Of a stretch of DNA of 64,000 nt, positions 1 through 64,000 are shown piece after piece. A model generated the notes under the pieces. That model was not told the origin of the DNA. It worked only from the letters and a program-made list of their open reading frames with translations, and did not search any database. This DNA is from Collinsella sp. An2 (GTDB lineage Bacteria > Actinomycetota > Coriobacteriia > Coriobacteriales > Coriobacteriaceae), in contig NZ_NFJW01000002.1 in the NCBI RefSeq assembly GCF_002160065.1, positions 124,001 through 188,000 on the forward strand, given 5' to 3'. The position numbers and the translations under genes are program-made. Numbering within the stretch: the stretch's first letter is position 1; each line of letters starts with the position of its first letter.

Positions 1-654
1 GTAGAACTCGGCGTTCTCCTGCTTACGAATCTCCACGATGGGCAGGGCCATAAGCTTGTCACCTTCATAGACGCCGACCGTGATCTCGGTGCCTACCAGG
101 CGCTGCTCTACCAGCACCTTGTCACCATGCTCAAACGCGACCTCAAGCGCGCGGGGAAGCTCGGACGCGCTCTTGACGCAGCTCACGCCATAGCTCGAAC
201 CGTTGACAGCGGGCTTCACGAAGCACTCCGGGCCCAGCTGATCCATGATGGCGTCGACATCAATATCGTCGCCGCGCTCTACAACTACACCCTTGGCGAT
301 GGGAATACCGGCATGCTCGTACAGAACCTTCGAGATGTCTTTGTCGGCTGCACAGGCACTGGCGGCAACACCCGAGCCCGTGTAGGGGATATGCAGGTAT
401 TCAAGGATGCTCTGAATCATGCCGTCCTCGCCGCCCAGCCCGTGGAGAGCGATGAACGCAGCATCGTAGCCACCCTGGGCAAGGTCATGTAAAAACCCCT
501 CTGAACCCGGGTCGAGCGTCTCGACAGTGCCGTAGCCGGCCTCCTTGAGAGCGACGACCACGTTGGCGCCGGATGCTTTCGAGATTTCGCGCTCATCGGA
601 GATGCCGCCCGACAACACGACCACACGCATCGCGTCCTTGTTCTTCCTGCTCAT
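1..654 (-). CDS. ddl: D-alanine--D-alanine ligase, C-terminal part cut off by window edge
   Basis: ATP-dependent cytoplasmic ligase that makes the D-Ala-D-Ala dipeptide for peptidoglycan. The first 218 residues are visible. They carry the N-terminal LSGGISDEREIS loop (about residues 14-25), ALHGLGGEDG (69-78), PYTGSGV (90-96) and the ATP-grasp stretch FVKPAVNGSSYGVS (145-158), all typical of Ddl. The metal-binding C-terminal end lies beyond position 1. I chose the ATG at 654-652 because GGGAGG lies 8 bases upstream; an in-frame ATG at 630 (MRVVVL) has no such site. The gene is divergent from rlmN. Identification is firm; which Ddl paralogue cannot be said. Confidence 0.93.
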   Translation of the reverse strand, partial: MSRKNKDAMRVVVLSGGISDEREISKASGANVVVALKEAGYGTVETLDPGSEGFLHDLAQGGYDAAFIALHGLGGEDGMIQSILEYLHIPYTGSGVAASACAADKDISKVLYEHAGIPIAKGVVVERGDDIDVDAIMDQLGPECFVKPAVNGSSYGVSCVKSASELPRALEVAFEHGDKVLVEQRLVGTEITVGVYEGDKLMALPIVEIRKQENAEFY

Positions 655-705
655 GATGCGCTCCCTCCCAAGGTGGTTTTTCCCGCCTTGCGTCATTTCT
701 TGGTC

Positions 706-734
706 TCGACTCACGGTATCTTATTGTATATAGA
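706..734 (+). promoter_or_regulatory. Candidate sigma70-type promoter of rlmN
   Basis: A -35-like TCGACT (706-711), a 17-base spacer and a -10-like TATAGA (729-734) lie 32 bases before the rlmN start in the ddl/rlmN divergent gap. The -35 matches TTGACA at 4 of 6 positions, so this is a plausible but unproven site. Confidence 0.45.
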
Positions 735-766
735 TACGATTCGGTTCCACCATTGAAAGGTATGCA

Positions 767-1813
767 ATGGAAGAAACAAACAAGCGCCCCGACATCCGCT
801 CTCTTACCCCCGATGAGCTGGGCGTCCTTCTGCGCGACTTGAAGCAGCCGGCCTTTCGCACCAAGCAGGTCATAGAGTGGGTCTTTGATAAGAACATCAG
901 TTCGTTTGACGAGATGACGAATGTTCCTAAGTCCCTGCGCGAGCAGCTTGCCCAGTCCTTTACGTTCAACCTGCCCGAAGAGGTTGCACGACAGGTCTCG
1001 GCAGATGGATCGCGTAAGTACCTACTCCGCTTCTCCGATGGCGTCGCCGTCGAGACGGTCGCCATGCCAAGCCGCTCGAAGCTCGCAGTATGCATCTCGA
1101 CACAGGCTGGCTGCGCAATGGGTTGCGTCTTCTGCGCCACCGGCCTTGCGGGGCTTACCCGTTCGCTTACCGCCCAGGAGATGGTCGATCAGGTGCTCCA
1201 CGTTGCCAATGACTTCAACGAGCGCGTGACCAGCGTCGTCTTCATGGGTCAGGGAGAACCTTTCAATAACTTCGACGCCACGGTCGAAGCGCTGCGCAAG
1301 CTCAACGCAGAGCACGGCCCGAATATCGGGGCACGTCATCTCACCGTTTCTACCTGCGGCATCATTCCTCGCATTCGTCAGTTTGCCGAACTTCCCGAGC
1401 AGTTCACCCTTGCCATCTCTCTGCACTCCGCCATCCAGCAGACTCGCAACCAGCTCATGCCCGGTGTTAAGAAATACACGCTGCCGCGCCTGTATGAAGC
1501 CCTGCAGAACTACACCGAAAAGACCGGACGACGCCCGACGTACGAATACGCCATGATTGAGGGAGTCAACGACACCGATCCCGAAATGCGAGCGCTCTGC
1601 GACTTCTGCGAAGGAACGTTGTGTCACGTTAACCTTATTCAGCTGAACGACATTCGCGACAGCCCCTTTAAGCCGTCGCCGCAGAAGAAGGTCGAAGAGC
1701 TTCAGCGGAGGCTGATGACGCGCGGCGTCGAGACGACCATTCGTGTATCGCGGGGGAGTGACATCGACGCGGCCTGCGGTCAGCTCAAGCAGCGTCTTAC
1801 GACCCATAAATAA
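767..1813 (+). CDS. rlmN: 23S rRNA (adenine2503-C2)/tRNA(adenine37-C2) methyltransferase RlmN
   Basis: Radical SAM enzyme that methylates C2 of A2503 in 23S rRNA and, in many bacteria, A37 of tRNAs. It has 348 residues, the usual length. The radical SAM cluster motif is C116-x3-C120-x2-C123 within CISTQAGCAMGCVFC. The SAM-binding MGQGEPFNN follows, and the C-terminal AACGQL supplies the conserved Cys used in the methyl-transfer mechanism. The start is the ATG at 767 with GAAAGG a few bases upstream. It stands alone between the divergent ddl and a strong palindrome at 1865-1902. Confidence 0.96.
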   Translation: MEETNKRPDIRSLTPDELGVLLRDLKQPAFRTKQVIEWVFDKNISSFDEMTNVPKSLREQLAQSFTFNLPEEVARQVSADGSRKYLLRFSDGVAVETVAMPSRSKLAVCISTQAGCAMGCVFCATGLAGLTRSLTAQEMVDQVLHVANDFNERVTSVVFMGQGEPFNNFDATVEALRKLNAEHGPNIGARHLTVSTCGIIPRIRQFAELPEQFTLAISLHSAIQQTRNQLMPGVKKYTLPRLYEALQNYTEKTGRRPTYEYAMIEGVNDTDPEMRALCDFCEGTLCHVNLIQLNDIRDSPFKPSPQKKVEELQRRLMTRGVETTIRVSRGSDIDAACGQLKQRLTTHK

Positions 1814-1864
1814 TCATATTTGCATCGGGCTCATCCTTTGAGCCTCTTGTTGCTGCTTCACATG

Positions 1865-1902
1865 ACGAGCCCCCATGTTTTACGTGAAACATGGGGGCTC
1901 GT
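1865..1902. terminator. 38-bp palindrome with a central parS-like site; likely bidirectional terminator
   Basis: Two 19-base arms pair perfectly except for one T/G position. The stem lies between the convergent ends of rlmN (1813) and the minus-strand small gene (stop at 1971), where a terminator is expected. There is no good T-tract, so termination is inferred from position and stem strength. The central 16 bases (1876-1891) read TGTTTTACGTGAAACA, one base away from the parS consensus. Confidence 0.7.
1876..1891. other. parS-like site (one mismatch)
   Basis: TGTTTTACGTGAAACA differs from the parS consensus TGTTTCACGTGAAACA only at one base. It lies 0.3 kb from the end of parB and is nested in a longer palindrome. 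ParB binding is inferred. Confidence 0.65.
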
Positions 1903-1951
1903 TGGTATCAGGAGATCCTAACCGTTCGTGATGTATGTCTAACCCAAATAC

Positions 1952-1963
1952 TTAGGTACCTAA
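1952..1963. repeat. 12-bp palindrome TTAGGTACCTAA, copy 1
   Basis: Identical to 5943-5954 and also a few bases after a minus-strand stop codon (1971). Confidence 0.5.
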
Positions 1964-1970
1964 ATATTAC

Positions 1971-2222
1971 TTAATATCCAACAGATTCCCATTGCTGTGC
2001 AACCCACTGCTGGTTGATCTTTGGATTGCGCGTCATCTGTGCTGTGCGCAGTGCAACCTCTTCCGACATTCCATCGACCGTTTGCTTTGTGGTAGACATG
2101 ACCGACCGCGCCTTAGCAATCAGCTTGGTCCGAAGCTCACGGTCCGTCATTAGACGATACGACACATATGACGTTGCTGCTACCGTCACCGTAAATGCAA
2201 TAGCCCCTGCAAACCCCTTCAT
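1971..2222 (-). CDS. Small single-pass membrane protein downstream of parB
   Basis: 83 residues with an N-terminal hydrophobic segment (FAGAIAFTVTVAATSYVSY, about residues 4-22) followed by a charged, probably helical cytoplasmic tail. The start lies 5 bases beyond the parB stop, so it is very likely translated with parA-parB. I do not recognise a family. The size and layout resemble small membrane-anchored YtxH-like proteins, but that is only a resemblance. A role in chromosome segregation is suggested by position alone. Confidence 0.7.
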   Translation of the reverse strand: MKGFAGAIAFTVTVAATSYVSYRLMTDRELRTKLIAKARSVMSTTKQTVDGMSEEVALRTAQMTRNPKINQQWVAQQWESVGY

Positions 2223-2227
2223 AGCTA

Positions 2228-3118
2228 TCAGCCCTCATCCATCTCAACTGTTCCCGATGACTCCTGGACGATCTGTGCTAGCAGCGAGTCCAACTCATCC
2301 TCGTCTTTAAATTCAATCTCAATCTTATTCTTGCCACGTAGACTCTTGACCTTCACATTGGTATTAAGAGCCTGACGCAGAACTCTTGCAGCCTTCTTGA
2401 ACGACTGCGGTGTCACCGTTCTTGGTGCTCGTGGTGCATCGCCGACTGAAAACAATGGTGCAAGGTTTTCAGTCGCACGAACGGACAGTCCTTCCTTTAC
2501 AACCTTTTCTGCGAGCCTGATTCTTGCATCCTCATAGGGAACCGCAAGGATTGCCCTCGCATGACCAGCAGTAAGCTGGCCTGCAAAAATCATGTCCTGA
2601 ACAGGAGCAGGAAGGTCAAGCAAACGGAGGCTATTGGTGATCGCAGAACGTGACTTAGATACTGCCTTCGACAGAGCTTCCTGAGTCATCCCGCTCGCAT
2701 CGATGAGCTGCTTATAACCCTTAGCTTCTTCAATAGGATTCAAGTCGGAACGCTGAAGATTCTCGATGAGTGCCAGAGCGAGCATTTCCTGATCGTCAAC
2801 ATCTCGCACAACCGCAGGAACTTCCTCAAGACCAGCAAGCTTAGCTGCCTGGTACCGGCGCTCTCCGGCGATGATTTCGTAACCCTTACCTTTTCGACGA
2901 AGAAGCAACGGCTGTAGAATTCCATGCTCTGCTATAGAGTTGCTCAGCTCCCGAAGTTCCGATTCATTGAAATGCACACGCGGTTGATTTGGGTTCGGAG
3001 TAATATCCTCAATAGGAACAGTCTGCTTAGCAGCAGCGCTTCCCGTTTCAGTTTGAGCCTCGCCCATAAGCGCGTTCAAACCTTTTCCGAGACCACTTTT
3101 TCGCTTTGGACTAGGCAC
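2228..3118 (-). CDS. parB: Chromosome-partitioning protein ParB (Spo0J family)
   Basis: CTP-dependent DNA clamp that loads at parS, spreads, and helps recruit SMC for origin segregation. It has 296 residues. The N-terminal clamp domain includes the IAGERRYQAA signature (around residues 83-92) and VHFNESEL. A helix-turn-helix segment (MTQEALSKAVSKSRSAITNSLRLLDLP) reads parS, and the C-terminal dimerisation domain is at 260-296. Its start overlaps the parA stop by 8 bases, which implies translational coupling. Five good parS-like sites lie within 3 kb. Confidence 0.96.
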   Translation of the reverse strand: MPSPKRKSGLGKGLNALMGEAQTETGSAAAKQTVPIEDITPNPNQPRVHFNESELRELSNSIAEHGILQPLLLRRKGKGYEIIAGERRYQAAKLAGLEEVPAVVRDVDDQEMLALALIENLQRSDLNPIEEAKGYKQLIDASGMTQEALSKAVSKSRSAITNSLRLLDLPAPVQDMIFAGQLTAGHARAILAVPYEDARIRLAEKVVKEGLSVRATENLAPLFSVGDAPRAPRTVTPQSFKKAARVLRQALNTNVKVKSLRGKNKIEIEFKDEDELDSLLAQIVQESSGTVEMDEG

Positions 3119-3923
3119 GGTTGATCACCTCTTTAGCTAATGACATGTATGCCTTAGCACCCTTGTTGTTTGGAGCATATGAGATCACAGGCATGCCATA
3201 CGATGGCGCTTCGGAGAGCTTTACCGTTCTAGGAATCAACGTTTTAAAGGTTGTATCGCCAAAATAGTTGCGGACTTCTTCAACAACCTGATTCGAAAGC
3301 GAAGTACGAGAATCAAACATGGTCAGAAGGACGCCATATGTATCCAATTCCTTGTTCAAGCGCCCCTTTACCATCTTCATCGACTCCAACAGCTTTGTTA
3401 CGCCTTCAAGTGCGTAATACTCACACTGAATAGGGATCAAAACGCTGTCTGCTGCAGTTAAAGCATTGATTGTCAGCAGACCGAGCGACGGGGGACAGTC
3501 GATGAAAATGAAGTCAAATGCATCTTTCACCGGCTCAAGAGCCTCTTTTAACCTTGTTTCGCGTGCCATTGCCGAGACAAGCTCAACTTCAGCACCTGCC
3601 AACTGAATTGTTGCTGGCACTACAAACACTTTCTTGCTCTCTGTATCATGAATGAGGTCCTCAACAGGCACATCATTGAGCAGCGCGTCATATACACACT
3701 GCTCAAGATCTTCTTTTTCAACACCAAGGCCGCTTGTACTGTTTCCCTGAGGGTCAAAGTCAACCAGAAGTGTCTTTCGATTCATTTCTCCTAATGCTGC
3801 AGACAAATTAACAGCTGTTGTTGACTTGCCCACACCACCTTTCTGGTTGATGATGGCGATTACACGCGTCTTTTTAGCGCTTTTCGACCGCTTTACGTCT
3901 CGGAATCCCACTATTCCTCCCAT
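3111..3923 (-). CDS. parA: Chromosome-partitioning ATPase ParA (Soj family)
   Basis: Deviant Walker-A ATPase that works with ParB in origin segregation and, in related bacteria, modulates DnaA. It has 270 residues with KGGVGKST (about 28-35), FDPQG and the Walker-B-like FIDCPPSLGLL. The annotated ATG at 3923 has no clear ribosome site. A GTG at 3911 is preceded by GGAGG only four bases away, so the true start may be either. The first 20 residues are poorly conserved in the family in any case. It is first in the parA-parB-small membrane protein operon. Confidence 0.95.
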   Translation of the reverse strand: MGGIVGFRDVKRSKSAKKTRVIAIINQKGGVGKSTTAVNLSAALGEMNRKTLLVDFDPQGNSTSGLGVEKEDLEQCVYDALLNDVPVEDLIHDTESKKVFVVPATIQLAGAEVELVSAMARETRLKEALEPVKDAFDFIFIDCPPSLGLLTINALTAADSVLIPIQCEYYALEGVTKLLESMKMVKGRLNKELDTYGVLLTMFDSRTSLSNQVVEEVRNYFGDTTFKTLIPRTVKLSEAPSYGMPVISYAPNNKGAKAYMSLAKEVINRA

Positions 3924-3961
3924 TTCTACGGTTTTAGTGCGTTCATCGGCTCGATGGAGGA

Positions 3962-3977
3962 TGTTTCACGTGAAACA
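3962..3977. other. parS: parS site, perfect consensus
   Basis: TGTTTCACGTGAAACA matches the 16-base consensus exactly. It lies about 40 bases upstream of the parA start, so ParB bound here could also affect parAB transcription. Confidence 0.93.
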
Positions 3978-4005
3978 TGACGTTCCTAATCTCCAGAATC
4001 CATTA

Positions 4006-4021
4006 TGTTTCACGTGAAACT
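4006..4021. other. parS: parS site, perfect 14-base core
   Basis: TGTTTCACGTGAAACT has the full GTTTCACGTGAAAC core; only the last outer base differs. It lies 44 bases from the previous site. Confidence 0.9.
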
Positions 4022-4138
4022 ATGAAGCAAGAGCATTTCTCAGATAGACGAAGGTGAATTTAAGTTAAGAATCGTGTTGGTGGAACAAATCAGCAATTCA
4101 ACTAATGAATTTATACAAGTTTCACGACCATACGTGCA

Positions 4139-4154
4139 TGTTTCACGTGAAACA
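4139..4154. other. parS: parS site, perfect consensus
   Basis: TGTTTCACGTGAAACA matches the consensus exactly, in the AT-rich spacer upstream of parA. Confidence 0.93.
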
Positions 4155-4398
4155 TGCAGGACTAAACTATTCAAAAGTGTCATTCAAACTCTCAACTGAA
4201 TTGAGTTCAACAATCAAACAATTTCAACGGTAAACCTGAGTTTGCTCATTCTTGCGTTATATTGCAATCAACGCAGACACTTACATAAGATCAATACTCT
4301 AATTACTTATATCGTAGTTGTAATCTATTTCGCTATTACTGTATTCAGTAGTCTCTCTTTCGTAATTCAGAATGGTAATACACAACGTCGAGAAATGC

Positions 4399-4438
4399 AG
4401 AATGCCCTGACGTTTCACGTGAAACGTCAGGGCATTCT
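4399..4438. terminator. Perfect 40-bp palindrome centred on parS, downstream of rsmG
   Basis: Two 20-base arms pair without a single mismatch, centred between 4418 and 4419. The middle 16 bases (4411-4426, CGTTTCACGTGAAACG) contain the complete 14-base parS core. It lies about 80 bases beyond the rsmG stop, where a terminator would be expected, but the following bases on the minus strand are not T-rich. It may therefore be a parS site with extended symmetry, a terminator, or both. Confidence 0.8.
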
Positions 4439-4520
4439 AAAGAAAACTGAAATATGAAAAGTGCTGAACGAATACTAAGGCAAAGAATCACTCAATCGGA
4501 TCAGATCAGATCAAAACAAT

Positions 4521-5285
4521 CTATCCCAAAGGATGGCGTTTGGCAGCACCAGCCTGTCGTGGAAGCTTGCAAGAAGGTCGGGACACCGATTGATACACGA
4601 TCACCGTACGATGACCCAACTCATTCGGAAGCTCAAATTCAGAATAAGCAACACGCCTCAAACCACAAATATCAGCGGCACGATCACCAGCCTCAAGCTC
4701 AGACTCTTCAGGTCGAGCCTTCGCAGCAACAAAGAGACCGCCTCGCTGAAGCAACGGAGTTGCATACTCAATCAACACCGGAAGCGAAGCGACGGCACGA
4801 GCAGTGATGACAGCAAACCCATTCAGATGTTCAACAGCATAATCCTCAAGACGCGCATGAACACACTCAACTCTGTCAAGGTGAAGCTGATCACAGAACT
4901 CTTGTACAGCAGCGACCTTCTTGCCAACAGAGTCAAGCAACACGGCGTCTCGCGCGGATACAATTCTCAGAGGGATTCCTGGAAAACCAGCACCGGTACC
5001 CATATCAAGATAACGACCATCAGGAGCCTGAGAACAGGCATCGGCAAGTAGCAGTGAGTCCAGAATATGTAAGACCAGGGCCTCAGTCGGTGAAGTGATT
5101 CTTGTCAGGTTAAGTGAAGCGTTCTTCTCGATAACAAGAAGCAAATGCTCAACAAGCTGATTCAGCTGGTGGTCTGTCAAATCAATCCCAGCATCCTGAG
5201 TCAACGACTTAAGCTCATCAACCAAAGATGCCTGAGAAACTCTATTCAAAGAGTCTACGGAACCAGTCATATCAACACCTTTCAA
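4521..5285 (-). CDS. rsmG: 16S rRNA (guanine527-N7)-methyltransferase RsmG
   Basis: SAM-dependent enzyme that makes m7G527 in 16S rRNA. It has 254 residues. The SAM-binding motif GRYLDMGTGAGFPGIPL sits at about residues 87-103. The start at 5285 gives MKGVDMTGSVDSL; the internal ATG (MTGSVD) is also possible. An intrinsic terminator separates it from jag, so it probably has its own promoter in the short gap before 5324. Confidence 0.93.
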   Translation of the reverse strand: MKGVDMTGSVDSLNRVSQASLVDELKSLTQDAGIDLTDHQLNQLVEHLLLVIEKNASLNLTRITSPTEALVLHILDSLLLADACSQAPDGRYLDMGTGAGFPGIPLRIVSARDAVLLDSVGKKVAAVQEFCDQLHLDRVECVHARLEDYAVEHLNGFAVITARAVASLPVLIEYATPLLQRGGLFVAAKARPEESELEAGDRAADICGLRRVAYSEFELPNELGHRTVIVYQSVSRPSCKLPRQAGAAKRHPLG

Positions 5286-5318
5286 GTGACTGAAATCAGT
5301 GTAACAAGAATCTGAGAC

Positions 5319-5344
5319 AAAAAAGGGAGCGCCGCAGCGCTCCC
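5319..5344 (-). terminator. Intrinsic terminator after jag
   Basis: On the minus strand GGGAGCGC and GCGCTCCC pair around a 4-base loop and are followed directly by TTTTTT. It ends the rpmH-rnpA-yidD-yidC-jag transcript before rsmG. Confidence 0.9.
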
Positions 5345-5369
5345 CAAACTCATCGATGAACGTCAGGAG

Positions 5370-5927
5370 TTACACCAAGGAAATCACAACATGACGATCG
5401 GGATCGGTACCCTCGGAATGAGTTTCAACCTGAACGTTATCACGCAGGGCAATGTGTACGAGACGACGCTCATAGGCGTTCATAGGCGGCAGGGTCACTG
5501 TCGTATGCTGGCGAACAGCACGGGCAGCTGCAGAGGTTGCCATTGCAGTGACCTTGTCATGACGTCGGCTCTTATATCCCTCGATGTCCACAGACACTGG
5601 ATAACGAAAACCGAGCTTTTTGCTCACCATAAGTGAAAAGAGCGTCTGAAGAGCTTCGAGTGTGCGCCCATGGCGACCGATGAGGACGGCAAGATCAGGA
5701 GCCGTCACATCAAGTATGAGGTCATCATCGTCGCCCTCATACTCGTCAATGGGCGAACCCTCGGCACCAAAGAAGCCGAGCAGCTCGCGGAGAATCGAAA
5801 TCGAAAGGTCTGCAATCGTATCCAAATCCTCGTCGGTGAGCGGCTCACCAGCCTTATAACGAGCCGCAAGCTCGGGATACTCTCCAGAAGGAGCGACCTC
5901 CTGGGCTTCATTCATGACGTCATCCAT
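5370..5927 (-). CDS. jag: KH-R3H RNA-binding protein Jag/KhpB
   Basis: 185 residues. A type II KH domain (DLAVLIGRHGRTLEALQTL, about 75-93) with the GRHG loop is followed by an R3H domain with the R-x3-H signature in NAYERRLVHIAL. These proteins bind RNA with KhpA and affect cell division and envelope genes. The N-terminal Jag-N domain found in Bacillus is absent; the first 50 residues are acidic and probably flexible. GGAG lies 6 bases before the ATG at 5927. It follows yidC, the usual order. Confidence 0.92.
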   Translation of the reverse strand: MDDVMNEAQEVAPSGEYPELAARYKAGEPLTDEDLDTIADLSISILRELLGFFGAEGSPIDEYEGDDDDLILDVTAPDLAVLIGRHGRTLEALQTLFSLMVSKKLGFRYPVSVDIEGYKSRRHDKVTAMATSAAARAVRQHTTVTLPPMNAYERRLVHIALRDNVQVETHSEGTDPDRHVVISLV

Positions 5928-5942
5928 ATGAACTCCAATTAG

Positions 5943-5954
5943 TTAGGTACCTAA
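5943..5954. repeat. 12-bp palindrome TTAGGTACCTAA, copy 2
   Basis: It abuts the yidC stop codon in the yidC-jag gap. An identical 12-mer at 1952-1963 lies just after the stop of the small gene downstream of parB. Function unknown; chance is possible. Confidence 0.5.
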
Positions 5955-6731
5955 TTAGTTCTTCTTGTGCGGACGCTGCTTGCGCTCACGACGCACCACA
6001 TCGACCTCGATGGGAGCATTCGCAAGACGGGCCTCTTCCTCGGCCTTCGCCTTCTCCATGACGCGCTGCGTAACGAACACCTGCTGGACAACCTGCCACA
6101 GCGTAGAAACGTCATAGTACAGAAGAACGCCGGCGGGAAGTCCCCAACCGATGAACAGCATCATGATAGCCATGACGACAGATGTCGTACGCATGGTAGA
6201 AGCCTGGGCGCCGGTCTGGTTACGAGCGCTATACAGCTGCGGGATGAGCGTCAGCACGGCAAACAGCAGCAGCGCGATGATGTACGGAAGCGCAACAGTA
6301 ATACCCTGGGCAAACGTACCAGCAGGCGTAGCGGTCAGATCGGGCAGGATGTTATAGAACGAGAACGGCACATCGCTGCCGCCGAAATACGAAGGCAGGT
6401 CGCGCAGCAGCGTAAAGAGCGCGAACAGGATAGGCATCTGAATAAGGAGCGGCAGGCACCCGCCAAACGGGTTGAACTTGTTCTCGGAATAGAACTTCTG
6501 CATCTCCTCGTTCATGCGCTGCGGATCGTCGGCATAACGCTCCTGAATCTCCATGAGCTTAGGCTGCAGCACCTGCATGCGCGCAGTGGACTTCGTGGAC
6601 TTCAGCAGCAGCGGCGTCAGGATAAGACGCACAATGAGCACCAGGATGATGATCGACAGTCCCCAGTCGACCGCAAAGCTCTGAATGACCGCGAGGATCT
6701 GGAAGAGAATGTTGACGATCCAATCCCACAT
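5955..6731 (-). CDS. yidC: Membrane protein insertase YidC/Oxa1 family
   Basis: Inserts and folds inner-membrane proteins, alone or with SecYEG. It has 258 residues, the short form without the large periplasmic domain of proteobacteria. Membrane segments are visible at about 15-35 (LSIIILVLIVRLILTPLLL, with the conserved hydrophilic-groove Arg), 95-115, 145-165 and 180-210. The C-terminal tail is basic (RRERKQRPHKKN) and may contact the ribosome. Unlike many Gram-positive YidC proteins it has no obvious lipobox. It lies between yidD and jag in the usual operon. Confidence 0.95.
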   Translation of the reverse strand: MWDWIVNILFQILAVIQSFAVDWGLSIIILVLIVRLILTPLLLKSTKSTARMQVLQPKLMEIQERYADDPQRMNEEMQKFYSENKFNPFGGCLPLLIQMPILFALFTLLRDLPSYFGGSDVPFSFYNILPDLTATPAGTFAQGITVALPYIIALLLFAVLTLIPQLYSARNQTGAQASTMRTTSVVMAIMMLFIGWGLPAGVLLYYDVSTLWQVVQQVFVTQRVMEKAKAEEEARLANAPIEVDVVRRERKQRPHKKN

Positions 6732-6760
6732 GTGTAGTTAACCTCCGAGTTACCGTGCAC

Positions 6761-6997
6761 CTAGGGCACGGGGTCGTAGCCGCCGGCGTGGAGCGGGTTG
6801 CATCGTACGATGCGCCGAACCGCCAGCCAGCCGCCCTTTACAATGCCGTGACGCCGAATCGCCTCGACGGCATATTGTGAACACGTAGGGGTGTAGATGC
6901 ACGAAGCCGGAAGCATCGGCGAGATAAACCGCTGATACAGCCGAATGGGCGCCACCGCGACGCGGCGCGCAAACGTGTGCCATGCCCCCTTAGCCAT
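6761..6997 (-). CDS. yidD: Membrane protein insertion efficiency factor YidD
   Basis: 78 residues, the usual size. [26 protein letters not shown] is the family signature, with the Cys pair and amphipathic N-terminus, followed by [13 protein letters not shown]. It aids YidC-dependent insertion. The ATG at 6997 overlaps the rnpA stop by 8 bases (ATGGCTAA), a coupling seen in many bacteria. The frame stays open further upstream inside rnpA, but the family signature starts here. Confidence 0.94.
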
Positions 6998-7319
6998 CAA
7001 GACCCGCCCGCTTACACAGCGACTGCAAGGCTCCCGCAAGTTCTTCGGGTCGGGCCGCAGCGGTGCCGCGCGTGGCAAACAGAATGATCTCGCGACCCTC
7101 GGCGGGAAAGCCGTGATGCCGCGCGACCTCGCGGAGCACCCGCTTGGAACGGTTGCGCACCACGGCGCAGCCAAGGCGCTTTGGTGCAGCGAAGGCGACC
7201 CGTCCTGGATCGCCTTCGCTCAAAGAATCACATATAACCATTCGCATCAAGGGATGGTTATAGCGCCGTCCCTGGGTGAACACGCGCTCAAAATCCATCT
7301 TGGACTTGATGGTCCTCAT
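6990..7319 (-). CDS. rnpA: Ribonuclease P protein component
   Basis: Protein subunit of RNase P, which trims tRNA 5' leaders. It has 109 residues. The RNR signature [14 protein letters not shown] is at about residues 52-65 and the basic N-terminal [14 protein letters not shown] is typical. It sits between rpmH and yidD as in most bacteria. Confidence 0.94.
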
Positions 7320-7333
7320 ACGAACTATGTCTA

Positions 7334-7468
7334 CTAGACGGTGAGGCGCTTGCGACCCTTGGCGCGACGACGGGCCAGCACAGCGCGGCCGCCCTTGGTT
7401 GCCATACGAGCGCGGAAACCGTGAGTCTTGGCGCGCTTACGCTTGTTCGGCTGATAGGTACGTTTCAT
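7334..7468 (-). CDS. rpmH: 50S ribosomal protein bL34
   Basis: 44 residues beginning [21 protein letters not shown] and ending [10 protein letters not shown], the nearly invariant bL34 sequence. AGGAGG lies 7 bases upstream of the ATG at 7468. An upstream in-frame extension exists but is not bL34. A strong promoter lies at 7535-7564. Confidence 0.97.
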
Positions 7469-7807
7469 CGTTGTCCTCCTGCTGCATTTCTTGCAATCAA
7501 TGAAAGGCCAATTAACAGGCACTAGAGCTTTCAGATTGTATGGAATACCGCGCGCGGATGTCAACAAAACAATTGCATATATCCCGAAGTCACCACAGGT
7601 GAACGGCAAGATTTGCACGCTTTGAACAGCGCGGGTGAATTATTTCATATTCTTTCACGCACATTTCCACAGGCTCAGTGGAAGTTGTTGATAACTTTTC
7701 GCAATCTTTCTTCACTTTTCAACAGGTTTTGAAAAGTTGTGGAAAGATGTGTAACTGTCCACGGTGAGCTACTATCTTGCTGAAACCGCGTGAAAGATTG
7801 AGAAACC
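7469..7807. other. oriC: Upstream DnaA-box cluster, candidate oriC part 1
   Basis: The strand of all genes flips here. Between 7660 and 7765 lie several DnaA-box-like 9-mers: TGTTGATAA at 7686-7694 (reverse TTATCAACA), TTTTCAACA at 7716-7724, TGTGGAAAG at 7738-7746, ATTTCCACA at 7663-7671 and a weaker one near 7755. Most differ from TTATCCACA by one or two bases. The rest of the stretch is the rpmH promoter and leader. Confidence 0.7.
7535..7564 (-). promoter_or_regulatory. Strong sigma70-type promoter of the rpmH operon
   Basis: On the minus strand TTGACA (7564-7559, perfect -35) is followed by an 18-base spacer and TACAAT (7540-7535, -10 with 5 of 6 matches). Transcription would begin near 7528, about 60 bases before rpmH. 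Confidence 0.8.
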
Positions 7808-9166
7808 ATGGCAGACGACTTCTATCCCTTCGTGGACTCGGGCGACCGAGCACCGGACAACAGCCACATCACCGGCGAAGCCGACACCACGGAACGCGCC
7901 GACGAGCCCCTCGGCACCGAGGCGCCACGGGCTGCCTTCGCGACGCGTATCGCCATCTATGACGACATGTTCTCTACGCCGCGTGTCGTGGTGATAGAGC
8001 CCAACGAAGTGCGCCCCTATCTTGAAGAGGTAACCAACACGGTGTACCGCTGCATGAAAGAACAGGGCGGCAACGTCTCGCTCATGGTGATCAGAGAGAT
8101 CGTCGAGAACTTCATCCACGCCCACTTCGTCGAGCCCATCATCTCGATTCTCGATGGGGGCAACACCATCCGCTTCGCCGACCAAGGGCCCGGCATCGCC
8201 GACAAGGAGCGCGCCTTTGAGTTTGGCGTGACGTCGGCAGACCGAGATATGAAGCGCTATATCCGAGGCACCGGCGCGGGCTTTCCCATGGTGCAGCAAT
8301 ACCTTGAAGCCGCCGGGGGCGCCGTGTCGATTGAAGACAACCTGGGCGCCGGCACGGTCGTGACCGTGAGCCTGGACCCGGCGCGCGTAAGCGAGATTCG
8401 CGCAACCGCCTCGCGCGGCGCGGCGGTGCGGGGAGGGACTGTACAGGGACAGGCGCCGCAACAGCAGGGCCTGTCCCAGGCGACGCCGAGCCCTCAGCAG
8501 ATGACGCCCATGCCCAGCGAGTCCGCCCCGTACACGCCGGATGGCACCGCACCCAGCGCAACGCCCGCCGCGGCACCCTGGGCAGGACCGGAGGCCGCGC
8601 CTTATGCCCCGGCGCCATCTCCGGAGACGGGCGGCGCACAGAACCCGCAAGCCGCTGGTAACGTAGGCAACGGAACATATCCCCAGGCAACGCCGGGAAC
8701 TCCGGGATACATGCCGCCCGCGGGATACCCCGCACCGCAAGGGAGCTGGGGACAGCAGGGCTACTGGCCCGGATGGAATCCGGCGTATCCCACTCAGTCC
8801 TATGCGACGCCGGCGTGGCAGGCCCAACCGGGCGCCGCAGGATATCCCTTCGGTTATCAACAGCCCTACCATCAGTTTTCCACAATTCAACAACCGGCTG
8901 GTCAAGCCTATGGTTCGGCGCCCCAAGGCACGGAGGCTACAGGTATGACAAGCGGGCCCTACGTAAGCGAGCGCGGACGCCTGGCGCTGGCGTTTCTCCT
9001 GGAGCACGGGCAGGCAGGGCCCACCGACCTGGCAACGGCGTTTGGGCACTCGGGTCCCACGTGGTCACGAGAGCTTGCTACACTGAATGAATGCGGATTC
9101 GTGGTAAAACACGGCCAAAAGTATCACCTCACCGAGCTGGGATCGTCGTGGACCCGGTCCCAGTGA
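7808..9166 (+). CDS. GHKL ATPase fused to a C-terminal winged helix, directly upstream of dnaA
   Basis: 452 residues. Residues about 85-200 form a histidine-kinase-type ATP-binding fold: N box REIVENFIHAHF, G1 box FADQGPGIAD, G2 region YIRGTGAGFPMVQQYLEAAGG and the closing LGAGTVVTVSL, closest in style to the SpoIIAB/RsbW type. No phospho-acceptor His domain is visible. A Pro/Gln/Ala/Tyr-rich, probably unfolded linker spans about 215-375. The last 70 residues (GRLALAFLLEHGQAGPTDLA through LTELGSSW) look like a winged helix. It lies between the upstream DnaA boxes and dnaA, where most bacteria have dnaA itself. The role is unknown; sensing, anti-sigma-like or origin-linked regulation are all possible. 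Start: ATG at 7808, weak upstream site. Confidence 0.8.
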   Translation: MADDFYPFVDSGDRAPDNSHITGEADTTERADEPLGTEAPRAAFATRIAIYDDMFSTPRVVVIEPNEVRPYLEEVTNTVYRCMKEQGGNVSLMVIREIVENFIHAHFVEPIISILDGGNTIRFADQGPGIADKERAFEFGVTSADRDMKRYIRGTGAGFPMVQQYLEAAGGAVSIEDNLGAGTVVTVSLDPARVSEIRATASRGAAVRGGTVQGQAPQQQGLSQATPSPQQMTPMPSESAPYTPDGTAPSATPAAAPWAGPEAAPYAPAPSPETGGAQNPQAAGNVGNGTYPQATPGTPGYMPPAGYPAPQGSWGQQGYWPGWNPAYPTQSYATPAWQAQPGAAGYPFGYQQPYHQFSTIQQPAGQAYGSAPQGTEATGMTSGPYVSERGRLALAFLLEHGQAGPTDLATAFGHSGPTWSRELATLNECGFVVKHGQKYHLTELGSSWTRSQ

Positions 9167-9240
9167 CCGCTGCTGCATAAACCACGGGACAAGGCTGAGG
9201 TTACCGGCGGCAAGCTGAGGAGAATTGGGCGGAAGGCGAC

Positions 9241-10971
9241 ATGGACAACGAGGCGAAAATCATCCTAGACGACACCATCTCGTTTTGCAGGAGAGACGGA
9301 CGCGACGCCCGTCTTATCAACATGCTTGCCCAATCACTGCCGCTCGAGCTCACCGACGAGAGCCTCACCATCGAGGCGCCCTCCCGCTTCGCCTATGCCT
9401 ACCTCATGAAGCAGCGCGAGATCATCGAACGCTATCTGGAGGAGATCGCGTTTTGCCCCCTGTCGTTGCATGTGACAGTTCCGCAAGATCCCGCCGCCAC
9501 CTCGCAGACGCCCGTCGCGCCCGCACCGTCCGTCGAGCGAAGCGCTGCCCCGGAGGCGCATGCGCCGGCCGCCTCGGCGACCATGGCCTATCCCGAGAGC
9601 GCTCCGATAGCCGAGCCTGCGGTCGCGACGCCCGTCGATGCCATGCCTGCGAGGCCGGCAGCATCCACACTGGAGGCGGCGCCGTCGCCCTTCACTGCCG
9701 CAGCGGACACCAAGGTCACGGTCACCAACACGCTTTCGCCCGAGGCGTTTCGCAAGATGGTCGCCACCATGAAGGGCGAGGAGCAGGCGCGTCGTGCAGG
9801 AACCCCCGCACCCGTCGCGCCGTCGCCAGAGCCCGAAAGCGCCCCGGCGCACCAGGCGCACGCCAACTCGAAGTTCACGTTCGAGAACTTCGTCTATGGC
9901 GACGAGAACAAGCATGCCTACCAGTCGGCCGTCCGCTTTGCCGCCATGGCCGAGGAGCCTGGCAGCTGCACGTCGCTGTTCATCTATGGAAACTCTGGCC
10001 TTGGCAAGACGCACCTGCTGCTCGCGATAAAGAACTATCTCAACGAGACGAAGCCCTACATCCGCGTGAAGTATGCGAACTCCCAGGCTTATATCGACGA
10101 CTTCATCAACGAAGTCGCCATCCAGAAGACCGAGGGACGCGCCATCCTGCGCGACTACCACGATGCCGATGTGCTCATCATCGACGACATCCAGAACATC
10201 ATCGGCAAGACGGCGAGCATCGAATACTTCTTCCGTCTCATGGACGAGTTCATCCGAGACAACAAGAAGATCGTGATCGCATCGGACCGCGCACCCAAGA
10301 AACTCGGCATGGACGAGCGTCTCACCAGCCGCTTCAACGCCGGCATGCTCTGCCTGGTGTCCGAGCCGGGCTTCGAGATGAAGTACACCATCCTCAAGCG
10401 CTACTACGAGCACACCATCCTGCCTGCCGCCGAGGCGGAGCGCACCGCAGGCACCGGCGACGATTCGCTGCTGGGAACCATCCGCTCGGGAGGGGGACAC
10501 CTCACCGACGAGCAGCTGCGGCATATGGCCGAGATCTCGGGCACCAACATCCGCGAGCTCGAAAGCTTCTGCGAGCGCTGCGCGGGCGACTCGTTCGAGA
10601 AGGAGCAGGCTGGCCAGGAGCTCACCGGCGACGACATCGACCGCATCGCGAACGAATACTTCGACACGGCGCACAAGAAGATCCACGTCGACACTGTGCA
10701 GGCCGTCGTCGAGGAGTTCTATCACGTAAGCCATGAGGACCTCATCGGACCCCGGCGTCCGGCAAACATCGCCTTCGCACGCCACGTGGCCGTCTATCTC
10801 GCCATGGACATGTGCGAGATGACCACCCCCATGGTGGGCGCCGAGTTTGGCGGCCGCGACCATTCGACCGTCCTCAACTCCATCAAGGTCATCGAAAAGA
10901 AGGTTAAAGAGGACCGCAGCCTCGTCGAGGACCTTCAGCTGCTGCGCAACAAGATCATCCTGCGCTCATAG
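9241..10971 (+). CDS. dnaA: Chromosomal replication initiator DnaA
   Basis: AAA+ initiator that binds DnaA boxes and melts oriC. It has 576 residues, about 100 more than the common length, because domain II (about 90-215) is a long Pro/Ala/Glu-rich linker. Domain I occupies the first 80 residues. Domain III has Walker A GNSGLGKTHLL (around 251) and Walker B VLIIDDIQNI. Domain IV ends with the DnaA-box reader EFGGRDHSTVLNSI. Between Walker B and domain IV there is an extra Gly/Glu-rich insert near EAERTAGTGDDSLLGTIRSG. Start ATG 9241, preceded by a modest purine-rich stretch. Confidence 0.97.
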   Translation: MDNEAKIILDDTISFCRRDGRDARLINMLAQSLPLELTDESLTIEAPSRFAYAYLMKQREIIERYLEEIAFCPLSLHVTVPQDPAATSQTPVAPAPSVERSAAPEAHAPAASATMAYPESAPIAEPAVATPVDAMPARPAASTLEAAPSPFTAAADTKVTVTNTLSPEAFRKMVATMKGEEQARRAGTPAPVAPSPEPESAPAHQAHANSKFTFENFVYGDENKHAYQSAVRFAAMAEEPGSCTSLFIYGNSGLGKTHLLLAIKNYLNETKPYIRVKYANSQAYIDDFINEVAIQKTEGRAILRDYHDADVLIIDDIQNIIGKTASIEYFFRLMDEFIRDNKKIVIASDRAPKKLGMDERLTSRFNAGMLCLVSEPGFEMKYTILKRYYEHTILPAAEAERTAGTGDDSLLGTIRSGGGHLTDEQLRHMAEISGTNIRELESFCERCAGDSFEKEQAGQELTGDDIDRIANEYFDTAHKKIHVDTVQAVVEEFYHVSHEDLIGPRRPANIAFARHVAVYLAMDMCEMTTPMVGAEFGGRDHSTVLNSIKVIEKKVKEDRSLVEDLQLLRNKIILRS

Positions 10972-11236
10972 CGGGCGCAGGCGTTACTAGCCAGCACGCT
11001 CGGCGTGCAGGGACAAGGTGTGAAAAGGAGCGGGAAAGGGTGTTGAGAAGTCGATGCCGTACGTGGAGAATTGGGGAGGGTGTTCGTGGCTGTTGATAAC
11101 CACCCCTGTTCTCAACATGGGAAGGTCAACAACTCTATGAGCCGCGACCTGCCCGTTTGCTAGTTGCCCACACCGTCCACGGTCTTATTACTATTATGAA
11201 AGATATATCTCTATAGATATAAAGAAAGGGAGCGCC
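10972..11236. other. oriC: dnaA-dnaN spacer with DnaA boxes and AT-rich segment, candidate oriC part 2
   Basis: TGTTGATAA at 11091-11099 is the reverse of TTATCAACA. Partial matches occur at 11041, 11109-11117 (TTCTCAACA) and near 11128. A short AT-rich tract (about 11184-11226) just before dnaN could be the unwinding element or simply the dnaN leader. With the boxes at 7660-7765 this would give a bipartite origin. Confidence 0.6.
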
Positions 11237-12340
11237 ATGAAGTTCACCGTAAGCCAGAGCTCGTTGTCAGACGCCATCGCAATCGTGTCGAAGGGTGTCG
11301 CCAACGCGTCGACGCTTCCCATCCTCTCCGGCGTGCTGGTGCGGGCTATGGACGGCGTGCTCGAATTCCAGACGTCAAACTACACCATATCTATCCGTCA
11401 CCGCATCGCCGCACATGTTGAGGAGCCAGGCGAGATGGTGATTCCCTGCAAGATGCTCTCCAACATCACCAAAACGCTTCCCGACGCCCCGGTGCGATTC
11501 GAGCAGGCCGATCGTCAGGTGCTGATCAGCTGCGAGAAGAGCCGTTTCCGCCTGAATACGCTTGACGCCGCCGACTTCCCCGAGTTCCCCACCTACGCCA
11601 TCGAGGCGGCCGTGGAGCTGCCGACCAACCTGCTGACCGAGATGGTCGCCCGCGTGTGGCGCGTCACCTCGAACGACAAGGCCCGTCCTATCCTGGGCGG
11701 CGTCCACATGACGGTCGAAAACAACACGATCCGCCTCGTCGCGACCGACTCCTTCCGACTTGCCGTGGTCGACACCCAGGTTGAGACGTCGTCGCTTGAG
11801 GGAAGCTTCGAGCTCAATGTTCCGGCCGAGGCCTTCAACGACGCGCTGTCCATCATGAGCGACCAGCCGCAGATCATGGTGGGTGCGACCGATACTCAGG
11901 TGGTCTTCGAAGCGGGCAACACCTGCTACGTCTCGCGCCGCATCGAGGGCATGTATCCCAACTACAAGCAGCTCATCCCCGATTCATGTGTGACGAGCGT
12001 GAAGATCGATGTCGACGCCTTCTCGGCCGCCCTGAAGCGCGTCGCGGTCATCGCGACCACCAACCCCGCCGTCAAGTTCGAGGTCGATGCGCAGGCGGGC
12101 ACGCTGTCGCTTTCGTCGATCTCGAACGACCAGGACCTCGCGCAGGAGACGATCGACGTCGAGGTCGAGGGCGAAAGCGGTGTGATCGCCTTCAACTATC
12201 ACTACATCTTCGGCTGCCTGAACGTGCTCGGTCGCGAGAAGGAGATCACGCTCGAGCTGAAGAGCTATGCTGCCGCGGGCGTGTTCAAGGCGTATGACAA
12301 GATCAACTATTTGTACCTTGTCATGCCCGTCCGCATCTAA
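11237..12340 (+). CDS. dnaN: DNA polymerase III sliding clamp (beta subunit)
   Basis: 367 residues, the usual length for the three-domain ring-forming clamp. It starts MKFTVSQSSLSDAI and ends with the conserved YLVMPVRI, which forms part of the partner-binding pocket. AAAGGGAG lies just before the ATG. It is followed at once by a 110-base hairpin repeat beginning at its stop codon. Confidence 0.97.
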   Translation: MKFTVSQSSLSDAIAIVSKGVANASTLPILSGVLVRAMDGVLEFQTSNYTISIRHRIAAHVEEPGEMVIPCKMLSNITKTLPDAPVRFEQADRQVLISCEKSRFRLNTLDAADFPEFPTYAIEAAVELPTNLLTEMVARVWRVTSNDKARPILGGVHMTVENNTIRLVATDSFRLAVVDTQVETSSLEGSFELNVPAEAFNDALSIMSDQPQIMVGATDTQVVFEAGNTCYVSRRIEGMYPNYKQLIPDSCVTSVKIDVDAFSAALKRVAVIATTNPAVKFEVDAQAGTLSLSSISNDQDLAQETIDVEVEGESGVIAFNYHYIFGCLNVLGREKEITLELKSYAAAGVFKAYDKINYLYLVMPVRI

Positions 12341-12449
12341 TTCTTGGGCGCTGAGGCACCGCGCCTCGGGGCTCACTCGTCGGTCGCCGCACGCTAGGCG
12401 TGCTCCCTCCTCGTTCGCCTCGATCCACGGCACCTCAGCACCCAAGAAT
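12340..12449. repeat. Dispersed hairpin repeat family A, copy after dnaN
   Basis: Imperfect inverted repeat whose outer arms (12340-12361 and 12428-12449, 19 of 22 matching) begin at the dnaN stop codon. The core carries GGCTCACTCGTCGGTCG. A second copy follows gyrB at 16556-16662. It may also act as the dnaN terminator. Confidence 0.75.
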
Positions 12450-12640
12450 GATTGAGAGGGCGTGGTGCCGGCGTGCGCCCTCCTCTTTCGGGGCAGCCTA
12501 CGGCACCTCAGCGCCGGGAGGGGCGCTCCTGGCCGAGGCGTACTCCTTCCTCATTCAGGGCAATCTGCGGCATCTGAAGGGCCTCATGGGGGTGCCGACG
12601 CGCCGCACGCTAGGCTGGGGGCCTCACACGTCGGGTTGAT
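12450..12640. repeat. Degenerate fragments of repeat family A
   Basis: The rest of the dnaN-recF gap has no gene. It contains at least two decayed copies: CTACGGCACCTCAGCGCC near 12497-12514, GGCGTACTCCTTCCTCATTC near 12537-12556, and CGCCGCACGCTAGGC at 12601-12615, all matching parts of the complete copies. Confidence 0.6.
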
Positions 12641-12667
12641 ATCAATCGTTGACGGGAAGGAGGGGAT

Positions 12668-13849
12668 ATGACGATCTTCGCGCGCGAGTTGGCGGTGCGT
12701 TCGTATCGAAGCTACGAGACGTACGACCTCGCGCTCGCCGACGGCGTGACGGTGCTTGTGGGCAGAAACGCCGTAGGCAAGACGAATCTCATCGAAGCGT
12801 TGCAGCTGCTCACCACGGGCAGGTCGTTTCGACGGCCGTCGCCGGTAGAGCTCGTGCGCGCCGGCTGCGACCGCTGCCGCCTTGAGCTGACGCTCGAGGG
12901 CGAGGGTCGTGTCATCGACATGGCGCTCGAGGTGTCCGACGGCAAGCGGTCTTTTCGTCGCAACGGGAAGCGCTGCGCCGCCTCGGGCGTTCGCGGCGTC
13001 CTGCCGTCTGTCCTCTTCTGTCCCGACGACCTTGACATGGTCAAGCGCTCTGCGCGCGTGCGCCGCGACGCGCTCGATGCCTTTGGCATGCAGCTCAACG
13101 AGCGCTATGCCGAGCTCGTAGGGACCTACGAGCGCATCGTCGAGCAGCGCAACAGCTTGCTGCGCGAACGCGCTTGCTCCCCCGACCTTATGGCCGCCTG
13201 GGACGACGCCCTCGTGACCACAGGCGCCGCCCTCATGGACCATCGCATGGCGCTGCTGGAACGCATCCGCGTCCATCTGGTGCGCGCCTATGGCAGCATC
13301 GCCCCGCACGAGCAGGCAGACGTCGCCTACGTTCCCTCTGCGAATCAGGAAGGCGCCGAGGATGCCCCGCTGCCTGCAGACCGTGGTGCCCTGCGCGAAC
13401 AGCTGGAGAACCAGTTCCGTCACAGGCTCGAGGAGCTTCGCGACGAGGAGTGGCGCCGCGGCATGACGCTGGTGGGACCACACCGCGACGAGGTCGCATT
13501 CAGCATCGACGGTCGTCCCGCGCGGACCTATGCGTCTCAGGGCCAACAGCGCAGCCTGGTGCTCGCGTGGAAGGTCGCCGAGGTGGAGGTCACGCGCGAC
13601 ATTCTCAGCCGTCCGCCCTTACTGCTGCTCGACGACGTCATGTCCGAGCTCGACGCCCATCGCCGCGACGCGTTTTTAGGTTCAATCGAGGGTGAAGTCC
13701 AGACCGTCATCACCACGACGAATCTGGGGTATTTCACCCCGGACGTGCTCGGGCGCGCCCGCGTGATCGAGATCGGCGGCGCGGAAGGCGACCCCGCCCC
13801 CGCCTCCGCGTCGGCGCCGGTCGGAAAGGGGGTTGCACGTGAAACATGA
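12668..13849 (+). CDS. recF: DNA replication and repair protein RecF
   Basis: SMC-like ATPase that loads RecA at gaps with RecO and RecR. It has 393 residues. Walker A is GRNAVGKTNLIEAL (about 33-46), the ABC signature region is SQGQQRSLVLAWK, and Walker B is LLLLDDVMSELD. GGAAGGAGGGG lies 3-13 bases before the ATG. The last 25 residues are Ala/Pro-rich. The stop overlaps the start of the next gene. Confidence 0.95.
   Translation: MTIFARELAVRSYRSYETYDLALADGVTVLVGRNAVGKTNLIEALQLLTTGRSFRRPSPVELVRAGCDRCRLELTLEGEGRVIDMALEVSDGKRSFRRNGKRCAASGVRGVLPSVLFCPDDLDMVKRSARVRRDALDAFGMQLNERYAELVGTYERIVEQRNSLLRERACSPDLMAAWDDALVTTGAALMDHRMALLERIRVHLVRAYGSIAPHEQADVAYVPSANQEGAEDAPLPADRGALREQLENQFRHRLEELRDEEWRRGMTLVGPHRDEVAFSIDGRPARTYASQGQQRSLVLAWKVAEVEVTRDILSRPPLLLLDDVMSELDAHRRDAFLGSIEGEVQTVITTTNLGYFTPDVLGRARVIEIGGAEGDPAPASASAPVGKGVARET
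13831..13846. other. Degenerate parS-like site at the recF/DUF721 junction
   Basis: GGTTGCACGTGAAACA matches the parS consensus at 14 of 16 positions, with the right half perfect. It lies inside the overlap of the two genes and next to the downstream start. ParB binding is only a suggestion. Confidence 0.4.
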
Positions 13850-14414
13850 CGATGCCCTTCGTTCACGCAAGACCGTCGGCCTCGACGCCTTTTTGGGCGC
13901 CGAGCGCAGCCGCATCATAGACGCGGCGACGCCCGAGCGCCGCGAACAGATGCATGCTGCCGAGCGCACCCGTGAGGTCTATCGTGCCTGGAATGCCGTC
14001 TGCGGCGGCACCCGGGAGGGCGGCCACGTGACGGGCCTTCGCTATCTGCCCGAGTCCAACCAGCTGCTCGTTTATGCCGACGCTCCCGCATGGACGCAGG
14101 AGCTCACCATGCTTCGCGAGATCATTCGCGCCCGCATGGCGCGCGAGGGGATTGACCTTGACGGGTTCGTCTTTCGTACCTCGCGCCCCGGTTACGGCTC
14201 CACTGAGGGGTCCCCGCGCAAGGGCCCGCGACCTCGCGGAGCCGCCTCTCAGGCGAAGCCTGCGCCCAGGTGTCCTCTCACCGACGATGAGGCTGCCTCG
14301 CTTTCACGCGCGGTTGAGCCCATCGAGGACCGTCGCCTCCGAGACGCCCTTAAATCGGCCATGGCTGCCAGTCTTGAGTGGAAAAAGGGTAAGGAAGCCC
14401 AAAACAAGCCTTAA
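13839..14414 (+). CDS. DUF721 / DciA-like protein
   Basis: About 191 residues. The family (DUF721) includes DciA, the loader of replicative helicase in bacteria without DnaC, and is typically found between recF and gyrB in Actinobacteria. The conserved KH-like part is LPESNQLLVYADAPAWTQELTMLREIIRARM. The C-terminal tail is basic. The start is uncertain: a GTG at 13839 lies 7 bases after GGGGG, whereas a TTG at 13833 overlaps that site. It overlaps the recF end by 11 bases. Confidence 0.8.
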   Translation: MKHDDALRSRKTVGLDAFLGAERSRIIDAATPERREQMHAAERTREVYRAWNAVCGGTREGGHVTGLRYLPESNQLLVYADAPAWTQELTMLREIIRARMAREGIDLDGFVFRTSRPGYGSTEGSPRKGPRPRGAASQAKPAPRCPLTDDEAASLSRAVEPIEDRRLRDALKSAMAASLEWKKGKEAQNKP

Positions 14415-14518
14415 ATCCATTCTGGTTGCCTTGTAGAGGTATGTTCATGCCGTTCAGACACGTCGCCTTATCCGTTATCATAGAAAGGATTGCAGCATCA
14501 ACGCACCTTTTCTTATGA

Positions 14519-16555
<2,037 letters not shown>

Positions 16556-16662
16556 CGCTCGCTTCCTCAGGCACCGCATCTTGGGGCTCACTCGTCGGTC
16601 GGCGCCCTTAGGCGTCCTCCCTCCTTGTTCACCCCAATCTGCGGCACCTGAGAAACCGAGCG
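16556..16662. repeat. Dispersed hairpin repeat family A, copy after gyrB
   Basis: Begins directly after the gyrB stop, just as the first copy begins at the dnaN stop. Outer arms CGCTCGCTTCCTCAGGCACC and the facing CACCTGAGAAACCGAGCG pair imperfectly. The core shares GGCTCACTCGTCGGTCG and much of the following 50 bases with 12340-12449. Confidence 0.78.
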
Positions 16663-16717
16663 GACCTGAATGGGCAATTTGGGGACAGTAAATTGACCTC
16701 GAGCTGACCTGCGGAAT

Positions 16718-16746
16718 GTCAAATGGGGGACAGCCCCCAAATTGAC
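16718..16746. repeat. Hairpin upstream of gyrA
   Basis: GTCAAATGGGGG and CCCCCAAATTGAC pair around ACAG, about 45 bases before the gyrA start. A similar GGGGACAG segment lies at 16681. It could be a terminator for gyrB or part of the gyrA leader. Confidence 0.45.
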
Positions 16747-16789
16747 CATTTTGAACGTGAGACGACCACGACCTAAGTAGGAGGTATAC

Positions 16790-19549
16790 GTGGCAGACGA
16801 TATGAACAACACCCCGGGAGAGGTGCCGGAGTCTGAGGGGTTGCCCGAGGATTTGAAGCGCCTGCTCGCCCGCGCCGAAAGCGATGACGAGGGCACCGAC
16901 GTCTACGTCGAGGACGAGGGCGACGAGGAAGAGGAAGACGACGGCGAGCTCGAGGAGAGCTTCGGCGAGGTCGACCGCGGCGAGGCAGCCGGTGAGGACA
17001 TCAACGGCGGCAGTCTGCAGATCAGCGAGTTCGGCCGCGAGATGCGCCAGAGCTTCATCGAGTACTCGATGTCGGTCATCACCGCACGCGCCCTGCCCGA
17101 CGTGCGCGACGGCCTGAAGCCGGTGCACCGCCGCATTCTCTATGCTATGAACGAGAGCGGCATCTACCCCAACCGCCCGCACAAGAAGTCGGCCTGGACG
17201 GTCGGCGAAGTGATCGGTAAGTACCACCCGCACGGCGACTCCGCGGTCTACGACACCATGGTCCGCCTGGCGCAGTGGTTCTCCATGCGTACGCCGCTCA
17301 TCGACGGCCACGGCAATTTCGGCAACATCGACGGCGACTCTGCGGCCGCCATGCGTTACACCGAGAGCCGCCTGGCGCGCCCGGCCATGGAGCTCCTGCG
17401 CGACCTGCAGAAGGACACGGTCGACTGGCAGCCCAACTACGACGAGTCGCTTGCCGAGCCCCAGGTGCTGCCGGCGCGTTTCCCCAACCTGCTCGTCAAC
17501 GGTTCCTCGGGCATCGCGGTCGGCATGGCCACGAACATCCCGCCGCATAACCTCGGCGAAGCTATCGAGGCCACCTGCTATCTCATCGACCACCCCGATG
17601 CGACGGTCGACGAGCTCATGCAGGTCATGCCTGGCCCCGACTTCCCCACGGGCGCGGTCATCATGGGCTCCGACGGCATCCGCAAGGCCTACGAGACCGG
17701 CCGCGGCTCCATTACCGTGCGCGCCAAGGCGCATGTGGAGTCCACCAAGACCGGCCGTAACCGCCTGGTCTTTACCGAGATTCCCTACCAGGTCAACAAG
17801 GGTACCCTGCAGGAGAAGATCGCCCAGCTCGTCAACGAGAAGCGCATCGAGGGCATCTCGGACATGCGCGACGAGTCCACGCAGAAGGGCATCCGCCTCG
17901 TCATCGAGCTCAAGAAGGGCGTCATCCCGCAGGTCGTGCTCAACAACCTGTACAAGTTCACCTCGCTGCAGACGACCTTCGGCGTGAACAACCTCGCACT
18001 CGTGAACGGCGTGCCCAAGTGCCTGAGCCTGCCCGAGATGCTTCACCACTACATCGACCACCAGGTCGACGTGGTGACTCGCCGCACGCGCTACGACCTC
18101 AAGAAGGCCCAGGCCCGCGCCCACATTCTCGAGGGCTACCTGCTGGCGCTCGACCACATCGACGAGGTCATCCACATCATTCGCTCCTCGCAGACCGACT
18201 CTGAGGCAAGCCAGCGCCTGATCGAGCGCTTCGGCTTCACCCCCGAGCAGACGAACGCCATCCTCGAGATGAAGCTTCGCCGCCTGACCGGCCTCGAGCG
18301 CGACAAGATCGAGGAAGAGCTCGCAGGGCTCCGCCGCGCCATCGCCTACTACGAGGACCTGCTTGCGCACGAGGAGAAGATCCTCGGCGTCATCAAGGAC
18401 GAGATGCGCGAGATCGCCAAGAAGTACGCAGACAAGCGCCGCACCGAGATCGCCGCGGCCGAGAAGGACCTCGACGTCGAGGACCTTATCGCCGACGAGG
18501 ACATGGTCGTGACCATTACGCACACCGGCTACGTGAAGCGCATCCCCGTGGCGGCGTACCGCTCGCAGAAGCGTGGGGGCAAGGGCGTCTCGGGCGTGAA
18601 CCTCAAAGAGGACGACGTCATCAGCGAGATGTTTATCGCGAGCACCCATGAGTACGTGCTCTTCTTCTCCAACCGCGGCAAGGTGTACCGTCTGAAGGTC
18701 CACGAGCTGCCCATCGGCACGCGCCAGGCACGCGGCACGGCGATCGTGAACCTGCTGCCGTTCGAGGAGGGCGAGAAGATCGCGAGCGTGATCAGCTGCC
18801 GCGAGTTCCCCGACGACGAGTATCTGCTTTTCGCTACCAAGCAGGGCATGGTCAAGAAGACCGTGATGAGCGCATACGACCGCAGCCGTCGCGATGGCAT
18901 CATCGCGATCAACCTCAAGGCGGGCGACGCGTTGCTCGACGTGCGTCGCGTGCGCGAGGGCGACAAGGTTATCATGGCCACGACCGCCGGCAAGGCCATC
19001 GTGTTCGACGAGGACCAGGTGCGCGCCACCGGTCGCGACACGTCGGGCGTGCGCGGCATCACCATGAAGGACGACGCGACCGTGCTGGGCATGGAGATCT
19101 CCAACGGTAAGGGCGACCTCTTCGTGATTACCGAGCTCGGCTTTGGCAAACGCACCCCGGTGGCCGACTATCCCACCCAGAACCGAGGCGGCCAGGGTGT
19201 CTACACCATCCAGATGACGGCCAAGAAGGGCCAGCTTGCCGCCATGAAGACGGTGGGCCCGCAGCATGAGCTGTTCATCATTACCGAGGGTGCCACGGTC
19301 ATTCGTGTGAAGAGCACGGATATCTCCGAGACGGGACGTGCGACGCAGGGCGTGAAGATTCTGACCGTCGCCGACGGTGACCGTGTGACGGCGGTGGCGC
19401 GCATGACGAGCGCGAAGAAGAAGCCGAAGGCGCGCGCCGTCGCCGAGGGGCAGGAGGCGCTTGATCTGGGCGCCGCCGGTGAGCCCGAGGACGACCGCGT
19501 TGACATTGGCGCCGCGGACGAGGCGCTCGAAGATCTGATCGACGAGTAA
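16790..19549 (+). CDS. gyrA: DNA gyrase subunit A, with acidic N-terminal extension
   Basis: 919 residues. The catalytic Tyr is about residue 190 in [10 protein letters not shown], whereas it is near 122 in E. coli. The difference is an N-terminal extension of about 70 residues dominated by Asp and Glu (for example [15 protein letters not shown]). The quinolone-resistance region [17 protein letters not shown] has the sensitive-type Ser and Asp. The GyrA box is [10 protein letters not shown] and the beta-pinwheel C-terminal domain is complete. The GTG start follows GTAGGAGGTATAC, a very good ribosome site, so the extension is likely translated. Confidence 0.97.
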
Positions 19550-19641
19550 TGTGTCTGCGCTCCGGTTGAGGCTCCGCTTCGAGACCCGGCCGGAGCACGC
19601 CGCGCGTTTCCGCGTGTCGCATCTCAGCGACGTGTATGACA

Positions 19642-19684
19642 AAGGGGCGGATGCCTGGCTACGAAGCCCGGGCATCCGCCCCTT
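19642..19684. terminator. Hairpin terminator between gyrA and the convergent nuclease gene
   Basis: AAGGGGCGGATGCC pairs perfectly with GGCATCCGCCCCTT over a 14-base stem. It lies between the convergent gyrA (ends 19549) and the gene ending at 19747 and has A and T ends, so it can work in both directions. Confidence 0.85.
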
Positions 19685-19746
19685 ATGCATGATGAGCTGT
19701 GTGGCGTCCGATGCATCGTCGCGGCCGCCTCTCGACAGGTTCGGTG

Positions 19747-20256
19747 TTAGAAGTCGTCGGGGGAGAGCGTTTGCACGAACTTGTCGAACTGCTCAAACTC
19801 CTCATCGCCATTGTGTTCGTTTGCGTGATACGAGATGGTCCCTGCGCGGTTCATGACGTCGTCTTCGACGTAGATGGGTGCGTTCACGCGAACAGCTAGC
19901 GCGAGCGCGTCGCTGGGCCGTGCGTCTACAGTGACCTCCTCGGCATCGTTGCCGTCACGCGTGAGCACGATGGTCGAATAGAAGACAGGTGCGTCGACGC
20001 GGTTGATCTCCACGCGCTCCAGGCGCGCGCCCAGGCTGTGCAGGGTGTCGACGAACAGGTCGTGAGTGATGGGGCGACTGTGCTTGGCGCCTTCGATGCC
20101 GCGGCTGATGGCGGCCGCTTCAAAGGAACCGGTTTGAATGGAAAGAGCGCGCAGCGGGGCGTCGCTTGCATGGCCAGCCGAGCGTTCTCGCAGCACGATG
20201 AGTGACGGAACAGCACCGGAGGCCATGATGATGGTCTCGATGTCTACGCGGATCAT
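19747..20256 (-). CDS. Bifunctional nuclease family protein (DUF151)
   Basis: 169 residues from the preferred start. The BFN/DUF151 domain is clear: EAAAISRGIEG, RPITHDLFVDTLHSLGARLERVEI and the hallmark VDARPSDALALAVRVNAPIYV. Members have been described as having RNase and DNase activity, but most are uncharacterised. I place the start at the ATG at 20256 because GGGAGG lies 8 bases upstream; an ATG at 20271 lies on the other side of that site and is less likely. The acidic C-terminal tail follows the domain. Confidence 0.88.
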   Translation of the reverse strand: MIRVDIETIIMASGAVPSLIVLRERSAGHASDAPLRALSIQTGSFEAAAISRGIEGAKHSRPITHDLFVDTLHSLGARLERVEINRVDAPVFYSTIVLTRDGNDAEEVTVDARPSDALALAVRVNAPIYVEDDVMNRAGTISYHANEHNGDEEFEQFDKFVQTLSPDDF

Positions 20257-20472
20257 TATGGCACCTCCCATGTGCGATTGGTGATCTTGCGGTGGGTGGC
20301 TCCCACGTCGTTTGGGTTACCTACCCAAAACCGGTTAGTAATAGTACCCAAAACCTGCTGCATGTACAGCGGGGCGCATGCCAGCACCTCTATTTCATCT
20401 CAGGTTTTAACGAATGGCGCTATGGTATCTACAGGCCGCGCGGCCTGTCCGCCAGCGCTGCACGCGGACGGT

Positions 20473-20597
20473 TTTGTGGCAATCCACACGCTTGGTTCGT
20501 ATGTTGTGGCAATCCACACGCTCAGGGTAGGTTTTTCAGTCCCTGGGCGTGCAGATTGCGTAAGGATACGAGCAAGGCGTGTAGATTGCCGCAGAAT
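20473..20597. repeat. Imperfect long hairpin built of two direct repeats and their inverted copies
   Basis: TTGTGGCAATCCACACGCT occurs at 20474-20492 and 20504-20522, a 30-base period. Reverse-complement versions lie at 20547-20564 and 20577-20594, again 30 bases apart. The two halves, about 60 bases each, therefore fold on each other around a short T-rich loop. The unit itself contains TGTGG-CAAT-CCACA symmetry. Confidence 0.75.
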
Positions 20598-20622
20598 GGC
20601 ACGTGCCAGGTTTATGAGAAAG

Positions 20623-20665
20623 GTCTCCATCGGAGAGGGCCTTGACGATTCTGAAGTGAGCCCGC
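20623..20665. repeat. Decayed copy of tRNA-Gly downstream flank
   Basis: Resembles 21095-21138: both read roughly AAGGTC..CC, then CCTTGACGATTCTG, then a G/A-rich end corresponding to the tRNA 3' terminus. The second copy is the functional terminator and tRNA end. Confidence 0.55.
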
Positions 20666-20786
20666 GGGTAACGCATCCGGCTTCGCCGGCACGTTCGCTG
20701 CGCAGGGTATGCCGAGAAGCCAAGCGGGCGCCAGAGGGTCTGCGGCCATCCCGCACGTAGGCGCGGCGAGGCGTTTCTAGGGCGCC

Positions 20787-20940
20787 GTGGACAAATTTTC
20801 GAGAAGTCTGTAATCATGGCCGCCAACTCTGGTCCATGTATAGGATTCTGGGCGCTGTTTGGTCGAGAATCGCATTATCTAACCCTTCATAGGGGGCTGA
20901 TCCGGGCCAGTACCTACAGACAAGTCGAAAATTTGTCCAC
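20787..20940. repeat. 154-bp segment bounded by 16-bp inverted repeats
   Basis: GTGGACAAATTTTCGA (20787-20802) is exactly repeated in inverse at 20925-20940. A second inner pair, GTCTGTA (20806-20812) and TACAGAC (20915-20921), extends the symmetry. No open frame or obvious target duplication is visible. It could be a small non-autonomous mobile remnant or a structured RNA region. Confidence 0.6.
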
Positions 20941-21096
20941 CTCGGCCGGTCGAAGCGCCGTCTAGGGTTCGCCAGGGCATCGAATCGGCCTCAATCCTAT
21001 ACAAATTACACGCAGAATTATGCATATGAAAAATACCCGCGTATTTCCTCGGTCTCGTGACCTCACGGTTTGAGTTCACGGAGCGGGCCCAAACAA

Positions 21097-21122
21097 GAAA
21101 GGTCCCCATCGCTGGGGACCTT
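21097..21122 (-). terminator. Intrinsic terminator of tRNA-Gly
   Basis: On the minus strand AAGGTCCCC and GGGGACCTT pair around a 6-base loop and run into TTCTTGTTT, directly after the tRNA 3' end. Confidence 0.85.
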
Positions 21123-21130
21123 GACGATTC

Positions 21131-21205
21131 TGGAGCGGGCAACGGGACTCGAACCCGCGAGTGTCAGCTTGGGAAGCTGATGCCTTACCACTTGGCGATG
21201 CCCGC
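21131..21205 (-). tRNA. tRNA-Gly(CCC)
   Basis: On the minus strand the acceptor GCGGGCA (21205-21199) pairs with TGCCCGC, and the T arm has GGTTCGAGTCCC. The anticodon loop TTCCCAA gives CCC. The CCA end is encoded (21133-21131). It stands alone and is followed by a terminator. Confidence 0.93.
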
Positions 21206-21463
21206 GTATGTGCGCAAACGCGCGTATCGGACAGTATACCGTGCGCTCCTTTTTCGAGCAAGGTTCTTACGTCCAGTTGAGAACGGCGCAAATCATCATT
21301 CGCGCTTAGCGCTTAGGTGGGAATCCCCGACACCAGCGTGAAGTGGAGTGTCCTCACGGCGGTAGTCATCCCGCCCGAGGAGCATCGCGAATACGAGCGC
21401 CTGCGCGAAGCTCGGGTGGATGCAGCCGAGCTCGCCTTGGTAAAGGAGCGTCTCACGCGATAG

Positions 21464-21703
21464 GACGGCGACACGAGTAAGCTCAAAACGCATGATGAGC
21501 TCTGTCATGGTGATATACGTGATGACTCCCGCGCTGAGTATCTTCGCATCATTGATGGACTGGCAAAAGATGGAGCTCAAGGTGTAATTCTTGGCTGCAC
21601 GGAGATTGGACTGCTGGTTCACCAAGACGATACGGAGGTTCCCCTGTTCGACACCACGCAGATCCATGCCCGCCGTGCGGCGCTGGCCGCGCTTGGCGAG
21701 TAG
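21464..21703 (+). pseudogene. Remnant of an aspartate/glutamate racemase gene (C-terminal part)
   Basis: Translating this stretch gives the racemase active-site region GVILGCTEIGLLV followed by VPLFDTTQIHA and a stop at 21701. Upstream ELCHGDIRDDSRAEYLRIID also fits the family. There is no start codon, and an in-frame TAG at 21461 precedes it. A further in-frame stretch before that stop (from about 21365) may be another decayed part. The N-terminal half is missing. It lies just upstream of purB in the same direction. Confidence 0.8.
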
Positions 21704-21848
21704 CCCCGGCCATCGTCCGCCCCTGTGGTGGGACAACGGAACCTGTAGCTGTAGCTCCCGGTAGCGCCGGTGAACCCGTACAATGATGAGGTTACGTATC
21801 GAGGTGTCACTGCCCGCGCGCGGACGCCCAACGCCAAAAGGAGCCTGC

Positions 21849-23195
21849 ATGATCGACCGCTATACCCGCCCGGAGATGGGCCATATCTTCTCGCTCGAGA
21901 ACAAGTACGCCATCTGGCAGGAGATCGAGGTGCTCGCCTGCGAGGCTCAGGCAGAGCTGGGCAAGATCGGCATCACGAAGGAGGAGGCTGCTTGGATTCG
22001 CGAGCACGCCGCCTTCAACAAAGAAGAGGTCGACGCCATCGAGGCGGTTACTAATCACGACGTCATCGCCTTCCTTACCAACATGGGCGAGCATATCGAC
22101 AAGGATGTGCCTGAGGGCGAGCCCAAGCCGAGCCGCTGGGTCCACTTTGGCATGACATCGTCCGATCTTGGCGATACCGCTCTGTGCTACCAGCTCGTCC
22201 AGGCAACCGATATCATCATCGAGGACGTGCGCAAGCTCGGCGAGATCTGCAAGCGTCGCGCCTTCGAGGAGCGCAACACCCTCTGCGCCGGTCGCACGCA
22301 TGGCATCCATGCCGAGCCCATGACCTTTGGCATGAAGTTCGGTAGCTGGGCATGGGAGCTCAAGCGCGACCTCGACCGCCTTATCGACGCACGCAAGAAC
22401 GTGGCCTTCGGTGCCATCTCGGGCGCGGTGGGCACCTATTCTTCCATCGATCCGTTTGTTGAGGAGTACGTCTGCGAGCACCTGGGCCTCGTGCACGATC
22501 CACTGTCCACGCAGGTCATCAGCCGCGACCACCACGCCTACCTGGCCGGCGTCCTGGCCACCACGGCGGCCACCTGCGAGCGCATCGCCACCGAGGTCCG
22601 CAACCTCCAGAAGACCGACACCCTGGAGGCCGAGGAGCCGTTCAAGAAGGGTCAGAAGGGCTCCAGCGCCATGCCGCACAAGCGCAACCCCATCACCATG
22701 GAGAAGGTCTGCGGTCTCTCGCGCGTGGTCAAGGCCAACGCTCAGGTCGCTTTCGACAACGTGGCGCTGTGGCACGAGCGCGACATCAGCCACAGCTCCG
22801 CCGAGCGTGTGGCGCAGGCCGACAGCTTCATCGCGCTCGACCACATGTTCCAGTGCCTTATCCGCGTCATCGACGGGCTCATCCTCTATCCCGAGCAGAT
22901 GAAGGCCAACCTCAACAAGACGCGCGGCCTCATTTTCTCGTCCAAGGTGCTGCTCGCCCTCGTGGAGACCGGCATCACGCGCGAGGAGGCCTACGCTATC
23001 GTGCAGGAGAACGCCATGGCCACCTGGCGCGAGGTCCAGCAGTGCCAGGCCGGCACCACGTTCCGCGAGAAGCTCGAGGTCGACCCGCGCTGCACCGTGA
23101 GCGCCGAGGAGCTCGATAAGATCTTCGATCCGTGGGACTTCCTCACGCGTATCGACCGCGTCTTCGACCGTCTTGAGGAGCTGAACTTCGACTAA
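21849..23195 (+). CDS. purB: Adenylosuccinate lyase
   Basis: Catalyses two fumarate-releasing steps in purine synthesis: SAICAR to AICAR and adenylosuccinate to AMP. It has 448 residues. The superfamily signature SSAMPHKRNP is present, along with the TSSDLGDT and GRTHGIHAEP catalytic regions. The ATG at 21849 has AAGGAG 6 bases upstream; an in-frame ATG at 21783 would add an unrelated 22 residues. TACAAT at 21779-21784 is a possible -10 box. A hairpin terminator follows. Confidence 0.96.
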   Translation: MIDRYTRPEMGHIFSLENKYAIWQEIEVLACEAQAELGKIGITKEEAAWIREHAAFNKEEVDAIEAVTNHDVIAFLTNMGEHIDKDVPEGEPKPSRWVHFGMTSSDLGDTALCYQLVQATDIIIEDVRKLGEICKRRAFEERNTLCAGRTHGIHAEPMTFGMKFGSWAWELKRDLDRLIDARKNVAFGAISGAVGTYSSIDPFVEEYVCEHLGLVHDPLSTQVISRDHHAYLAGVLATTAATCERIATEVRNLQKTDTLEAEEPFKKGQKGSSAMPHKRNPITMEKVCGLSRVVKANAQVAFDNVALWHERDISHSSAERVAQADSFIALDHMFQCLIRVIDGLILYPEQMKANLNKTRGLIFSSKVLLALVETGITREEAYAIVQENAMATWREVQQCQAGTTFREKLEVDPRCTVSAEELDKIFDPWDFLTRIDRVFDRLEELNFD

Positions 23196-23239
23196 GTTAC
23201 AGCGCCAAGCAGCGTTCGACAGGATGGACGCTTCAACCT

Positions 23240-23279
23240 AATCAGAGTCCCAAGTGTGCAAACGCTTGGGACCCTGATT
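23240..23279 (+). terminator. Hairpin terminator of purB
   Basis: Arms 23240-23256 and 23263-23279 pair over 17 bases with two imperfect positions, 45 bases after the purB stop, and are followed by TCGTTCTTC. Confidence 0.75.
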
Positions 23280-23339
23280 CGTTCTTCATGTGAGTTGTAA
23301 GCGCAGAGCCGCTCCTGGCTTCTCAAGAGATTGTGCGCT

Positions 23340-23412
23340 GCGTCGGGAGGCTTTCGTCCCGCGTGCAGTTTGCGAAGCACTGTCTGAGCACGGGACGAAA
23401 GCCTCCCGACGC
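23340..23412. repeat. Perfect 22-bp inverted repeat, 73-bp hairpin
   Basis: Arms 23340-23361 and 23391-23412 are exact inverse copies around a 29-base loop with its own inner GTGC/GCAC stem. It lies between the convergent purB and NifU-like genes, 38 bases from the latter's stop. Its architecture matches the 74-bp hairpin at 54649-54722. Confidence 0.8.
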
Positions 23413-23450
23413 CTCCCGCTGATCGCTGAGGCTAATTCACCGTCGCCCCG

Positions 23451-24044
23451 CTAGTCGATCTCTCCTGCCTCGCGCAGCTCCTGATCGACGCGCTCGTCGC
23501 GCAACGAGCAGTTTTCGGTAAGCAGGCAGTTGACACACAGCTTGTCGCAGGGAAGCGCTTCGTCGAGTTGAGCGAGCGAGAAGCCCTTCACGCGCAGGTA
23601 ATAGTCGCCGATGATCGCTCGAATGGCCTCGATGGCAAAGGTCAACGTGTACATGCGCCCGTTGGGAAGGCCATCCACCGCATCGAGAATCTGCTCCTGC
23701 GTGATGGTGAGTGCCTCGTCGACCGTCTTGCCGGTGAGCATATCGGCCACGACGGTGGCACAGGCGATGGCGGCAAGACATCCGTGGCTGCGGAATCCGA
23801 CTTCCACAAAACGGTCGGTTTCGGGGTCCATCCTGGCAAAGAGCTGCATTTGAACGGTTCCGCGCTTCTCGCGCCCGACGCTGCAGAACGCATTGGCGCC
23901 CTCGGGCACGCCGCCGTTGCGGGCGTCGGCTATGAGGTCAAGCGCGCGGTCGGAATACTCGGTAATGGGCGCGTCGTTTTCAATCTGGTACATATCGGGG
24001 GTGCGCAGAAACGGCGTATCCTCGGTGATGTGCTGCTTGGGCAT
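23451..24044 (-). CDS. NifU/IscU-like iron-sulfur scaffold family protein
   Basis: 197 residues. The stretch FRSHGCLAAIACATVVADMLTGKTVDEALTI resembles the IscU/NifU N-terminal domain, in which the first conserved Cys is followed by A-S-x-S-x-x-T/V. Two further Cys clusters occur near the end (CDKLCVNCLLTENCSL). This longer variant with an extra C-terminal CxxxCxxC-like set is not standard IscU. It is likely cytoplasmic and probably binds a metal or Fe-S cluster. AAGGAG lies 6 bases before the ATG at 24044; an upstream in-frame ATG at 24077 is less likely. Confidence 0.78.
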   Translation of the reverse strand: MPKQHITEDTPFLRTPDMYQIENDAPITEYSDRALDLIADARNGGVPEGANAFCSVGREKRGTVQMQLFARMDPETDRFVEVGFRSHGCLAAIACATVVADMLTGKTVDEALTITQEQILDAVDGLPNGRMYTLTFAIEAIRAIIGDYYLRVKGFSLAQLDEALPCDKLCVNCLLTENCSLRDERVDQELREAGEID

Positions 24045-24109
24045 GATGTCTCCTTGAGAGTGAATCGTATGGGGCAACGTGGGCGGTCGACGGGAATCGT
24101 AGCCTGCAG

Positions 24110-24898
24110 CTACGGATTCATACCCTTCTCAACGCCGTACCATTGGGCAAGGGCCTTGCCCTGCGCGTCACTCAGATACCAGTCCGAGTAGTAATAGGCC
24201 TCGCCTTTGCTCGTGTGGGTGACATGGATGTCTTTGAACGCCTCGTTTGCTGCGACCTTCTCATACACCTGCTTGGTTCGCGCGGGAGACCACAGGTAGG
24301 GCGGATTCATGAAGCTGTCCTGAGCAACCGGCCGCGGGTAGACGCGTGACTCGGTGCGGACAACGTCTACAAAGGTCGCCACCTCGTCGTCCTCCGCCGT
24401 GAGATAGAGTGCGTGGGCAAAGCTGTGGGACATGAGGGCGGCCGAATAGAGATAGATGGCCTTCTTGCCCATGATGAGTGCGAGGTCGCATACATCGGGC
24501 TCCGGCAGGGGCTCGTCGGGATTCACCTCGCGGCCCTCAAGCTGCACGTCCAGCGGCTTTGGGGCCGAAAGCTTGCCGCGCACCTCGGTCGCCTCGGCAT
24601 GGTCGTGCTCCTGGATATAGAGCAGCGCTTGCTCTTCAAATGCTTTGGCATCCATGCCCTCGGGCGCGAAGGAGCGCTTCTTCCACCGGGATGATGTGGT
24701 GAGCTTGCCTTCGTAGGAGCGCTGGCGAATATCGGTGTACGCAGCGTCCAAAGCGCGGACGAGGGCGTTGTGCCGATGGATCTGCTCAAGCTCTTCAGGC
24801 GTCGGCTCGCTGTCCTCGCCGGTGTCCTCCTCCGACGGGTCGGGTTGCGTCGCTGCGCGCTCCGCCTCGTCGTCTGGGCGGTGCAAGGTGCTGTCCAT
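24110..24898 (-). CDS. Uncharacterised soluble protein
   Basis: 262 residues. I do not recognise a family. The first 45 residues are acidic and Pro/Glu-rich (DPSEEDTGEDSEPTPEELEQ) and probably unfolded. The remainder is mixed and likely globular, ending EAYYYSDWYLSDAQGKALAQWYGVEKGMNP. There is no signal peptide or membrane segment. GGAGG lies 8 bases before the ATG at 24898. It is divergent from the LuxR gene and co-oriented with the NifU-like gene 65 bases downstream. Confidence 0.75.
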   Translation of the reverse strand: MDSTLHRPDDEAERAATQPDPSEEDTGEDSEPTPEELEQIHRHNALVRALDAAYTDIRQRSYEGKLTTSSRWKKRSFAPEGMDAKAFEEQALLYIQEHDHAEATEVRGKLSAPKPLDVQLEGREVNPDEPLPEPDVCDLALIMGKKAIYLYSAALMSHSFAHALYLTAEDDEVATFVDVVRTESRVYPRPVAQDSFMNPPYLWSPARTKQVYEKVAANEAFKDIHVTHTSKGEAYYYSDWYLSDAQGKALAQWYGVEKGMNP

Positions 24899-24954
24899 GA
24901 CGGGTTCCTCCGCTCTCCTGTCTCCCCACATGTGCCATCAAGTGTAGTACAAGG

Positions 24955-24989
24955 TATACTGCTATTCACCTAAAAGAGGTGACCCATAT
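24955..24989 (+). promoter_or_regulatory. Possible LuxR autoregulatory site
   Basis: TATACT at 24955-24960 could be a -10 box. Just after it TCACCT-AAAA-GAGGTGA forms an inverted repeat (24966-24982), whose right side continues GGTGACCCATAT. The same 12-mer, with one change (GGTGACCCGTAT), occurs at 26834-26845 ahead of the ferredoxin gene. Confidence 0.4.
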
Positions 24990-25047
24990 GACCTTGCGTT
25001 CGCCCAAGGTGGCAGGGTGTTGTGACAATCGGCTGGGAGGTGGAGCA

Positions 25048-26676
25048 ATGGCTAACGACGGCGCATCGACAAACCGCACGGGGGATGCGGCCGCACAGCG
25101 TGACGCCACTGCGATGCCCGCCTTCTCCGTTGACACCTACAAGGTGTTGGCCCCGCCCATTGCCGGCATTGCGAGCTCCACGATGGTTGCCAACCTCATC
25201 ATCCAGGAGGCCCACCGTACCACCGGCGTCTCCACGGCTGGCGGTCTCACGATGGTTGCGGCCTGCGCGGTTCTGGCGGTGCTGTTTATATCAACTCTGG
25301 TGGTCAAGCGATATACCAAGCGCGCCGTGTCCCTCATGACCTTCCTGTCGGTCCACATTTCGGGTCTCTCTGCGCTTGCGTTGACGTTTCTCGACGTCGC
25401 CGGGAGCGCTCCGGACGTGTTGCGCACCGCTCTGGAGTGCGCGGCGACCGCAGCAAGCGCGCTGCTGAGCTTCTACTGGATGCGAAAGCTTCGAGGGACC
25501 TCGGCGCAAGCGGTGGTCGTGGTCGCGTTCTGCGCGCTTGCCCTCTCGGAGTTCGGGACCTTCGTGGCGAGCTTCTCCGGCAACCTCGTGGCCCACGCCA
25601 TAGCGTTTGTGCTGGCGTTCGCCCAGTTTCTCTACGTGCGCGTCTCGCGCGCTATGGATGTGCCGAGCGACCAGTTCCCCGCGGTGTCCGAATCGTATTT
25701 TGGCACCGACCGCGATCGCTTCTCGAACCGCAGCTTCCTGGCCGTAGCGGCTGTCGGCTTTTGGTTCATCTCCATTCCGATGGGCATGGGCCGAGGGTTT
25801 CCAGCTGGCGATGCCATCTTTATGAGCCCGGTGCCGCGCTTCTTGGCACTCGTGTTCGTCTGCGTAGTGAGTGCGGTATGGGTTCGTCACGGCATGGCGT
25901 CCCGCATGCGCGCCCTCACCACGAGCATCTGGGTCGTCATGGAGCTTTTGCTGGCCCTCGGAGCCATCTTCTTCGCTATATGGCCGCGCTCGATCGGCGT
26001 CGGCGCATCGTTCATCATGGCGTCTGCTCTCGTACTTCAGGCGTTTATCTGGTATCTCACCATGGCGTTTATCAGCTTTGGATGGCGTGACGCCTATTAC
26101 TATGCGTCCGCAGCGTGGATCAGCATGAATGTGCTCACCGTGGCGGGCATGGAGGTCGATCGCCTGCTGGCGCGTGTGTTCTTCGACAACACGCCGGTAA
26201 TCATCTCCATCATGAGTCTCTTTGTGCTTGTGAGCGCACAGGTGGTCTACACCAAGCTGCTCTCGGCGCCGTCGCAGCAAAGCGAAGCGAGCTCCCAAGA
26301 AGACGCCGCTACATCCGAGCATGACGGGCGCGGGCACATCACGCAGGACGACGTCCGCCGCATCCCGCTCATGGGGGTCATGGCGCTCAGACCCCAGGCG
26401 GAGCTTCCGCTGCCCAGCGTCAACCCCGACGCACGCATCGCTACGTCGGTGATTGAGCTTGGCCAGCGCTTCGGTCTTACTGGTCGCGAGATCGAGGTCT
26501 TGACGCTCTATGCGCTCGGTCATACCCAGGCGCGCGTGAGCGAAGAGCTTCAGCTGTCTCAGAACACGGTGCACACTCACATCAAACGCATCTACGAGAA
26601 GACCGACCTTCATTCGCGCCAGGAGATTCTGGATTACATCAACGAATACGGGTCGGCCGCCGCGCCGCGCGGCTAA
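25048..26676 (+). CDS. Membrane-bound LuxR-family transcriptional regulator
   Basis: 542 residues. Residues about 30-425 contain roughly ten to twelve hydrophobic segments, like a transporter-type sensor. The last 65 residues are a LuxR helix-turn-helix (FGLTGREIEVLTLYALGHTQARVSEELQLSQNTVHTHIKR). This architecture is characteristic of Coriobacteriia, where such regulators sit beside and control reductase or catabolic genes. I start at the ATG at 25048 with GGGAGGTGGAG upstream; an earlier in-frame ATG (24988) adds an unlikely leader. It directly precedes the ferredoxin-AOR-cytochrome operon and is its likely regulator; the ligand is unknown. Confidence 0.88.
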   Translation: MANDGASTNRTGDAAAQRDATAMPAFSVDTYKVLAPPIAGIASSTMVANLIIQEAHRTTGVSTAGGLTMVAACAVLAVLFISTLVVKRYTKRAVSLMTFLSVHISGLSALALTFLDVAGSAPDVLRTALECAATAASALLSFYWMRKLRGTSAQAVVVVAFCALALSEFGTFVASFSGNLVAHAIAFVLAFAQFLYVRVSRAMDVPSDQFPAVSESYFGTDRDRFSNRSFLAVAAVGFWFISIPMGMGRGFPAGDAIFMSPVPRFLALVFVCVVSAVWVRHGMASRMRALTTSIWVVMELLLALGAIFFAIWPRSIGVGASFIMASALVLQAFIWYLTMAFISFGWRDAYYYASAAWISMNVLTVAGMEVDRLLARVFFDNTPVIISIMSLFVLVSAQVVYTKLLSAPSQQSEASSQEDAATSEHDGRGHITQDDVRRIPLMGVMALRPQAELPLPSVNPDARIATSVIELGQRFGLTGREIEVLTLYALGHTQARVSEELQLSQNTVHTHIKRIYEKTDLHSRQEILDYINEYGSAAAPRG

Positions 26677-27081
26677 CGCCGAGGCATGTGTCGAAGCCCC
26701 TTGTCGCGTCCCTCGATCAATGTGCTCGCGGCGAGGTCGGGTTACCGCCAGGTCCGCCTCCGTCTGCGTTTCCAAAAACTGCTCGCGATGGTTCCCTTGC
26801 GACGGGTTGCGACGGACATCTCTCCGACGGTGGGGTGACCCGTATCACCCTCATCGGCGGCCTATACCCACCCGATGTATACGTACCCTCAAATAGGGGA
26901 CAGGCAGGTAGGGGGCAAAAAAGCTCCAGCGAGCAAAAATTACCCAAAAGCGGGGGAACGTAATGAGGAGAACTCGTGGATAATCTACTCTGACAATTTG
27001 GGCGTGTTCGCCGCGCGCCCTGTCAGCTCTGTACTGCGGACGCACCAGGCGGCGTCCGTGAAGAATCAAGGGGAGGGAACT
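26677..27081. promoter_or_regulatory. Control region of the ferredoxin-AOR-cytochrome operon
   Basis: 405 bases with no credible gene. It contains the inverted repeat GGGTGA-CCCGTA-TCACCC (26833-26850), a possible -10 TATACC at 26863-26868 and G-rich tracts. The inverted repeat shares GGTGACCCRTAT with the LuxR leader. A long untranslated leader to 27082 is implied if transcription begins near 26875. Confidence 0.5.
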
Positions 27082-27807
27082 ATGAACGAGAACACCGCTT
27101 TGGAGCAGGTTGGCTCCGGCGCGGACCGCCTCGACGCCTTCTTCACCCGTAGAGGGTTCGTGAAGGTTTCCGGCGCGTTCGTGGCCAGCATGGTGGCGCT
27201 CGGCCTGCTGCCCGACGAGGCGGCTGCCCAGCCCACGAGCTCGAACGGTCAGGTGGACTACTATGCCGCACCGACCCACGTGCTCAAGGTCAACCGTGCG
27301 CGCTGCACCGGTTGCCAGCGCTGCGAGATGAGCTGCACGCTCACCAACGACGGCGTGTCCCAGCCCGCCGCTGCGCGTATCCACGTGCACGACGGCTTCC
27401 AGTACGGCGCCGGCCTGGACACCGGCGACGGCATCTTCTACTCCGCCGAGTGGATGATCCGTCAGTGCCACATGTGCAAGGCTGCCATGTGCCAGACCGC
27501 GTGCCCGCACGGCGCTATCCTGACCAACGACAACGGCGTGCGCTACGTCGATGCCGACAAGTGCGTTGGCTGCGGCACCTGCGTGGCCTCCTGCCCGTGG
27601 AACATCCCGGTGGTCAACACCGTGACGGGCAAGTCCGCCAAGTGCATCGCCTGCGGCCGCTGCGCCGATCAGTGCCCGAACGGCGCCATCGAGCTCGTCG
27701 AGTGGGAGAACGTCAACCATTCGTCCGGTCCTACCCGTACCGAGGATCCCGCACCGCTCGTGAGCGAGACGCAGGATTATGTCGGCGGCGGCAAGATCGC
27801 TCAGTAA
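27082..27807 (+). CDS. Tat-exported ferredoxin-like subunit with four [4Fe-4S] clusters
   Basis: 241 residues. A twin-arginine signal (TRRGFVKVSG, R23-R24, then a hydrophobic stretch) ends near AAAQP at about residue 48-51. Four Cys sets follow: CTGCQRCEMSC, CHMCKAAMCQTACP, CVGCGTCVASCP and CIACGRCADQCP, the layout of electron-transfer subunits such as DmsB or HycB. It should lie outside the membrane carrying electrons between the cytochrome and the AOR homologue. GGGGAGGG lies 5 bases before the ATG. It is 14 bases upstream of the AOR gene. Compare E. coli YdhY beside YdhV. Confidence 0.92.
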   Translation: MNENTALEQVGSGADRLDAFFTRRGFVKVSGAFVASMVALGLLPDEAAAQPTSSNGQVDYYAAPTHVLKVNRARCTGCQRCEMSCTLTNDGVSQPAAARIHVHDGFQYGAGLDTGDGIFYSAEWMIRQCHMCKAAMCQTACPHGAILTNDNGVRYVDADKCVGCGTCVASCPWNIPVVNTVTGKSAKCIACGRCADQCPNGAIELVEWENVNHSSGPTRTEDPAPLVSETQDYVGGGKIAQ

Positions 27808-27821
27808 GTTAGGAGATACCA

Positions 27822-30068
27822 ATGGCTGATACTGCCACTTACGGTTCTTATGGTTGGGCGGGCCAGATCGCCCGTGTCAACCTGACTGACGGAACCATCT
27901 CCGTCGAGTCCGACGAGGCGATGCAGGACGATTACATCGGCGGCATGGGCTTCGCGAACAAGATCATGTATGACGAGGTGCCTGCCGGCACCGCGTGGGA
28001 CGCGCCCGAGAACAAGGCCGTCCTTGCCGTCGGCCCTCTCACCGGCTCCGGCGTGCCTCTGGGCGGCCGCTCCACGTGGGCGACGCTGTCCACCTTCACG
28101 ACGGACTACCAGGTTGTCGACTGCCACTGCGGCGGTCAGCTCGGCGCCACCCTCAAGTATTCCGGCCATGACGGCCTGATCATCGAGGGCGCTTCCGACA
28201 AGCCGGTCTACATTCTCATCGACGACGACAAGATCTCGATTGAGGACGCTTCCTCCGTGTGGGGCAAGGGCACCCGCGAGACCAACGAGGCCCTGTGCAA
28301 GAAGCACGGCTTCGACGCCTGCGTCGCCGCCATCGGCCCGGCTGGCGAGAACCTGCTTCCCTATGCCTGCGTCATCAACACCCGCTCGCACTCCGCGGGC
28401 GCTGGCCTGGGCGCAGTGCTTGGTTCCAAGAAGTGCAAGGCCGTCGTCGTGCGCGGCACCAAGGCCGTGAACGTCGCCGACCCGCAGATGGTCTCCGACC
28501 TGTCCGACTACATGATCGCCCAGGTCCTGGGCTCCAACAACAACCACGTGGTGCCGTCCACCCAGCAGTCCTGGGCCGAGTACTACGACAAGGGTTCGCG
28601 TTGGACCGCCAAGAAGGGCCTCTACTGGGCTGCCGCCGAGGGCGGTCCCATCGAGACCGGCGAGCCGAAGCCCTTCGAGCCCAACACCATGGGCTATCGC
28701 TGCATGAAGTCCACCAAGGACATGGGCCCCGAAGCCGAGAAGTACACCGTCAAGATGGCCGGCTGCCACGGCTGCCCGGTGCGCTGCTACTCTCAGGTGC
28801 GCGTGCCGCAAGTCCGCGAGATCACCGGTTACGACGCCACGGGTAACACCTGCGTCCCGAACTTCCCGGTGACCTCCTACTTCTGCTCCATCCAGGACAT
28901 CGAGGGCATGACCACCGAGGATGGCACCCTCACCGATATGTCGGTTGTCTACAACCAGGTCGTTTCGGCCACGGTCGACGACCTCGGCCTGTGGTGCAAC
29001 TACGCCCAGCTCTATCGTGACCTTGCTCGCACCTACAAGGAGGGCATCCTCCAGCGCGAGCTCGGCGACGAGTACGGCGAGTATGACTGGGCTGGCATCA
29101 TGGCTGGCACCAACCCCGCCGGCTGGGTGAAGGTTCTCACCGACATCGCCTTCAACAAGAAGAAGATTTCTCTGCTGGGCCACGGCCCCATCGTGTGGTG
29201 CAAAGAGTGGGACGACATGAAGTGGTTCGACACCACCAAGTCCTGCCTCATCAACTATCGCGGTTGGCCAGTCCACCACGCCATCGAGTGCTTCGGCCAG
29301 GTGGGCGGCGTCTACAACATGATGTTCAACCGCGATGACATGATTCACTCTGCGGTGAACTTCCAGGGCTGCGGCCTGCCCATCGACCTCAAGAAGGAGA
29401 TGGCTGCCGAGATGTGGGGCGGCGAGGACGCCATCGACCCCGACAAGAACTACACGCCCATGAACGAGCACAAGGCGGAGTTCTGCTGGTGGAGCATCGT
29501 CACCGACGTGCTGCATGACTGCCTGACGGTCTGCAACTGGGTGTGGCCGATGGCCATGGCCCCCGCCAAGGAGCGCAGCTATCGTGGCGACCTGGACCTC
29601 GAGGCCCAGTTCTACACCGCGGTCACTGGCAAGGAGGTCACCATCGACGACCTCTACAAGGCGGCCGAGCGCGTCATGACGCTGCAGCGCGCCAACACCG
29701 TCCGCGGTATGAAGGACGCCGACGGCAACATGGGCTGCAACGACTTCCGCAACGTCCATGATGTCATCACCGAGTGGCCCTTCACCAAGGACCCCGACAT
29801 CGAGCCCTTCACCGCCGGTACCGACAAGATGGAGAAGGACGACTTCCAGACGGCCCTCACCATGGTGTACAAGCGCTTTGGCTGGGACGAGGAGCTGGGC
29901 TGCCCGACCAAGCAGTGCCTTGAGGACCTCGGCATGGACGACGTTGCGTCCGACCTGGAAGACCTGGGGCTCCTGCCCGACGGCGGCACGCCCTACGACG
30001 AGCGTACGCGCAAGTACGACGGCATTCTGTCCAAGTACTGCGGCGACAACCCCGCGCTCAGCGCGTAA
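27822..30068 (+). CDS. Aldehyde ferredoxin oxidoreductase (tungsten pterin) family catalytic subunit
   Basis: 748 residues, somewhat longer than typical AORs. The N-terminal domain begins YGWAGQIARVNLTDGTI and includes GPLTGSGVPLGGRST, typical of the bis-tungstopterin family. The [4Fe-4S] ligands are C315-x2-C318-x3-C322 and probably C475 (KSCLINYRG), matching the AOR pattern. No signal peptide is present although its partner is Tat-exported. The substrate cannot be told from sequence; in the family it may be an aldehyde, a carboxylic acid run in reverse, or an aromatic compound. Second gene of the operon. Confidence 0.9.
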   Translation: MADTATYGSYGWAGQIARVNLTDGTISVESDEAMQDDYIGGMGFANKIMYDEVPAGTAWDAPENKAVLAVGPLTGSGVPLGGRSTWATLSTFTTDYQVVDCHCGGQLGATLKYSGHDGLIIEGASDKPVYILIDDDKISIEDASSVWGKGTRETNEALCKKHGFDACVAAIGPAGENLLPYACVINTRSHSAGAGLGAVLGSKKCKAVVVRGTKAVNVADPQMVSDLSDYMIAQVLGSNNNHVVPSTQQSWAEYYDKGSRWTAKKGLYWAAAEGGPIETGEPKPFEPNTMGYRCMKSTKDMGPEAEKYTVKMAGCHGCPVRCYSQVRVPQVREITGYDATGNTCVPNFPVTSYFCSIQDIEGMTTEDGTLTDMSVVYNQVVSATVDDLGLWCNYAQLYRDLARTYKEGILQRELGDEYGEYDWAGIMAGTNPAGWVKVLTDIAFNKKKISLLGHGPIVWCKEWDDMKWFDTTKSCLINYRGWPVHHAIECFGQVGGVYNMMFNRDDMIHSAVNFQGCGLPIDLKKEMAAEMWGGEDAIDPDKNYTPMNEHKAEFCWWSIVTDVLHDCLTVCNWVWPMAMAPAKERSYRGDLDLEAQFYTAVTGKEVTIDDLYKAAERVMTLQRANTVRGMKDADGNMGCNDFRNVHDVITEWPFTKDPDIEPFTAGTDKMEKDDFQTALTMVYKRFGWDEELGCPTKQCLEDLGMDDVASDLEDLGLLPDGGTPYDERTRKYDGILSKYCGDNPALSA

Positions 30069-30089
30069 TGCGTTCGGAGAGGAGAGAAC

Positions 30090-30773
30090 ATGGCTGATGA
30101 GATCAAGGAGGGCACGGAGGCTCAGGCCACCGATGCCACCCCGAAGAAGAAGCGCAACTGGAAGGCCAAGCGCCTCCCGATCGTGATCGCTGCTGTCGTG
30201 GTCGTCACGGTCCTCGGCGTTGCCGGCTGGGCTTGGCGCGCCACCCCTGAGTACTGCGACACGCTGTGCCACAGCACCATGGGCAAGTATTACAACTCGT
30301 TTGTGAACGACACCACCTCGCTTGCCTATGCGCACAAGGGTGTTGTGAACAACCAGTGCCTGGGCTGCCACGAGACCACCCTGCCGCAGTCTCTGCACGA
30401 GGTGCAGGCTCAGCTTTCCGGTGACTACAGCGACCCCATGGCGAAGGTCACCTATTCCAACGAGTTCTGCCTGCAGAGCGGCTGCCACACGGGTGCCGGC
30501 GTGATGCCGGGTGCGACCGAGTCCTCCACGGCCGACTGGTCGTTCGACCCGCACAGCACGATGCATGGCGTGCAGCAGTGCAACTCCTGCCACCTCATGC
30601 ATGACCAGAGCGTCTTCACCTGCGCCGGCTGCCACACCTGGGGCGGCGACGAGGCCTGGTCGAAGACCCCCGATGGCTGGACCGAGTACACCCTTGAGGA
30701 CGGCTCCATCACCGCCGCGCCCGAGGGCTGGACGATTCCCCAGCTGTTCGAGGCTTCCTCTGCTCAGAACTAA
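30090..30773 (+). CDS. Membrane-anchored multihaem cytochrome c
   Basis: 227 residues. A basic N-terminus (PKKKRNWKAKRLP) and one membrane segment (about 30-48) place the rest outside. Haem attachment sites are three canonical CxxCH (C90, C164, C178) plus a CX3CH (C56-DTL-C60-H61) and a CX4CH (C127-LQSG-C132-H133), so up to five haems. It resembles NapC/NrfH quinol dehydrogenases in layout and would pass electrons between menaquinone and the ferredoxin subunit. It is the last gene of the operon, and a strong terminator follows. Confidence 0.88.
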   Translation: MADEIKEGTEAQATDATPKKKRNWKAKRLPIVIAAVVVVTVLGVAGWAWRATPEYCDTLCHSTMGKYYNSFVNDTTSLAYAHKGVVNNQCLGCHETTLPQSLHEVQAQLSGDYSDPMAKVTYSNEFCLQSGCHTGAGVMPGATESSTADWSFDPHSTMHGVQQCNSCHLMHDQSVFTCAGCHTWGGDEAWSKTPDGWTEYTLEDGSITAAPEGWTIPQLFEASSAQN

Positions 30774-30799
30774 TCTGCGCGCACAGGTATGCTAGACAA

Positions 30800-30832
30800 G
30801 GGGGCGACCCGAAGCGGGTCGTCCCCTTTTTT
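30800..30832 (+). terminator. Intrinsic terminator of the ferredoxin-AOR-cytochrome operon
   Basis: A 12-pair stem (30800-30811 with 30815-30826, one wobble) with a 3-base loop is followed by TTTTTT. Confidence 0.92.
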
Positions 30833-31006
30833 GCGCACGTGACGCGATGCGGTTTGGGTAGGCTTGGCGTCCGTGCGATGTTGCATGCGCCGGATATGGG
30901 TATGTGTAGGTTGATATATGGCCTCTGGGAGGCATGTCCAAGAGACGCTATAGTTAGGTTCATTCGCTACGACCCAGCAAGCATCGTACAGAGAGGGTGG
31001 TCTTTG

Positions 31007-31279
31007 ATGATCAGCATCGACTACACGCCCCATGGCGTTTGTTCGCGAAACATCCATGTCGAGCTGGATGACACCGGTACCACGGTGACGGGCTGCTCGT
31101 TCACCGGCGGCTGCAACGGCAACCTCAAGGCCGTGTCCAAGCTTATCTGCGGCATGCCGGTCGACGAGGTAACTGCCCGCCTGCGTGGCAACACCTGCGG
31201 TCCGCGTCCGACCTCATGCGCCGACCAGCTCTGCTGCGCGCTCGACGCTGCCCAGGCTCAGGCCAAAACGCAGGGGTAA
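31007..31279 (+). CDS. TSCPD-domain protein (TIGR03905 type)
   Basis: 90 residues. The typical features are YTPHGVCSRNIHVEL, FTGGCNGNLKAVSKLICGMPVDEV and the terminal CGPRPTSCADQL, here with TSCAD instead of the name-giving TSCPD. The conserved Cys residues suggest metal or nucleotide binding as in the C-terminal part of class II ribonucleotide reductase; the function of the stand-alone form is unknown. It ends 3 bases before the next gene. Confidence 0.88.
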   Translation: MISIDYTPHGVCSRNIHVELDDTGTTVTGCSFTGGCNGNLKAVSKLICGMPVDEVTARLRGNTCGPRPTSCADQLCCALDAAQAQAKTQG

Positions 31280-31282
31280 GGC

Positions 31283-32536
31283 ATGTTCGCCCCCTGGAAA
31301 CGTCTTCGGAGCGACGCGTCTGCGCCCTCCGTGCCCGCCGATTCCCGCGGCATCACCCGACGTCGCTTTACGCTGGGGAGTCTGGCTGCGGCGTCCGCCG
31401 GCATGGCAGCGATCACGTTGAGCTCCTGCACCTCGGATACCAATACGGACGATGGCGAGCCGCAGGTGGTTACCGACGAATCCCAGATCGTAGATATCAT
31501 CAACGACTACGAAAACGTCGACACCGATCTTGCCGCAAGCGCGACCTACACCTTGCCGCTGGGCACGGTGCTCTTTCATACCGAGGGATCGTGGGCTGCA
31601 GCCATGATGGCTCCGGAGTCTTCACTGCATGTCAACACGCTCGGCGTGATGAGCCTTTCCAGCGGAGACCTCGTCACGCTTATCGAGGCGCCCACGCAAG
31701 GGGGAACCTTTGGCTTTTTCGACGTGCGCTGTTCCGACGGCGTGCTGGCTTGGGTCGAGGTCGACTACGCGGATCGTTCATGGGTGCTGCTGGGGCAAGC
31801 CCTCTCGGCAGGCACCCTCTCCGGTGAGGCGACCATACTCGATCAGGGCGATATCGACTGGGAGCCTCCGCGTTTTACCGTGTGGGGTACCAGCGTCATC
31901 TGGTACCGCATGCCGCAGGCGACCGGCGACAGCTCCTCGGAAGACTCGCACTGCTATCAATGGACGCTCGGGGACGACGAGGGCCAGGAGCTCTGGACCT
32001 CGCACGGGCGTTTCTCGGCTTCACCGCGCGTGGCCGACAGCATTTTGACCATCGTCCCGCGTGTCCGCGACGACGAGGGGACCTACTACGGTCTGACGGC
32101 GATCGACCTGACGGCGGGCGATAACACCCGCCGCGCCCAGCTGGTGCTTCCGCGCGGCGTCGCCCCCTTCGAGGCCACCTATCTCAACGATACGTTTGTG
32201 TTTTCAATCGAGGCGAGCTACAACGGGGTGGGTAGCCTGGGCAACATGGGAACCTTCATGGGCAACGAAGGCGGACCATATATATATGTGCGCCGCGAGC
32301 CGCAGAGCTGTGCTCTGCTGCTGGGAAACCGATATGTCGTGAAGTCCCAGGCGTCTCACTTTGTGATTGACCCCTCGGCGCAAACCTATGCCGTGCTCTC
32401 TGCGCCCGATCGGTGCCTGGACTTTGGCGACTGGACGGCGAGCGAGGGCGTCACCAACCAGTTGCTTACCTATGCGACGGTACGCGATGAGCAGGGGCTC
32501 CCTGCCAGCGTGACGGCGCGTGTGTTCACGGTGTAG
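31283..32536 (+). CDS. Tat-exported lipoprotein, beta-propeller-like, unknown function
   Basis: 417 residues. The N-terminus has a twin-arginine motif TRRRFTLG followed by a hydrophobic stretch and lipobox LSSC, so it is probably exported folded and lipid-anchored. The remaining 370 residues are rich in beta-strand-like segments with repeated W and G and acidic loops, suggesting a propeller; no specific family was recognised. It begins 3 bases after the TSCPD gene. Confidence 0.75.
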   Translation: MFAPWKRLRSDASAPSVPADSRGITRRRFTLGSLAAASAGMAAITLSSCTSDTNTDDGEPQVVTDESQIVDIINDYENVDTDLAASATYTLPLGTVLFHTEGSWAAAMMAPESSLHVNTLGVMSLSSGDLVTLIEAPTQGGTFGFFDVRCSDGVLAWVEVDYADRSWVLLGQALSAGTLSGEATILDQGDIDWEPPRFTVWGTSVIWYRMPQATGDSSSEDSHCYQWTLGDDEGQELWTSHGRFSASPRVADSILTIVPRVRDDEGTYYGLTAIDLTAGDNTRRAQLVLPRGVAPFEATYLNDTFVFSIEASYNGVGSLGNMGTFMGNEGGPYIYVRREPQSCALLLGNRYVVKSQASHFVIDPSAQTYAVLSAPDRCLDFGDWTASEGVTNQLLTYATVRDEQGLPASVTARVFTV

Positions 32537-32605
32537 CTGCGCCGCGCGCCATCCTCGGTGTTCTCAACGGGGCGGGTCCCGCGGTCCAGCCGGGCCTGCC
32601 TGCGC

Positions 32606-33199
32606 CTAGAGGCCTGCAAGCTGCTCGTTAGCCTCGCGCACGATACGCTCAACGTCTTCGGGCGCCGGCGGATGAGGGGCCTCGGGCACGGCGTCGAGCG
32701 GCAGCAGCTGCTTTTCCATCCAGGTGACCGAGAGCCACTGTCCCATTTTATAGCCGCAGGTCGTGTGCTCGCCACAGATGCGGTAGCCATGATGTTCGTG
32801 GAACGCAATGGATGCGCTGTTGTCCGACGTGATGCAGGCTTCGCTCATACGGATGCCCTGCGCGCGCATAAGCCCCTCGAGCGCCGCAAGCAGCACGCCT
32901 CCCAAGCCGCGCGCCTGATAGGGCCCATCGAGGTAGATTGATGTTTCCGAGGCCCAGCGATATGCCTCGCGCTCGCGGAACGAGCTGTTGTAGGCAAAGC
33001 CGGCAATACACCCTTTATCCAGGTCTTCAAGGACAAGGTGCGTGGTCTCGCGCAGATGCTCTTCGATGCGGTCGCGAAACTCTGCGATGCCAGGAACCTC
33101 GGTCTCGAAGCTCACGGTGGTGTCGGTGACAAACGGCGCGTAGATGGCCAGCAGCTCTTCGGCGTCGTGGGGCGTTGCAATGCGGATCCGAAACGGCAT
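32606..33199 (-). CDS. GNAT N-acetyltransferase, phosphinothricin/methionine sulfone acetyltransferase type
   Basis: 197 residues. It starts MPFRIRIATPHDAEELLAIYAPFV and has the family hallmarks TVSFETEVP, ASETSIYLDGPYQARGLGGVLL (acetyl-CoA binding Q/R-x-x-G-x-G/A) and FHEHHGYRICGEHTTCGYKMGQWLSVTWMEK. These enzymes acetylate the amino group of phosphinothricin or methionine derivatives; the natural substrate here is unknown. GGAGG precedes the ATG at 33199 by 5 bases. A Pro-rich C-terminal addition of about 30 residues is unusual. Confidence 0.88.
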   Translation of the reverse strand: MPFRIRIATPHDAEELLAIYAPFVTDTTVSFETEVPGIAEFRDRIEEHLRETTHLVLEDLDKGCIAGFAYNSSFREREAYRWASETSIYLDGPYQARGLGGVLLAALEGLMRAQGIRMSEACITSDNSASIAFHEHHGYRICGEHTTCGYKMGQWLSVTWMEKQLLPLDAVPEAPHPPAPEDVERIVREANEQLAGL

Positions 33200-33357
33200 G
33201 GGGCCTCCTGGTAGAAAAAGCGCGAGTCTGGGCATAATGAGCAAAGAGTCTGCCCCGCCGCGCCGTTCGGCGAGCGGGTTGCCCTGCGGACAAGTGTAGC
33301 GTTTTCGTGCGCTACAATAAGTTTTGTTCTTTCGGATGAGACAAGGGGGCCCCACAT

Positions 33358-34080
33358 ATGGCTTCGGACGCAAGAAAAATCCTGCTCGTTGAGGACGAGA
33401 AGGCAATTCGCGACGCTGTCGCGGCATATCTCGAGCGCGAGGGCTATTGGGTCGTGGGCGTCGGCGACGGTCAGTCCGCCGTCGAGGAGTTCGAGAAGCA
33501 TCAGTTCGACCTCATCGTGCTTGACCTCATGCTTCCGAAGCTATCCGGCGAGCGCGTCTGCCGCGCGATTCGCGACACCTCCGATGTCCCCATCATCATG
33601 CTTACCGCCAAGGGCGAGGTCGAGGACCGTATCATCGGCCTCGAGCTGGGCGCTGACGACTATCTGATCAAGCCGTTCTCGCCGCGTGAGCTTGTGGCTC
33701 GCGTGCGTGCCCTGTTCCGTCGCGCTCATCAGAGCGATGAGCCCCAGGTTGAAGTTCTGGACTTCGGCGACCTGGTCATCGACATCTCGGGTCACAAGAT
33801 CCTGGTCGAGGGCCGCGAAGTCGACCTCACGGCGTCCGAGTTCAAGCTGCTCACCACCCTGGCGCGTCATCCGGGCCGCGTGTACAACCGCATGGAGCTG
33901 GTCGAGAAGGTGCTGGGTTACGACTTCGAGGGCTACGAGCGCACCATCGACAGCCACGTAAAGAACCTGCGCGCCAAGCTGGGAGACGACCCCAAGAAGC
34001 CGAAGTGGCTCTACACCGTTCATGGCGTGGGCTACCGTTTCGAGGCGCCCCAGCAGCCGGCTAAGGAGAAGACGGAGTAG
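33358..34080 (+). CDS. OmpR/PhoB-type response regulator
   Basis: 240 residues. The receiver domain has the phospho-acceptor D56 (LIVLDLMLP), acidic pocket VEDE and switch residues T and K (IMLTAKG, IKPFSP). A winged-helix DNA-binding domain follows (LTASEFKLLTTLARHPGRVYNR through DSHVKNLRAKLG, GVGYRF). It ends 9 bases before its partner kinase. Confidence 0.95.
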   Translation: MASDARKILLVEDEKAIRDAVAAYLEREGYWVVGVGDGQSAVEEFEKHQFDLIVLDLMLPKLSGERVCRAIRDTSDVPIIMLTAKGEVEDRIIGLELGADDYLIKPFSPRELVARVRALFRRAHQSDEPQVEVLDFGDLVIDISGHKILVEGREVDLTASEFKLLTTLARHPGRVYNRMELVEKVLGYDFEGYERTIDSHVKNLRAKLGDDPKKPKWLYTVHGVGYRFEAPQQPAKEKTE

Positions 34081-34089
34081 CTACATCCC

Positions 34090-35691
34090 ATGCTTTTCGC
34101 ACGGTTTGAAATCGGACAGAAGCATAAACAGAACGACGAGGCGAGTTCCCGCGCAAGCTGGAATACGCCTCGTTCCGATTCGCGGCGCGGGCTAAGCTAT
34201 GCCACGCGCATGGTGCTCTCGTTCGCGTTGACCTCGCTCATGACGGTGCTTGTGCTGACCGTGGTGGTCTCGGTGGTCTGGGGTGGCGTCTTTAGCGACT
34301 ACACGCGCGCCAACATCTCAGAGATCGCCCAGCTCACGGCGCAGCGCCTGGCCGAATCCTACGAGGAGGACGGCGAGTGGTCCACTGATTTCCTGGCTTC
34401 CATCGCGGAGTCCAATCTGGTGTCGAGCGACATCGGCCTGCAGGTGATGGATGAAGACGGCACGATTCTCTACGACGATTCGTGGCCGGCTGCTCCCGCC
34501 GCTGCCGACGCCACGCGCGGCCGGACCGAAACAGGGACTTCGCTGGGGTCGGCTGCGGTGCCCGCAGACTCTGCCAGCACCTCGGCGATGGCGTCGCATA
34601 GCCCCGTCTCGACGGCACCCACCGACGCCGAGAGCGCCGTAACCGAACCCATCAAGCTCTCCGACGGTACCGTCGTGGGCCAGGTGCGCCTCTGGGTGCT
34701 TGGGTCCGACGCACTGCTTACCAAGGCCGATACCGCCTTCCGCGAAAAGACGTTCAACGCCATGTCCCTCGCAGCGATCATCGCCATCGCCATCGCGGTG
34801 CTCATGGGCTTCTTCATGTCACACATGCTCACCAATCAGGTGCGTCGCATCACTGCGACGGCCAAGCAGATTCGCGACGGAGACCTTTCGGCCCGCACCG
34901 GCCTGCGCGGCGACGACGAGATCGACCAACTGGGCGAGACCTTCGACGAGATGGCGACCTCCCTGGAAAAAGACTTGAAGCACGAGCGTCGCCTGACGTC
35001 AGACGTCGCACACGAACTGCGAACCCCGCTCATGGCTATGCTGGCCACGGTCGAGGCGATGCAGGACGGCGTGCTGCCGGCCGACGACGAGCATCTGGAA
35101 ACAGTCGCATCCGAGACGCGCCGTTTGTCGCGTCTGGTGCAGCAGATGCTCGACCTGTCGCGCATGGAGAACCGAACCACCCCGCTCAACCTTGAGCCGG
35201 TCGACATGGTGGCGTTTGTCCAGCGCATCGTCTCCGGTCAACAGCAGCTGTTCACCTCGCACGACCTGCGACTCAAGTTTGTCGATGACATGCAGGGGCG
35301 TTCGAGCACGGTCGATGCCGACCCCGACATGATCACGCAGGCGATCATCAACATCATGAGCAACGCTATGCGCTATACCCCCGAAGGCGGTTGGGTCGTG
35401 GTATCGGTGCGCGGCGACCGCAAGTACGTGATGATTTCGGTGTCGGACACGGGTATCGGCATTGCCAAAGAAGACCTGTCTCGGATCTTTGGCCGCTTCT
35501 GGCGCGCCGACGCAAGCCGTGCCCGCGAGAAGGGCGGCCTTGGTGTGGGTCTTGCCGTCACCAAGTCGATTGTGGAGCGCCACCACGGGTTCATCACGGT
35601 CGAGTCCGAGCTGGAGAAGGGTACGACTTTTACGATTCATCTCCCGCGCGAGCACATGGCAGACGCGGCTTCAACTACAATGGAACACTAG
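34090..35691 (+). CDS. Sensor histidine kinase
   Basis: 533 residues. Two membrane segments (about 35-60 and 220-240) bound an extracytoplasmic region of about 160 residues rich in Ala, Ser and Thr. A HAMP domain follows, then the phospho-acceptor His at about 308 in SDVAHELRTPLMAML, and the ATPase boxes (NIMSNAMRYTPEGG, SDTGIGI, GVGLAVTKSIVERHHG). It forms a two-component system with the preceding regulator. The signal is unknown; envelope stress is the usual guess for this type. Confidence 0.94.
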   Translation: MLFARFEIGQKHKQNDEASSRASWNTPRSDSRRGLSYATRMVLSFALTSLMTVLVLTVVVSVVWGGVFSDYTRANISEIAQLTAQRLAESYEEDGEWSTDFLASIAESNLVSSDIGLQVMDEDGTILYDDSWPAAPAAADATRGRTETGTSLGSAAVPADSASTSAMASHSPVSTAPTDAESAVTEPIKLSDGTVVGQVRLWVLGSDALLTKADTAFREKTFNAMSLAAIIAIAIAVLMGFFMSHMLTNQVRRITATAKQIRDGDLSARTGLRGDDEIDQLGETFDEMATSLEKDLKHERRLTSDVAHELRTPLMAMLATVEAMQDGVLPADDEHLETVASETRRLSRLVQQMLDLSRMENRTTPLNLEPVDMVAFVQRIVSGQQQLFTSHDLRLKFVDDMQGRSSTVDADPDMITQAIINIMSNAMRYTPEGGWVVVSVRGDRKYVMISVSDTGIGIAKEDLSRIFGRFWRADASRAREKGGLGVGLAVTKSIVERHHGFITVESELEKGTTFTIHLPREHMADAASTTMEH

Positions 35692-35763
35692 CTTTGTCTA
35701 GCTGCCGCATGCGCGCTACGCATGCAAAACCGTATTCGTTCGTCGGATAGGAGTTGATCCTCA

Positions 35764-36651
35764 GTGACTTCCATGGAGCGTCGTCCCGATTCCCGCGGTA
35801 AGGTTCGCGATATCTACGAGGCGGGCGACAACCTGCTGATGGTCGCCACCGACCGTATCTCGGCCTTCGACTACATTCTGCCGGACGAGATTCCCTTCAA
35901 GGGCGAAGTCCTCAACCGCATCTCCGCGTTCTGGTTCAACAAGTTCGCCGACCTGGTTCCCAACCACCTGGTAAGCATCAACGTCGCCGACTTCCCCCAG
36001 GAGTTCGCCGAGTATAGCGACTATCTGTCCGGCCGTGCCATGCTTGTTCGTCGCGCCGAGCCCATCATGATCGAGTGCATCGTCCGTGGGTACCTGACCG
36101 GTTCGGGCAAGAAGACCTATGACGCCGACGGCACGGTGTGCGGCATCAAGCTTCCCGCCGGCCTCACCGAGGCATCGAAGCTTCCCGAGCCGATCTTCAC
36201 CCCGTCCACGAAGGCGGCCATCGGCGATCACGACGAGAACATCTCGTTCGACCGCTGCGTCGAGATCGTTGGTTCCGACATCGCCGAGCAGATCCGCGAC
36301 CTCTCGCTCAAGATCTATACCGCGGCCGCCGAGTACGCTGCGACCCGTGGCATCATCATCGCCGACACCAAGTTCGAGTTCGGCATCATCGACGGCAAGG
36401 TGACCCTCATCGACGAGTGCCTTACGCCCGATTCGAGCCGTTTCTGGCCTGCGGCTTCCTACGAGGAGGGAAAGGTCCAGCCCAGCTACGACAAGCAGTT
36501 CGTCCGCGATTGGCTGCGCGCCAACTGGGATATGACCGGCGAGACGCCGCATCTGCCCGCCGAGGTCATCGACGGTACGTCCGAGCGTTATCGCGAGGCG
36601 TTCCAGATCATCACCGGCGAGCCGTTCGTCAGCATGAAAGAGAGCAAGTAA
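35764..36651 (+). CDS. purC: Phosphoribosylaminoimidazole-succinocarboxamide synthase
   Basis: Joins CAIR and aspartate in purine synthesis. It has 295 residues. GKVRDIYEAGDNLLMVATDRISAFD at the start and VRGYLTGSGKKTYDADGTVCGI are typical of SAICAR synthetase. GTG start with AGGAG 10 bases upstream; an ATG three codons later is also possible. Not adjacent to purB, which lies 13 kb away. Confidence 0.96.
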   Translation: MTSMERRPDSRGKVRDIYEAGDNLLMVATDRISAFDYILPDEIPFKGEVLNRISAFWFNKFADLVPNHLVSINVADFPQEFAEYSDYLSGRAMLVRRAEPIMIECIVRGYLTGSGKKTYDADGTVCGIKLPAGLTEASKLPEPIFTPSTKAAIGDHDENISFDRCVEIVGSDIAEQIRDLSLKIYTAAAEYAATRGIIIADTKFEFGIIDGKVTLIDECLTPDSSRFWPAASYEEGKVQPSYDKQFVRDWLRANWDMTGETPHLPAEVIDGTSERYREAFQIITGEPFVSMKESK

Positions 36652-36705
36652 GTGACTATTCGGAGTTCCAACAACAAGCGCACGCAGAACCAGGAGTACA
36701 CGGGC

Positions 36706-37323
36706 ATGGCCCGCAAGTCCGCAGCGTCTGCAAAGCCCGCCCGTGCCGCCGCCGGATCGGTGCGCGTGGTGCCTTCCTCTGCCAAGGCTCGTCGTAAAGA
36801 GGCTGAGCGCGGAGAATCGCTCGCGGGCCTGTCGCGCGAGGAGAAGCGCGCCCGCAAGCAGGAGGAGCGCCGCCGCGACGACCGTATTTACACGGCGTCG
36901 AACATCATGCTCAAGAAGGACCCTGAGTACAAGCATCTGCGCACCATCTTCTGGGTGCTGCTTGCCATCGGCATGGTGATCATCATCGCTGCTTGGGCCA
37001 TGATGTTCGGTCTGGATGAGCAGGCGGTACAGGACACGTATGCCATCCAGCTTGGCTGCGTGATCGTGGCCTATGTGTTCATCATCGGCACGTTCATCTT
37101 TGACTTCGTGAAGATCCGTCCGCTGCGCAACTTCTATCGTAGCCAGGCGGAGGGCATGCCCGAGAAGAAGATCATCGCCCTGATCGAGCAGGAGGCTGCA
37201 GAGCCCAAGGGCAAAAAAGGCGACAAAGATCGTTCCGTCGAGCCTGTGAAGGTCGAAGACACCTCGACGGATGCCCCGGTCAAGAAGACCGGCCGCAAGA
37301 AGAATCATCGTTCGCGGCGGTAA
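36706..37323 (+). CDS. Two-pass membrane protein with basic termini
   Basis: 205 residues. A long basic N-terminal region (KARRKEAERGESLAGLSREEKRARK) precedes two hydrophobic helices (FWVLLAIGMVIIIAAWAMMF and LGCVIVAYVFIIGTFIFDFV), and the C-terminus is again basic. I do not recognise a family. I prefer the ATG at 36706 because AGGAG lies 9 bases upstream; a GTG at 36652 directly after the purC stop would add 18 residues. It is probably cotranscribed with purC. A terminator follows. Confidence 0.75.
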   Translation: MARKSAASAKPARAAAGSVRVVPSSAKARRKEAERGESLAGLSREEKRARKQEERRRDDRIYTASNIMLKKDPEYKHLRTIFWVLLAIGMVIIIAAWAMMFGLDEQAVQDTYAIQLGCVIVAYVFIIGTFIFDFVKIRPLRNFYRSQAEGMPEKKIIALIEQEAAEPKGKKGDKDRSVEPVKVEDTSTDAPVKKTGRKKNHRSRR

Positions 37324-37392
37324 CGCCCGAATCGATACAAGTGCTGGGCGGTTTTCCTAAACAGGGTCTACCGCAGAGCAGCAGGTGGAAGA

Positions 37393-37430
37393 GGGCGGCT
37401 GCGGGGCCTGGTAGTCTCGCAGCCGCCCTT
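37393..37430 (+). terminator. Hairpin terminator after the purC operon
   Basis: GGGCGGCTGCG and CGCAGCCGCCC pair over 11 bases, followed by TTATGT. Confidence 0.75.
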
Positions 37431-37497
37431 ATGTCTGAAGGCGTTCGGTTGCCGTCTCTGTGTTGGGCGGCGCCGCGCCCAAGGTGAGGAGGACGAT

Positions 37498-38778
37498 ATG
37501 ATTCGAGCCGCGCTGACGGTCGACGACGCGCGCGCCGGCATGAAGGCGCTCGAACCCAAGATCGAGCGCTATGCGCACCTTATCATGCGTCAGGGAGTTA
37601 ATGTTCGCCCTGGCCAGGAGGTCGTGCTAACCGTTCCTGTCGAGGTTCAGCAGTTTGCTCGCGTGCTGGTGCGCTGCGCCTACGAGGCGGGCGCAGGGCA
37701 TGTGACCGTTATCTGGAACGATGACGTTGTGACCAGGTTGCACTACGAGAACGTCGAGCTGTCCTGGTTTGAGAAAGTGCCTTCATGGCAGCGCGAGCAG
37801 CTGGACTCGCTTGCGCGCGACGGTGCCTGCTTCGTGTTCATCGAAGGGTCGGACCCGGAAGCGCTCAAGGGCATCGACCCGGCCAAGCCGGCCGCTCACG
37901 CCAAGGCGCAGAACACCCAGTGCCGCATCTTTCGACGCGGTTTGGACTTCAACCTCAATCCGTGGTGCATCGCCGGTGCCCCCGTTCCGGCATGGGCTCG
38001 CGCGGTCTTCCCTGACGTGGACGAAGAAGTGGCAATGTACAAGCTCTGGTGCGCGATTCTCTCGGTTGCCCGCGCCGACGGCGAGGATCCCGAGAGCGAC
38101 TGGGAGCTGCATGATGCCACGTTCGATAAGAATCTGCGCTTTTTGAACGAGCGTCATTTCGTTGAGCTGCGCTACACCGCGGAGTGCGGCACCAACCTCA
38201 CCGTGGGTCTCACCGACCGGCATGTGTGGGAGGGCGGCTGCAGCTCGACGCCGGATGGCCACCGGTTCTTCCCCAACATCCCTACCGAGGAGGTCTATAC
38301 CTCGCCGCACTGCGAGCGGGTGAACGGCGTGGTGTACGCGACCCTGCCACTTATTCATCGTGGCACCAAGATCGATCGCTTCTGGCTGCGCTTTGAGGAA
38401 GGGCGTGTAGTCGATTACGACGCCGAGGTCGGCCTGGACGCACTGCGCTCGATCATCGAGTGCGATGAGGGATCGTGCCGCCTGGGCGAAGTCGCGCTCA
38501 TCTCAAAGAACACGCCCATCCGCGAGAGCGAGATTCTGTTCTACAGCACGCTCTACGACGAGAATGCAAGCTGTCACTTGGCGCTGGGCATCGGTTTCCC
38601 CGAGTGCTACGAAGGCGGCTATGACATGTCGACCGACGAGCTGCGCTCGCACGGCGTGAACACGTCGACCACGCACGTGGACTTCATGATCGGCTCCGAC
38701 GATCTGGACGTCACGGGTATCACGGCTGACGGCCGTGAGGTGCCGGTGTTCGTGAACGGGCAGTGGAGCTGGGAGTAG
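37498..38778 (+). CDS. Aminopeptidase, M29 (PepS/AmpS) family
   Basis: 426 residues. The M29 family binds two metal ions; recognisable parts are HLIMRQGVNVRPGQEVVLTVPVE at the start, CERVNGVVYATLPL, the conserved FYSTLYDENASCHLALGIGFP and HVDFMIGSDDLDVTG near the end. It releases N-terminal residues from peptides in the cytoplasm. GTGAGGAGG precedes the ATG. It stands alone ahead of tRNA-Lys. Confidence 0.93.
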   Translation: MIRAALTVDDARAGMKALEPKIERYAHLIMRQGVNVRPGQEVVLTVPVEVQQFARVLVRCAYEAGAGHVTVIWNDDVVTRLHYENVELSWFEKVPSWQREQLDSLARDGACFVFIEGSDPEALKGIDPAKPAAHAKAQNTQCRIFRRGLDFNLNPWCIAGAPVPAWARAVFPDVDEEVAMYKLWCAILSVARADGEDPESDWELHDATFDKNLRFLNERHFVELRYTAECGTNLTVGLTDRHVWEGGCSSTPDGHRFFPNIPTEEVYTSPHCERVNGVVYATLPLIHRGTKIDRFWLRFEEGRVVDYDAEVGLDALRSIIECDEGSCRLGEVALISKNTPIRESEILFYSTLYDENASCHLALGIGFPECYEGGYDMSTDELRSHGVNTSTTHVDFMIGSDDLDVTGITADGREVPVFVNGQWSWE

Positions 38779-38827
38779 CGTCTAGAGCGTGACGGTTGAG
38801 CAGGGTCCGTGTTACAATCTCCCTTGC

Positions 38828-38903
38828 GGGCCGTTAGCTCAGCTGGCAGAGCAGGGGACTTTTAATCCCAAGGCCCAGGGTTCGAACCCCTGACGGCCCA
38901 CCA
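38828..38903 (+). tRNA. tRNA-Lys(TTT)
   Basis: Acceptor GGGCCGT pairs with ACGGCCC, the anticodon loop is CTTTTAA with TTT, and the T arm has GGTTCGAACCC. The CCA end is encoded (38901-38903). Confidence 0.96.
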
Positions 38904-38938
38904 TAGGAACGGATGCCGGACCATTGCGCCCGGCCGGC

Positions 38939-38975
38939 GAGAGGCGAGGAGACAACGGTCACCTCGCCTCTCTTT
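38939..38975 (+). terminator. Terminator of tRNA-Lys
   Basis: GAGAGGCGAGG and CCTCGCCTCTC pair over 11 bases and run into TTTCGATTT. Confidence 0.85.
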
Positions 38976-39058
38976 CGATTTCATGGGGCTAACGCCGGTA
39001 TTTGGGTCGGATGCTGTGACAGGACCCTCAGAGAGGATGACAGGTTGGGGGTGTCGAT

Positions 39059-39643
39059 ATGACGCGCGATGAGGCGCTCAGGGTACTGGGCCTTCATGCG
39101 GATGCCTCGCGTGACGAAATCCAGGCAGCGTATCGCGAGCTGGCGCAAATGCTTCACCCGGACAAGTTTGGTGACAACAAACGCCTGCGCGAGCGCGCCG
39201 AGCGCCAGATGAGTACCATCAACGAGGCGCGTGACACGTTGCTCAAGAGCTCGCGCACGGCTGGTGGACGCAACGCGTCGGCTTCGACTGTCCACCGCGC
39301 CCCTTCGACCCCGGAACAGATTGCCTTTGAGGCGACGGCGCGAGCACGTGCCGCCGAGGCCGCCCGTCTTGCTGTCGTTGCCGATCTGCGCACCCTGCGT
39401 GAACGTCGTAGGTCCATGCTGGTGATGGCGGCTGTCGCCGCGCTGGTTGCGGTGCTGTTCTGGAGGGTGCGGGGAGGTATCGGCGCGACGATCGCTTCCA
39501 TTGCATCCATGGTGGCGGTGTGGGGCGTGATCGACACCGTGCTGTTGTCGAGCCAGGTCGATGCCCTGCAGAAGCGTTCAAAGGAGCTGCTGCAAACGCG
39601 CGATGCGGCTCAACGCATCGCCGACGAGGCTCGCACCCTCTAG
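39059..39643 (+). CDS. J-domain protein with C-terminal membrane segments
   Basis: 194 residues. The first 65 are a J domain with the essential HPD (MLHPDKFGD), which stimulates Hsp70. Two hydrophobic stretches (about 120-137 and 143-162) follow, then a coiled-coil-like C-terminus (LQKRSKELLQTRDAAQRIADEA). It would tether DnaK to the membrane. No zinc finger or DnaJ C-terminal domains, so it is not the housekeeping DnaJ. Confidence 0.85.
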   Translation: MTRDEALRVLGLHADASRDEIQAAYRELAQMLHPDKFGDNKRLRERAERQMSTINEARDTLLKSSRTAGGRNASASTVHRAPSTPEQIAFEATARARAAEAARLAVVADLRTLRERRRSMLVMAAVAALVAVLFWRVRGGIGATIASIASMVAVWGVIDTVLLSSQVDALQKRSKELLQTRDAAQRIADEARTL

Positions 39644-39678
39644 GAAAACGCTGATTACCGCCTCCTTGCGCCCCCTCG

Positions 39679-39829
39679 TGCACGCTCGCTTCGGAAAAGG
39701 GCGTCCGAAACGCGAACGGCCGGGTAGACCAGGATGCCCGACGGACAGAACCCCTGGTAGATGGCTCGGGGCTTAAGAGTCTACTCGGCGATTCCGGAAA
39801 GGGACGCCCTTTTCCGAAGCGAGCGTGCA
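39679..39829. repeat. 151-bp element with perfect 28-bp terminal inverted repeats
   Basis: The 28 bases at 39679-39706 are exactly inverted at 39802-39829. The 95-base centre holds a smaller ACCAGG/CCTGGT stem and no open frame. It occupies most of the 400-base gap between the J-domain gene and the next gene. No target duplication is evident. It looks like a MITE-type remnant or a large structured element. Confidence 0.75.
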
Positions 39830-40045
39830 TTGAGGGCCGCCGCGAAGGCTCATATTCAGCGTTTCCCTAGGGCAAAAGCACGCAGCTGGCCGCACGCCTC
39901 GCCGCCAGCGCCGCCCCGGCGTCCCGCTGTCTTCATGCATTCGGTCCCGGACGCTTCTTGCGCTGCGTACCATGCTAGAATGGCCGCATGTGGGCGCATA
40001 TGTATGTGCCCTCCCGATTTGTTCGGCCAGAGGAGGAGCCGCGAC

Positions 40046-40495
40046 ATGAGCCATGACGCAAACAACAGCAGCGCGGTATCGCCTCAGCTGGACACCATGG
40101 TGTGCGATCTTATTGGGTCCATGCTCGATGCCCTTGCGGCGGGCGAGGACCCCGGCGTCGTGGTGTGCCTCGAGGACGGGTCCTCCACGCGAATCGAGAT
40201 GGCGTTTAGCGACGACGGCGAGGAAGCTTGTCTCACGGCGGCGCGACAGTATGTGAAGACGCATGCCGCAGGTTCGCACGACGACGGATTGGGACGCGTC
40301 GAGCGCTATGCGATCGCCTGTACCGGCTGCGTCGATCTTGAAGACGGCTATCAGGACGCCTTGCTGGTCAGCTTCTATGAGCGCAGCCTGGCTACGGGGT
40401 ATTCGGCATACGTTCTGTACGATGGCTTTGGCAATGAAGACCAATTTGTATGGAGCGATCCGCAACCTGCCGGAGAAGAGCAGCCGCTCATCTAA
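40046..40495 (+). CDS. Small acidic protein of unknown function
   Basis: 149 residues with strongly acidic composition. Not recognised. AGGAGGAGCC precedes the ATG at 40046. The pattern of a helical N-terminus, a short beta segment (GVVVCLEDGS), a helix, then a second beta part (ERYAIACTGCVDLEDGYQDALLVSFYERSLATGYSAYVLY) resembles the protein at 58615-59169 (DAYVLCYDGTL, DAVVCEAARRTDAEAHLLALPY). They may be distant paralogues. Confidence 0.7.
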   Translation: MSHDANNSSAVSPQLDTMVCDLIGSMLDALAAGEDPGVVVCLEDGSSTRIEMAFSDDGEEACLTAARQYVKTHAAGSHDDGLGRVERYAIACTGCVDLEDGYQDALLVSFYERSLATGYSAYVLYDGFGNEDQFVWSDPQPAGEEQPLI

Positions 40496-40720
40496 AAATC
40501 GTTTACTATTATTTCTGTTTGCGCTAGGAATCCTTCTACACAGTATCCCAAACATTCTTATACTTGCGAAGGTTTGAGCGACCAAACCAGAACTGGTGCC
40601 TTGGTTGGCTCGTTGTCGCGGAGGGCGTCTTGCCAGCCGCGATTTCTGAGCGCAGCGAGGCTGAGTGGATGACAGACGCCCTTTGCGACCATGCGGGGAA
40701 GACGGTATAAGGAGCACTAC

Positions 40721-42559
<1,839 letters not shown>

Positions 42560-42587
42560 GAGACTTCTGAGCTAGCTCTTGGATTTT

Positions 42588-42620
42588 GGCCCTGGACTGC
42601 ACTGCGGTCCAGGGCCTTTT
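42588..42620 (+). terminator. Intrinsic terminator of typA
   Basis: GGCCCTGGAC and GTCCAGGGCC pair perfectly around 9 bases and are followed by TTTT. Confidence 0.92.
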
Positions 42621-42717
42621 GCATACATGGAGTTGATAGGGGACACCAGGCCGTATCCGGTGCCCTTTCTTTTTGCGATGGCGGTGGTTGTTCCGCGTTT
42701 CGCGACACATGTGGAAC

Positions 42718-42803
42718 AAAACCGAGCATCGGCGGCAGTATATTTCGCCGAAGCTCAGGTCTGCTCCAGAATCGGGCGTAATTTTGGAACATTACTGAGC
42801 GTT
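42718..42803. repeat. Dispersed repeat family B, copy 1
   Basis: Shares its layout and sequence with 60672-60758: an AAAC.GAGC.TCGGCG stem start, a facing C.GA.GCTCAG arm, a linker, then GGAACATTACTGAGCGTTG. The hairpin of this copy is less perfect. Confidence 0.65.
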
Positions 42804-42806
42804 GGT

Positions 42807-42874
42807 GAATCACCCGGTGCGGACTATCGCTTCGTTCGCCGAATCACCCGGCACGGACTAGCGCTTCGTTCGCC
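42807..42874. repeat. Two tandem 34-bp repeats overlapping the end of the TRIC gene
   Basis: Units 42807-42840 and 42841-42874 agree at 31 of 34 positions. The second contains the TRIC stop codon and its last codons; the first is a downstream duplicate of that end. Confidence 0.8.
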
Positions 42875-43727
42875 GGAAGCGCCGCATCAGCCCGCGCTGT
42901 TCACCGCGGCGGCGTTCTATATCTGCCAGCGTGCGCTCTCGGCGGTCTGCGAGCTCTCCTGCCGAGAGCGTGGAGCCGCGTGGCCGCCCGCCCCCCTCGC
43001 CGCGGTGAAGACGCGGGTGGGGAACATGTTCTGCCATCCGTGAGAGATCGACCTCGGTGGGACTCTTGATGTCGTAGCGGAGCGACAAAAAGCGCAAGCT
43101 CATGGTCAGGACCACACACACGATGAGTGCAATCATGTGGTCGACACCGGCTGCGACGAGCAATACGTAGCTCAATGCGCCCGCGATTGCGGCGACGGCA
43201 TACAAGTTACTGCGTTGGAAGATGTAAGGCGTCTGCCCCAGAAGCACATCTCGCAACATACCTCCGCCGACACCGGTGAAAAACCCCATCACCACGCCGA
43301 TGAGCGGGCTGAACCCATAGACGAGGGCTTTGTCTGCTCCCGTTGCGGCATAGAGCCCCACGGCAAAGATGTCGAGGACCGCAATCAGACGGTCCTGCTT
43401 CTCTATGAGCGAGGGGATAACGAACACGATGGCTGCCGTAATAATGGAGGCGGGCAGCGCCAACGGCTGGTTCAAGATGTAGACGTTGCCCACTTGCAGC
43501 GTCATGTCGCGCAGCAGACCGCCGCCCAAGCTGCAACATACCGCCAGGCACACAGCGCCTACCAGGTCGAGCTTCTTTTCACGTGCTGTTAGAACTCCAG
43601 ATACCGAGGCGACCACGATGGCGACCATCTCGATCCAAAGCGGGATGGCAACCAGCTGGCTTGGGGCGCCGGCATTGGCCGTGACCGCTGCAACGGTTGT
43701 CAAACCAGCAACAAGAGACGCGGTCAT
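42858..43727 (-). CDS. TRIC-type cation channel family protein (UPF0126/YadS-like)
   Basis: 289 residues with about seven membrane helices and an internal repeat. Each half holds the family motif: SLGGGLLRDMTL and GVGGGMLRDVLLG. Prokaryotic TRIC proteins form trimeric potassium-permeable channels. The last 70 residues are hydrophilic and very Arg-rich (ERRRGEQRGLMRRFRRTKR), unusual for the family. GGAAGGA lies before the ATG at 43727. Confidence 0.9.
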   Translation of the reverse strand: MTASLVAGLTTVAAVTANAGAPSQLVAIPLWIEMVAIVVASVSGVLTAREKKLDLVGAVCLAVCCSLGGGLLRDMTLQVGNVYILNQPLALPASIITAAIVFVIPSLIEKQDRLIAVLDIFAVGLYAATGADKALVYGFSPLIGVVMGFFTGVGGGMLRDVLLGQTPYIFQRSNLYAVAAIAGALSYVLLVAAGVDHMIALIVCVVLTMSLRFLSLRYDIKSPTEVDLSRMAEHVPHPRLHRGEGGGRPRGSTLSAGELADRRERTLADIERRRGEQRGLMRRFRRTKR

Positions 43728-43843
43728 GGCTGCTTCCTTCCGACAGACCCAGCCAAGGCCGGGCAGCGCGTACGGGCACATACGCGTCTATGATACCTGC
43801 CAAGCAGCGTTAACGTCCCCAAGAGTCTCAGGAGGCTGGAGCG

Positions 43844-44713
43844 TTAGCGTGCGGGAGTGTTCGGGCGGGTGTTTTCCTTCCGCCACTCGCGCGGCGACAC
43901 GCCGTACACCGTTTTGAAGGCACGCGAGAAATGCAGCTGGTTGGGGTACCCAACGGCCTTTCCCACCTCGCCGATCGACAGTGCGGTGAGCTTGAGCAGC
44001 TCGGTCGCCTTTCCCATGCGATAGGCAATGAGATACTGCTGCGGCGACTTGTTGACCACGGCTTTGAAGACCTTGCCAAAGTAGCTGCGGTTGAGGCCCG
44101 TTTGCTCTGCGATGTCCTCGACCGAGATATCGTTCTGATAGTTCTGCTCTATATAGTTGATCGCTTCGCGGATATAGAAGTCCTGCAGCTTGTTCGTTGT
44201 GGGAAGCTGCTTGGGAACAATGGACCGCTTGAGATAGTCCAAGAACAGAAAGGTGTGCGCGACCAGGTGAAAAGCGCTGTCCTCTCGATGGGTGACAAGA
44301 TGGCGCATCTCGCGTTCCATGCCGTCGCGCAGGTCGGGGTTGTCTGAGCGATAGATCGGGGAGGAGGTCGTGAGGCCTGTGCTGCGGATTGCTTCCTTGA
44401 CGACGGCGCCGTCAAACTCGACCCAGACGTACTCCCAGGGGTCCTCCATGTCGGCGAAGTAGGTGTTCACCTGTCCGGGAAAGATGAGAAAGCCTTCGCC
44501 CGCGTTCAAATCGAAGCGGCGCTGTTCTCCGTCGTCATCGGTCGCGAGCAGGGTGCCGCGCCCCGAGATGATGTAGTGAAACAGATAGTGACGACGCTGG
44601 GCAGGACCAAAGGCATGTCCCGGCTCGCAAATCTCGCGGCCGTACTGGTAGGGCATGAGGTCTATGAAGTTGCTGCCAGAGAACGTGGCGAATTGCAGGT
44701 CATGGACAGGCAT
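43844..44713 (-). CDS. AraC-family regulator of the alpha-galactoside cluster
   Basis: 289 residues. The N-terminal cupin-like sensor domain (residues 1-160, HYIISGRGTLLATDDDGEQRRFDLNAGEGFLIFPGQ) binds the sugar signal; two helix-turn-helix units follow (ISVEDIAEQTGLNRSYFGKVFKAVVNKSP, SIGEVGKAVGYPNQLHFSRAFKTVYGVSPREWR). It is MsmR/RafR-like. AGGAG lies 8 bases before the ATG at 44713. It is divergent from the transporter and enzymes, the usual arrangement for an activator of that operon. Confidence 0.93.
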   Translation of the reverse strand: MPVHDLQFATFSGSNFIDLMPYQYGREICEPGHAFGPAQRRHYLFHYIISGRGTLLATDDDGEQRRFDLNAGEGFLIFPGQVNTYFADMEDPWEYVWVEFDGAVVKEAIRSTGLTTSSPIYRSDNPDLRDGMEREMRHLVTHREDSAFHLVAHTFLFLDYLKRSIVPKQLPTTNKLQDFYIREAINYIEQNYQNDISVEDIAEQTGLNRSYFGKVFKAVVNKSPQQYLIAYRMGKATELLKLTALSIGEVGKAVGYPNQLHFSRAFKTVYGVSPREWRKENTRPNTPAR

Positions 44714-45172
44714 AGTACAACTCCTATTTTTATATACGATATAGCAAAATCTAATTCCTTTCGGACGGTCTGACAAATATCAACGCCCTATAGATATATC
44801 AGAATGCGTTTATTAACGCAGATAAATATATAAAATTTTGGGATAAAAATAGAATATTGATATAAACGGAAGAAATGAAATGAATGTGTCGTATTGAATT
44901 CAAAACGATAACGTCAAAGAAATTCGAGGTAGTTGGCACAGTTCTTCCCAAGCTTATTTCCGTTGACAGGGAAAAATATACCGTTTGTCGAATGCTATCG
45001 GATTCAAAGCAATCAAAATTTAGGCAATCTACCAGGAAGAACACTAATAAAGCTATAAATTATCGACGATTTACTACAAAAGAAAGAAAAATGACAACAT
45101 AGAATGAATTCACGGTAAAGACATGCCAGCCGCTCCCACGGGGGGAGCGGATGAGCAGGAAGGGGCTGTGTC
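44714..45172. promoter_or_regulatory. AT-rich divergent control region of the alpha-galactoside cluster
   Basis: About 460 bases, strikingly AT-rich against both flanks, with no credible gene. It must hold the promoters of the regulator and of the msm-type operon and the AraC operators. TTGACA occurs at about 44964-44969 but lacks a convincing -10 at the right distance. A GC hairpin lies just before the first gene (45130-45150). Confidence 0.7.
45130..45150 (+). promoter_or_regulatory. Leader hairpin next to the ATPase start
   Basis: CCGCTCCC and GGGAGCGG pair around 5 bases, 22 bases before the ATG and next to the ribosome site AGGAAGGGG. It might modulate translation or protect the mRNA 5' end. 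Confidence 0.5.
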
Positions 45173-46282
<1,110 letters not shown>

Positions 46283-46302
46283 TGCGGGGAGGAAGGCATA
46301 GC

Positions 46303-47586
46303 ATGCTGAATAAGCCAATCACTCGTCGCTCGCTCTTGGGCCTTACTGCGGCAGGGGCTGCCTCCCTGCTGTTCAGCGGGTGCACGTCCGAGCGCAGCGA
46401 CGGCAAAATCGAGGTCGAGATCGTCAGCTACAAGCAGGAGGCCGTGAGCATCTTCAACCAGCTCATGGATGAGTTCAACTCCACGCACGACGACATCTAC
46501 CTCAACATCTCAAGCCCGGCAGACGCCGTGACCATCATGAAGACGCGCTTCGTGCGCGAGAACTACCCCGACGTTATCGGCATCGGCGGCGACGCGGACT
46601 ACGCAAGCTTCGTTGACTCCGAGATCCTTGCCGACGTCTCCGACTGCCCCACCACCGATGAGGTCCAGGATGCCTACAAGGACATCCTCAAGAGCGTGAC
46701 CTACGTGCCCATGGACGGCATCTATGGCGTGCCGTACGTCGCCAACGCGGCGGGCATGCTCTACAACAAGGACATGTTCGAAGAGAAGGGCTGGGAGATT
46801 CCCACGACCTGGGACGAGCTCATCGCGCTTTGCGACGAGATCAAGGCCGAGGGCGAGGTTCTGCCCATGTATCTGGGATACCTGGATACCTGGACCATTC
46901 TTTCGCCGTGGAACTCCATCACCACCAATCTGGTGCCGAGCGACCTTGCGCGCCAGGTCAACTCCGGCAAGGCGAAGTTCGCGGACTATTACCGCGAGCC
47001 GGCCGAGATGATGCTGCAGCTGCTCGACTACGCCGAGGACGGCCCGTTTGCCTACAGCTACAACGACGCCTGCACCGCCTTCGCCCGCGGCCAGGCAGCC
47101 ATGTATCCCTGCGGCTCGTTCGCCGTTCCGCAGATCCTGTCGGTGAACCCCGAGATGAACATCGGCATGTTCCCTATGCCGTCTGCCAAGAACCCCGACG
47201 ACCGCATCGTGGTGTCTGGCGTCGACCTGCAGTGGTGCGTCGCTGAGACCTGCGATCACAAGGACGCCGTCTACGAGGTCATCAAGTTCCTGGCCCAGCC
47301 CGAGAACATCCAGACCTACATCGATGACCAGCGCGCCATCCCCTGCATCGAGGGCGATTTCACGCTCGATCCGCTCTTCGACGACGTCGCCGAATGGATC
47401 GAAGAGGGCAAGGTGCTCGACTATCTCGACCACTCCTACCCGTCCTCGATGGCATGCGACGCGCAGCTGCAGACGATGCTGCTCAACAAGGACGTCGACG
47501 CGTTCTTGGAGAAGTGGGATACCGACTGGCAGCGGTATAACCGCAGCGTCATCCGCAAGGTACAAGCAGCCGATAGCCAGGAGTAA
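46303..47586 (+). CDS. Sugar-binding lipoprotein of the alpha-galactoside importer
   Basis: 427 residues. The signal region has both a twin-arginine-like TRRSLLGL and a lipobox (LFSGC), followed by a family 1 extracellular solute-binding fold (VEIVSYKQEAVSIFNQLMDEFNSTHDDIYLNI; GVPYVANAAGMLYNKDMFEEKGWEIPTTWDELI). It presents the oligosaccharide to the permeases. GGGGAGGAAGG lies upstream of the ATG at 46303. Confidence 0.92.
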   Translation: MLNKPITRRSLLGLTAAGAASLLFSGCTSERSDGKIEVEIVSYKQEAVSIFNQLMDEFNSTHDDIYLNISSPADAVTIMKTRFVRENYPDVIGIGGDADYASFVDSEILADVSDCPTTDEVQDAYKDILKSVTYVPMDGIYGVPYVANAAGMLYNKDMFEEKGWEIPTTWDELIALCDEIKAEGEVLPMYLGYLDTWTILSPWNSITTNLVPSDLARQVNSGKAKFADYYREPAEMMLQLLDYAEDGPFAYSYNDACTAFARGQAAMYPCGSFAVPQILSVNPEMNIGMFPMPSAKNPDDRIVVSGVDLQWCVAETCDHKDAVYEVIKFLAQPENIQTYIDDQRAIPCIEGDFTLDPLFDDVAEWIEEGKVLDYLDHSYPSSMACDAQLQTMLLNKDVDAFLEKWDTDWQRYNRSVIRKVQAADSQE

Positions 47587-47598
47587 GGAGGAAGAGTC

Positions 47599-48468
47599 AT
47601 GGCAAATCTGGCAAAAGCCAAGAACGGTTCGGATCGCAACAGGACGTTCATGATGATCCTCATCCCCGTCCTGGTCATCTTCTGCGCATTCAACACCGTT
47701 CCGCTCATCACGGGCTTCCTGTACAGCTTCACCGACTCTAAGGGCTATGGTGCGTTCAACATCATCGGCCTGCAGAACTACATGGACCTGTTCAGCGACG
47801 CCCGCGTGCTCAACTCGTATCTGTTCACCTTCAAGGTGGCCGTGGTGGCCACGCTGGGAACCAACATCATCAGCCTGATTCTGGCGATGGGGCTTTCCAG
47901 CAAGATCAAGTTCAAGAGCGCACTGCGCGGTCTGTACTTCGTGCCGCGTATCCTCGGCGCCCTGGTCGTTGGCTACGTCTTCAGCTACTTCTTCACCTAC
48001 ATCGTCCCCGCCATCACCGGCACCGAGTCCATTCTGGCTAGCACCGAGTGGGCATGGGTCGCGATCGTGATCGTGCTTGTGTGGCAGGCCTGCGCGCAGA
48101 CCACCATCATCTACCTGACCGGCCTCTCCTCGGTCCCCGAGGATGTCTACGAGGCGGCAGCGCTTGATGGCGCCACCGGCTGGAACAAGTTCCGCTACAT
48201 CACGTTCCCGCTCATCATGCCGAGCGTCACCACCAACATGGTGCTCGTCATGAAAGACATGCTCATGGTCTTCGACCAGATCGTCTCCATGACCAGTGGC
48301 GGCCCTGCTCAGAGCACGGAGTCCATCTCCTATCTCATCTACAACAACGGCCTTGCCGGCGGGCAGTTTGGCTACCAGTGCGCGAACGCAGTGATCTTCT
48401 TCATCCTCATCGCCGCAGTCTCCATCCTGCAGACGAAGTTCTTGAACAGTAAGGAGGAGCAGCTCTAA
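47599..48468 (+). CDS. Sugar ABC transporter permease (MsmF/UgpA type)
   Basis: 289 residues with six membrane helices and the ATPase-contact loop EAAALDGATGWNKFRYITFPLIMP. AAGGAGGAAG lies upstream of the ATG. Its stop overlaps the start of the next gene by one base (TAATG). Confidence 0.94.
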   Translation: MANLAKAKNGSDRNRTFMMILIPVLVIFCAFNTVPLITGFLYSFTDSKGYGAFNIIGLQNYMDLFSDARVLNSYLFTFKVAVVATLGTNIISLILAMGLSSKIKFKSALRGLYFVPRILGALVVGYVFSYFFTYIVPAITGTESILASTEWAWVAIVIVLVWQACAQTTIIYLTGLSSVPEDVYEAAALDGATGWNKFRYITFPLIMPSVTTNMVLVMKDMLMVFDQIVSMTSGGPAQSTESISYLIYNNGLAGGQFGYQCANAVIFFILIAAVSILQTKFLNSKEEQL

Positions 48469-49313
48469 TGGCTAGCACTAAGGTGAAGGAGCGGGTCAAC
48501 TGGCCTGTCACCATCCTTCTTATCATCGGTCTTATCACCATCATCTTCCCGCTGTACATGGCGGTGGTCATCGCCTTCAAGGATCCCTCCGAGATGACGA
48601 ACGACATCGCCGGCATCCTGTCGCTGCCGAGCTCCTGGAGCCTGGACAACTTCATCGAGGCCATCCAGGTCACGGACTTCTTCCACTCGTTCCTGAACAG
48701 CCTCATCATCACGGTCGTCGCCGTGGTCGTGTCGATCCTTGTTCATTCGCTCGCGGCGTATGCCATCGGGCGCAACATGGATCGCAAGCGCATCTTCAAG
48801 TGGTCCTACTACTTCATCATCGCCGGCATGTACGTGCCGTTCGCGATCCTCATGATGCCGCTCGTCAAGCAGACGGCCGTCATGCACCTGGACAACATGG
48901 TCGGCGTCATGATCCTCTACATCGTGTTCTACATGCCCATGAACATGATGCTCTACACCGGCTACCTGAAGAACATCCCCATCGCGCTTGAGGAGGCCGC
49001 GCGCGTAGACGGCGCAAGCACCTGGACCACCTATTGGAAGGTGATCTTCCCGCTCATGAAGCCCATGCATGCCACCGTGGCAGTCATCACCGGCCTGGCT
49101 GTGTGGAACGACGTCATGACCCCGCTTGTCATCATGGGCGGTTCGGGCGTCAACACGCTGCCGCTTGCGCAGATGAACTTCCAGACCGCATTCTCCACGA
49201 ACTACAACCTGGCGTTCGCCTCGTACCTGCTGGCCATGCTGCCCATGATCATCTTCTACATCGTGGCTCAGAAGCAGATTATCGGCGGCGTTACCAACGG
49301 AGCTGTGAAGTAG
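48468..49313 (+). CDS. Sugar ABC transporter permease (MsmG/UgpE type)
   Basis: 281 residues, six membrane helices and the contact loop EEAARVDGASTWTTYWKVIFPLMKP. Forms the pore with the preceding protein and is translationally coupled to it. A large hairpin separates it from the alpha-galactosidase gene. Confidence 0.94.
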   Translation: MASTKVKERVNWPVTILLIIGLITIIFPLYMAVVIAFKDPSEMTNDIAGILSLPSSWSLDNFIEAIQVTDFFHSFLNSLIITVVAVVVSILVHSLAAYAIGRNMDRKRIFKWSYYFIIAGMYVPFAILMMPLVKQTAVMHLDNMVGVMILYIVFYMPMNMMLYTGYLKNIPIALEEAARVDGASTWTTYWKVIFPLMKPMHATVAVITGLAVWNDVMTPLVIMGGSGVNTLPLAQMNFQTAFSTNYNLAFASYLLAMLPMIIFYIVAQKQIIGGVTNGAVK

Positions 49314-49383
49314 TAACGGGGATTGACGAAGCGTTAGGAATACGCTGGATATTCTAGATGCCGCAGCTATACTGATTCAGTTT

Positions 49384-49427
49384 CTCACCGCTGGCCGGGT
49401 CCCGAAAACGGGATCCGGCCAGGTGAG
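49384..49427 (+). repeat. Strong intercistronic hairpin between permease and alpha-galactosidase genes
   Basis: CTGGCCGGGTCCCG (49391-49404) pairs with CGGGATCCGGCCAG (49409-49422) around AAAA, and the stem extends with CTCAC/GTGAG past a small bulge. No T-tract follows, so it is more likely a processing or stability element than a full terminator. Confidence 0.75.
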
Positions 49428-49475
49428 GTGCCGAAAATGCCAACACCCTGCGACAAACAGAAAGCCTGAGGAACC

Positions 49476-51659
49476 ATGCCGCTTGTCTACGATGCAGAGT
49501 CCAAGACGTTCACCATCCATACGAGCAACACGACATATCAGATGCAGGTGGACCACCTGGGATATCTGCTCCATCTGTACTACGGGACCCGCAGCGAGGG
49601 CCACATGGGCTACCTCGTCACCTACGCCGACCGAAGCGGTATGTGCGCCTCGCCGCACGATGCGGGTACCAGGACCTATTCTCTCGACGTGCTTCCGCAG
49701 GAATATCCCTTCCAGGGTACGGGCGACATGCGCTGCCCCATGCTTGAGGTGCGCGACGCCGAGGGGACCTTCGGATGTGACCTGCGCTATGCGCGCCACG
49801 AGATCCGCTCCGGCAAATACGGTCTTCCGGGTCTGCCGGCCGTCTATGCCGCAGACGATGAGGCTCAGACCCTCTCCATCACCCTGCGCGACGAGCGCCT
49901 GGGACTTGAGGTCGAGCTGCTGTACGGCGTGCTGCCCGCGCTTGACATCATCACCCGCGCTGCGGTGATCACCAACACCGGAGACGCCCGCGTGACGGTG
50001 GAGCGGGCGCAGACCGCCTGCCTTGATTTTGTGACCGGCGACTTCGACGTCATTTCCTTCAACGGCCGCCACGCCATGGAGCGGCGCCTCGACCGCCATC
50101 CGGTGGGCAACGGCGCCTTTTCGGTCGGTAGCCGCCGCGGCATGTCGTCCAACCAGTACAACCCGGCGATGCTTGTCGTCGACCACGACGCGACCGAGAC
50201 CTCGGGCCGCTGCTGGTCTATGACCTTCGTCTACAGCGGAGGCTTCGAGGCCCAGGTGGAGCGCGACCAGTTCGAGCAGACCCGCATGCAGATGGGCCTC
50301 TCTTCGAACATGTTCTCCTATCCGCTTGAGCCTGGTGAGCAGCTCGTTGCCCCCGAGGTCATCCTTACTTATTCCAACGCCGGTATGGAGCGCGTGTCGC
50401 ACAACTTGCATCGCTGCATTCGCAAGCATGTGTGCCGCGGTCCCTGGCGCGACAGCCCTCGTCCCATTCTCATCAACAGCTGGGAGGCTGCCTACTTCGA
50501 CTTCACCGGCGACTCGCTGGTTCGTCTTGCCGCGAAGGCCGCCGAGCTGGGCCTTGACATGTTGGTCATGGACGACGGCTGGTTTGGCAACCGCATCGAC
50601 GACTTCCGTGCGCTTGGCGACTGGACGGTGAACGAAGAGAAGCTGGGCGGCTCGCTTCACGACCTCGTGCAGCGCATCAACGACCTGGGGCTCAAGTTTG
50701 GCATCTGGGTCGAGCCCGAGATGGTGAGCGAGGACAGCGACCTGTATCGGGCGCACCCCGACTGGGCGCTGGCCGTGCCGGGCAAGGAGCCGGTGCTCGG
50801 CCGCGACCAGCTGGTGCTCGACCTGTCGCGCAAGGAGGTGCGCGACAACCTGTTCGAGCAGCTGTGCGCGGTGTTTGACCAGGCCAATATCGAGTATGTG
50901 AAGTGGGACTACAACCGCAGCATCGTGGATGTGTACTCCCACGTCGCAAGCGACCAGGGCAAGGTTGTCTACGATTACATGCTGGGTCTTTACGACCTGC
51001 TTGAGCGCCTGGTGCAGCGCTATCCCAACATCCTCTTTGAGGGATGCTCGGCGGGCGGTGGCCGCTTTGACGCCGGCATGATGTACTACACCCCGCAGAT
51101 CTGGACGAGCGACAACACCGATGCCGACAACCGCATGACCATCCAGTACGGTACCTCGTTCTGCTATCCGTGCTCGGCCATGGGTGCGCACGTTTCGGCG
51201 TGCCCCAACGAGATCAACGGTCGCGACGTGCCGCTGGGCGCACGCGGTCTTGTGGCCATGTCGGGCGGCGGCTTCGGCTACGAGCTTGACCTGCAGGAGC
51301 TGCCCGACCGCGCCTGCGACATCATCAGGGGCCAGGTCGAGATGTATCGCGAGATCGAACCGCTCGTGCGCGAGGGCCTCTTCTATCGACTGACCACTCC
51401 CAAGGACGACATCGTTTCGTGGGAGTTCGCATCGGAGGACGCCTCGAAGGTCATGGTCTGCGCCATTGTCATGAAGGTGGAAGGCTACGGCGAGGCGGAG
51501 TACGTGGTTCCGCGCGGCCTGACGCCCGGCGCCATGTATCGCGAGCTTGGGTCGGGGAAGGCCTATGCTGCCGACGCTCTTATGGATATGGGTCTGCCCC
51601 TGCCTGTCTCGTGCGCGCCATACGCAAACCGCCTGTACCGATTTGAACGAATCGACTGA
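49476..51659 (+). CDS. Alpha-galactosidase, glycoside hydrolase family 36
   Basis: 727 residues, the length of the tetrameric GH36 enzymes AgaA and Aga. The nucleophile Asp is about residue 478 in EYVKWDYNRS and the acid/base Asp about 546 in WTSDNTDA. The N-terminal beta-sandwich and C-terminal beta-sheet domains are complete. No signal peptide, so it acts on imported raffinose, melibiose or stachyose in the cytoplasm. GAGGA precedes the ATG. Confidence 0.96.
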   Translation: MPLVYDAESKTFTIHTSNTTYQMQVDHLGYLLHLYYGTRSEGHMGYLVTYADRSGMCASPHDAGTRTYSLDVLPQEYPFQGTGDMRCPMLEVRDAEGTFGCDLRYARHEIRSGKYGLPGLPAVYAADDEAQTLSITLRDERLGLEVELLYGVLPALDIITRAAVITNTGDARVTVERAQTACLDFVTGDFDVISFNGRHAMERRLDRHPVGNGAFSVGSRRGMSSNQYNPAMLVVDHDATETSGRCWSMTFVYSGGFEAQVERDQFEQTRMQMGLSSNMFSYPLEPGEQLVAPEVILTYSNAGMERVSHNLHRCIRKHVCRGPWRDSPRPILINSWEAAYFDFTGDSLVRLAAKAAELGLDMLVMDDGWFGNRIDDFRALGDWTVNEEKLGGSLHDLVQRINDLGLKFGIWVEPEMVSEDSDLYRAHPDWALAVPGKEPVLGRDQLVLDLSRKEVRDNLFEQLCAVFDQANIEYVKWDYNRSIVDVYSHVASDQGKVVYDYMLGLYDLLERLVQRYPNILFEGCSAGGGRFDAGMMYYTPQIWTSDNTDADNRMTIQYGTSFCYPCSAMGAHVSACPNEINGRDVPLGARGLVAMSGGGFGYELDLQELPDRACDIIRGQVEMYREIEPLVREGLFYRLTTPKDDIVSWEFASEDASKVMVCAIVMKVEGYGEAEYVVPRGLTPGAMYRELGSGKAYAADALMDMGLPLPVSCAPYANRLYRFERID

Positions 51660-51695
51660 CGTTCGCCGAGCTCTCGGCGAAGAAAGGAAGTCACG

Positions 51696-53279
51696 ATGGA
51701 CCGTACGTGGTTCTCGGGTCCCGAGGATGGCATCGCGGCGCTGGTCGCCTATGCCTTGGAGCGGGGCCTGATCGGAAAAAGCGATGTCACCTATGCGTCC
51801 AATGGAATGCTTGATGCATTGATGTATGAGCCATCTGGCTCCTTTGTTCCCAAGCAAGCGATCGGTCGTTTCCTTGCGACGTCGTCGGGACCCGCGCTTG
51901 AAGAGATCCTCGCCTGTCTGCTGGACGACGCGGTCGAGCGCGGTGTCATCGACGGCGGCATCGCCAGCCGCGACCTGCTCGACACCCGCTTGATGGGCTG
52001 CGTCACGCCCCGTCCCAGCGAGGTGGTGCGCGAGTTCCGCGACCGGCTGCGCGTGTCGCCCGAGAAGGCGACCGACTATCTGTACCAGCTCGCCCTCGAC
52101 TCCGACTACATTCGCACCTATCGCATTGCGAAGGACCGCAAGTGGACGACCTCGACGCGCTACGGCGATCTGGACATCACCATCAACCTCTCGAAGCCGG
52201 AGAAGGATCCCAAGGCCATCGCGGCCGCTCTGGAAAAGAAGGGCGGGGACGATCCGTATCCGCGCTGCCAGCTGTGCCGCGAAAACGAGGGCTATGCAGG
52301 TCGCCTGGACCATCCGGCCCGCGAGACCATTCGCCTCATGCCGCTGCGCCTTGCCGGCGGTGAGCGCTGGTACCTGCAGTACAGCCCTTACGTCTACTAC
52401 AACGAGCACTGCATCGTGCTCTCGGAGCACCATGTGCCCATGAAGATCGACCGCACCACGTTCGTGCGCCTGCTCGACTTCGTCGATCAGTTCCCGCACT
52501 ATATGCTCGGCTCCAACGCCGACCTGCCGATCGTGGGCGGATCGATTCTCACCCACGAGCACTATCAGGGCGGGCGCTACACCTTCGCCATGGCCAAGGC
52601 GCAGCTGCGCGAAGAGCTGAGCTTCCCCGGCTTCGAGAACGTGCATGCCGGCATTGTGAACTGGCCCATGTCCGTTATCCGCCTGGACGCCGAGACGCCG
52701 ACGCCGCTCGTGAAGCTTGCCGACAAGATTCTCACCGCTTGGCGCTCCTACAGCGACGAGTCGGTCGGGGTGCTGGCCGAGACCGACGGCGTGCCGCACA
52801 ACACCATCACGCCTATCGCTCGTCGTCGCGGCAAGCTGTACGAGCTCGACTTGGTGCTGCGCAACAACCGCACGACCGACGAGTATCCGCTTGGCATCTT
52901 CCATCCGCATCAGGAGCTTCACCATATTAAGAAGGAGAACATCGGCCTCATCGAGGTCATGGGTCTTGCTGTGCTGCCGGCGCGTCTGCTGGGCGAGATG
53001 CAGCGGCTGCGTGAGGTCATCCTGGCTGGTGAGGACCCGGCGTCCGTTCCCGAGGTCGCGAGCCACGCTGCCTGGACGGCTCAGATCTTGGAGAAGTATC
53101 CGCAGTATGCGCCGGAGAACGTGGCAAAGATTTCCAAGGCAGACGCCGACGCGCTCGATGGCGTGCTGCAGGAGGAAATCGGCCAGGTCTTCGCCCAGGT
53201 CCTCGAGCAGTGTGCGGTCTTTGCCGACACCAAGGAAGGGCGTCGTGCATTCGCTCGATTCATCGCGAGTATTCAGTAA
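51696..53279 (+). CDS. galT: UDP-glucose--hexose-1-phosphate uridylyltransferase, class 2
   Basis: Exchanges UMP between UDP-glucose and galactose-1-phosphate. It has 527 residues and is of the Firmicutes-type second GalT family, not the HIT-type E. coli enzyme: CQLCRENEGYAGR, GGSILTHEHYQGGRYTFAM and IFHPHQELHHIKKENIGLIEVMGLAVLP are its hallmarks. GAAAGGAAG precedes the ATG. It stands between alpha-galactosidase and galK. Confidence 0.95.
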   Translation: MDRTWFSGPEDGIAALVAYALERGLIGKSDVTYASNGMLDALMYEPSGSFVPKQAIGRFLATSSGPALEEILACLLDDAVERGVIDGGIASRDLLDTRLMGCVTPRPSEVVREFRDRLRVSPEKATDYLYQLALDSDYIRTYRIAKDRKWTTSTRYGDLDITINLSKPEKDPKAIAAALEKKGGDDPYPRCQLCRENEGYAGRLDHPARETIRLMPLRLAGGERWYLQYSPYVYYNEHCIVLSEHHVPMKIDRTTFVRLLDFVDQFPHYMLGSNADLPIVGGSILTHEHYQGGRYTFAMAKAQLREELSFPGFENVHAGIVNWPMSVIRLDAETPTPLVKLADKILTAWRSYSDESVGVLAETDGVPHNTITPIARRRGKLYELDLVLRNNRTTDEYPLGIFHPHQELHHIKKENIGLIEVMGLAVLPARLLGEMQRLREVILAGEDPASVPEVASHAAWTAQILEKYPQYAPENVAKISKADADALDGVLQEEIGQVFAQVLEQCAVFADTKEGRRAFARFIASIQ

Positions 53280-53293
53280 CAGGGGAGGAAACG

Positions 53294-54544
53294 ATGGGTA
53301 ACGAGGAGAGCGTCATGCTCCCGCTGGTCTACGGCAAAGCCGCTGACAAGGCGCGGGAGCGTCTGAAAAAGATTGAAAGCTGGTATCACGAGCTGTACGG
53401 CGAGGCGGACGTTGAGTTCTATTCCGCGCCGGGCCGTACCGAGATCATCGGCAACCATACCGACCACAACGGTGGCAAGATTCTGGCAGCAAGCATCACG
53501 ATGGACACCGTAGGCTGCGCCGCTCGTCGAGAGGACGGCCAGGTTCACATCATGAGCGAGGGCTACGACGACGAAGTGGTTATTGACCTTGCCACGGTGA
53601 ACGACACGCCGCATTGCCAGGGGACGCTGTCGCTCGTGGCCGGCATGCTCGTGGCCGCGCGCGAGATGGGCTACGAGATCGGCGGGTTCAACGCGACGGT
53701 TTCCTCCGAGGTCATCCCCTCGGCGGGTGTGAGCTCGTCCGCGTCGTTCGAGATGCTCGTCTGCTGCATCATCGATCACCTGTTCAACGGCGACTCCATT
53801 CCGTGTGCCGACTACGCGCGCATCGGACAGTACGCCGAGAACCATTTCTGGGACAAGGCATCCGGCCTCATGGACCAGATGGCCTGCGCCGTGGGCGGTA
53901 CCATTCTGCTGGATTTCTCGAAGGGCGTAAGCTATCGCAAGGTTGACTTCTCCTACGACGCACTTGGGTTTGACCTGGTGATCGTAAACACCGGCAAGGG
54001 TCATGCCGACCTCTCGGCCGAATATTCTGCGGTGCCGGGCGAGATGCGCGCCGTCGCCGCTGCGCTGGGCGTCAAGAACCTGTGCGAGACAAACGAGGCT
54101 GCGCTGCTGGACAACCTGAACGCCGTTCGCGAGCAGGTGGGCAACGACCGCGCCATTCTGCGCGCGCTGCATTACTTCGAAGAGTGTGGTCGCGTAAACA
54201 GGGCTGTTCGTGCGCTTGAAGCGGGCGACAAGGCGAAGGTGCTCGACATGATCGAGGCTTCGGGCAACTCGTCGTGGAAGTGGCTGCAGAACGCCTATGT
54301 GGCAAGCGACCCCAGCGAGCAGTCGATTCCGCTTGCCCTGGCGCTGACGGAGATCTTCCTGCATCGTGTTGGCTCCGGCGTATGCCGCCTGCATGGCGGC
54401 GGCTTCGCTGGCGTCATCATGTGTGCCGTCCCCAAGGACAAGACCGATGAGTACGTCGCCTATATGGCTTCGTACTTCGGTGCCGACAATGTGTATCGCA
54501 CCGGCATTCGCCAGACCGGAGCGGTGTGCCTGGGTAGCTTATAG
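53294..54544 (+). CDS. galK: Galactokinase
   Basis: GHMP kinase that phosphorylates galactose at C1. It has 416 residues. Sugar-binding APGRTEIIGNHTDHNGG (GHMP motif 1), ATP-binding IPSAGVSSSASFE (motif 2) and HGGGFAGVIMC (motif 3) are all present. GGGGAGGAAA precedes the ATG at 53294. Final gene of the alpha-galactoside operon; galE is not found in this window. Confidence 0.96.
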   Translation: MGNEESVMLPLVYGKAADKARERLKKIESWYHELYGEADVEFYSAPGRTEIIGNHTDHNGGKILAASITMDTVGCAARREDGQVHIMSEGYDDEVVIDLATVNDTPHCQGTLSLVAGMLVAAREMGYEIGGFNATVSSEVIPSAGVSSSASFEMLVCCIIDHLFNGDSIPCADYARIGQYAENHFWDKASGLMDQMACAVGGTILLDFSKGVSYRKVDFSYDALGFDLVIVNTGKGHADLSAEYSAVPGEMRAVAAALGVKNLCETNEAALLDNLNAVREQVGNDRAILRALHYFEECGRVNRAVRALEAGDKAKVLDMIEASGNSSWKWLQNAYVASDPSEQSIPLALALTEIFLHRVGSGVCRLHGGGFAGVIMCAVPKDKTDEYVAYMASYFGADNVYRTGIRQTGAVCLGSL

Positions 54545-54648
54545 GCTACGTCTGGTCATGAGCGCGCGGCGATTCGTCGTCGCACGAGCATGGACATGGC
54601 GGCGCGTCGGGGAAGTGGACCCTCGGCGCGCCGCTTCTTGTTAAAAAG

Positions 54649-54722
54649 AGTCCAGCAACTACCTTTGACTACGTTTAGGCCTGATTTTGGCCCCAAACTT
54701 AGTCAAAGGTAGTTGCTGGACT
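54649..54722. repeat. 74-bp hairpin with perfect 23-bp arms after galK
   Basis: Arms 54649-54671 and 54700-54722 are exact inverse copies. The 28-base loop has its own partial stem (GTTTAGGCC with GGCCCCAAAC). It lies between the convergent galK and metallophosphoesterase genes. The size and layout match the hairpin at 23340-23412, but the sequence differs. Confidence 0.8.
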
Positions 54723-54726
54723 GAAA

Positions 54727-54886
54727 TCGGCTATCGCGGCCGGCCGTCTCGCGTGGCTATCGCGGCCGGCTGTGTCGAGCGGCCGTCGCGGCTGGCTGCC
54801 CCGTGCGGCCGTCACCTACAGCTGCCCCGCGCAGCTATCGCATGCGGCCGGCGCCCGCGGCTGTCACCTGTGGCTGGCCCGCGCAG
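54727..54886. repeat. Degenerate GC-rich tandem repeats
   Basis: GGCTATCGCGGCCGGCC-like units of roughly 18-25 bases recur with variation (CGCGGCCGGC, CGCGGCTGGC, GCGCAGCTATCG) up to the metallophosphoesterase stop at 54887. No gene is credible here. Confidence 0.6.
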
Positions 54887-55540
54887 CTATCGAATCTCGT
54901 CGATGTGCAGCAGGCCGCGACGCTGGTCGGACGAGGGAAGTTCGTCGTCGGGAATATCGATGATGTGCGCACCGCAGACGTTCACGATGGTGGTGCCGCA
55001 CGGATGGGTGCGCGTGCGGGCGATGCGGCCGTATGCCAAATGAATGTGGCCGTGGAGCATGAAGCGCGGTTTGAGACGTGTGACCAGGGGCTCGAACGCC
55101 TCGAAGCCGCGATGGGGCAGGTCGTCCAGATCTCCATAGCCGCGGATGGGGGCGTGGGTCACCAGAATATCGACGCCGCCGGTTGACTGGGCGAGCAACG
55201 CCATGCGTGCCGCTCGCCATCGCATCTCCTGTTCGCTGAACCCGTACACGGTGTTGTTGTACTTCAGCGATCCGCCCAGCCCCATGATGTGCAGCCCGCG
55301 GAACGTGCGCAGGCTGTTCTCTATCGAGATGCAGCCCTCCGGTTTGTGTCGAGCATAGTCGGTGTCGTGGTTGCCCGGCACATAGATAAGAGGCACGTTG
55401 GCGAGCGTCACGATGTGTTCGAGATAGCTCGCCGGCAGGTCTCCACACGAAATGATAAGGTCGACGCCCTTCATGCGCTCGCGATCGTAGTAGGTGGTGA
55501 GCCACCGTTCCTCAACGTCCGAGATGCCTAGGATTCTCAT
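54887..55540 (-). CDS. Calcineurin-like metallophosphoesterase
   Basis: 217 residues. Metal-binding blocks are IISCGDLPASY, VPGNHDTDY, LVTHAPIRGYGD and MLHGHIH. The first block reads ISDVEE where most members have D-x-H, so one metal ligand is replaced; this is seen in some relatives and may alter metal choice. The substrate is unknown. Its ATG overlaps the stop of the upstream fusion gene by one base, so the two are translationally coupled. Confidence 0.88.
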   Translation of the reverse strand: MRILGISDVEERWLTTYYDRERMKGVDLIISCGDLPASYLEHIVTLANVPLIYVPGNHDTDYARHKPEGCISIENSLRTFRGLHIMGLGGSLKYNNTVYGFSEQEMRWRAARMALLAQSTGGVDILVTHAPIRGYGDLDDLPHRGFEAFEPLVTRLKPRFMLHGHIHLAYGRIARTRTHPCGTTIVNVCGAHIIDIPDDELPSSDQRRGLLHIDEIR

Positions 55541-57501
55541 TACACTGTCCTCGCGGATCCTGTCACTACCACGGTGGGGTCAAGCGGAATCACGCCTGCG
55601 ACCTCGACCTTTTCCAGACCATCTTCGGAGAGTTCCTTTTGCTCGGGCAGCCTGCCAACGACGTTTTCGTTGAGCCAGCGCATACGTACGATTTCCTCGC
55701 TGGAGAGCTTTTCGTCGCCCTCCTCCTGGACGACGCCCGTCTGGCTCACGAGCTTGCCGGTGAAGGGGTCGATGCGCCCCGTGAGGATCGATTGGCGAAT
55801 AACCTCGTTGAGCACGCGCTGCCCATGAGGGAGGTCTTCGGATAGCTTGACGTCCAGCACGCCGGTGCGCATGCCCCACCAGTAGTTGAGGGCTTTGTTG
55901 GGGCGCATATGGCTTTCGCGCACCCATGCGTCGTTGCGGATGGATTGGATGATGAGCTCGTAGTAGCGTCCCCACATCCATACGGGTTCGGCGAGGTGGG
56001 TGGTGCTTCCGTCGTCCTCGACGCGATACAGGCCCCAAGCCTCGTCGGGACGGGACGGCACGGGGTAGTCGCGCGCCGAGACGATGCGAACCCCTTCCTC
56101 GCGCAGCTCGCGTTTCCAGTCGTAGTCTTTGGCGGTGAACCATTTAAGGTAGATGGTCGCCTTGGGGTCGATCATGGACGCTCCGATGGCGAATGCGTTG
56201 ATTTCGGAGACGGTGCTAAAGACCGGCGTCTCGGCGACATATCCCACTTTGTGGTTGTCGGCCATGGCGGCCGCAAGCGCCCCCAGCAGGAATTTCGCCT
56301 CGTACATGCGTCCGTAGAACGTGCGGACGGCGCTGTGGGACAAGCTGACCGAGCAGTTGATGACCGCGACGTCGGGATGCGCCACGGCGGCGCGCAGGGC
56401 TTGCGTCATCTGGGTGGGATGGATGGTCACAATGAGGTCGCAGTCGGCTTCGACGGCGGATTCCACCGCCCAGTCAAACTCGTCGTCGGCTTTGCAGTCG
56501 GGGAAGGTCATGGTTTTTACTGTCGCGCCCAGCCGATTCTCGAGTTTGACGCGCGCCTTGTCATGCAGCGCTTCCCAGCCGTCGATGACCGGGTTGCCCT
56601 CATAGATGAACGCAACCGAGAACGGCTTGGCCAAAACGGCGCCCTTGTAGAGCGTCTTAAGCTCGGGCAACAGCTTGGGCTTGGAGGGGGTGGGGTTTTC
56701 CAGGTAGTCGATGGCGTCCGGTTTGGAGGAAACCACGAACTCGCTCCAGATGCGCTGCACCTTCTCGTCGACATCTTGCTGGCTTGCGAGAGCAAGGTCG
56801 TCCAGGTTGTAGATCTTCAGATAGGTGAGCAGGCCTTCACCGATTGCCATGTCGAGGTATGTTCCGCCGAAGCGCCTCCAGGCGGAGGAGAACATATAGA
56901 ACACCGTGGCAAGCGACCGTACCTTTTCTTCGGGCCAGGGCTTGTCGAGCGTCTCACCGAGGGCGGCCGCGAGCTTGGCGTACCGGCCCTCCTCGTCGAA
57001 AAGGATGCCATAGACGGGAGCGACGGAGTAAAACCTCGTGAACTCCTGGTAGATGTGGTAGCTCTTGGAATCCGACGGCATGGGCACGACACGCGTGATG
57101 CTGGCAAGGATCGAGGGCATGTTGAGATACCGCATCACCGAGACGCGCTTGTTGCCTTCCTGCACGTAAAAGCGCTGCAGGAACTCATAGACGATGATGG
57201 GATCCCGCAGGCCCTCTTCTCGCTGGGAGTCGATGAGATCGCTCCATTTGCTGGCAAACTCCGAGGTCGCTTCGGGCAGCGGCATGAAGCCGCTCGAAAA
57301 CATGTTTTGGCGGCCGCGGGTCTTCGTGCCGGCGATAAGGGACATGTCGATCTCGGCGAGGCCTATGGGGATTTCTCCCTGGGAGCCTTCGCCCTTGAGG
57401 ATGTCGTCGAGTGCCGGGGGATACGGATAGCGGCCGGCCGAGACATCGCGTTGGAGTTGTTTGATGCCTGCTTTGCGTGCCTTGCGGTAATCCTCCAGCA
57501 T
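55540..57501 (-). CDS. Cytoplasmic fusion of a ParB-like domain to a BMP/PnrA-type ligand-binding domain
   Basis: 653 residues with no signal peptide, lipobox or membrane segment. Residues about 40-150 contain FLQRFYVQEGNKRVSVMRYLNMPSI, resembling the ParB/Srx-like fold with its E-G-N-K-R motif. Residues about 285-560 resemble the basic membrane protein (PnrA/Med) periplasmic-binding fold (VAFIYEGNPVIDGWEALHDKARVKLE; DLIVTIHPTQMTQALRAAVAHPDVAVINCS; AKFLLGALAAAMADNHKVGYVAE), which binds nucleosides in known cases. A sensor-type protein for a small ligand is a reasonable inference. It is cotranscribed with the metallophosphoesterase. Confidence 0.8.
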   Translation of the reverse strand: MLEDYRKARKAGIKQLQRDVSAGRYPYPPALDDILKGEGSQGEIPIGLAEIDMSLIAGTKTRGRQNMFSSGFMPLPEATSEFASKWSDLIDSQREEGLRDPIIVYEFLQRFYVQEGNKRVSVMRYLNMPSILASITRVVPMPSDSKSYHIYQEFTRFYSVAPVYGILFDEEGRYAKLAAALGETLDKPWPEEKVRSLATVFYMFSSAWRRFGGTYLDMAIGEGLLTYLKIYNLDDLALASQQDVDEKVQRIWSEFVVSSKPDAIDYLENPTPSKPKLLPELKTLYKGAVLAKPFSVAFIYEGNPVIDGWEALHDKARVKLENRLGATVKTMTFPDCKADDEFDWAVESAVEADCDLIVTIHPTQMTQALRAAVAHPDVAVINCSVSLSHSAVRTFYGRMYEAKFLLGALAAAMADNHKVGYVAETPVFSTVSEINAFAIGASMIDPKATIYLKWFTAKDYDWKRELREEGVRIVSARDYPVPSRPDEAWGLYRVEDDGSTTHLAEPVWMWGRYYELIIQSIRNDAWVRESHMRPNKALNYWWGMRTGVLDVKLSEDLPHGQRVLNEVIRQSILTGRIDPFTGKLVSQTGVVQEEGDEKLSSEEIVRMRWLNENVVGRLPEQKELSEDGLEKVEVAGVIPLDPTVVVTGSARTV

Positions 57502-57754
57502 GGAACCTCCTCTTGGTCGAGCCCTTCGGGACGTTGGGCAGGCCGCAGCATCGGGGTGCTACGGGATGCTGTGCCCATCGTACAGAATCGGGCTACAAGG
57601 ATGTGTGAGGTTTGCCACGATTCGGCAAATGGTGACATCTTCTACAGCGGTATCAGGTTAATAAGACGCATTCAATCATGAGACATACCGTAAAGATTGC
57701 TCTGTGAGTGCCGTTGCGTGATGGGGAGCAGCGGGGCTCGCTGCCCGCGCGATT

Positions 57755-57808
57755 GAAGTCCTCGATTTGGACGTTTTGAGCCTCTAAAACGTCCAAATCT
57801 AGGACTTC
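57755..57808. repeat. 54-bp hairpin with 23-bp arms (one mismatch)
   Basis: Arms 57755-57777 and 57786-57808 match at 22 of 23 positions around an 8-base loop. It lies upstream of the ParB-like/BMP fusion gene, not at a 3' end. Confidence 0.75.
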
Positions 57809-57924
57809 ACCGGTGCGTCTCACAATGGGCGAGCGCATCGTCCGGCACATCGCGCTAACGGGCGGCCTCATCGTCCGGCATGCCGTACCAACGCAAATCT
57901 ATTCACGCCGTAAATAAGGTATTG

Positions 57925-57956
57925 AAGAAAAAACTGGCGGAGGAGGAGGGATTCGA
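57925..57956. repeat. Duplicate of the tRNA-Ser 3' end and flank (32 bp)
   Basis: Identical over 32 bases to 58118-58149, which covers the 3' flank, CCA, acceptor arm and part of the T arm of tRNA-Ser(CGA). The offset is 193 bases. Such partial tRNA copies are what integrated elements leave as attachment sites. Confidence 0.75.
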
Positions 57957-58127
57957 GGTGCCGCTTCGCGTCACCATCCGCTGCGACCGCTGCGCGGTCT
58001 TGCGTGCTGCGCTGGATAACGCTCAACGCGTTTTCTCAGCTCCGCACCTTCTCAGGATTCGAATTCCTCCTGCAAATAGCAGGTAGGGGCTCCGGTCCCA
58101 GGTGATTTGATTATAGAAAGAAAAAAC

Positions 58128-58220
58128 TGGCGGAGGAGGAGGGATTCGAACCCTCGTACCCGGGAACGCCGGGTAAACGGTTTTCGAGACCGCCGCATTC
58201 AACCACTCTGCCACCCCTCC
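58128..58220 (-). tRNA. tRNA-Ser(CGA)
   Basis: Class II tRNA with a long variable arm. On the minus strand the acceptor GGAGGGG pairs with CTCCTCC (one wobble), the anticodon loop CTCGAAA gives CGA, and the T arm has GGTTCGAATCC. CCA is encoded (58130-58128). Confidence 0.94.
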
Positions 58221-58274
58221 GCATTGGGGTGAACGGCGCGCCTTCTTGGAAAGGGCGCGCCGTCGGTAAGCAAC

Positions 58275-58365
58275 TGGCGGAGAGTCAGGGATTTGAACCC
58301 TGGAGACGCTTTTGACGCCTACACGATTTCCAATCGTGCTCCTTCGGCCACTCGGACAACTCTCC
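58275..58365 (-). tRNA. tRNA-Ser(GGA)
   Basis: Class II tRNA. Acceptor GGAGAGT pairs with ACTCTCC, the anticodon loop TTGGAAA gives GGA, and the T arm has GGTTCAAATCC. CCA is encoded (58277-58275). It lies 55 bases upstream of tRNA-Ser(CGA), probably in one transcript. Confidence 0.94.
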
Positions 58366-58614
58366 GTTAAAGCACAGAAATTGTACCGTATCTTGCCGAC
58401 AATGCAAACGCGATTTTTTCTGCCTGGAACATTCTTGGTTGATTGCGGGTGTTTTGTGGATGCGAAGCGGACCATGTCCCCGCGCGCTGCTTCCAAGTCG
58501 ATTACTTAAGGCCGTCTTACGTCGCGCGAAAGCCCTGCTTAATACCGACCGATCAGCTCCGCGGCCTCGAAGGAGGCCGGTACACTCAGGTACAGGTAGA
58601 CAAGGAGGGAGCAT

Positions 58615-59169
58615 ATGAACAAAGACCAATCGGCGTGCTCGGGCGTTGCTGCCGAGCCGTGGAGCTCCCGGCAAACATGTTTCAGCGGTGGGCACAACAT
58701 GGACGGCGCGGATGCCCTCCAGGCGCCCGATGCGCTGGAGCTTGCGATTTCCCATGCGTTTTGGGAAGCGCGCGATCTGCTGAATCGTGACGGCGCGCTC
58801 ATGCCGTTTACTGTCCTATGTACAGCGGGCGGCATGGAGGTGGCGGATCATCCAGCCGCGACGAGCGACGAGGTGTACGAGGCGGTAAAGAACCTGCTTG
58901 CGCGCGTAGATCCCGACGCATATGTGCTGTGCTACGACGGAACACTGAATGCCGACGGATGCACCACCGATGCTGTGGTCTGCGAGGCCGCGCGTCGCAC
59001 GGACGCCGAGGCGCACTTGCTGGCGTTGCCGTATACAATCGGCGACAATGGCTACACGTTCGAGAATGCTTGTGTAACGGTTGGTACGACGCGGCAGCTT
59101 CAGTGGCGTCCGGCTTCACCGGCGTCGACGTTTGGCGTTCTTTCGGCCGCGGCGTTGCTGATCGCCTAG
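58615..59169 (+). CDS. Uncharacterised soluble protein
   Basis: 184 residues. Not recognised. It begins with a Ser/Cys-containing, probably flexible 40 residues, then ALELAISHAFWEARDLLNRDGALMPFTVL and DEVYEAVKNLLARVDPDAYVLCYDGTL. AAGGAGGGAG precedes the ATG. It may be a distant paralogue of the protein at 40046-40495. It is followed 40 bases later by the DUF4013 gene. Confidence 0.75.
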   Translation: MNKDQSACSGVAAEPWSSRQTCFSGGHNMDGADALQAPDALELAISHAFWEARDLLNRDGALMPFTVLCTAGGMEVADHPAATSDEVYEAVKNLLARVDPDAYVLCYDGTLNADGCTTDAVVCEAARRTDAEAHLLALPYTIGDNGYTFENACVTVGTTRQLQWRPASPASTFGVLSAAALLIA

Positions 59170-59209
59170 TACATAACACGATGTTCGGATTGTCGAGTGA
59201 GGAGAGGAC

Positions 59210-60490
59210 ATGCTTTCTCAGCAGTTGGGATTCACCTCGTCGTGGCGCATGTTGACGCGCGACAAGGGTTGGATCAAGCCGGTGCTCATCTTGGCTTTGG
59301 TGGGATGGATTCCTATTCTGGGACAGATGGCGGTGCTAGGGTTCGCCTATGAATGGGCGCGTCTGACCGCATGGGGCATCGACGCCGCGCCCAAGCAGCG
59401 CGGCGTGGACGTTGGCAAGGTGCTGGGCACGGGTGCCCGGACATTCATACTATTTGTGACGCTGTCCATTGTGATGAGCCTCGTGGTGGGCATCCTGACC
59501 GCCGGCGCCGTGACGGTTGCCTATGCTCCGCTTACCGTGGGCTTCAACATCTTTGAGTGGGCGACGCGAGACGTTGGCCTTCTGGGTGTGATCCTCGGTC
59601 TGTTCATGGGAACGTTCTGCCAGATCGCAATGCTGCGTGCCACGCTCTACGACAGCTTCGGCGCTGGCTGGCGGCTGGACCGCCTGTGCCAGATGATCGT
59701 CCGAGACTTCGGGGGCTTTCTCAGGGTGTTTGTGACCTCACTGATCGCAGGTGCGGTCGTGGGCGTGTGCATGGGCATCTTCTACCTGATTGCCGGTCTT
59801 TTTGCCGCGGGCGGCATCATGATGGTGTTCTCGGGCTCCGGCGCAGGGTGGTATCTGCACGGCGGCCTTGAGCATCTTATCTACCAGCTCTTCTCGCTGG
59901 GTCCCTCGTTCATGCTCATCATCGTGATTCTGTTCATTGCGGCCATCTATGCATGTGCGCTGGTGACCGTGGCGATGGAGCTGGTGAGCGTGAATGCGTG
60001 CGGGCAGTGGTTTACCCGCTTTGCCGTCGATCGTTGGGGCGTCTCGTCCGACCCGCTGCCGGACGGTGTGCCGATGTGGTCTGGTTGGAATCCGCTTGCA
60101 CCCGATGGCGGTAGTGGTCCCGCGCAGGCTGCAGCGACGCCGACGATGCCAGCGGATGCGCCTTCGGGTCAGAACGGTGCTTCGGCGGCGACTGCCGCGT
60201 CTGCGCCCGCTGCGACTGCTGCACCCGCGCCCGCGACGGCCGCGCCCGCTGCGCCGTCCCCTGCGGATGTTCCCAGCGATTGGTCCCCAGCGGCCTATGC
60301 GGCGGCCTCGGCTAACAATCCGGCACCTGCTGCGGGGGCGGAGCCGCCTCAGGTTCACACTGATGACGCTGCGTCGTCTGAGGCGGATGAGACCGCTGCG
60401 GATTCTGCCTCGTCGGATGATGTGGGGCCCGTTGTTGCGGAGGTTCCGTCCGATGAGGGAAACGACCAGGGTCCCATCTCGGCGAGTTAA
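59210..60490 (+). CDS. DUF4013-type membrane protein with disordered acidic tail
   Basis: 426 residues. The first 270 hold about five to six membrane segments and the MLTRDKGWIKPVLILALVGWIPILGQMAVLGFAYEW start typical of DUF4013. The last 150 are low-complexity Ala/Pro/Asp/Glu (ATAASAPAATAAPAPATAAP), which should be unfolded and cytoplasmic or surface-facing. Function unknown. GTGAGGAGAGG lies upstream of the ATG. Confidence 0.85.
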   Translation: MLSQQLGFTSSWRMLTRDKGWIKPVLILALVGWIPILGQMAVLGFAYEWARLTAWGIDAAPKQRGVDVGKVLGTGARTFILFVTLSIVMSLVVGILTAGAVTVAYAPLTVGFNIFEWATRDVGLLGVILGLFMGTFCQIAMLRATLYDSFGAGWRLDRLCQMIVRDFGGFLRVFVTSLIAGAVVGVCMGIFYLIAGLFAAGGIMMVFSGSGAGWYLHGGLEHLIYQLFSLGPSFMLIIVILFIAAIYACALVTVAMELVSVNACGQWFTRFAVDRWGVSSDPLPDGVPMWSGWNPLAPDGGSGPAQAAATPTMPADAPSGQNGASAATAASAPAATAAPAPATAAPAAPSPADVPSDWSPAAYAAASANNPAPAAGAEPPQVHTDDAASSEADETAADSASSDDVGPVVAEVPSDEGNDQGPISAS

Positions 60491-60609
60491 GCCTCCTCGG
60501 CTGTGGTGCTTCGGTTGTAGCTGGTGCCTAAGCGGTTCAGCGATTCATCCATAGCCGCACCGCGCTCGTGGCGGCTCGCTCAGATAGATACAGTGCAAGA
60601 TGAATGGAT

Positions 60610-60644
60610 AACCCTCTGCTGGGAACAGCCCGGCAGAGGGTTTT
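60610..60644 (+). terminator. Terminator after the DUF4013 gene
   Basis: AACCCTCTGC and GCAGAGGGTT pair around 13 bases and continue into TTTTGC. Confidence 0.85.
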
Positions 60645-60671
60645 GCTATGCGACAGCTGTTGGCGAGGTAC

Positions 60672-60758
60672 AAAACTGAGCGTCGGCGACCGCCGTTTTC
60701 TCCGACGCTCAGTTTCGTTTCAAAATCTGGGCTGATTCTGGAACATTACTGAGCGTTG
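60672..60758. repeat. Dispersed repeat family B, copy 2
   Basis: Contains a perfect 14-base stem (AAACTGAGCGTCGG at 60673-60686 with its inverse at 60702-60715) and ends GGAACATTACTGAGCGTTG, which is also the end of copy 1 at 42718-42803. It fills much of the gap before the recombinase gene. Confidence 0.75.
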
Positions 60759-60935
60759 ACGAAGCGTCAGTACGTGCCAGCGGCAGATGTAACCGATGCG
60801 CAACGACCGCACACCCAGGCGGCAAGTGGAACCTGGCACAAAGGCTATTCGTCCTTTTCCAACAAGCTAACTTTTGTGACTTTTGGCACGTTACCCTGTT
60901 TCCTCTTTTGTTGACGCCGATCGAAAGGGGACAGC

Positions 60936-61604
60936 ATGGAATTGGTGGGTGGACAGCGGGTTGCAGATGATCGACCGGATAAGGATGAGCGTCGAAAAGA
61001 GAAGATGTACGGGTATGCACGAGTTTCGTCGCGCGACCAGAATCTTGCTCGGCAAATAGATGCGCTTCGCTCGTACGGCGTGGAGCAGCGTCGCATTTTC
61101 ACTGACAAGGCAAGTGGCAAGGATTTTCAGCGGCCGAGCTACCAGCGGCTCGTGCGTCGGCTTCATCGCGGCGATACCCTCGTGGTTAAGAGCATCGATC
61201 GGTTAGGTCGCAACTACGATGAGATACTTGAGGAATGGCGGCATATAACTAAGGTTGCGCAGGTGCACATCGTCGTCATTGACATGCCTTTGCTTGACAC
61301 CCGCTGCACGCGCGATGGCTTGACCGGTGCTTTTATCGCGGACATGGTGCTACAGCTTCTAAGTTACATTGCGCAGGTAGAGCGCGAAAACATTCACCAG
61401 CGTCAGGCTGAGGGTATCGCTGCGGCGCGGGCTCGCGGGGTGCGGTTTGGGCGCCCGCGTGCCAAGCGCCCCGAGATGTTCGAACAAGTTTGCCGTGCAT
61501 ATCAGGAGGGGCGCATCTCGGGAACTGCCGCCGCTGAAGCATGCGGCATACCGCGGTCTACGTTCTTGCGTTGGGCGAACGAGGAGCGACCGTTCACAGA
61601 TTAA
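60936..61604 (+). CDS. Serine recombinase (resolvase/invertase family)
   Basis: 222 residues. The catalytic domain has YGYARVSSRDQN with the nucleophile Ser, VKSIDRLGRNYDEI and AQVERENIHQRQAEGI; the C-terminal helix-turn-helix is ISGTAAAEACGIPRSTFLRWA. The size fits the small Hin/Gin/Tn3-resolvase group, not large integrases. AAGGGG lies 6 bases before the ATG at 60936; a later ATG at 61005 would remove a nonconserved 23-residue leader. It is immediately upstream of a surface-protein gene, suggesting DNA inversion or a mobile-element remnant. Confidence 0.93.
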   Translation: MELVGGQRVADDRPDKDERRKEKMYGYARVSSRDQNLARQIDALRSYGVEQRRIFTDKASGKDFQRPSYQRLVRRLHRGDTLVVKSIDRLGRNYDEILEEWRHITKVAQVHIVVIDMPLLDTRCTRDGLTGAFIADMVLQLLSYIAQVERENIHQRQAEGIAAARARGVRFGRPRAKRPEMFEQVCRAYQEGRISGTAAAEACGIPRSTFLRWANEERPFTD

Positions 61605-61615
61605 AAATGAGCGTG

Positions 61616-61660
61616 GGGGTGTCCAAAATGTAGACATTTCGGACGGAGGCACCCTTTCTT
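61616..61660 (+). terminator. Hairpin terminator after the recombinase gene
   Basis: GGGGTGTCCAAAATGT pairs with ACATTTCGGAC...CACCC around a short loop with a bulge and is followed by TTTCTT. Confidence 0.6.
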
Positions 61661-61848
61661 CGCAGGCTCCAAAAACCGCAGCTCAAAGCCTGACAAACAT
61701 GCACGTTGAATTTAAGCAGAGCCTGATCAAAATGTCTGCTTTCCGGGCGACAGCTCACTGGCTTCATGCACGCCGCTTGCGCCGGACCACTCGACAAAAG
61801 CGGTGGTCACACGGTTCAAACGACGTGGAAATGGAGAGGTGACTTGCT

Positions 61849-64000
61849 GTGAGACGAAGGGGATGGAGAATCGCTGCGATACTCTGCGCGTTCGTGACGA
61901 TGCTCCTTGCATGGGGCGCTCCCGCACATGCGTGGGCGGATGAGTTGATGGTTGGTGAAGGCACCGAGTATTCTGAGTTAAAGGATGCAGTTGCTGCGGC
62001 AAAAGACGGAGACACAATCACGCTTACTGGGAATGCGACGCTTCCTACGACGAGTTTTTCGGCGGGTAAAACGCTGGTCATCGACGGGGCCGGCTTTACG
62101 ATTGACGCGGATCAAGCGTATCTGAATATTGCCGGTAATGTTACTTTCAGGAACTGTACGGTGAATTTCCACGGCGTTCCCAACGGACACTGGATGTACA
62201 TCTACATGGCATCAAACGGTAGCCTGACGTTTGAAGATGCCACTGTAACCATTGACGGTTCGGAGGCCGCCGATAATACGACTGCTATGTATTTTCCGGA
62301 GCCTAATACTCCGCCTGCTGACTTTGCTGCGAACAATACGACGCTTACCATTAAGAATTGCAGGGGAAATGGCATCAGCTGGGGCGGTTCGACGAGCGTG
62401 CGCAGGAACACTCTGTCGTTTACGAACAGCAATGTCACCATTCAAAATTGCGCCGAAAAGAACACCAACGGCGGCGGTGGCATCATCGGTACATTTGATG
62501 TCACGGTTACCGGCGGTTCTTTGAGCGTTTTGGGCAATAAGAGCTATGGTTCGAATGGCTCAAACTATACTATCTCCGGCGCCGTGGTGACTTATAACGA
62601 CAACGGGACCCACGGGCTGTCTGCGACGGACCTTGTCATAAAAGATGGATCAAGGGTGTCTGCAGATAATAACGGTTACTATGGCGTTTACGCTAACGGT
62701 GCGTTCCTGGTCGATGGAACCTCTTCTTTGACCGTGACGCGGAATTCGAGTCGGTATGACTGTGCCGGCCTCAAGCTCACCTCCGGTGTGACCGACGGTC
62801 ACGTGGAGAAGGGTGCGACCGTCACCATCACCGACAATTACTGCAGCGGCCTTTCCAACAACGGCAAGGTCGTCTTCGACGAGGGATCGCACCTCACCAT
62901 CACGGGCAACATGAACGACAAGGGCACGACGAGCAACGGCGGCGGCATCTATAACAGCGGCGCCTCGGCCAACCTCACGATTCCGTCCGATACCGTGATC
63001 TACAACAACCATGCCAAGACCGCAGGCGACGACATCTTCAACAACACGACGTCCACCATCACATTCCCCGAGGTCGGCTCCGATTGGAAGCTTGACGGCA
63101 AGGGCATCGGCGGCATCAAAGATGATTGCGAGGACGCTATCGACGGCTGGTACGATGACTCCGCAGATGCTCGCTGGGAGGCGCACGCCGCTGACTGGAG
63201 CAAGAATCACGTTGAGCTGTTTGATTCTTCTACCACGGGGGTGACCGGCCTTACGACACTTAAGGCTGCGCATGGTCTTATCCCCTTTGATCCTGGTGAG
63301 GAGAATCCCAACTGGGATAAATCCAAGTCGAAGACTGCCACTAATCTTAACCAGGACTTTGAGTCCGACGTGACGCTCTCGCTTCCTTCTGCGAATCAGG
63401 AGCTCGTCTCGGATATTGTGTTCGTTATCGATGAGTCGAGCTGCAGCGAGCCTGTGAAGGAGGAAGTCGCCTCGTTGCTGTCCAACCTCTATGGTCGCAT
63501 CGAAGACACTGACGCGACGATTAAGGTTGGAGCAGTTCAGTTCCGCGGTGAGGTGACCAAATTCCCGCTCGCTGCGTTGTCTGAAAAGACCAAGGACGAC
63601 ATTGCCGCTTTCATGGGTGATCGTCCTGACGTTGCGGGCTCAAACATGAGCGCTGGTCTTATCGCTGGCGAGAAGATGCTCGACGCTGATACCAGCGTCG
63701 ACGCAGACCGTAAGTACCTCATCCTGGTGAGCGACGGCATCACCTATATCTGGGATGACGAGAACACGGACACCCAGGAGAACTACGGAATCAACTTTGC
63801 GAATGGGGATGCGCCCAACACCCCGATGGTTGCAGGCCCCGATGGCTGGGACGTCAAGTATGGCTCCAAGAAATATCCTGACGATTGGGACGTGTGGCTC
63901 CAGAGCGTGTCGGGAAGCGTTGACGAGACGATTGCCGGCAAGAAGAGTGACTACGACCGCGATGGATCTCAGGCCGATAAGCCCTTCGTGAGCTACGACG
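61849..64000 (+). CDS. Secreted surface protein with beta-helix repeats and vWA domain, 3' end outside window
   Basis: 717 codons are visible and the frame stays open at the window end. A GTG start with GGAGAGG upstream gives a signal peptide (MRRRGWRIAAILCAFVTMLLAWGAPAHA). Residues about 35-440 are Asn/Thr/Gly-rich with repeated short beta strands (for example TLTIKNCRGNGI, NVTIQNCAEKN, TVTITDNYCSG), as in right-handed parallel beta-helix or polymorphic outer-protein folds. A von Willebrand A domain begins near ELVSDIVFVIDESSCS (about 520), with a metal-site motif D-x-S-x-C instead of D-x-S-x-S. It is probably a cell-wall adhesin; a sortase signal would lie downstream. Confidence 0.85.
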   Translation, partial: MRRRGWRIAAILCAFVTMLLAWGAPAHAWADELMVGEGTEYSELKDAVAAAKDGDTITLTGNATLPTTSFSAGKTLVIDGAGFTIDADQAYLNIAGNVTFRNCTVNFHGVPNGHWMYIYMASNGSLTFEDATVTIDGSEAADNTTAMYFPEPNTPPADFAANNTTLTIKNCRGNGISWGGSTSVRRNTLSFTNSNVTIQNCAEKNTNGGGGIIGTFDVTVTGGSLSVLGNKSYGSNGSNYTISGAVVTYNDNGTHGLSATDLVIKDGSRVSADNNGYYGVYANGAFLVDGTSSLTVTRNSSRYDCAGLKLTSGVTDGHVEKGATVTITDNYCSGLSNNGKVVFDEGSHLTITGNMNDKGTTSNGGGIYNSGASANLTIPSDTVIYNNHAKTAGDDIFNNTTSTITFPEVGSDWKLDGKGIGGIKDDCEDAIDGWYDDSADARWEAHAADWSKNHVELFDSSTTGVTGLTTLKAAHGLIPFDPGEENPNWDKSKSKTATNLNQDFESDVTLSLPSANQELVSDIVFVIDESSCSEPVKEEVASLLSNLYGRIEDTDATIKVGAVQFRGEVTKFPLAALSEKTKDDIAAFMGDRPDVAGSNMSAGLIAGEKMLDADTSVDADRKYLILVSDGITYIWDDENTDTQENYGINFANGDAPNTPMVAGPDGWDVKYGSKKYPDDWDVWLQSVSGSVDETIAGKKSDYDRDGSQADKPFVSYD

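Follow-up and report, generated by a model that had tools for sequence, protein, structure and literature searches.

A GHKL-ATPase/winged-helix protein paired with DnaA in Collinsella and its relatives: a candidate control switch of DNA replication

The gene that precedes dnaA in Collinsella sp. An2 encodes a protein with a GHKL ATP-binding domain, intact ATP-site motifs and a C-terminal winged helix; its pairing with dnaA is fixed, and it lies downstream of an actinobacterial DnaA-box element. A role in replication initiation or in dnaA transcription is plausible, and we regard the protein as a strong candidate for a switch that controls DNA replication and has so far been overlooked. To our knowledge, the control of initiation has been worked out in only a handful of model species and little studied in Coriobacteriia and other early-branching Actinomycetota. 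A protein that almost always accompanies dnaA, and seems made for binding ATP as well as DNA, offers a testable entry into initiation control in Collinsella, Eggerthella and other abundant gut bacteria. The pairing further places a nameless protein family, for which no whole-protein model was found in Pfam or NCBIfam, in a likely context.

The window (the whole stretch of DNA analysed, 64,000 nucleotides) contains the features listed in table 1. A sequence-only reading had proposed an ATPase/winged-helix ORF immediately before dnaA; this ORF is real, stands where it was placed and encodes 452 aa, with 74 bp between its end and dnaA. It is divergent from rpmH, and rpmH, rnpA, yidC, jag and parAB all lie to its left in the opposite orientation; dnaN, recF, a DUF721-type gene and gyrB are found downstream of dnaA. 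The DUF721-type (DciA-like) gene, at 13833-14414 between recF and gyrB, overlaps the end of recF. DnaA of the window has a long low-complexity Ala/Pro-rich region ahead of its ATPase domain.

Table 1. Features of the GHKL/winged-helix gene and its surroundings, in window coordinates.
Feature	Position	Strand	Evidence or remark
GHKL-ATPase/winged-helix gene, 452 aa, first of the dnaA cluster	7808..9166	+	ORF list
Short conserved N-terminal motif MADDFYPFV	7808..7837	+	inspection of N-termini
GHKL (HATPase_c) ATP-binding domain, residues ~45-190	7940..8377	+	Pfam; invariant columns, 56 sequences; AF2
Pro/Gln/Gly-rich linker, predicted disordered, residues ~191-386	8378..8965	+	AF2 pLDDT mostly 31-55
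C-terminal MarR/IclR-type winged helix, residues ~387-452	8966..9163	+	AF2 pLDDT 84-98; VIA-align; Pfam HTH matches
dnaA, conserved partner gene	9241..10971	+	Bac_DnaA E 5e-44, Bac_DnaA_C E 2e-21
DnaA boxes ATTTCCACA (7663, +) and TTATCAACA (7686, -)	7663..7694	both strands	box scan
Three-DnaA-box element, box(+) N2 box(-) N2 box(-)	7716..7746		61 bp before ATG
Two DnaA boxes in linker DNA: 8854-8862 TTATCAACA, 8876-8884 TTTTCCACA	8854..8884	+	exact boxes
DnaA boxes in the dnaA-dnaN gap (11041, 11091, 11109)	11041..11117		box scan

Domain architecture and comparison with known proteins

The Pfam model HATPase_c matched residues 94-191 of the window protein (E 7e-11, above the cut-off) and was matched by all 43 members scanned. 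Pfam, alignment and fold matching together revealed the N, G1 and G2 boxes on a Bergerat fold that are the hallmarks of the GHKL superfamily. The N-box residues E97, E100, N101 and H104 (window numbering) are invariant over 56 sequences, as are D125-G127-G129 of G1 and G154-G156-G158 of G2 in alignments of 43-56 homologues, so the ATP site is intact. By analogy with other GHKL proteins, the domain is likely to be an active ATPase. An AlphaFold2 (AF2) model of the window protein, built with 56 homologues, consists of two confident domains (both mostly pLDDT 90-98) and a disordered linker (mostly <55). The pLDDT of the GHKL domain is mostly >90 with dips near residues 141-160, and only a short, low-confidence N-terminus precedes it. 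A compact homologue of 272 aa from Candidatus Hakubella was predicted to have the same two domains (mean pLDDT 85.6).

Winged-helix models in Pfam matched residues 391-446, the best being HVO_A0261_N (E 8e-8), just below its cut-off; the window protein scored 32.5 for this model and 20.2 for HTH_IclR, against gathering scores of 35 and 22, and individual homologues exceeded such scores (TrmB, 36.6 versus 25.6 in L053; IclR, 23.3 versus 22 in L061). VIA-align placed the domain with MarR-family chains, some of them DNA-bound, at Z 12-13 over approximately 70 residues. The winged helix is probably the DNA-binding half of the protein; its recognition region differs between Coriobacteriales and other homologues. 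The combination of an ATP-binding and a probable DNA-binding domain, proposed from the letters alone, is supported. The same reading had noted that a phospho-acceptor is missing, in agreement with the lack of a HisKA match up to E 1 in the Pfam scan of the window protein and of any DHp-type two-helix domain in the AF2 models of that protein and the compact homologue. It had also described a long Pro/Gln linker, which is present in the window protein and confined to Coriobacteriales; most homologues outside the order are 255-290 aa long and have no linker, so that the linker does not define the family. The N-terminus reads DFYPFV in Coriobacteriales and usually M-K/R-x-F-(F/Y/L) elsewhere, a conserved motif that is possibly a protein-binding peptide.

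The label ‘SpoIIAB/RsbW-like’ given earlier to the ATP-binding domain holds for the GHKL fold, for the N-box E-x-x-x-N (E97, N101) and for the lack of a phospho-acceptor domain. It does not extend to the family models, since the domain matches HATPase_c whereas HATPase_c_2 (PF13581) was matched by only 2 of the 43 members at E ≤ 0.01, and spIIAB (TIGR01925) gave the window protein 14.3 bits against a cut-off of 135. Unlike SpoIIAB and RsbW, moreover, the window protein has a C-terminal winged helix and is paired with dnaA rather than with sigma or STAS genes. Most sequence and fold matches were to the catalytic domains of sensor histidine kinases (PF02518, e.g. HK853), but the window protein has neither a DHp domain, a sensor domain nor a paired response regulator. 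Its C-terminal domain shares the fold of MarR/IclR/ArsR/TrmB regulators (Z about 13), although its fusion partner is a GHKL ATPase and not the dimerization or ligand domains of those proteins.

The closest solved architecture is DIP2311 of Corynebacterium diphtheriae (PDB 3lmm), which we take to be an AlbA_2/HATPase_c_4/winged-helix (COG2865-type) protein. This structure is the best match for the GHKL domain (Z 14.9, 150 residues, rmsd 2.8), has a GHKL domain followed by a winged helix in the same order, and aligned with the compact homologue over 264-280 columns in Foldseek. However, identity is only 16%, DIP2311 is longer, with approximately 230 residues ahead of its GHKL region, and neither AlbA_2 nor HATPase_c_4 (PF13749) matched the window protein up to E 1 in Pfam. 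The earlier statement that no counterpart had been described stands for function and naming, no description of the protein having been found in the literature searched, which lay largely outside subscription papers; the architecture has a precedent in DIP2311. None of the best 25 NCBIfam matches was a known DnaA regulator (Hda or another NCBIfam-modelled family), a comparison that reaches only those regulators with a model there. A reading as a defence system was discarded, since the only PADLOC matches were weak ones between the winged helix and CasR/CARF models.

Distribution and pairing with dnaA

Homologues of the GHKL/winged-helix protein are found across Coriobacteriia, Rubrobacter, Hakubella and other deep Actinomycetota, with strong matches (E ≤ 4.5e-24) in at least 125 of the 149 Coriobacteriia genomes sampled. 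Members of the named-genome scan include Collinsella, Enorma, Eggerthella, Gordonibacter, Slackia, Adlercreutzia, Rubrobacter and Candidatus Hakubella. The same scan, and it alone, extended the range beyond Actinomycetota, to Candidatus Sysuimicrobiota and to two metagenome-assembled genomes (L106 and L114) whose label of Bacillota is taken from the record title alone; ‘lineage-specific’, as the gene had been called, is accordingly too narrow. Candidatus Sysuimicrobiota bacterium CSP1-3 (L095) is nearest to L104 and L117 in both GHKL and DnaA distances, irrespective of the record titles. Weak matches in other Actinomycetota (E about 1e-4 to 1e-9) look like ordinary GHKL or histidine-kinase domains and were left out of the homologue counts. 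The search for phage or viral relatives yielded none, and the plasmid matches listed are partial GHKL matches only (40-62% of the query, <40% identity). The gene is chromosomal and has been inherited in a broadly vertical manner.

A gene widely found away from dnaA would, by the sequence-only reading's own criterion, have refuted its proposal; the result was strongly in favour of that reading, for the gene lay directly upstream of dnaA in 80 of 80 loci, the best 80 of 335 relatives from a named-genome collection that was scanned by pattern and tblastn without the use of dnaA. A synteny survey of Coriobacteriia, as the sequence-only reading had advised, gave a similar picture: by coordinates among the matches listed, 116 of the 125 strong matches stand upstream of dnaA, on the same strand and 1.8-3.1 kb ahead of the DnaA C-terminal domain. 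The other nine comprise five single-contig genomes cut at dnaA, two in which separate contigs carry the gene and dnaA (we read these as assembly breaks), one without a dnaA match and one (G100) with the gene alone inverted yet beside dnaA. In this last locus (L164) only the GHKL gene is flipped, so that it diverges from dnaA over a gap of approximately 600 bp, possibly through misassembly. Outside Coriobacteriia, 63 genomes have both positions among the matches listed; the two genes are adjacent in 53 of them, the remaining ten being divided equally between genomes cut at dnaA (five) and genomes with the genes on different contigs (five).

Over 146 loci, the median gap between the gene and dnaA is 15 bp; the gap is ≤30 bp, or the genes overlap, in 93 of these and exceeds 100 bp in 15. 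Eight of the 80 loci, in Adlercreutzia, Slackia, Eggerthellaceae and Coriobacteriia records (L120, L127, L135, L137, L139, L143, L149 and L150), have the gene and dnaA inverted together relative to rpmH and/or dnaN, a joint inversion which shows the pair to be more strictly conserved than its surroundings. Distances in the GHKL and DnaA trees are correlated (r 0.54, permutation maximum 0.12), which is consistent with shared vertical inheritance, a process that alone would yield such a correlation. The gene has been lost in a few lineages. Seven Coriobacteriia examined (L083, L166-L171) lack it, with an rpmH-dnaA gap of 404-783 bp and an intact dnaA, so it is dispensable in some lineages and not universally required. 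Nor is it found beside dnaA in any of the 19 loci sampled from other actinobacterial families. At one locus (L183, 4595-7332), dnaA is seemingly in two pieces beside transposase-like ORFs, the result of an insertion or an assembly problem.

DnaA boxes around and within the gene

The gene had been placed between DnaA boxes and dnaA, and the counts agree: with one mismatch allowed, the 336 bp upstream of the gene in the window hold five boxes (shuffle mean 0.39), and the 265 bp dnaA-dnaN gap holds three (shuffle mean 0.15). A further box is present inside the window's dnaA, at 9314. Among relatives, exact boxes number 326 over 132 rpmH-GHKL gaps and 166 in dnaA-dnaN gaps, versus 2.8 and 1.9, respectively, expected from mononucleotide shuffles. 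In the six inverted pairs that could be measured, 16 exact boxes occur in 3.7 kb on the GHKL side and one in 2.4 kb between rpmH and dnaA.

Part of this array is a three-box element, box(+) box(-) box(-), with short spacers that are usually 2 and 3 bp across loci. A search of the 700 bp before the gene detected its geometry in 95 of 148 loci, compared with 3 of 740 shuffles; the element lies upstream of the GHKL gene, not between that gene and dnaA. We considered whether the element is specific to gene-bearing genomes, which is ruled out: at ≤3 mismatches it was found in 85 of the 148 loci with the gene and, before dnaA, in 7 of the 19 actinobacterial loci without it. Because the gene stands behind an element that directly precedes dnaA in many gene-less actinobacteria, it is probably part of the dnaA operon, and the simplest reading is that it lies between a dnaA promoter element and dnaA. 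The gaps between the genes suggest co-transcription.

Alignment of the upstream regions within four groups showed conserved blocks that are mostly DnaA boxes, with no common palindrome that might serve as another type of operator. Group-specific candidates were observed. In the window's family, conserved TTTCA-type repeats at 7643-7660 precede the first DnaA box, and a copy that is 83% complementary stands at 7788-7805, immediately ahead of the start codon. In Rubrobacter-type loci, CTGCAAA occurs twice in most of L129, L130, L132, L141, L145 and L053, and the copies flank the three-box element upstream of the GHKL gene.

The two boxes within the gene are 22 bp apart and hence in different reading frames, and they fall in the part of the protein predicted to be disordered, which together favour selection on the DNA. 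Across the window's family they lie about 307-337 and 285-315 bp from the gene end; both are present in L015, L018, L026, L153, L160 and L161, others have one exact box, and they are missing in L003, L014 and L016, among others. Box density in the GHKL gene is 0.47 per kb against 0-0.17 per kb in neighbouring genes, an excess that comes partly from longest-ORF starts, since the first tenth of some ORFs may be intergenic. The tandem arrangement suggests control elements of the origin or of dnaA within the gene.

Possible roles of the protein

We favour the view that the protein is an ATP-responsive DNA-binding regulator of the dnaA operon or the origin, co-transcribed with dnaA, a reading that falls just short of an even chance. 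The same transcript would make the regulator and DnaA; the GHKL domain would bind ATP and probably hydrolyse it, since its N-box Glu and Asn have the spacing known from GyrB, MutL and SpoIIAB, with the Glu four residues ahead. Binding or hydrolysis might then alter the oligomeric state of the protein, the winged helix would bind sites in the origin or dnaA promoter region, and the bound regulator could tune dnaA transcription, and so initiation frequency, to the nucleotide state. In this scheme, we infer DNA binding, the target site and the effect on dnaA or initiation. It draws on the upstream position in all of the best 80 of 335 loci, recovered without dnaA, and the inversion of the pair as a unit in eight of them, on the mostly short gaps between the two genes, on the invariant ATP-site motifs and the confidently predicted winged helix, whose best matches include DNA-bound MarR structures, on the correlated trees, and on a record free of phage or viral relatives and of plasmid matches over most of the protein. 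The three-box element also counts in its favour: it lies before the gene, not between the gene and dnaA, and in many related actinobacteria without the gene it precedes dnaA. Against a dnaA regulator stand the conserved upstream blocks, which are mostly DnaA boxes and yielded no operator, the intact dnaA of the seven gene-less Coriobacteriia and the differing recognition regions of the winged helix. Co-transcription is read from gaps only, of which 15 in 146 exceed 100 bp, and the inertia of gene order near the origin likewise holds together rpmH, rnpA and yidC, which have no regulatory link. It is possible, if rather doubtful, that the protein is a control module of replication initiation that has gone unrecognized in deep-branching Actinomycetota and Candidatus Sysuimicrobiota: switched by ATP and co-expressed with DnaA, it would read the nucleotide state and act at oriC or on DnaA so as to set the timing of initiation, with part of the box array lying inside its own gene in the window's family.

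The boxes embedded in the gene, the origin-type clusters that flank the pair on both sides and the strict pairing with dnaA, inversions included, would also suit an orisome factor whose effect on initiation is direct, not via transcription: bound to DnaA or to origin DNA, it would help or hinder the assembly of DnaA, an action dependent on ATP; the conserved N-terminal motif could bind a partner. We consider this unlikely, since the winged helix is like that of ordinary transcription factors and the best 25 NCBIfam matches include no known DnaA regulator. A SpoIIAB/RsbW-style serine kinase or partner-switcher, directed at DnaA or another protein and using the winged helix as a protein-binding module, is improbable: the N-box Glu and Asn are conserved as in SpoIIAB and 18 of the 43 members gave weak spIIAB matches, but the window protein's own score is far below the cut-off, HATPase_c_2 is scarce among members, and dnaA, with no sigma or STAS gene seen, adjoins the GHKL gene. 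It is also fairly unlikely that the protein is a passenger, the regulator of an unrelated regulon kept beside dnaA by gene-order inertia at the origin. Gene clusters near the origin are conserved in general, and several lineages have lost the gene while keeping dnaA; however, the inversion of the two genes as a pair and gaps that are mostly ≤30 bp indicate that the gene is linked to dnaA specifically, not to its neighbourhood at large.
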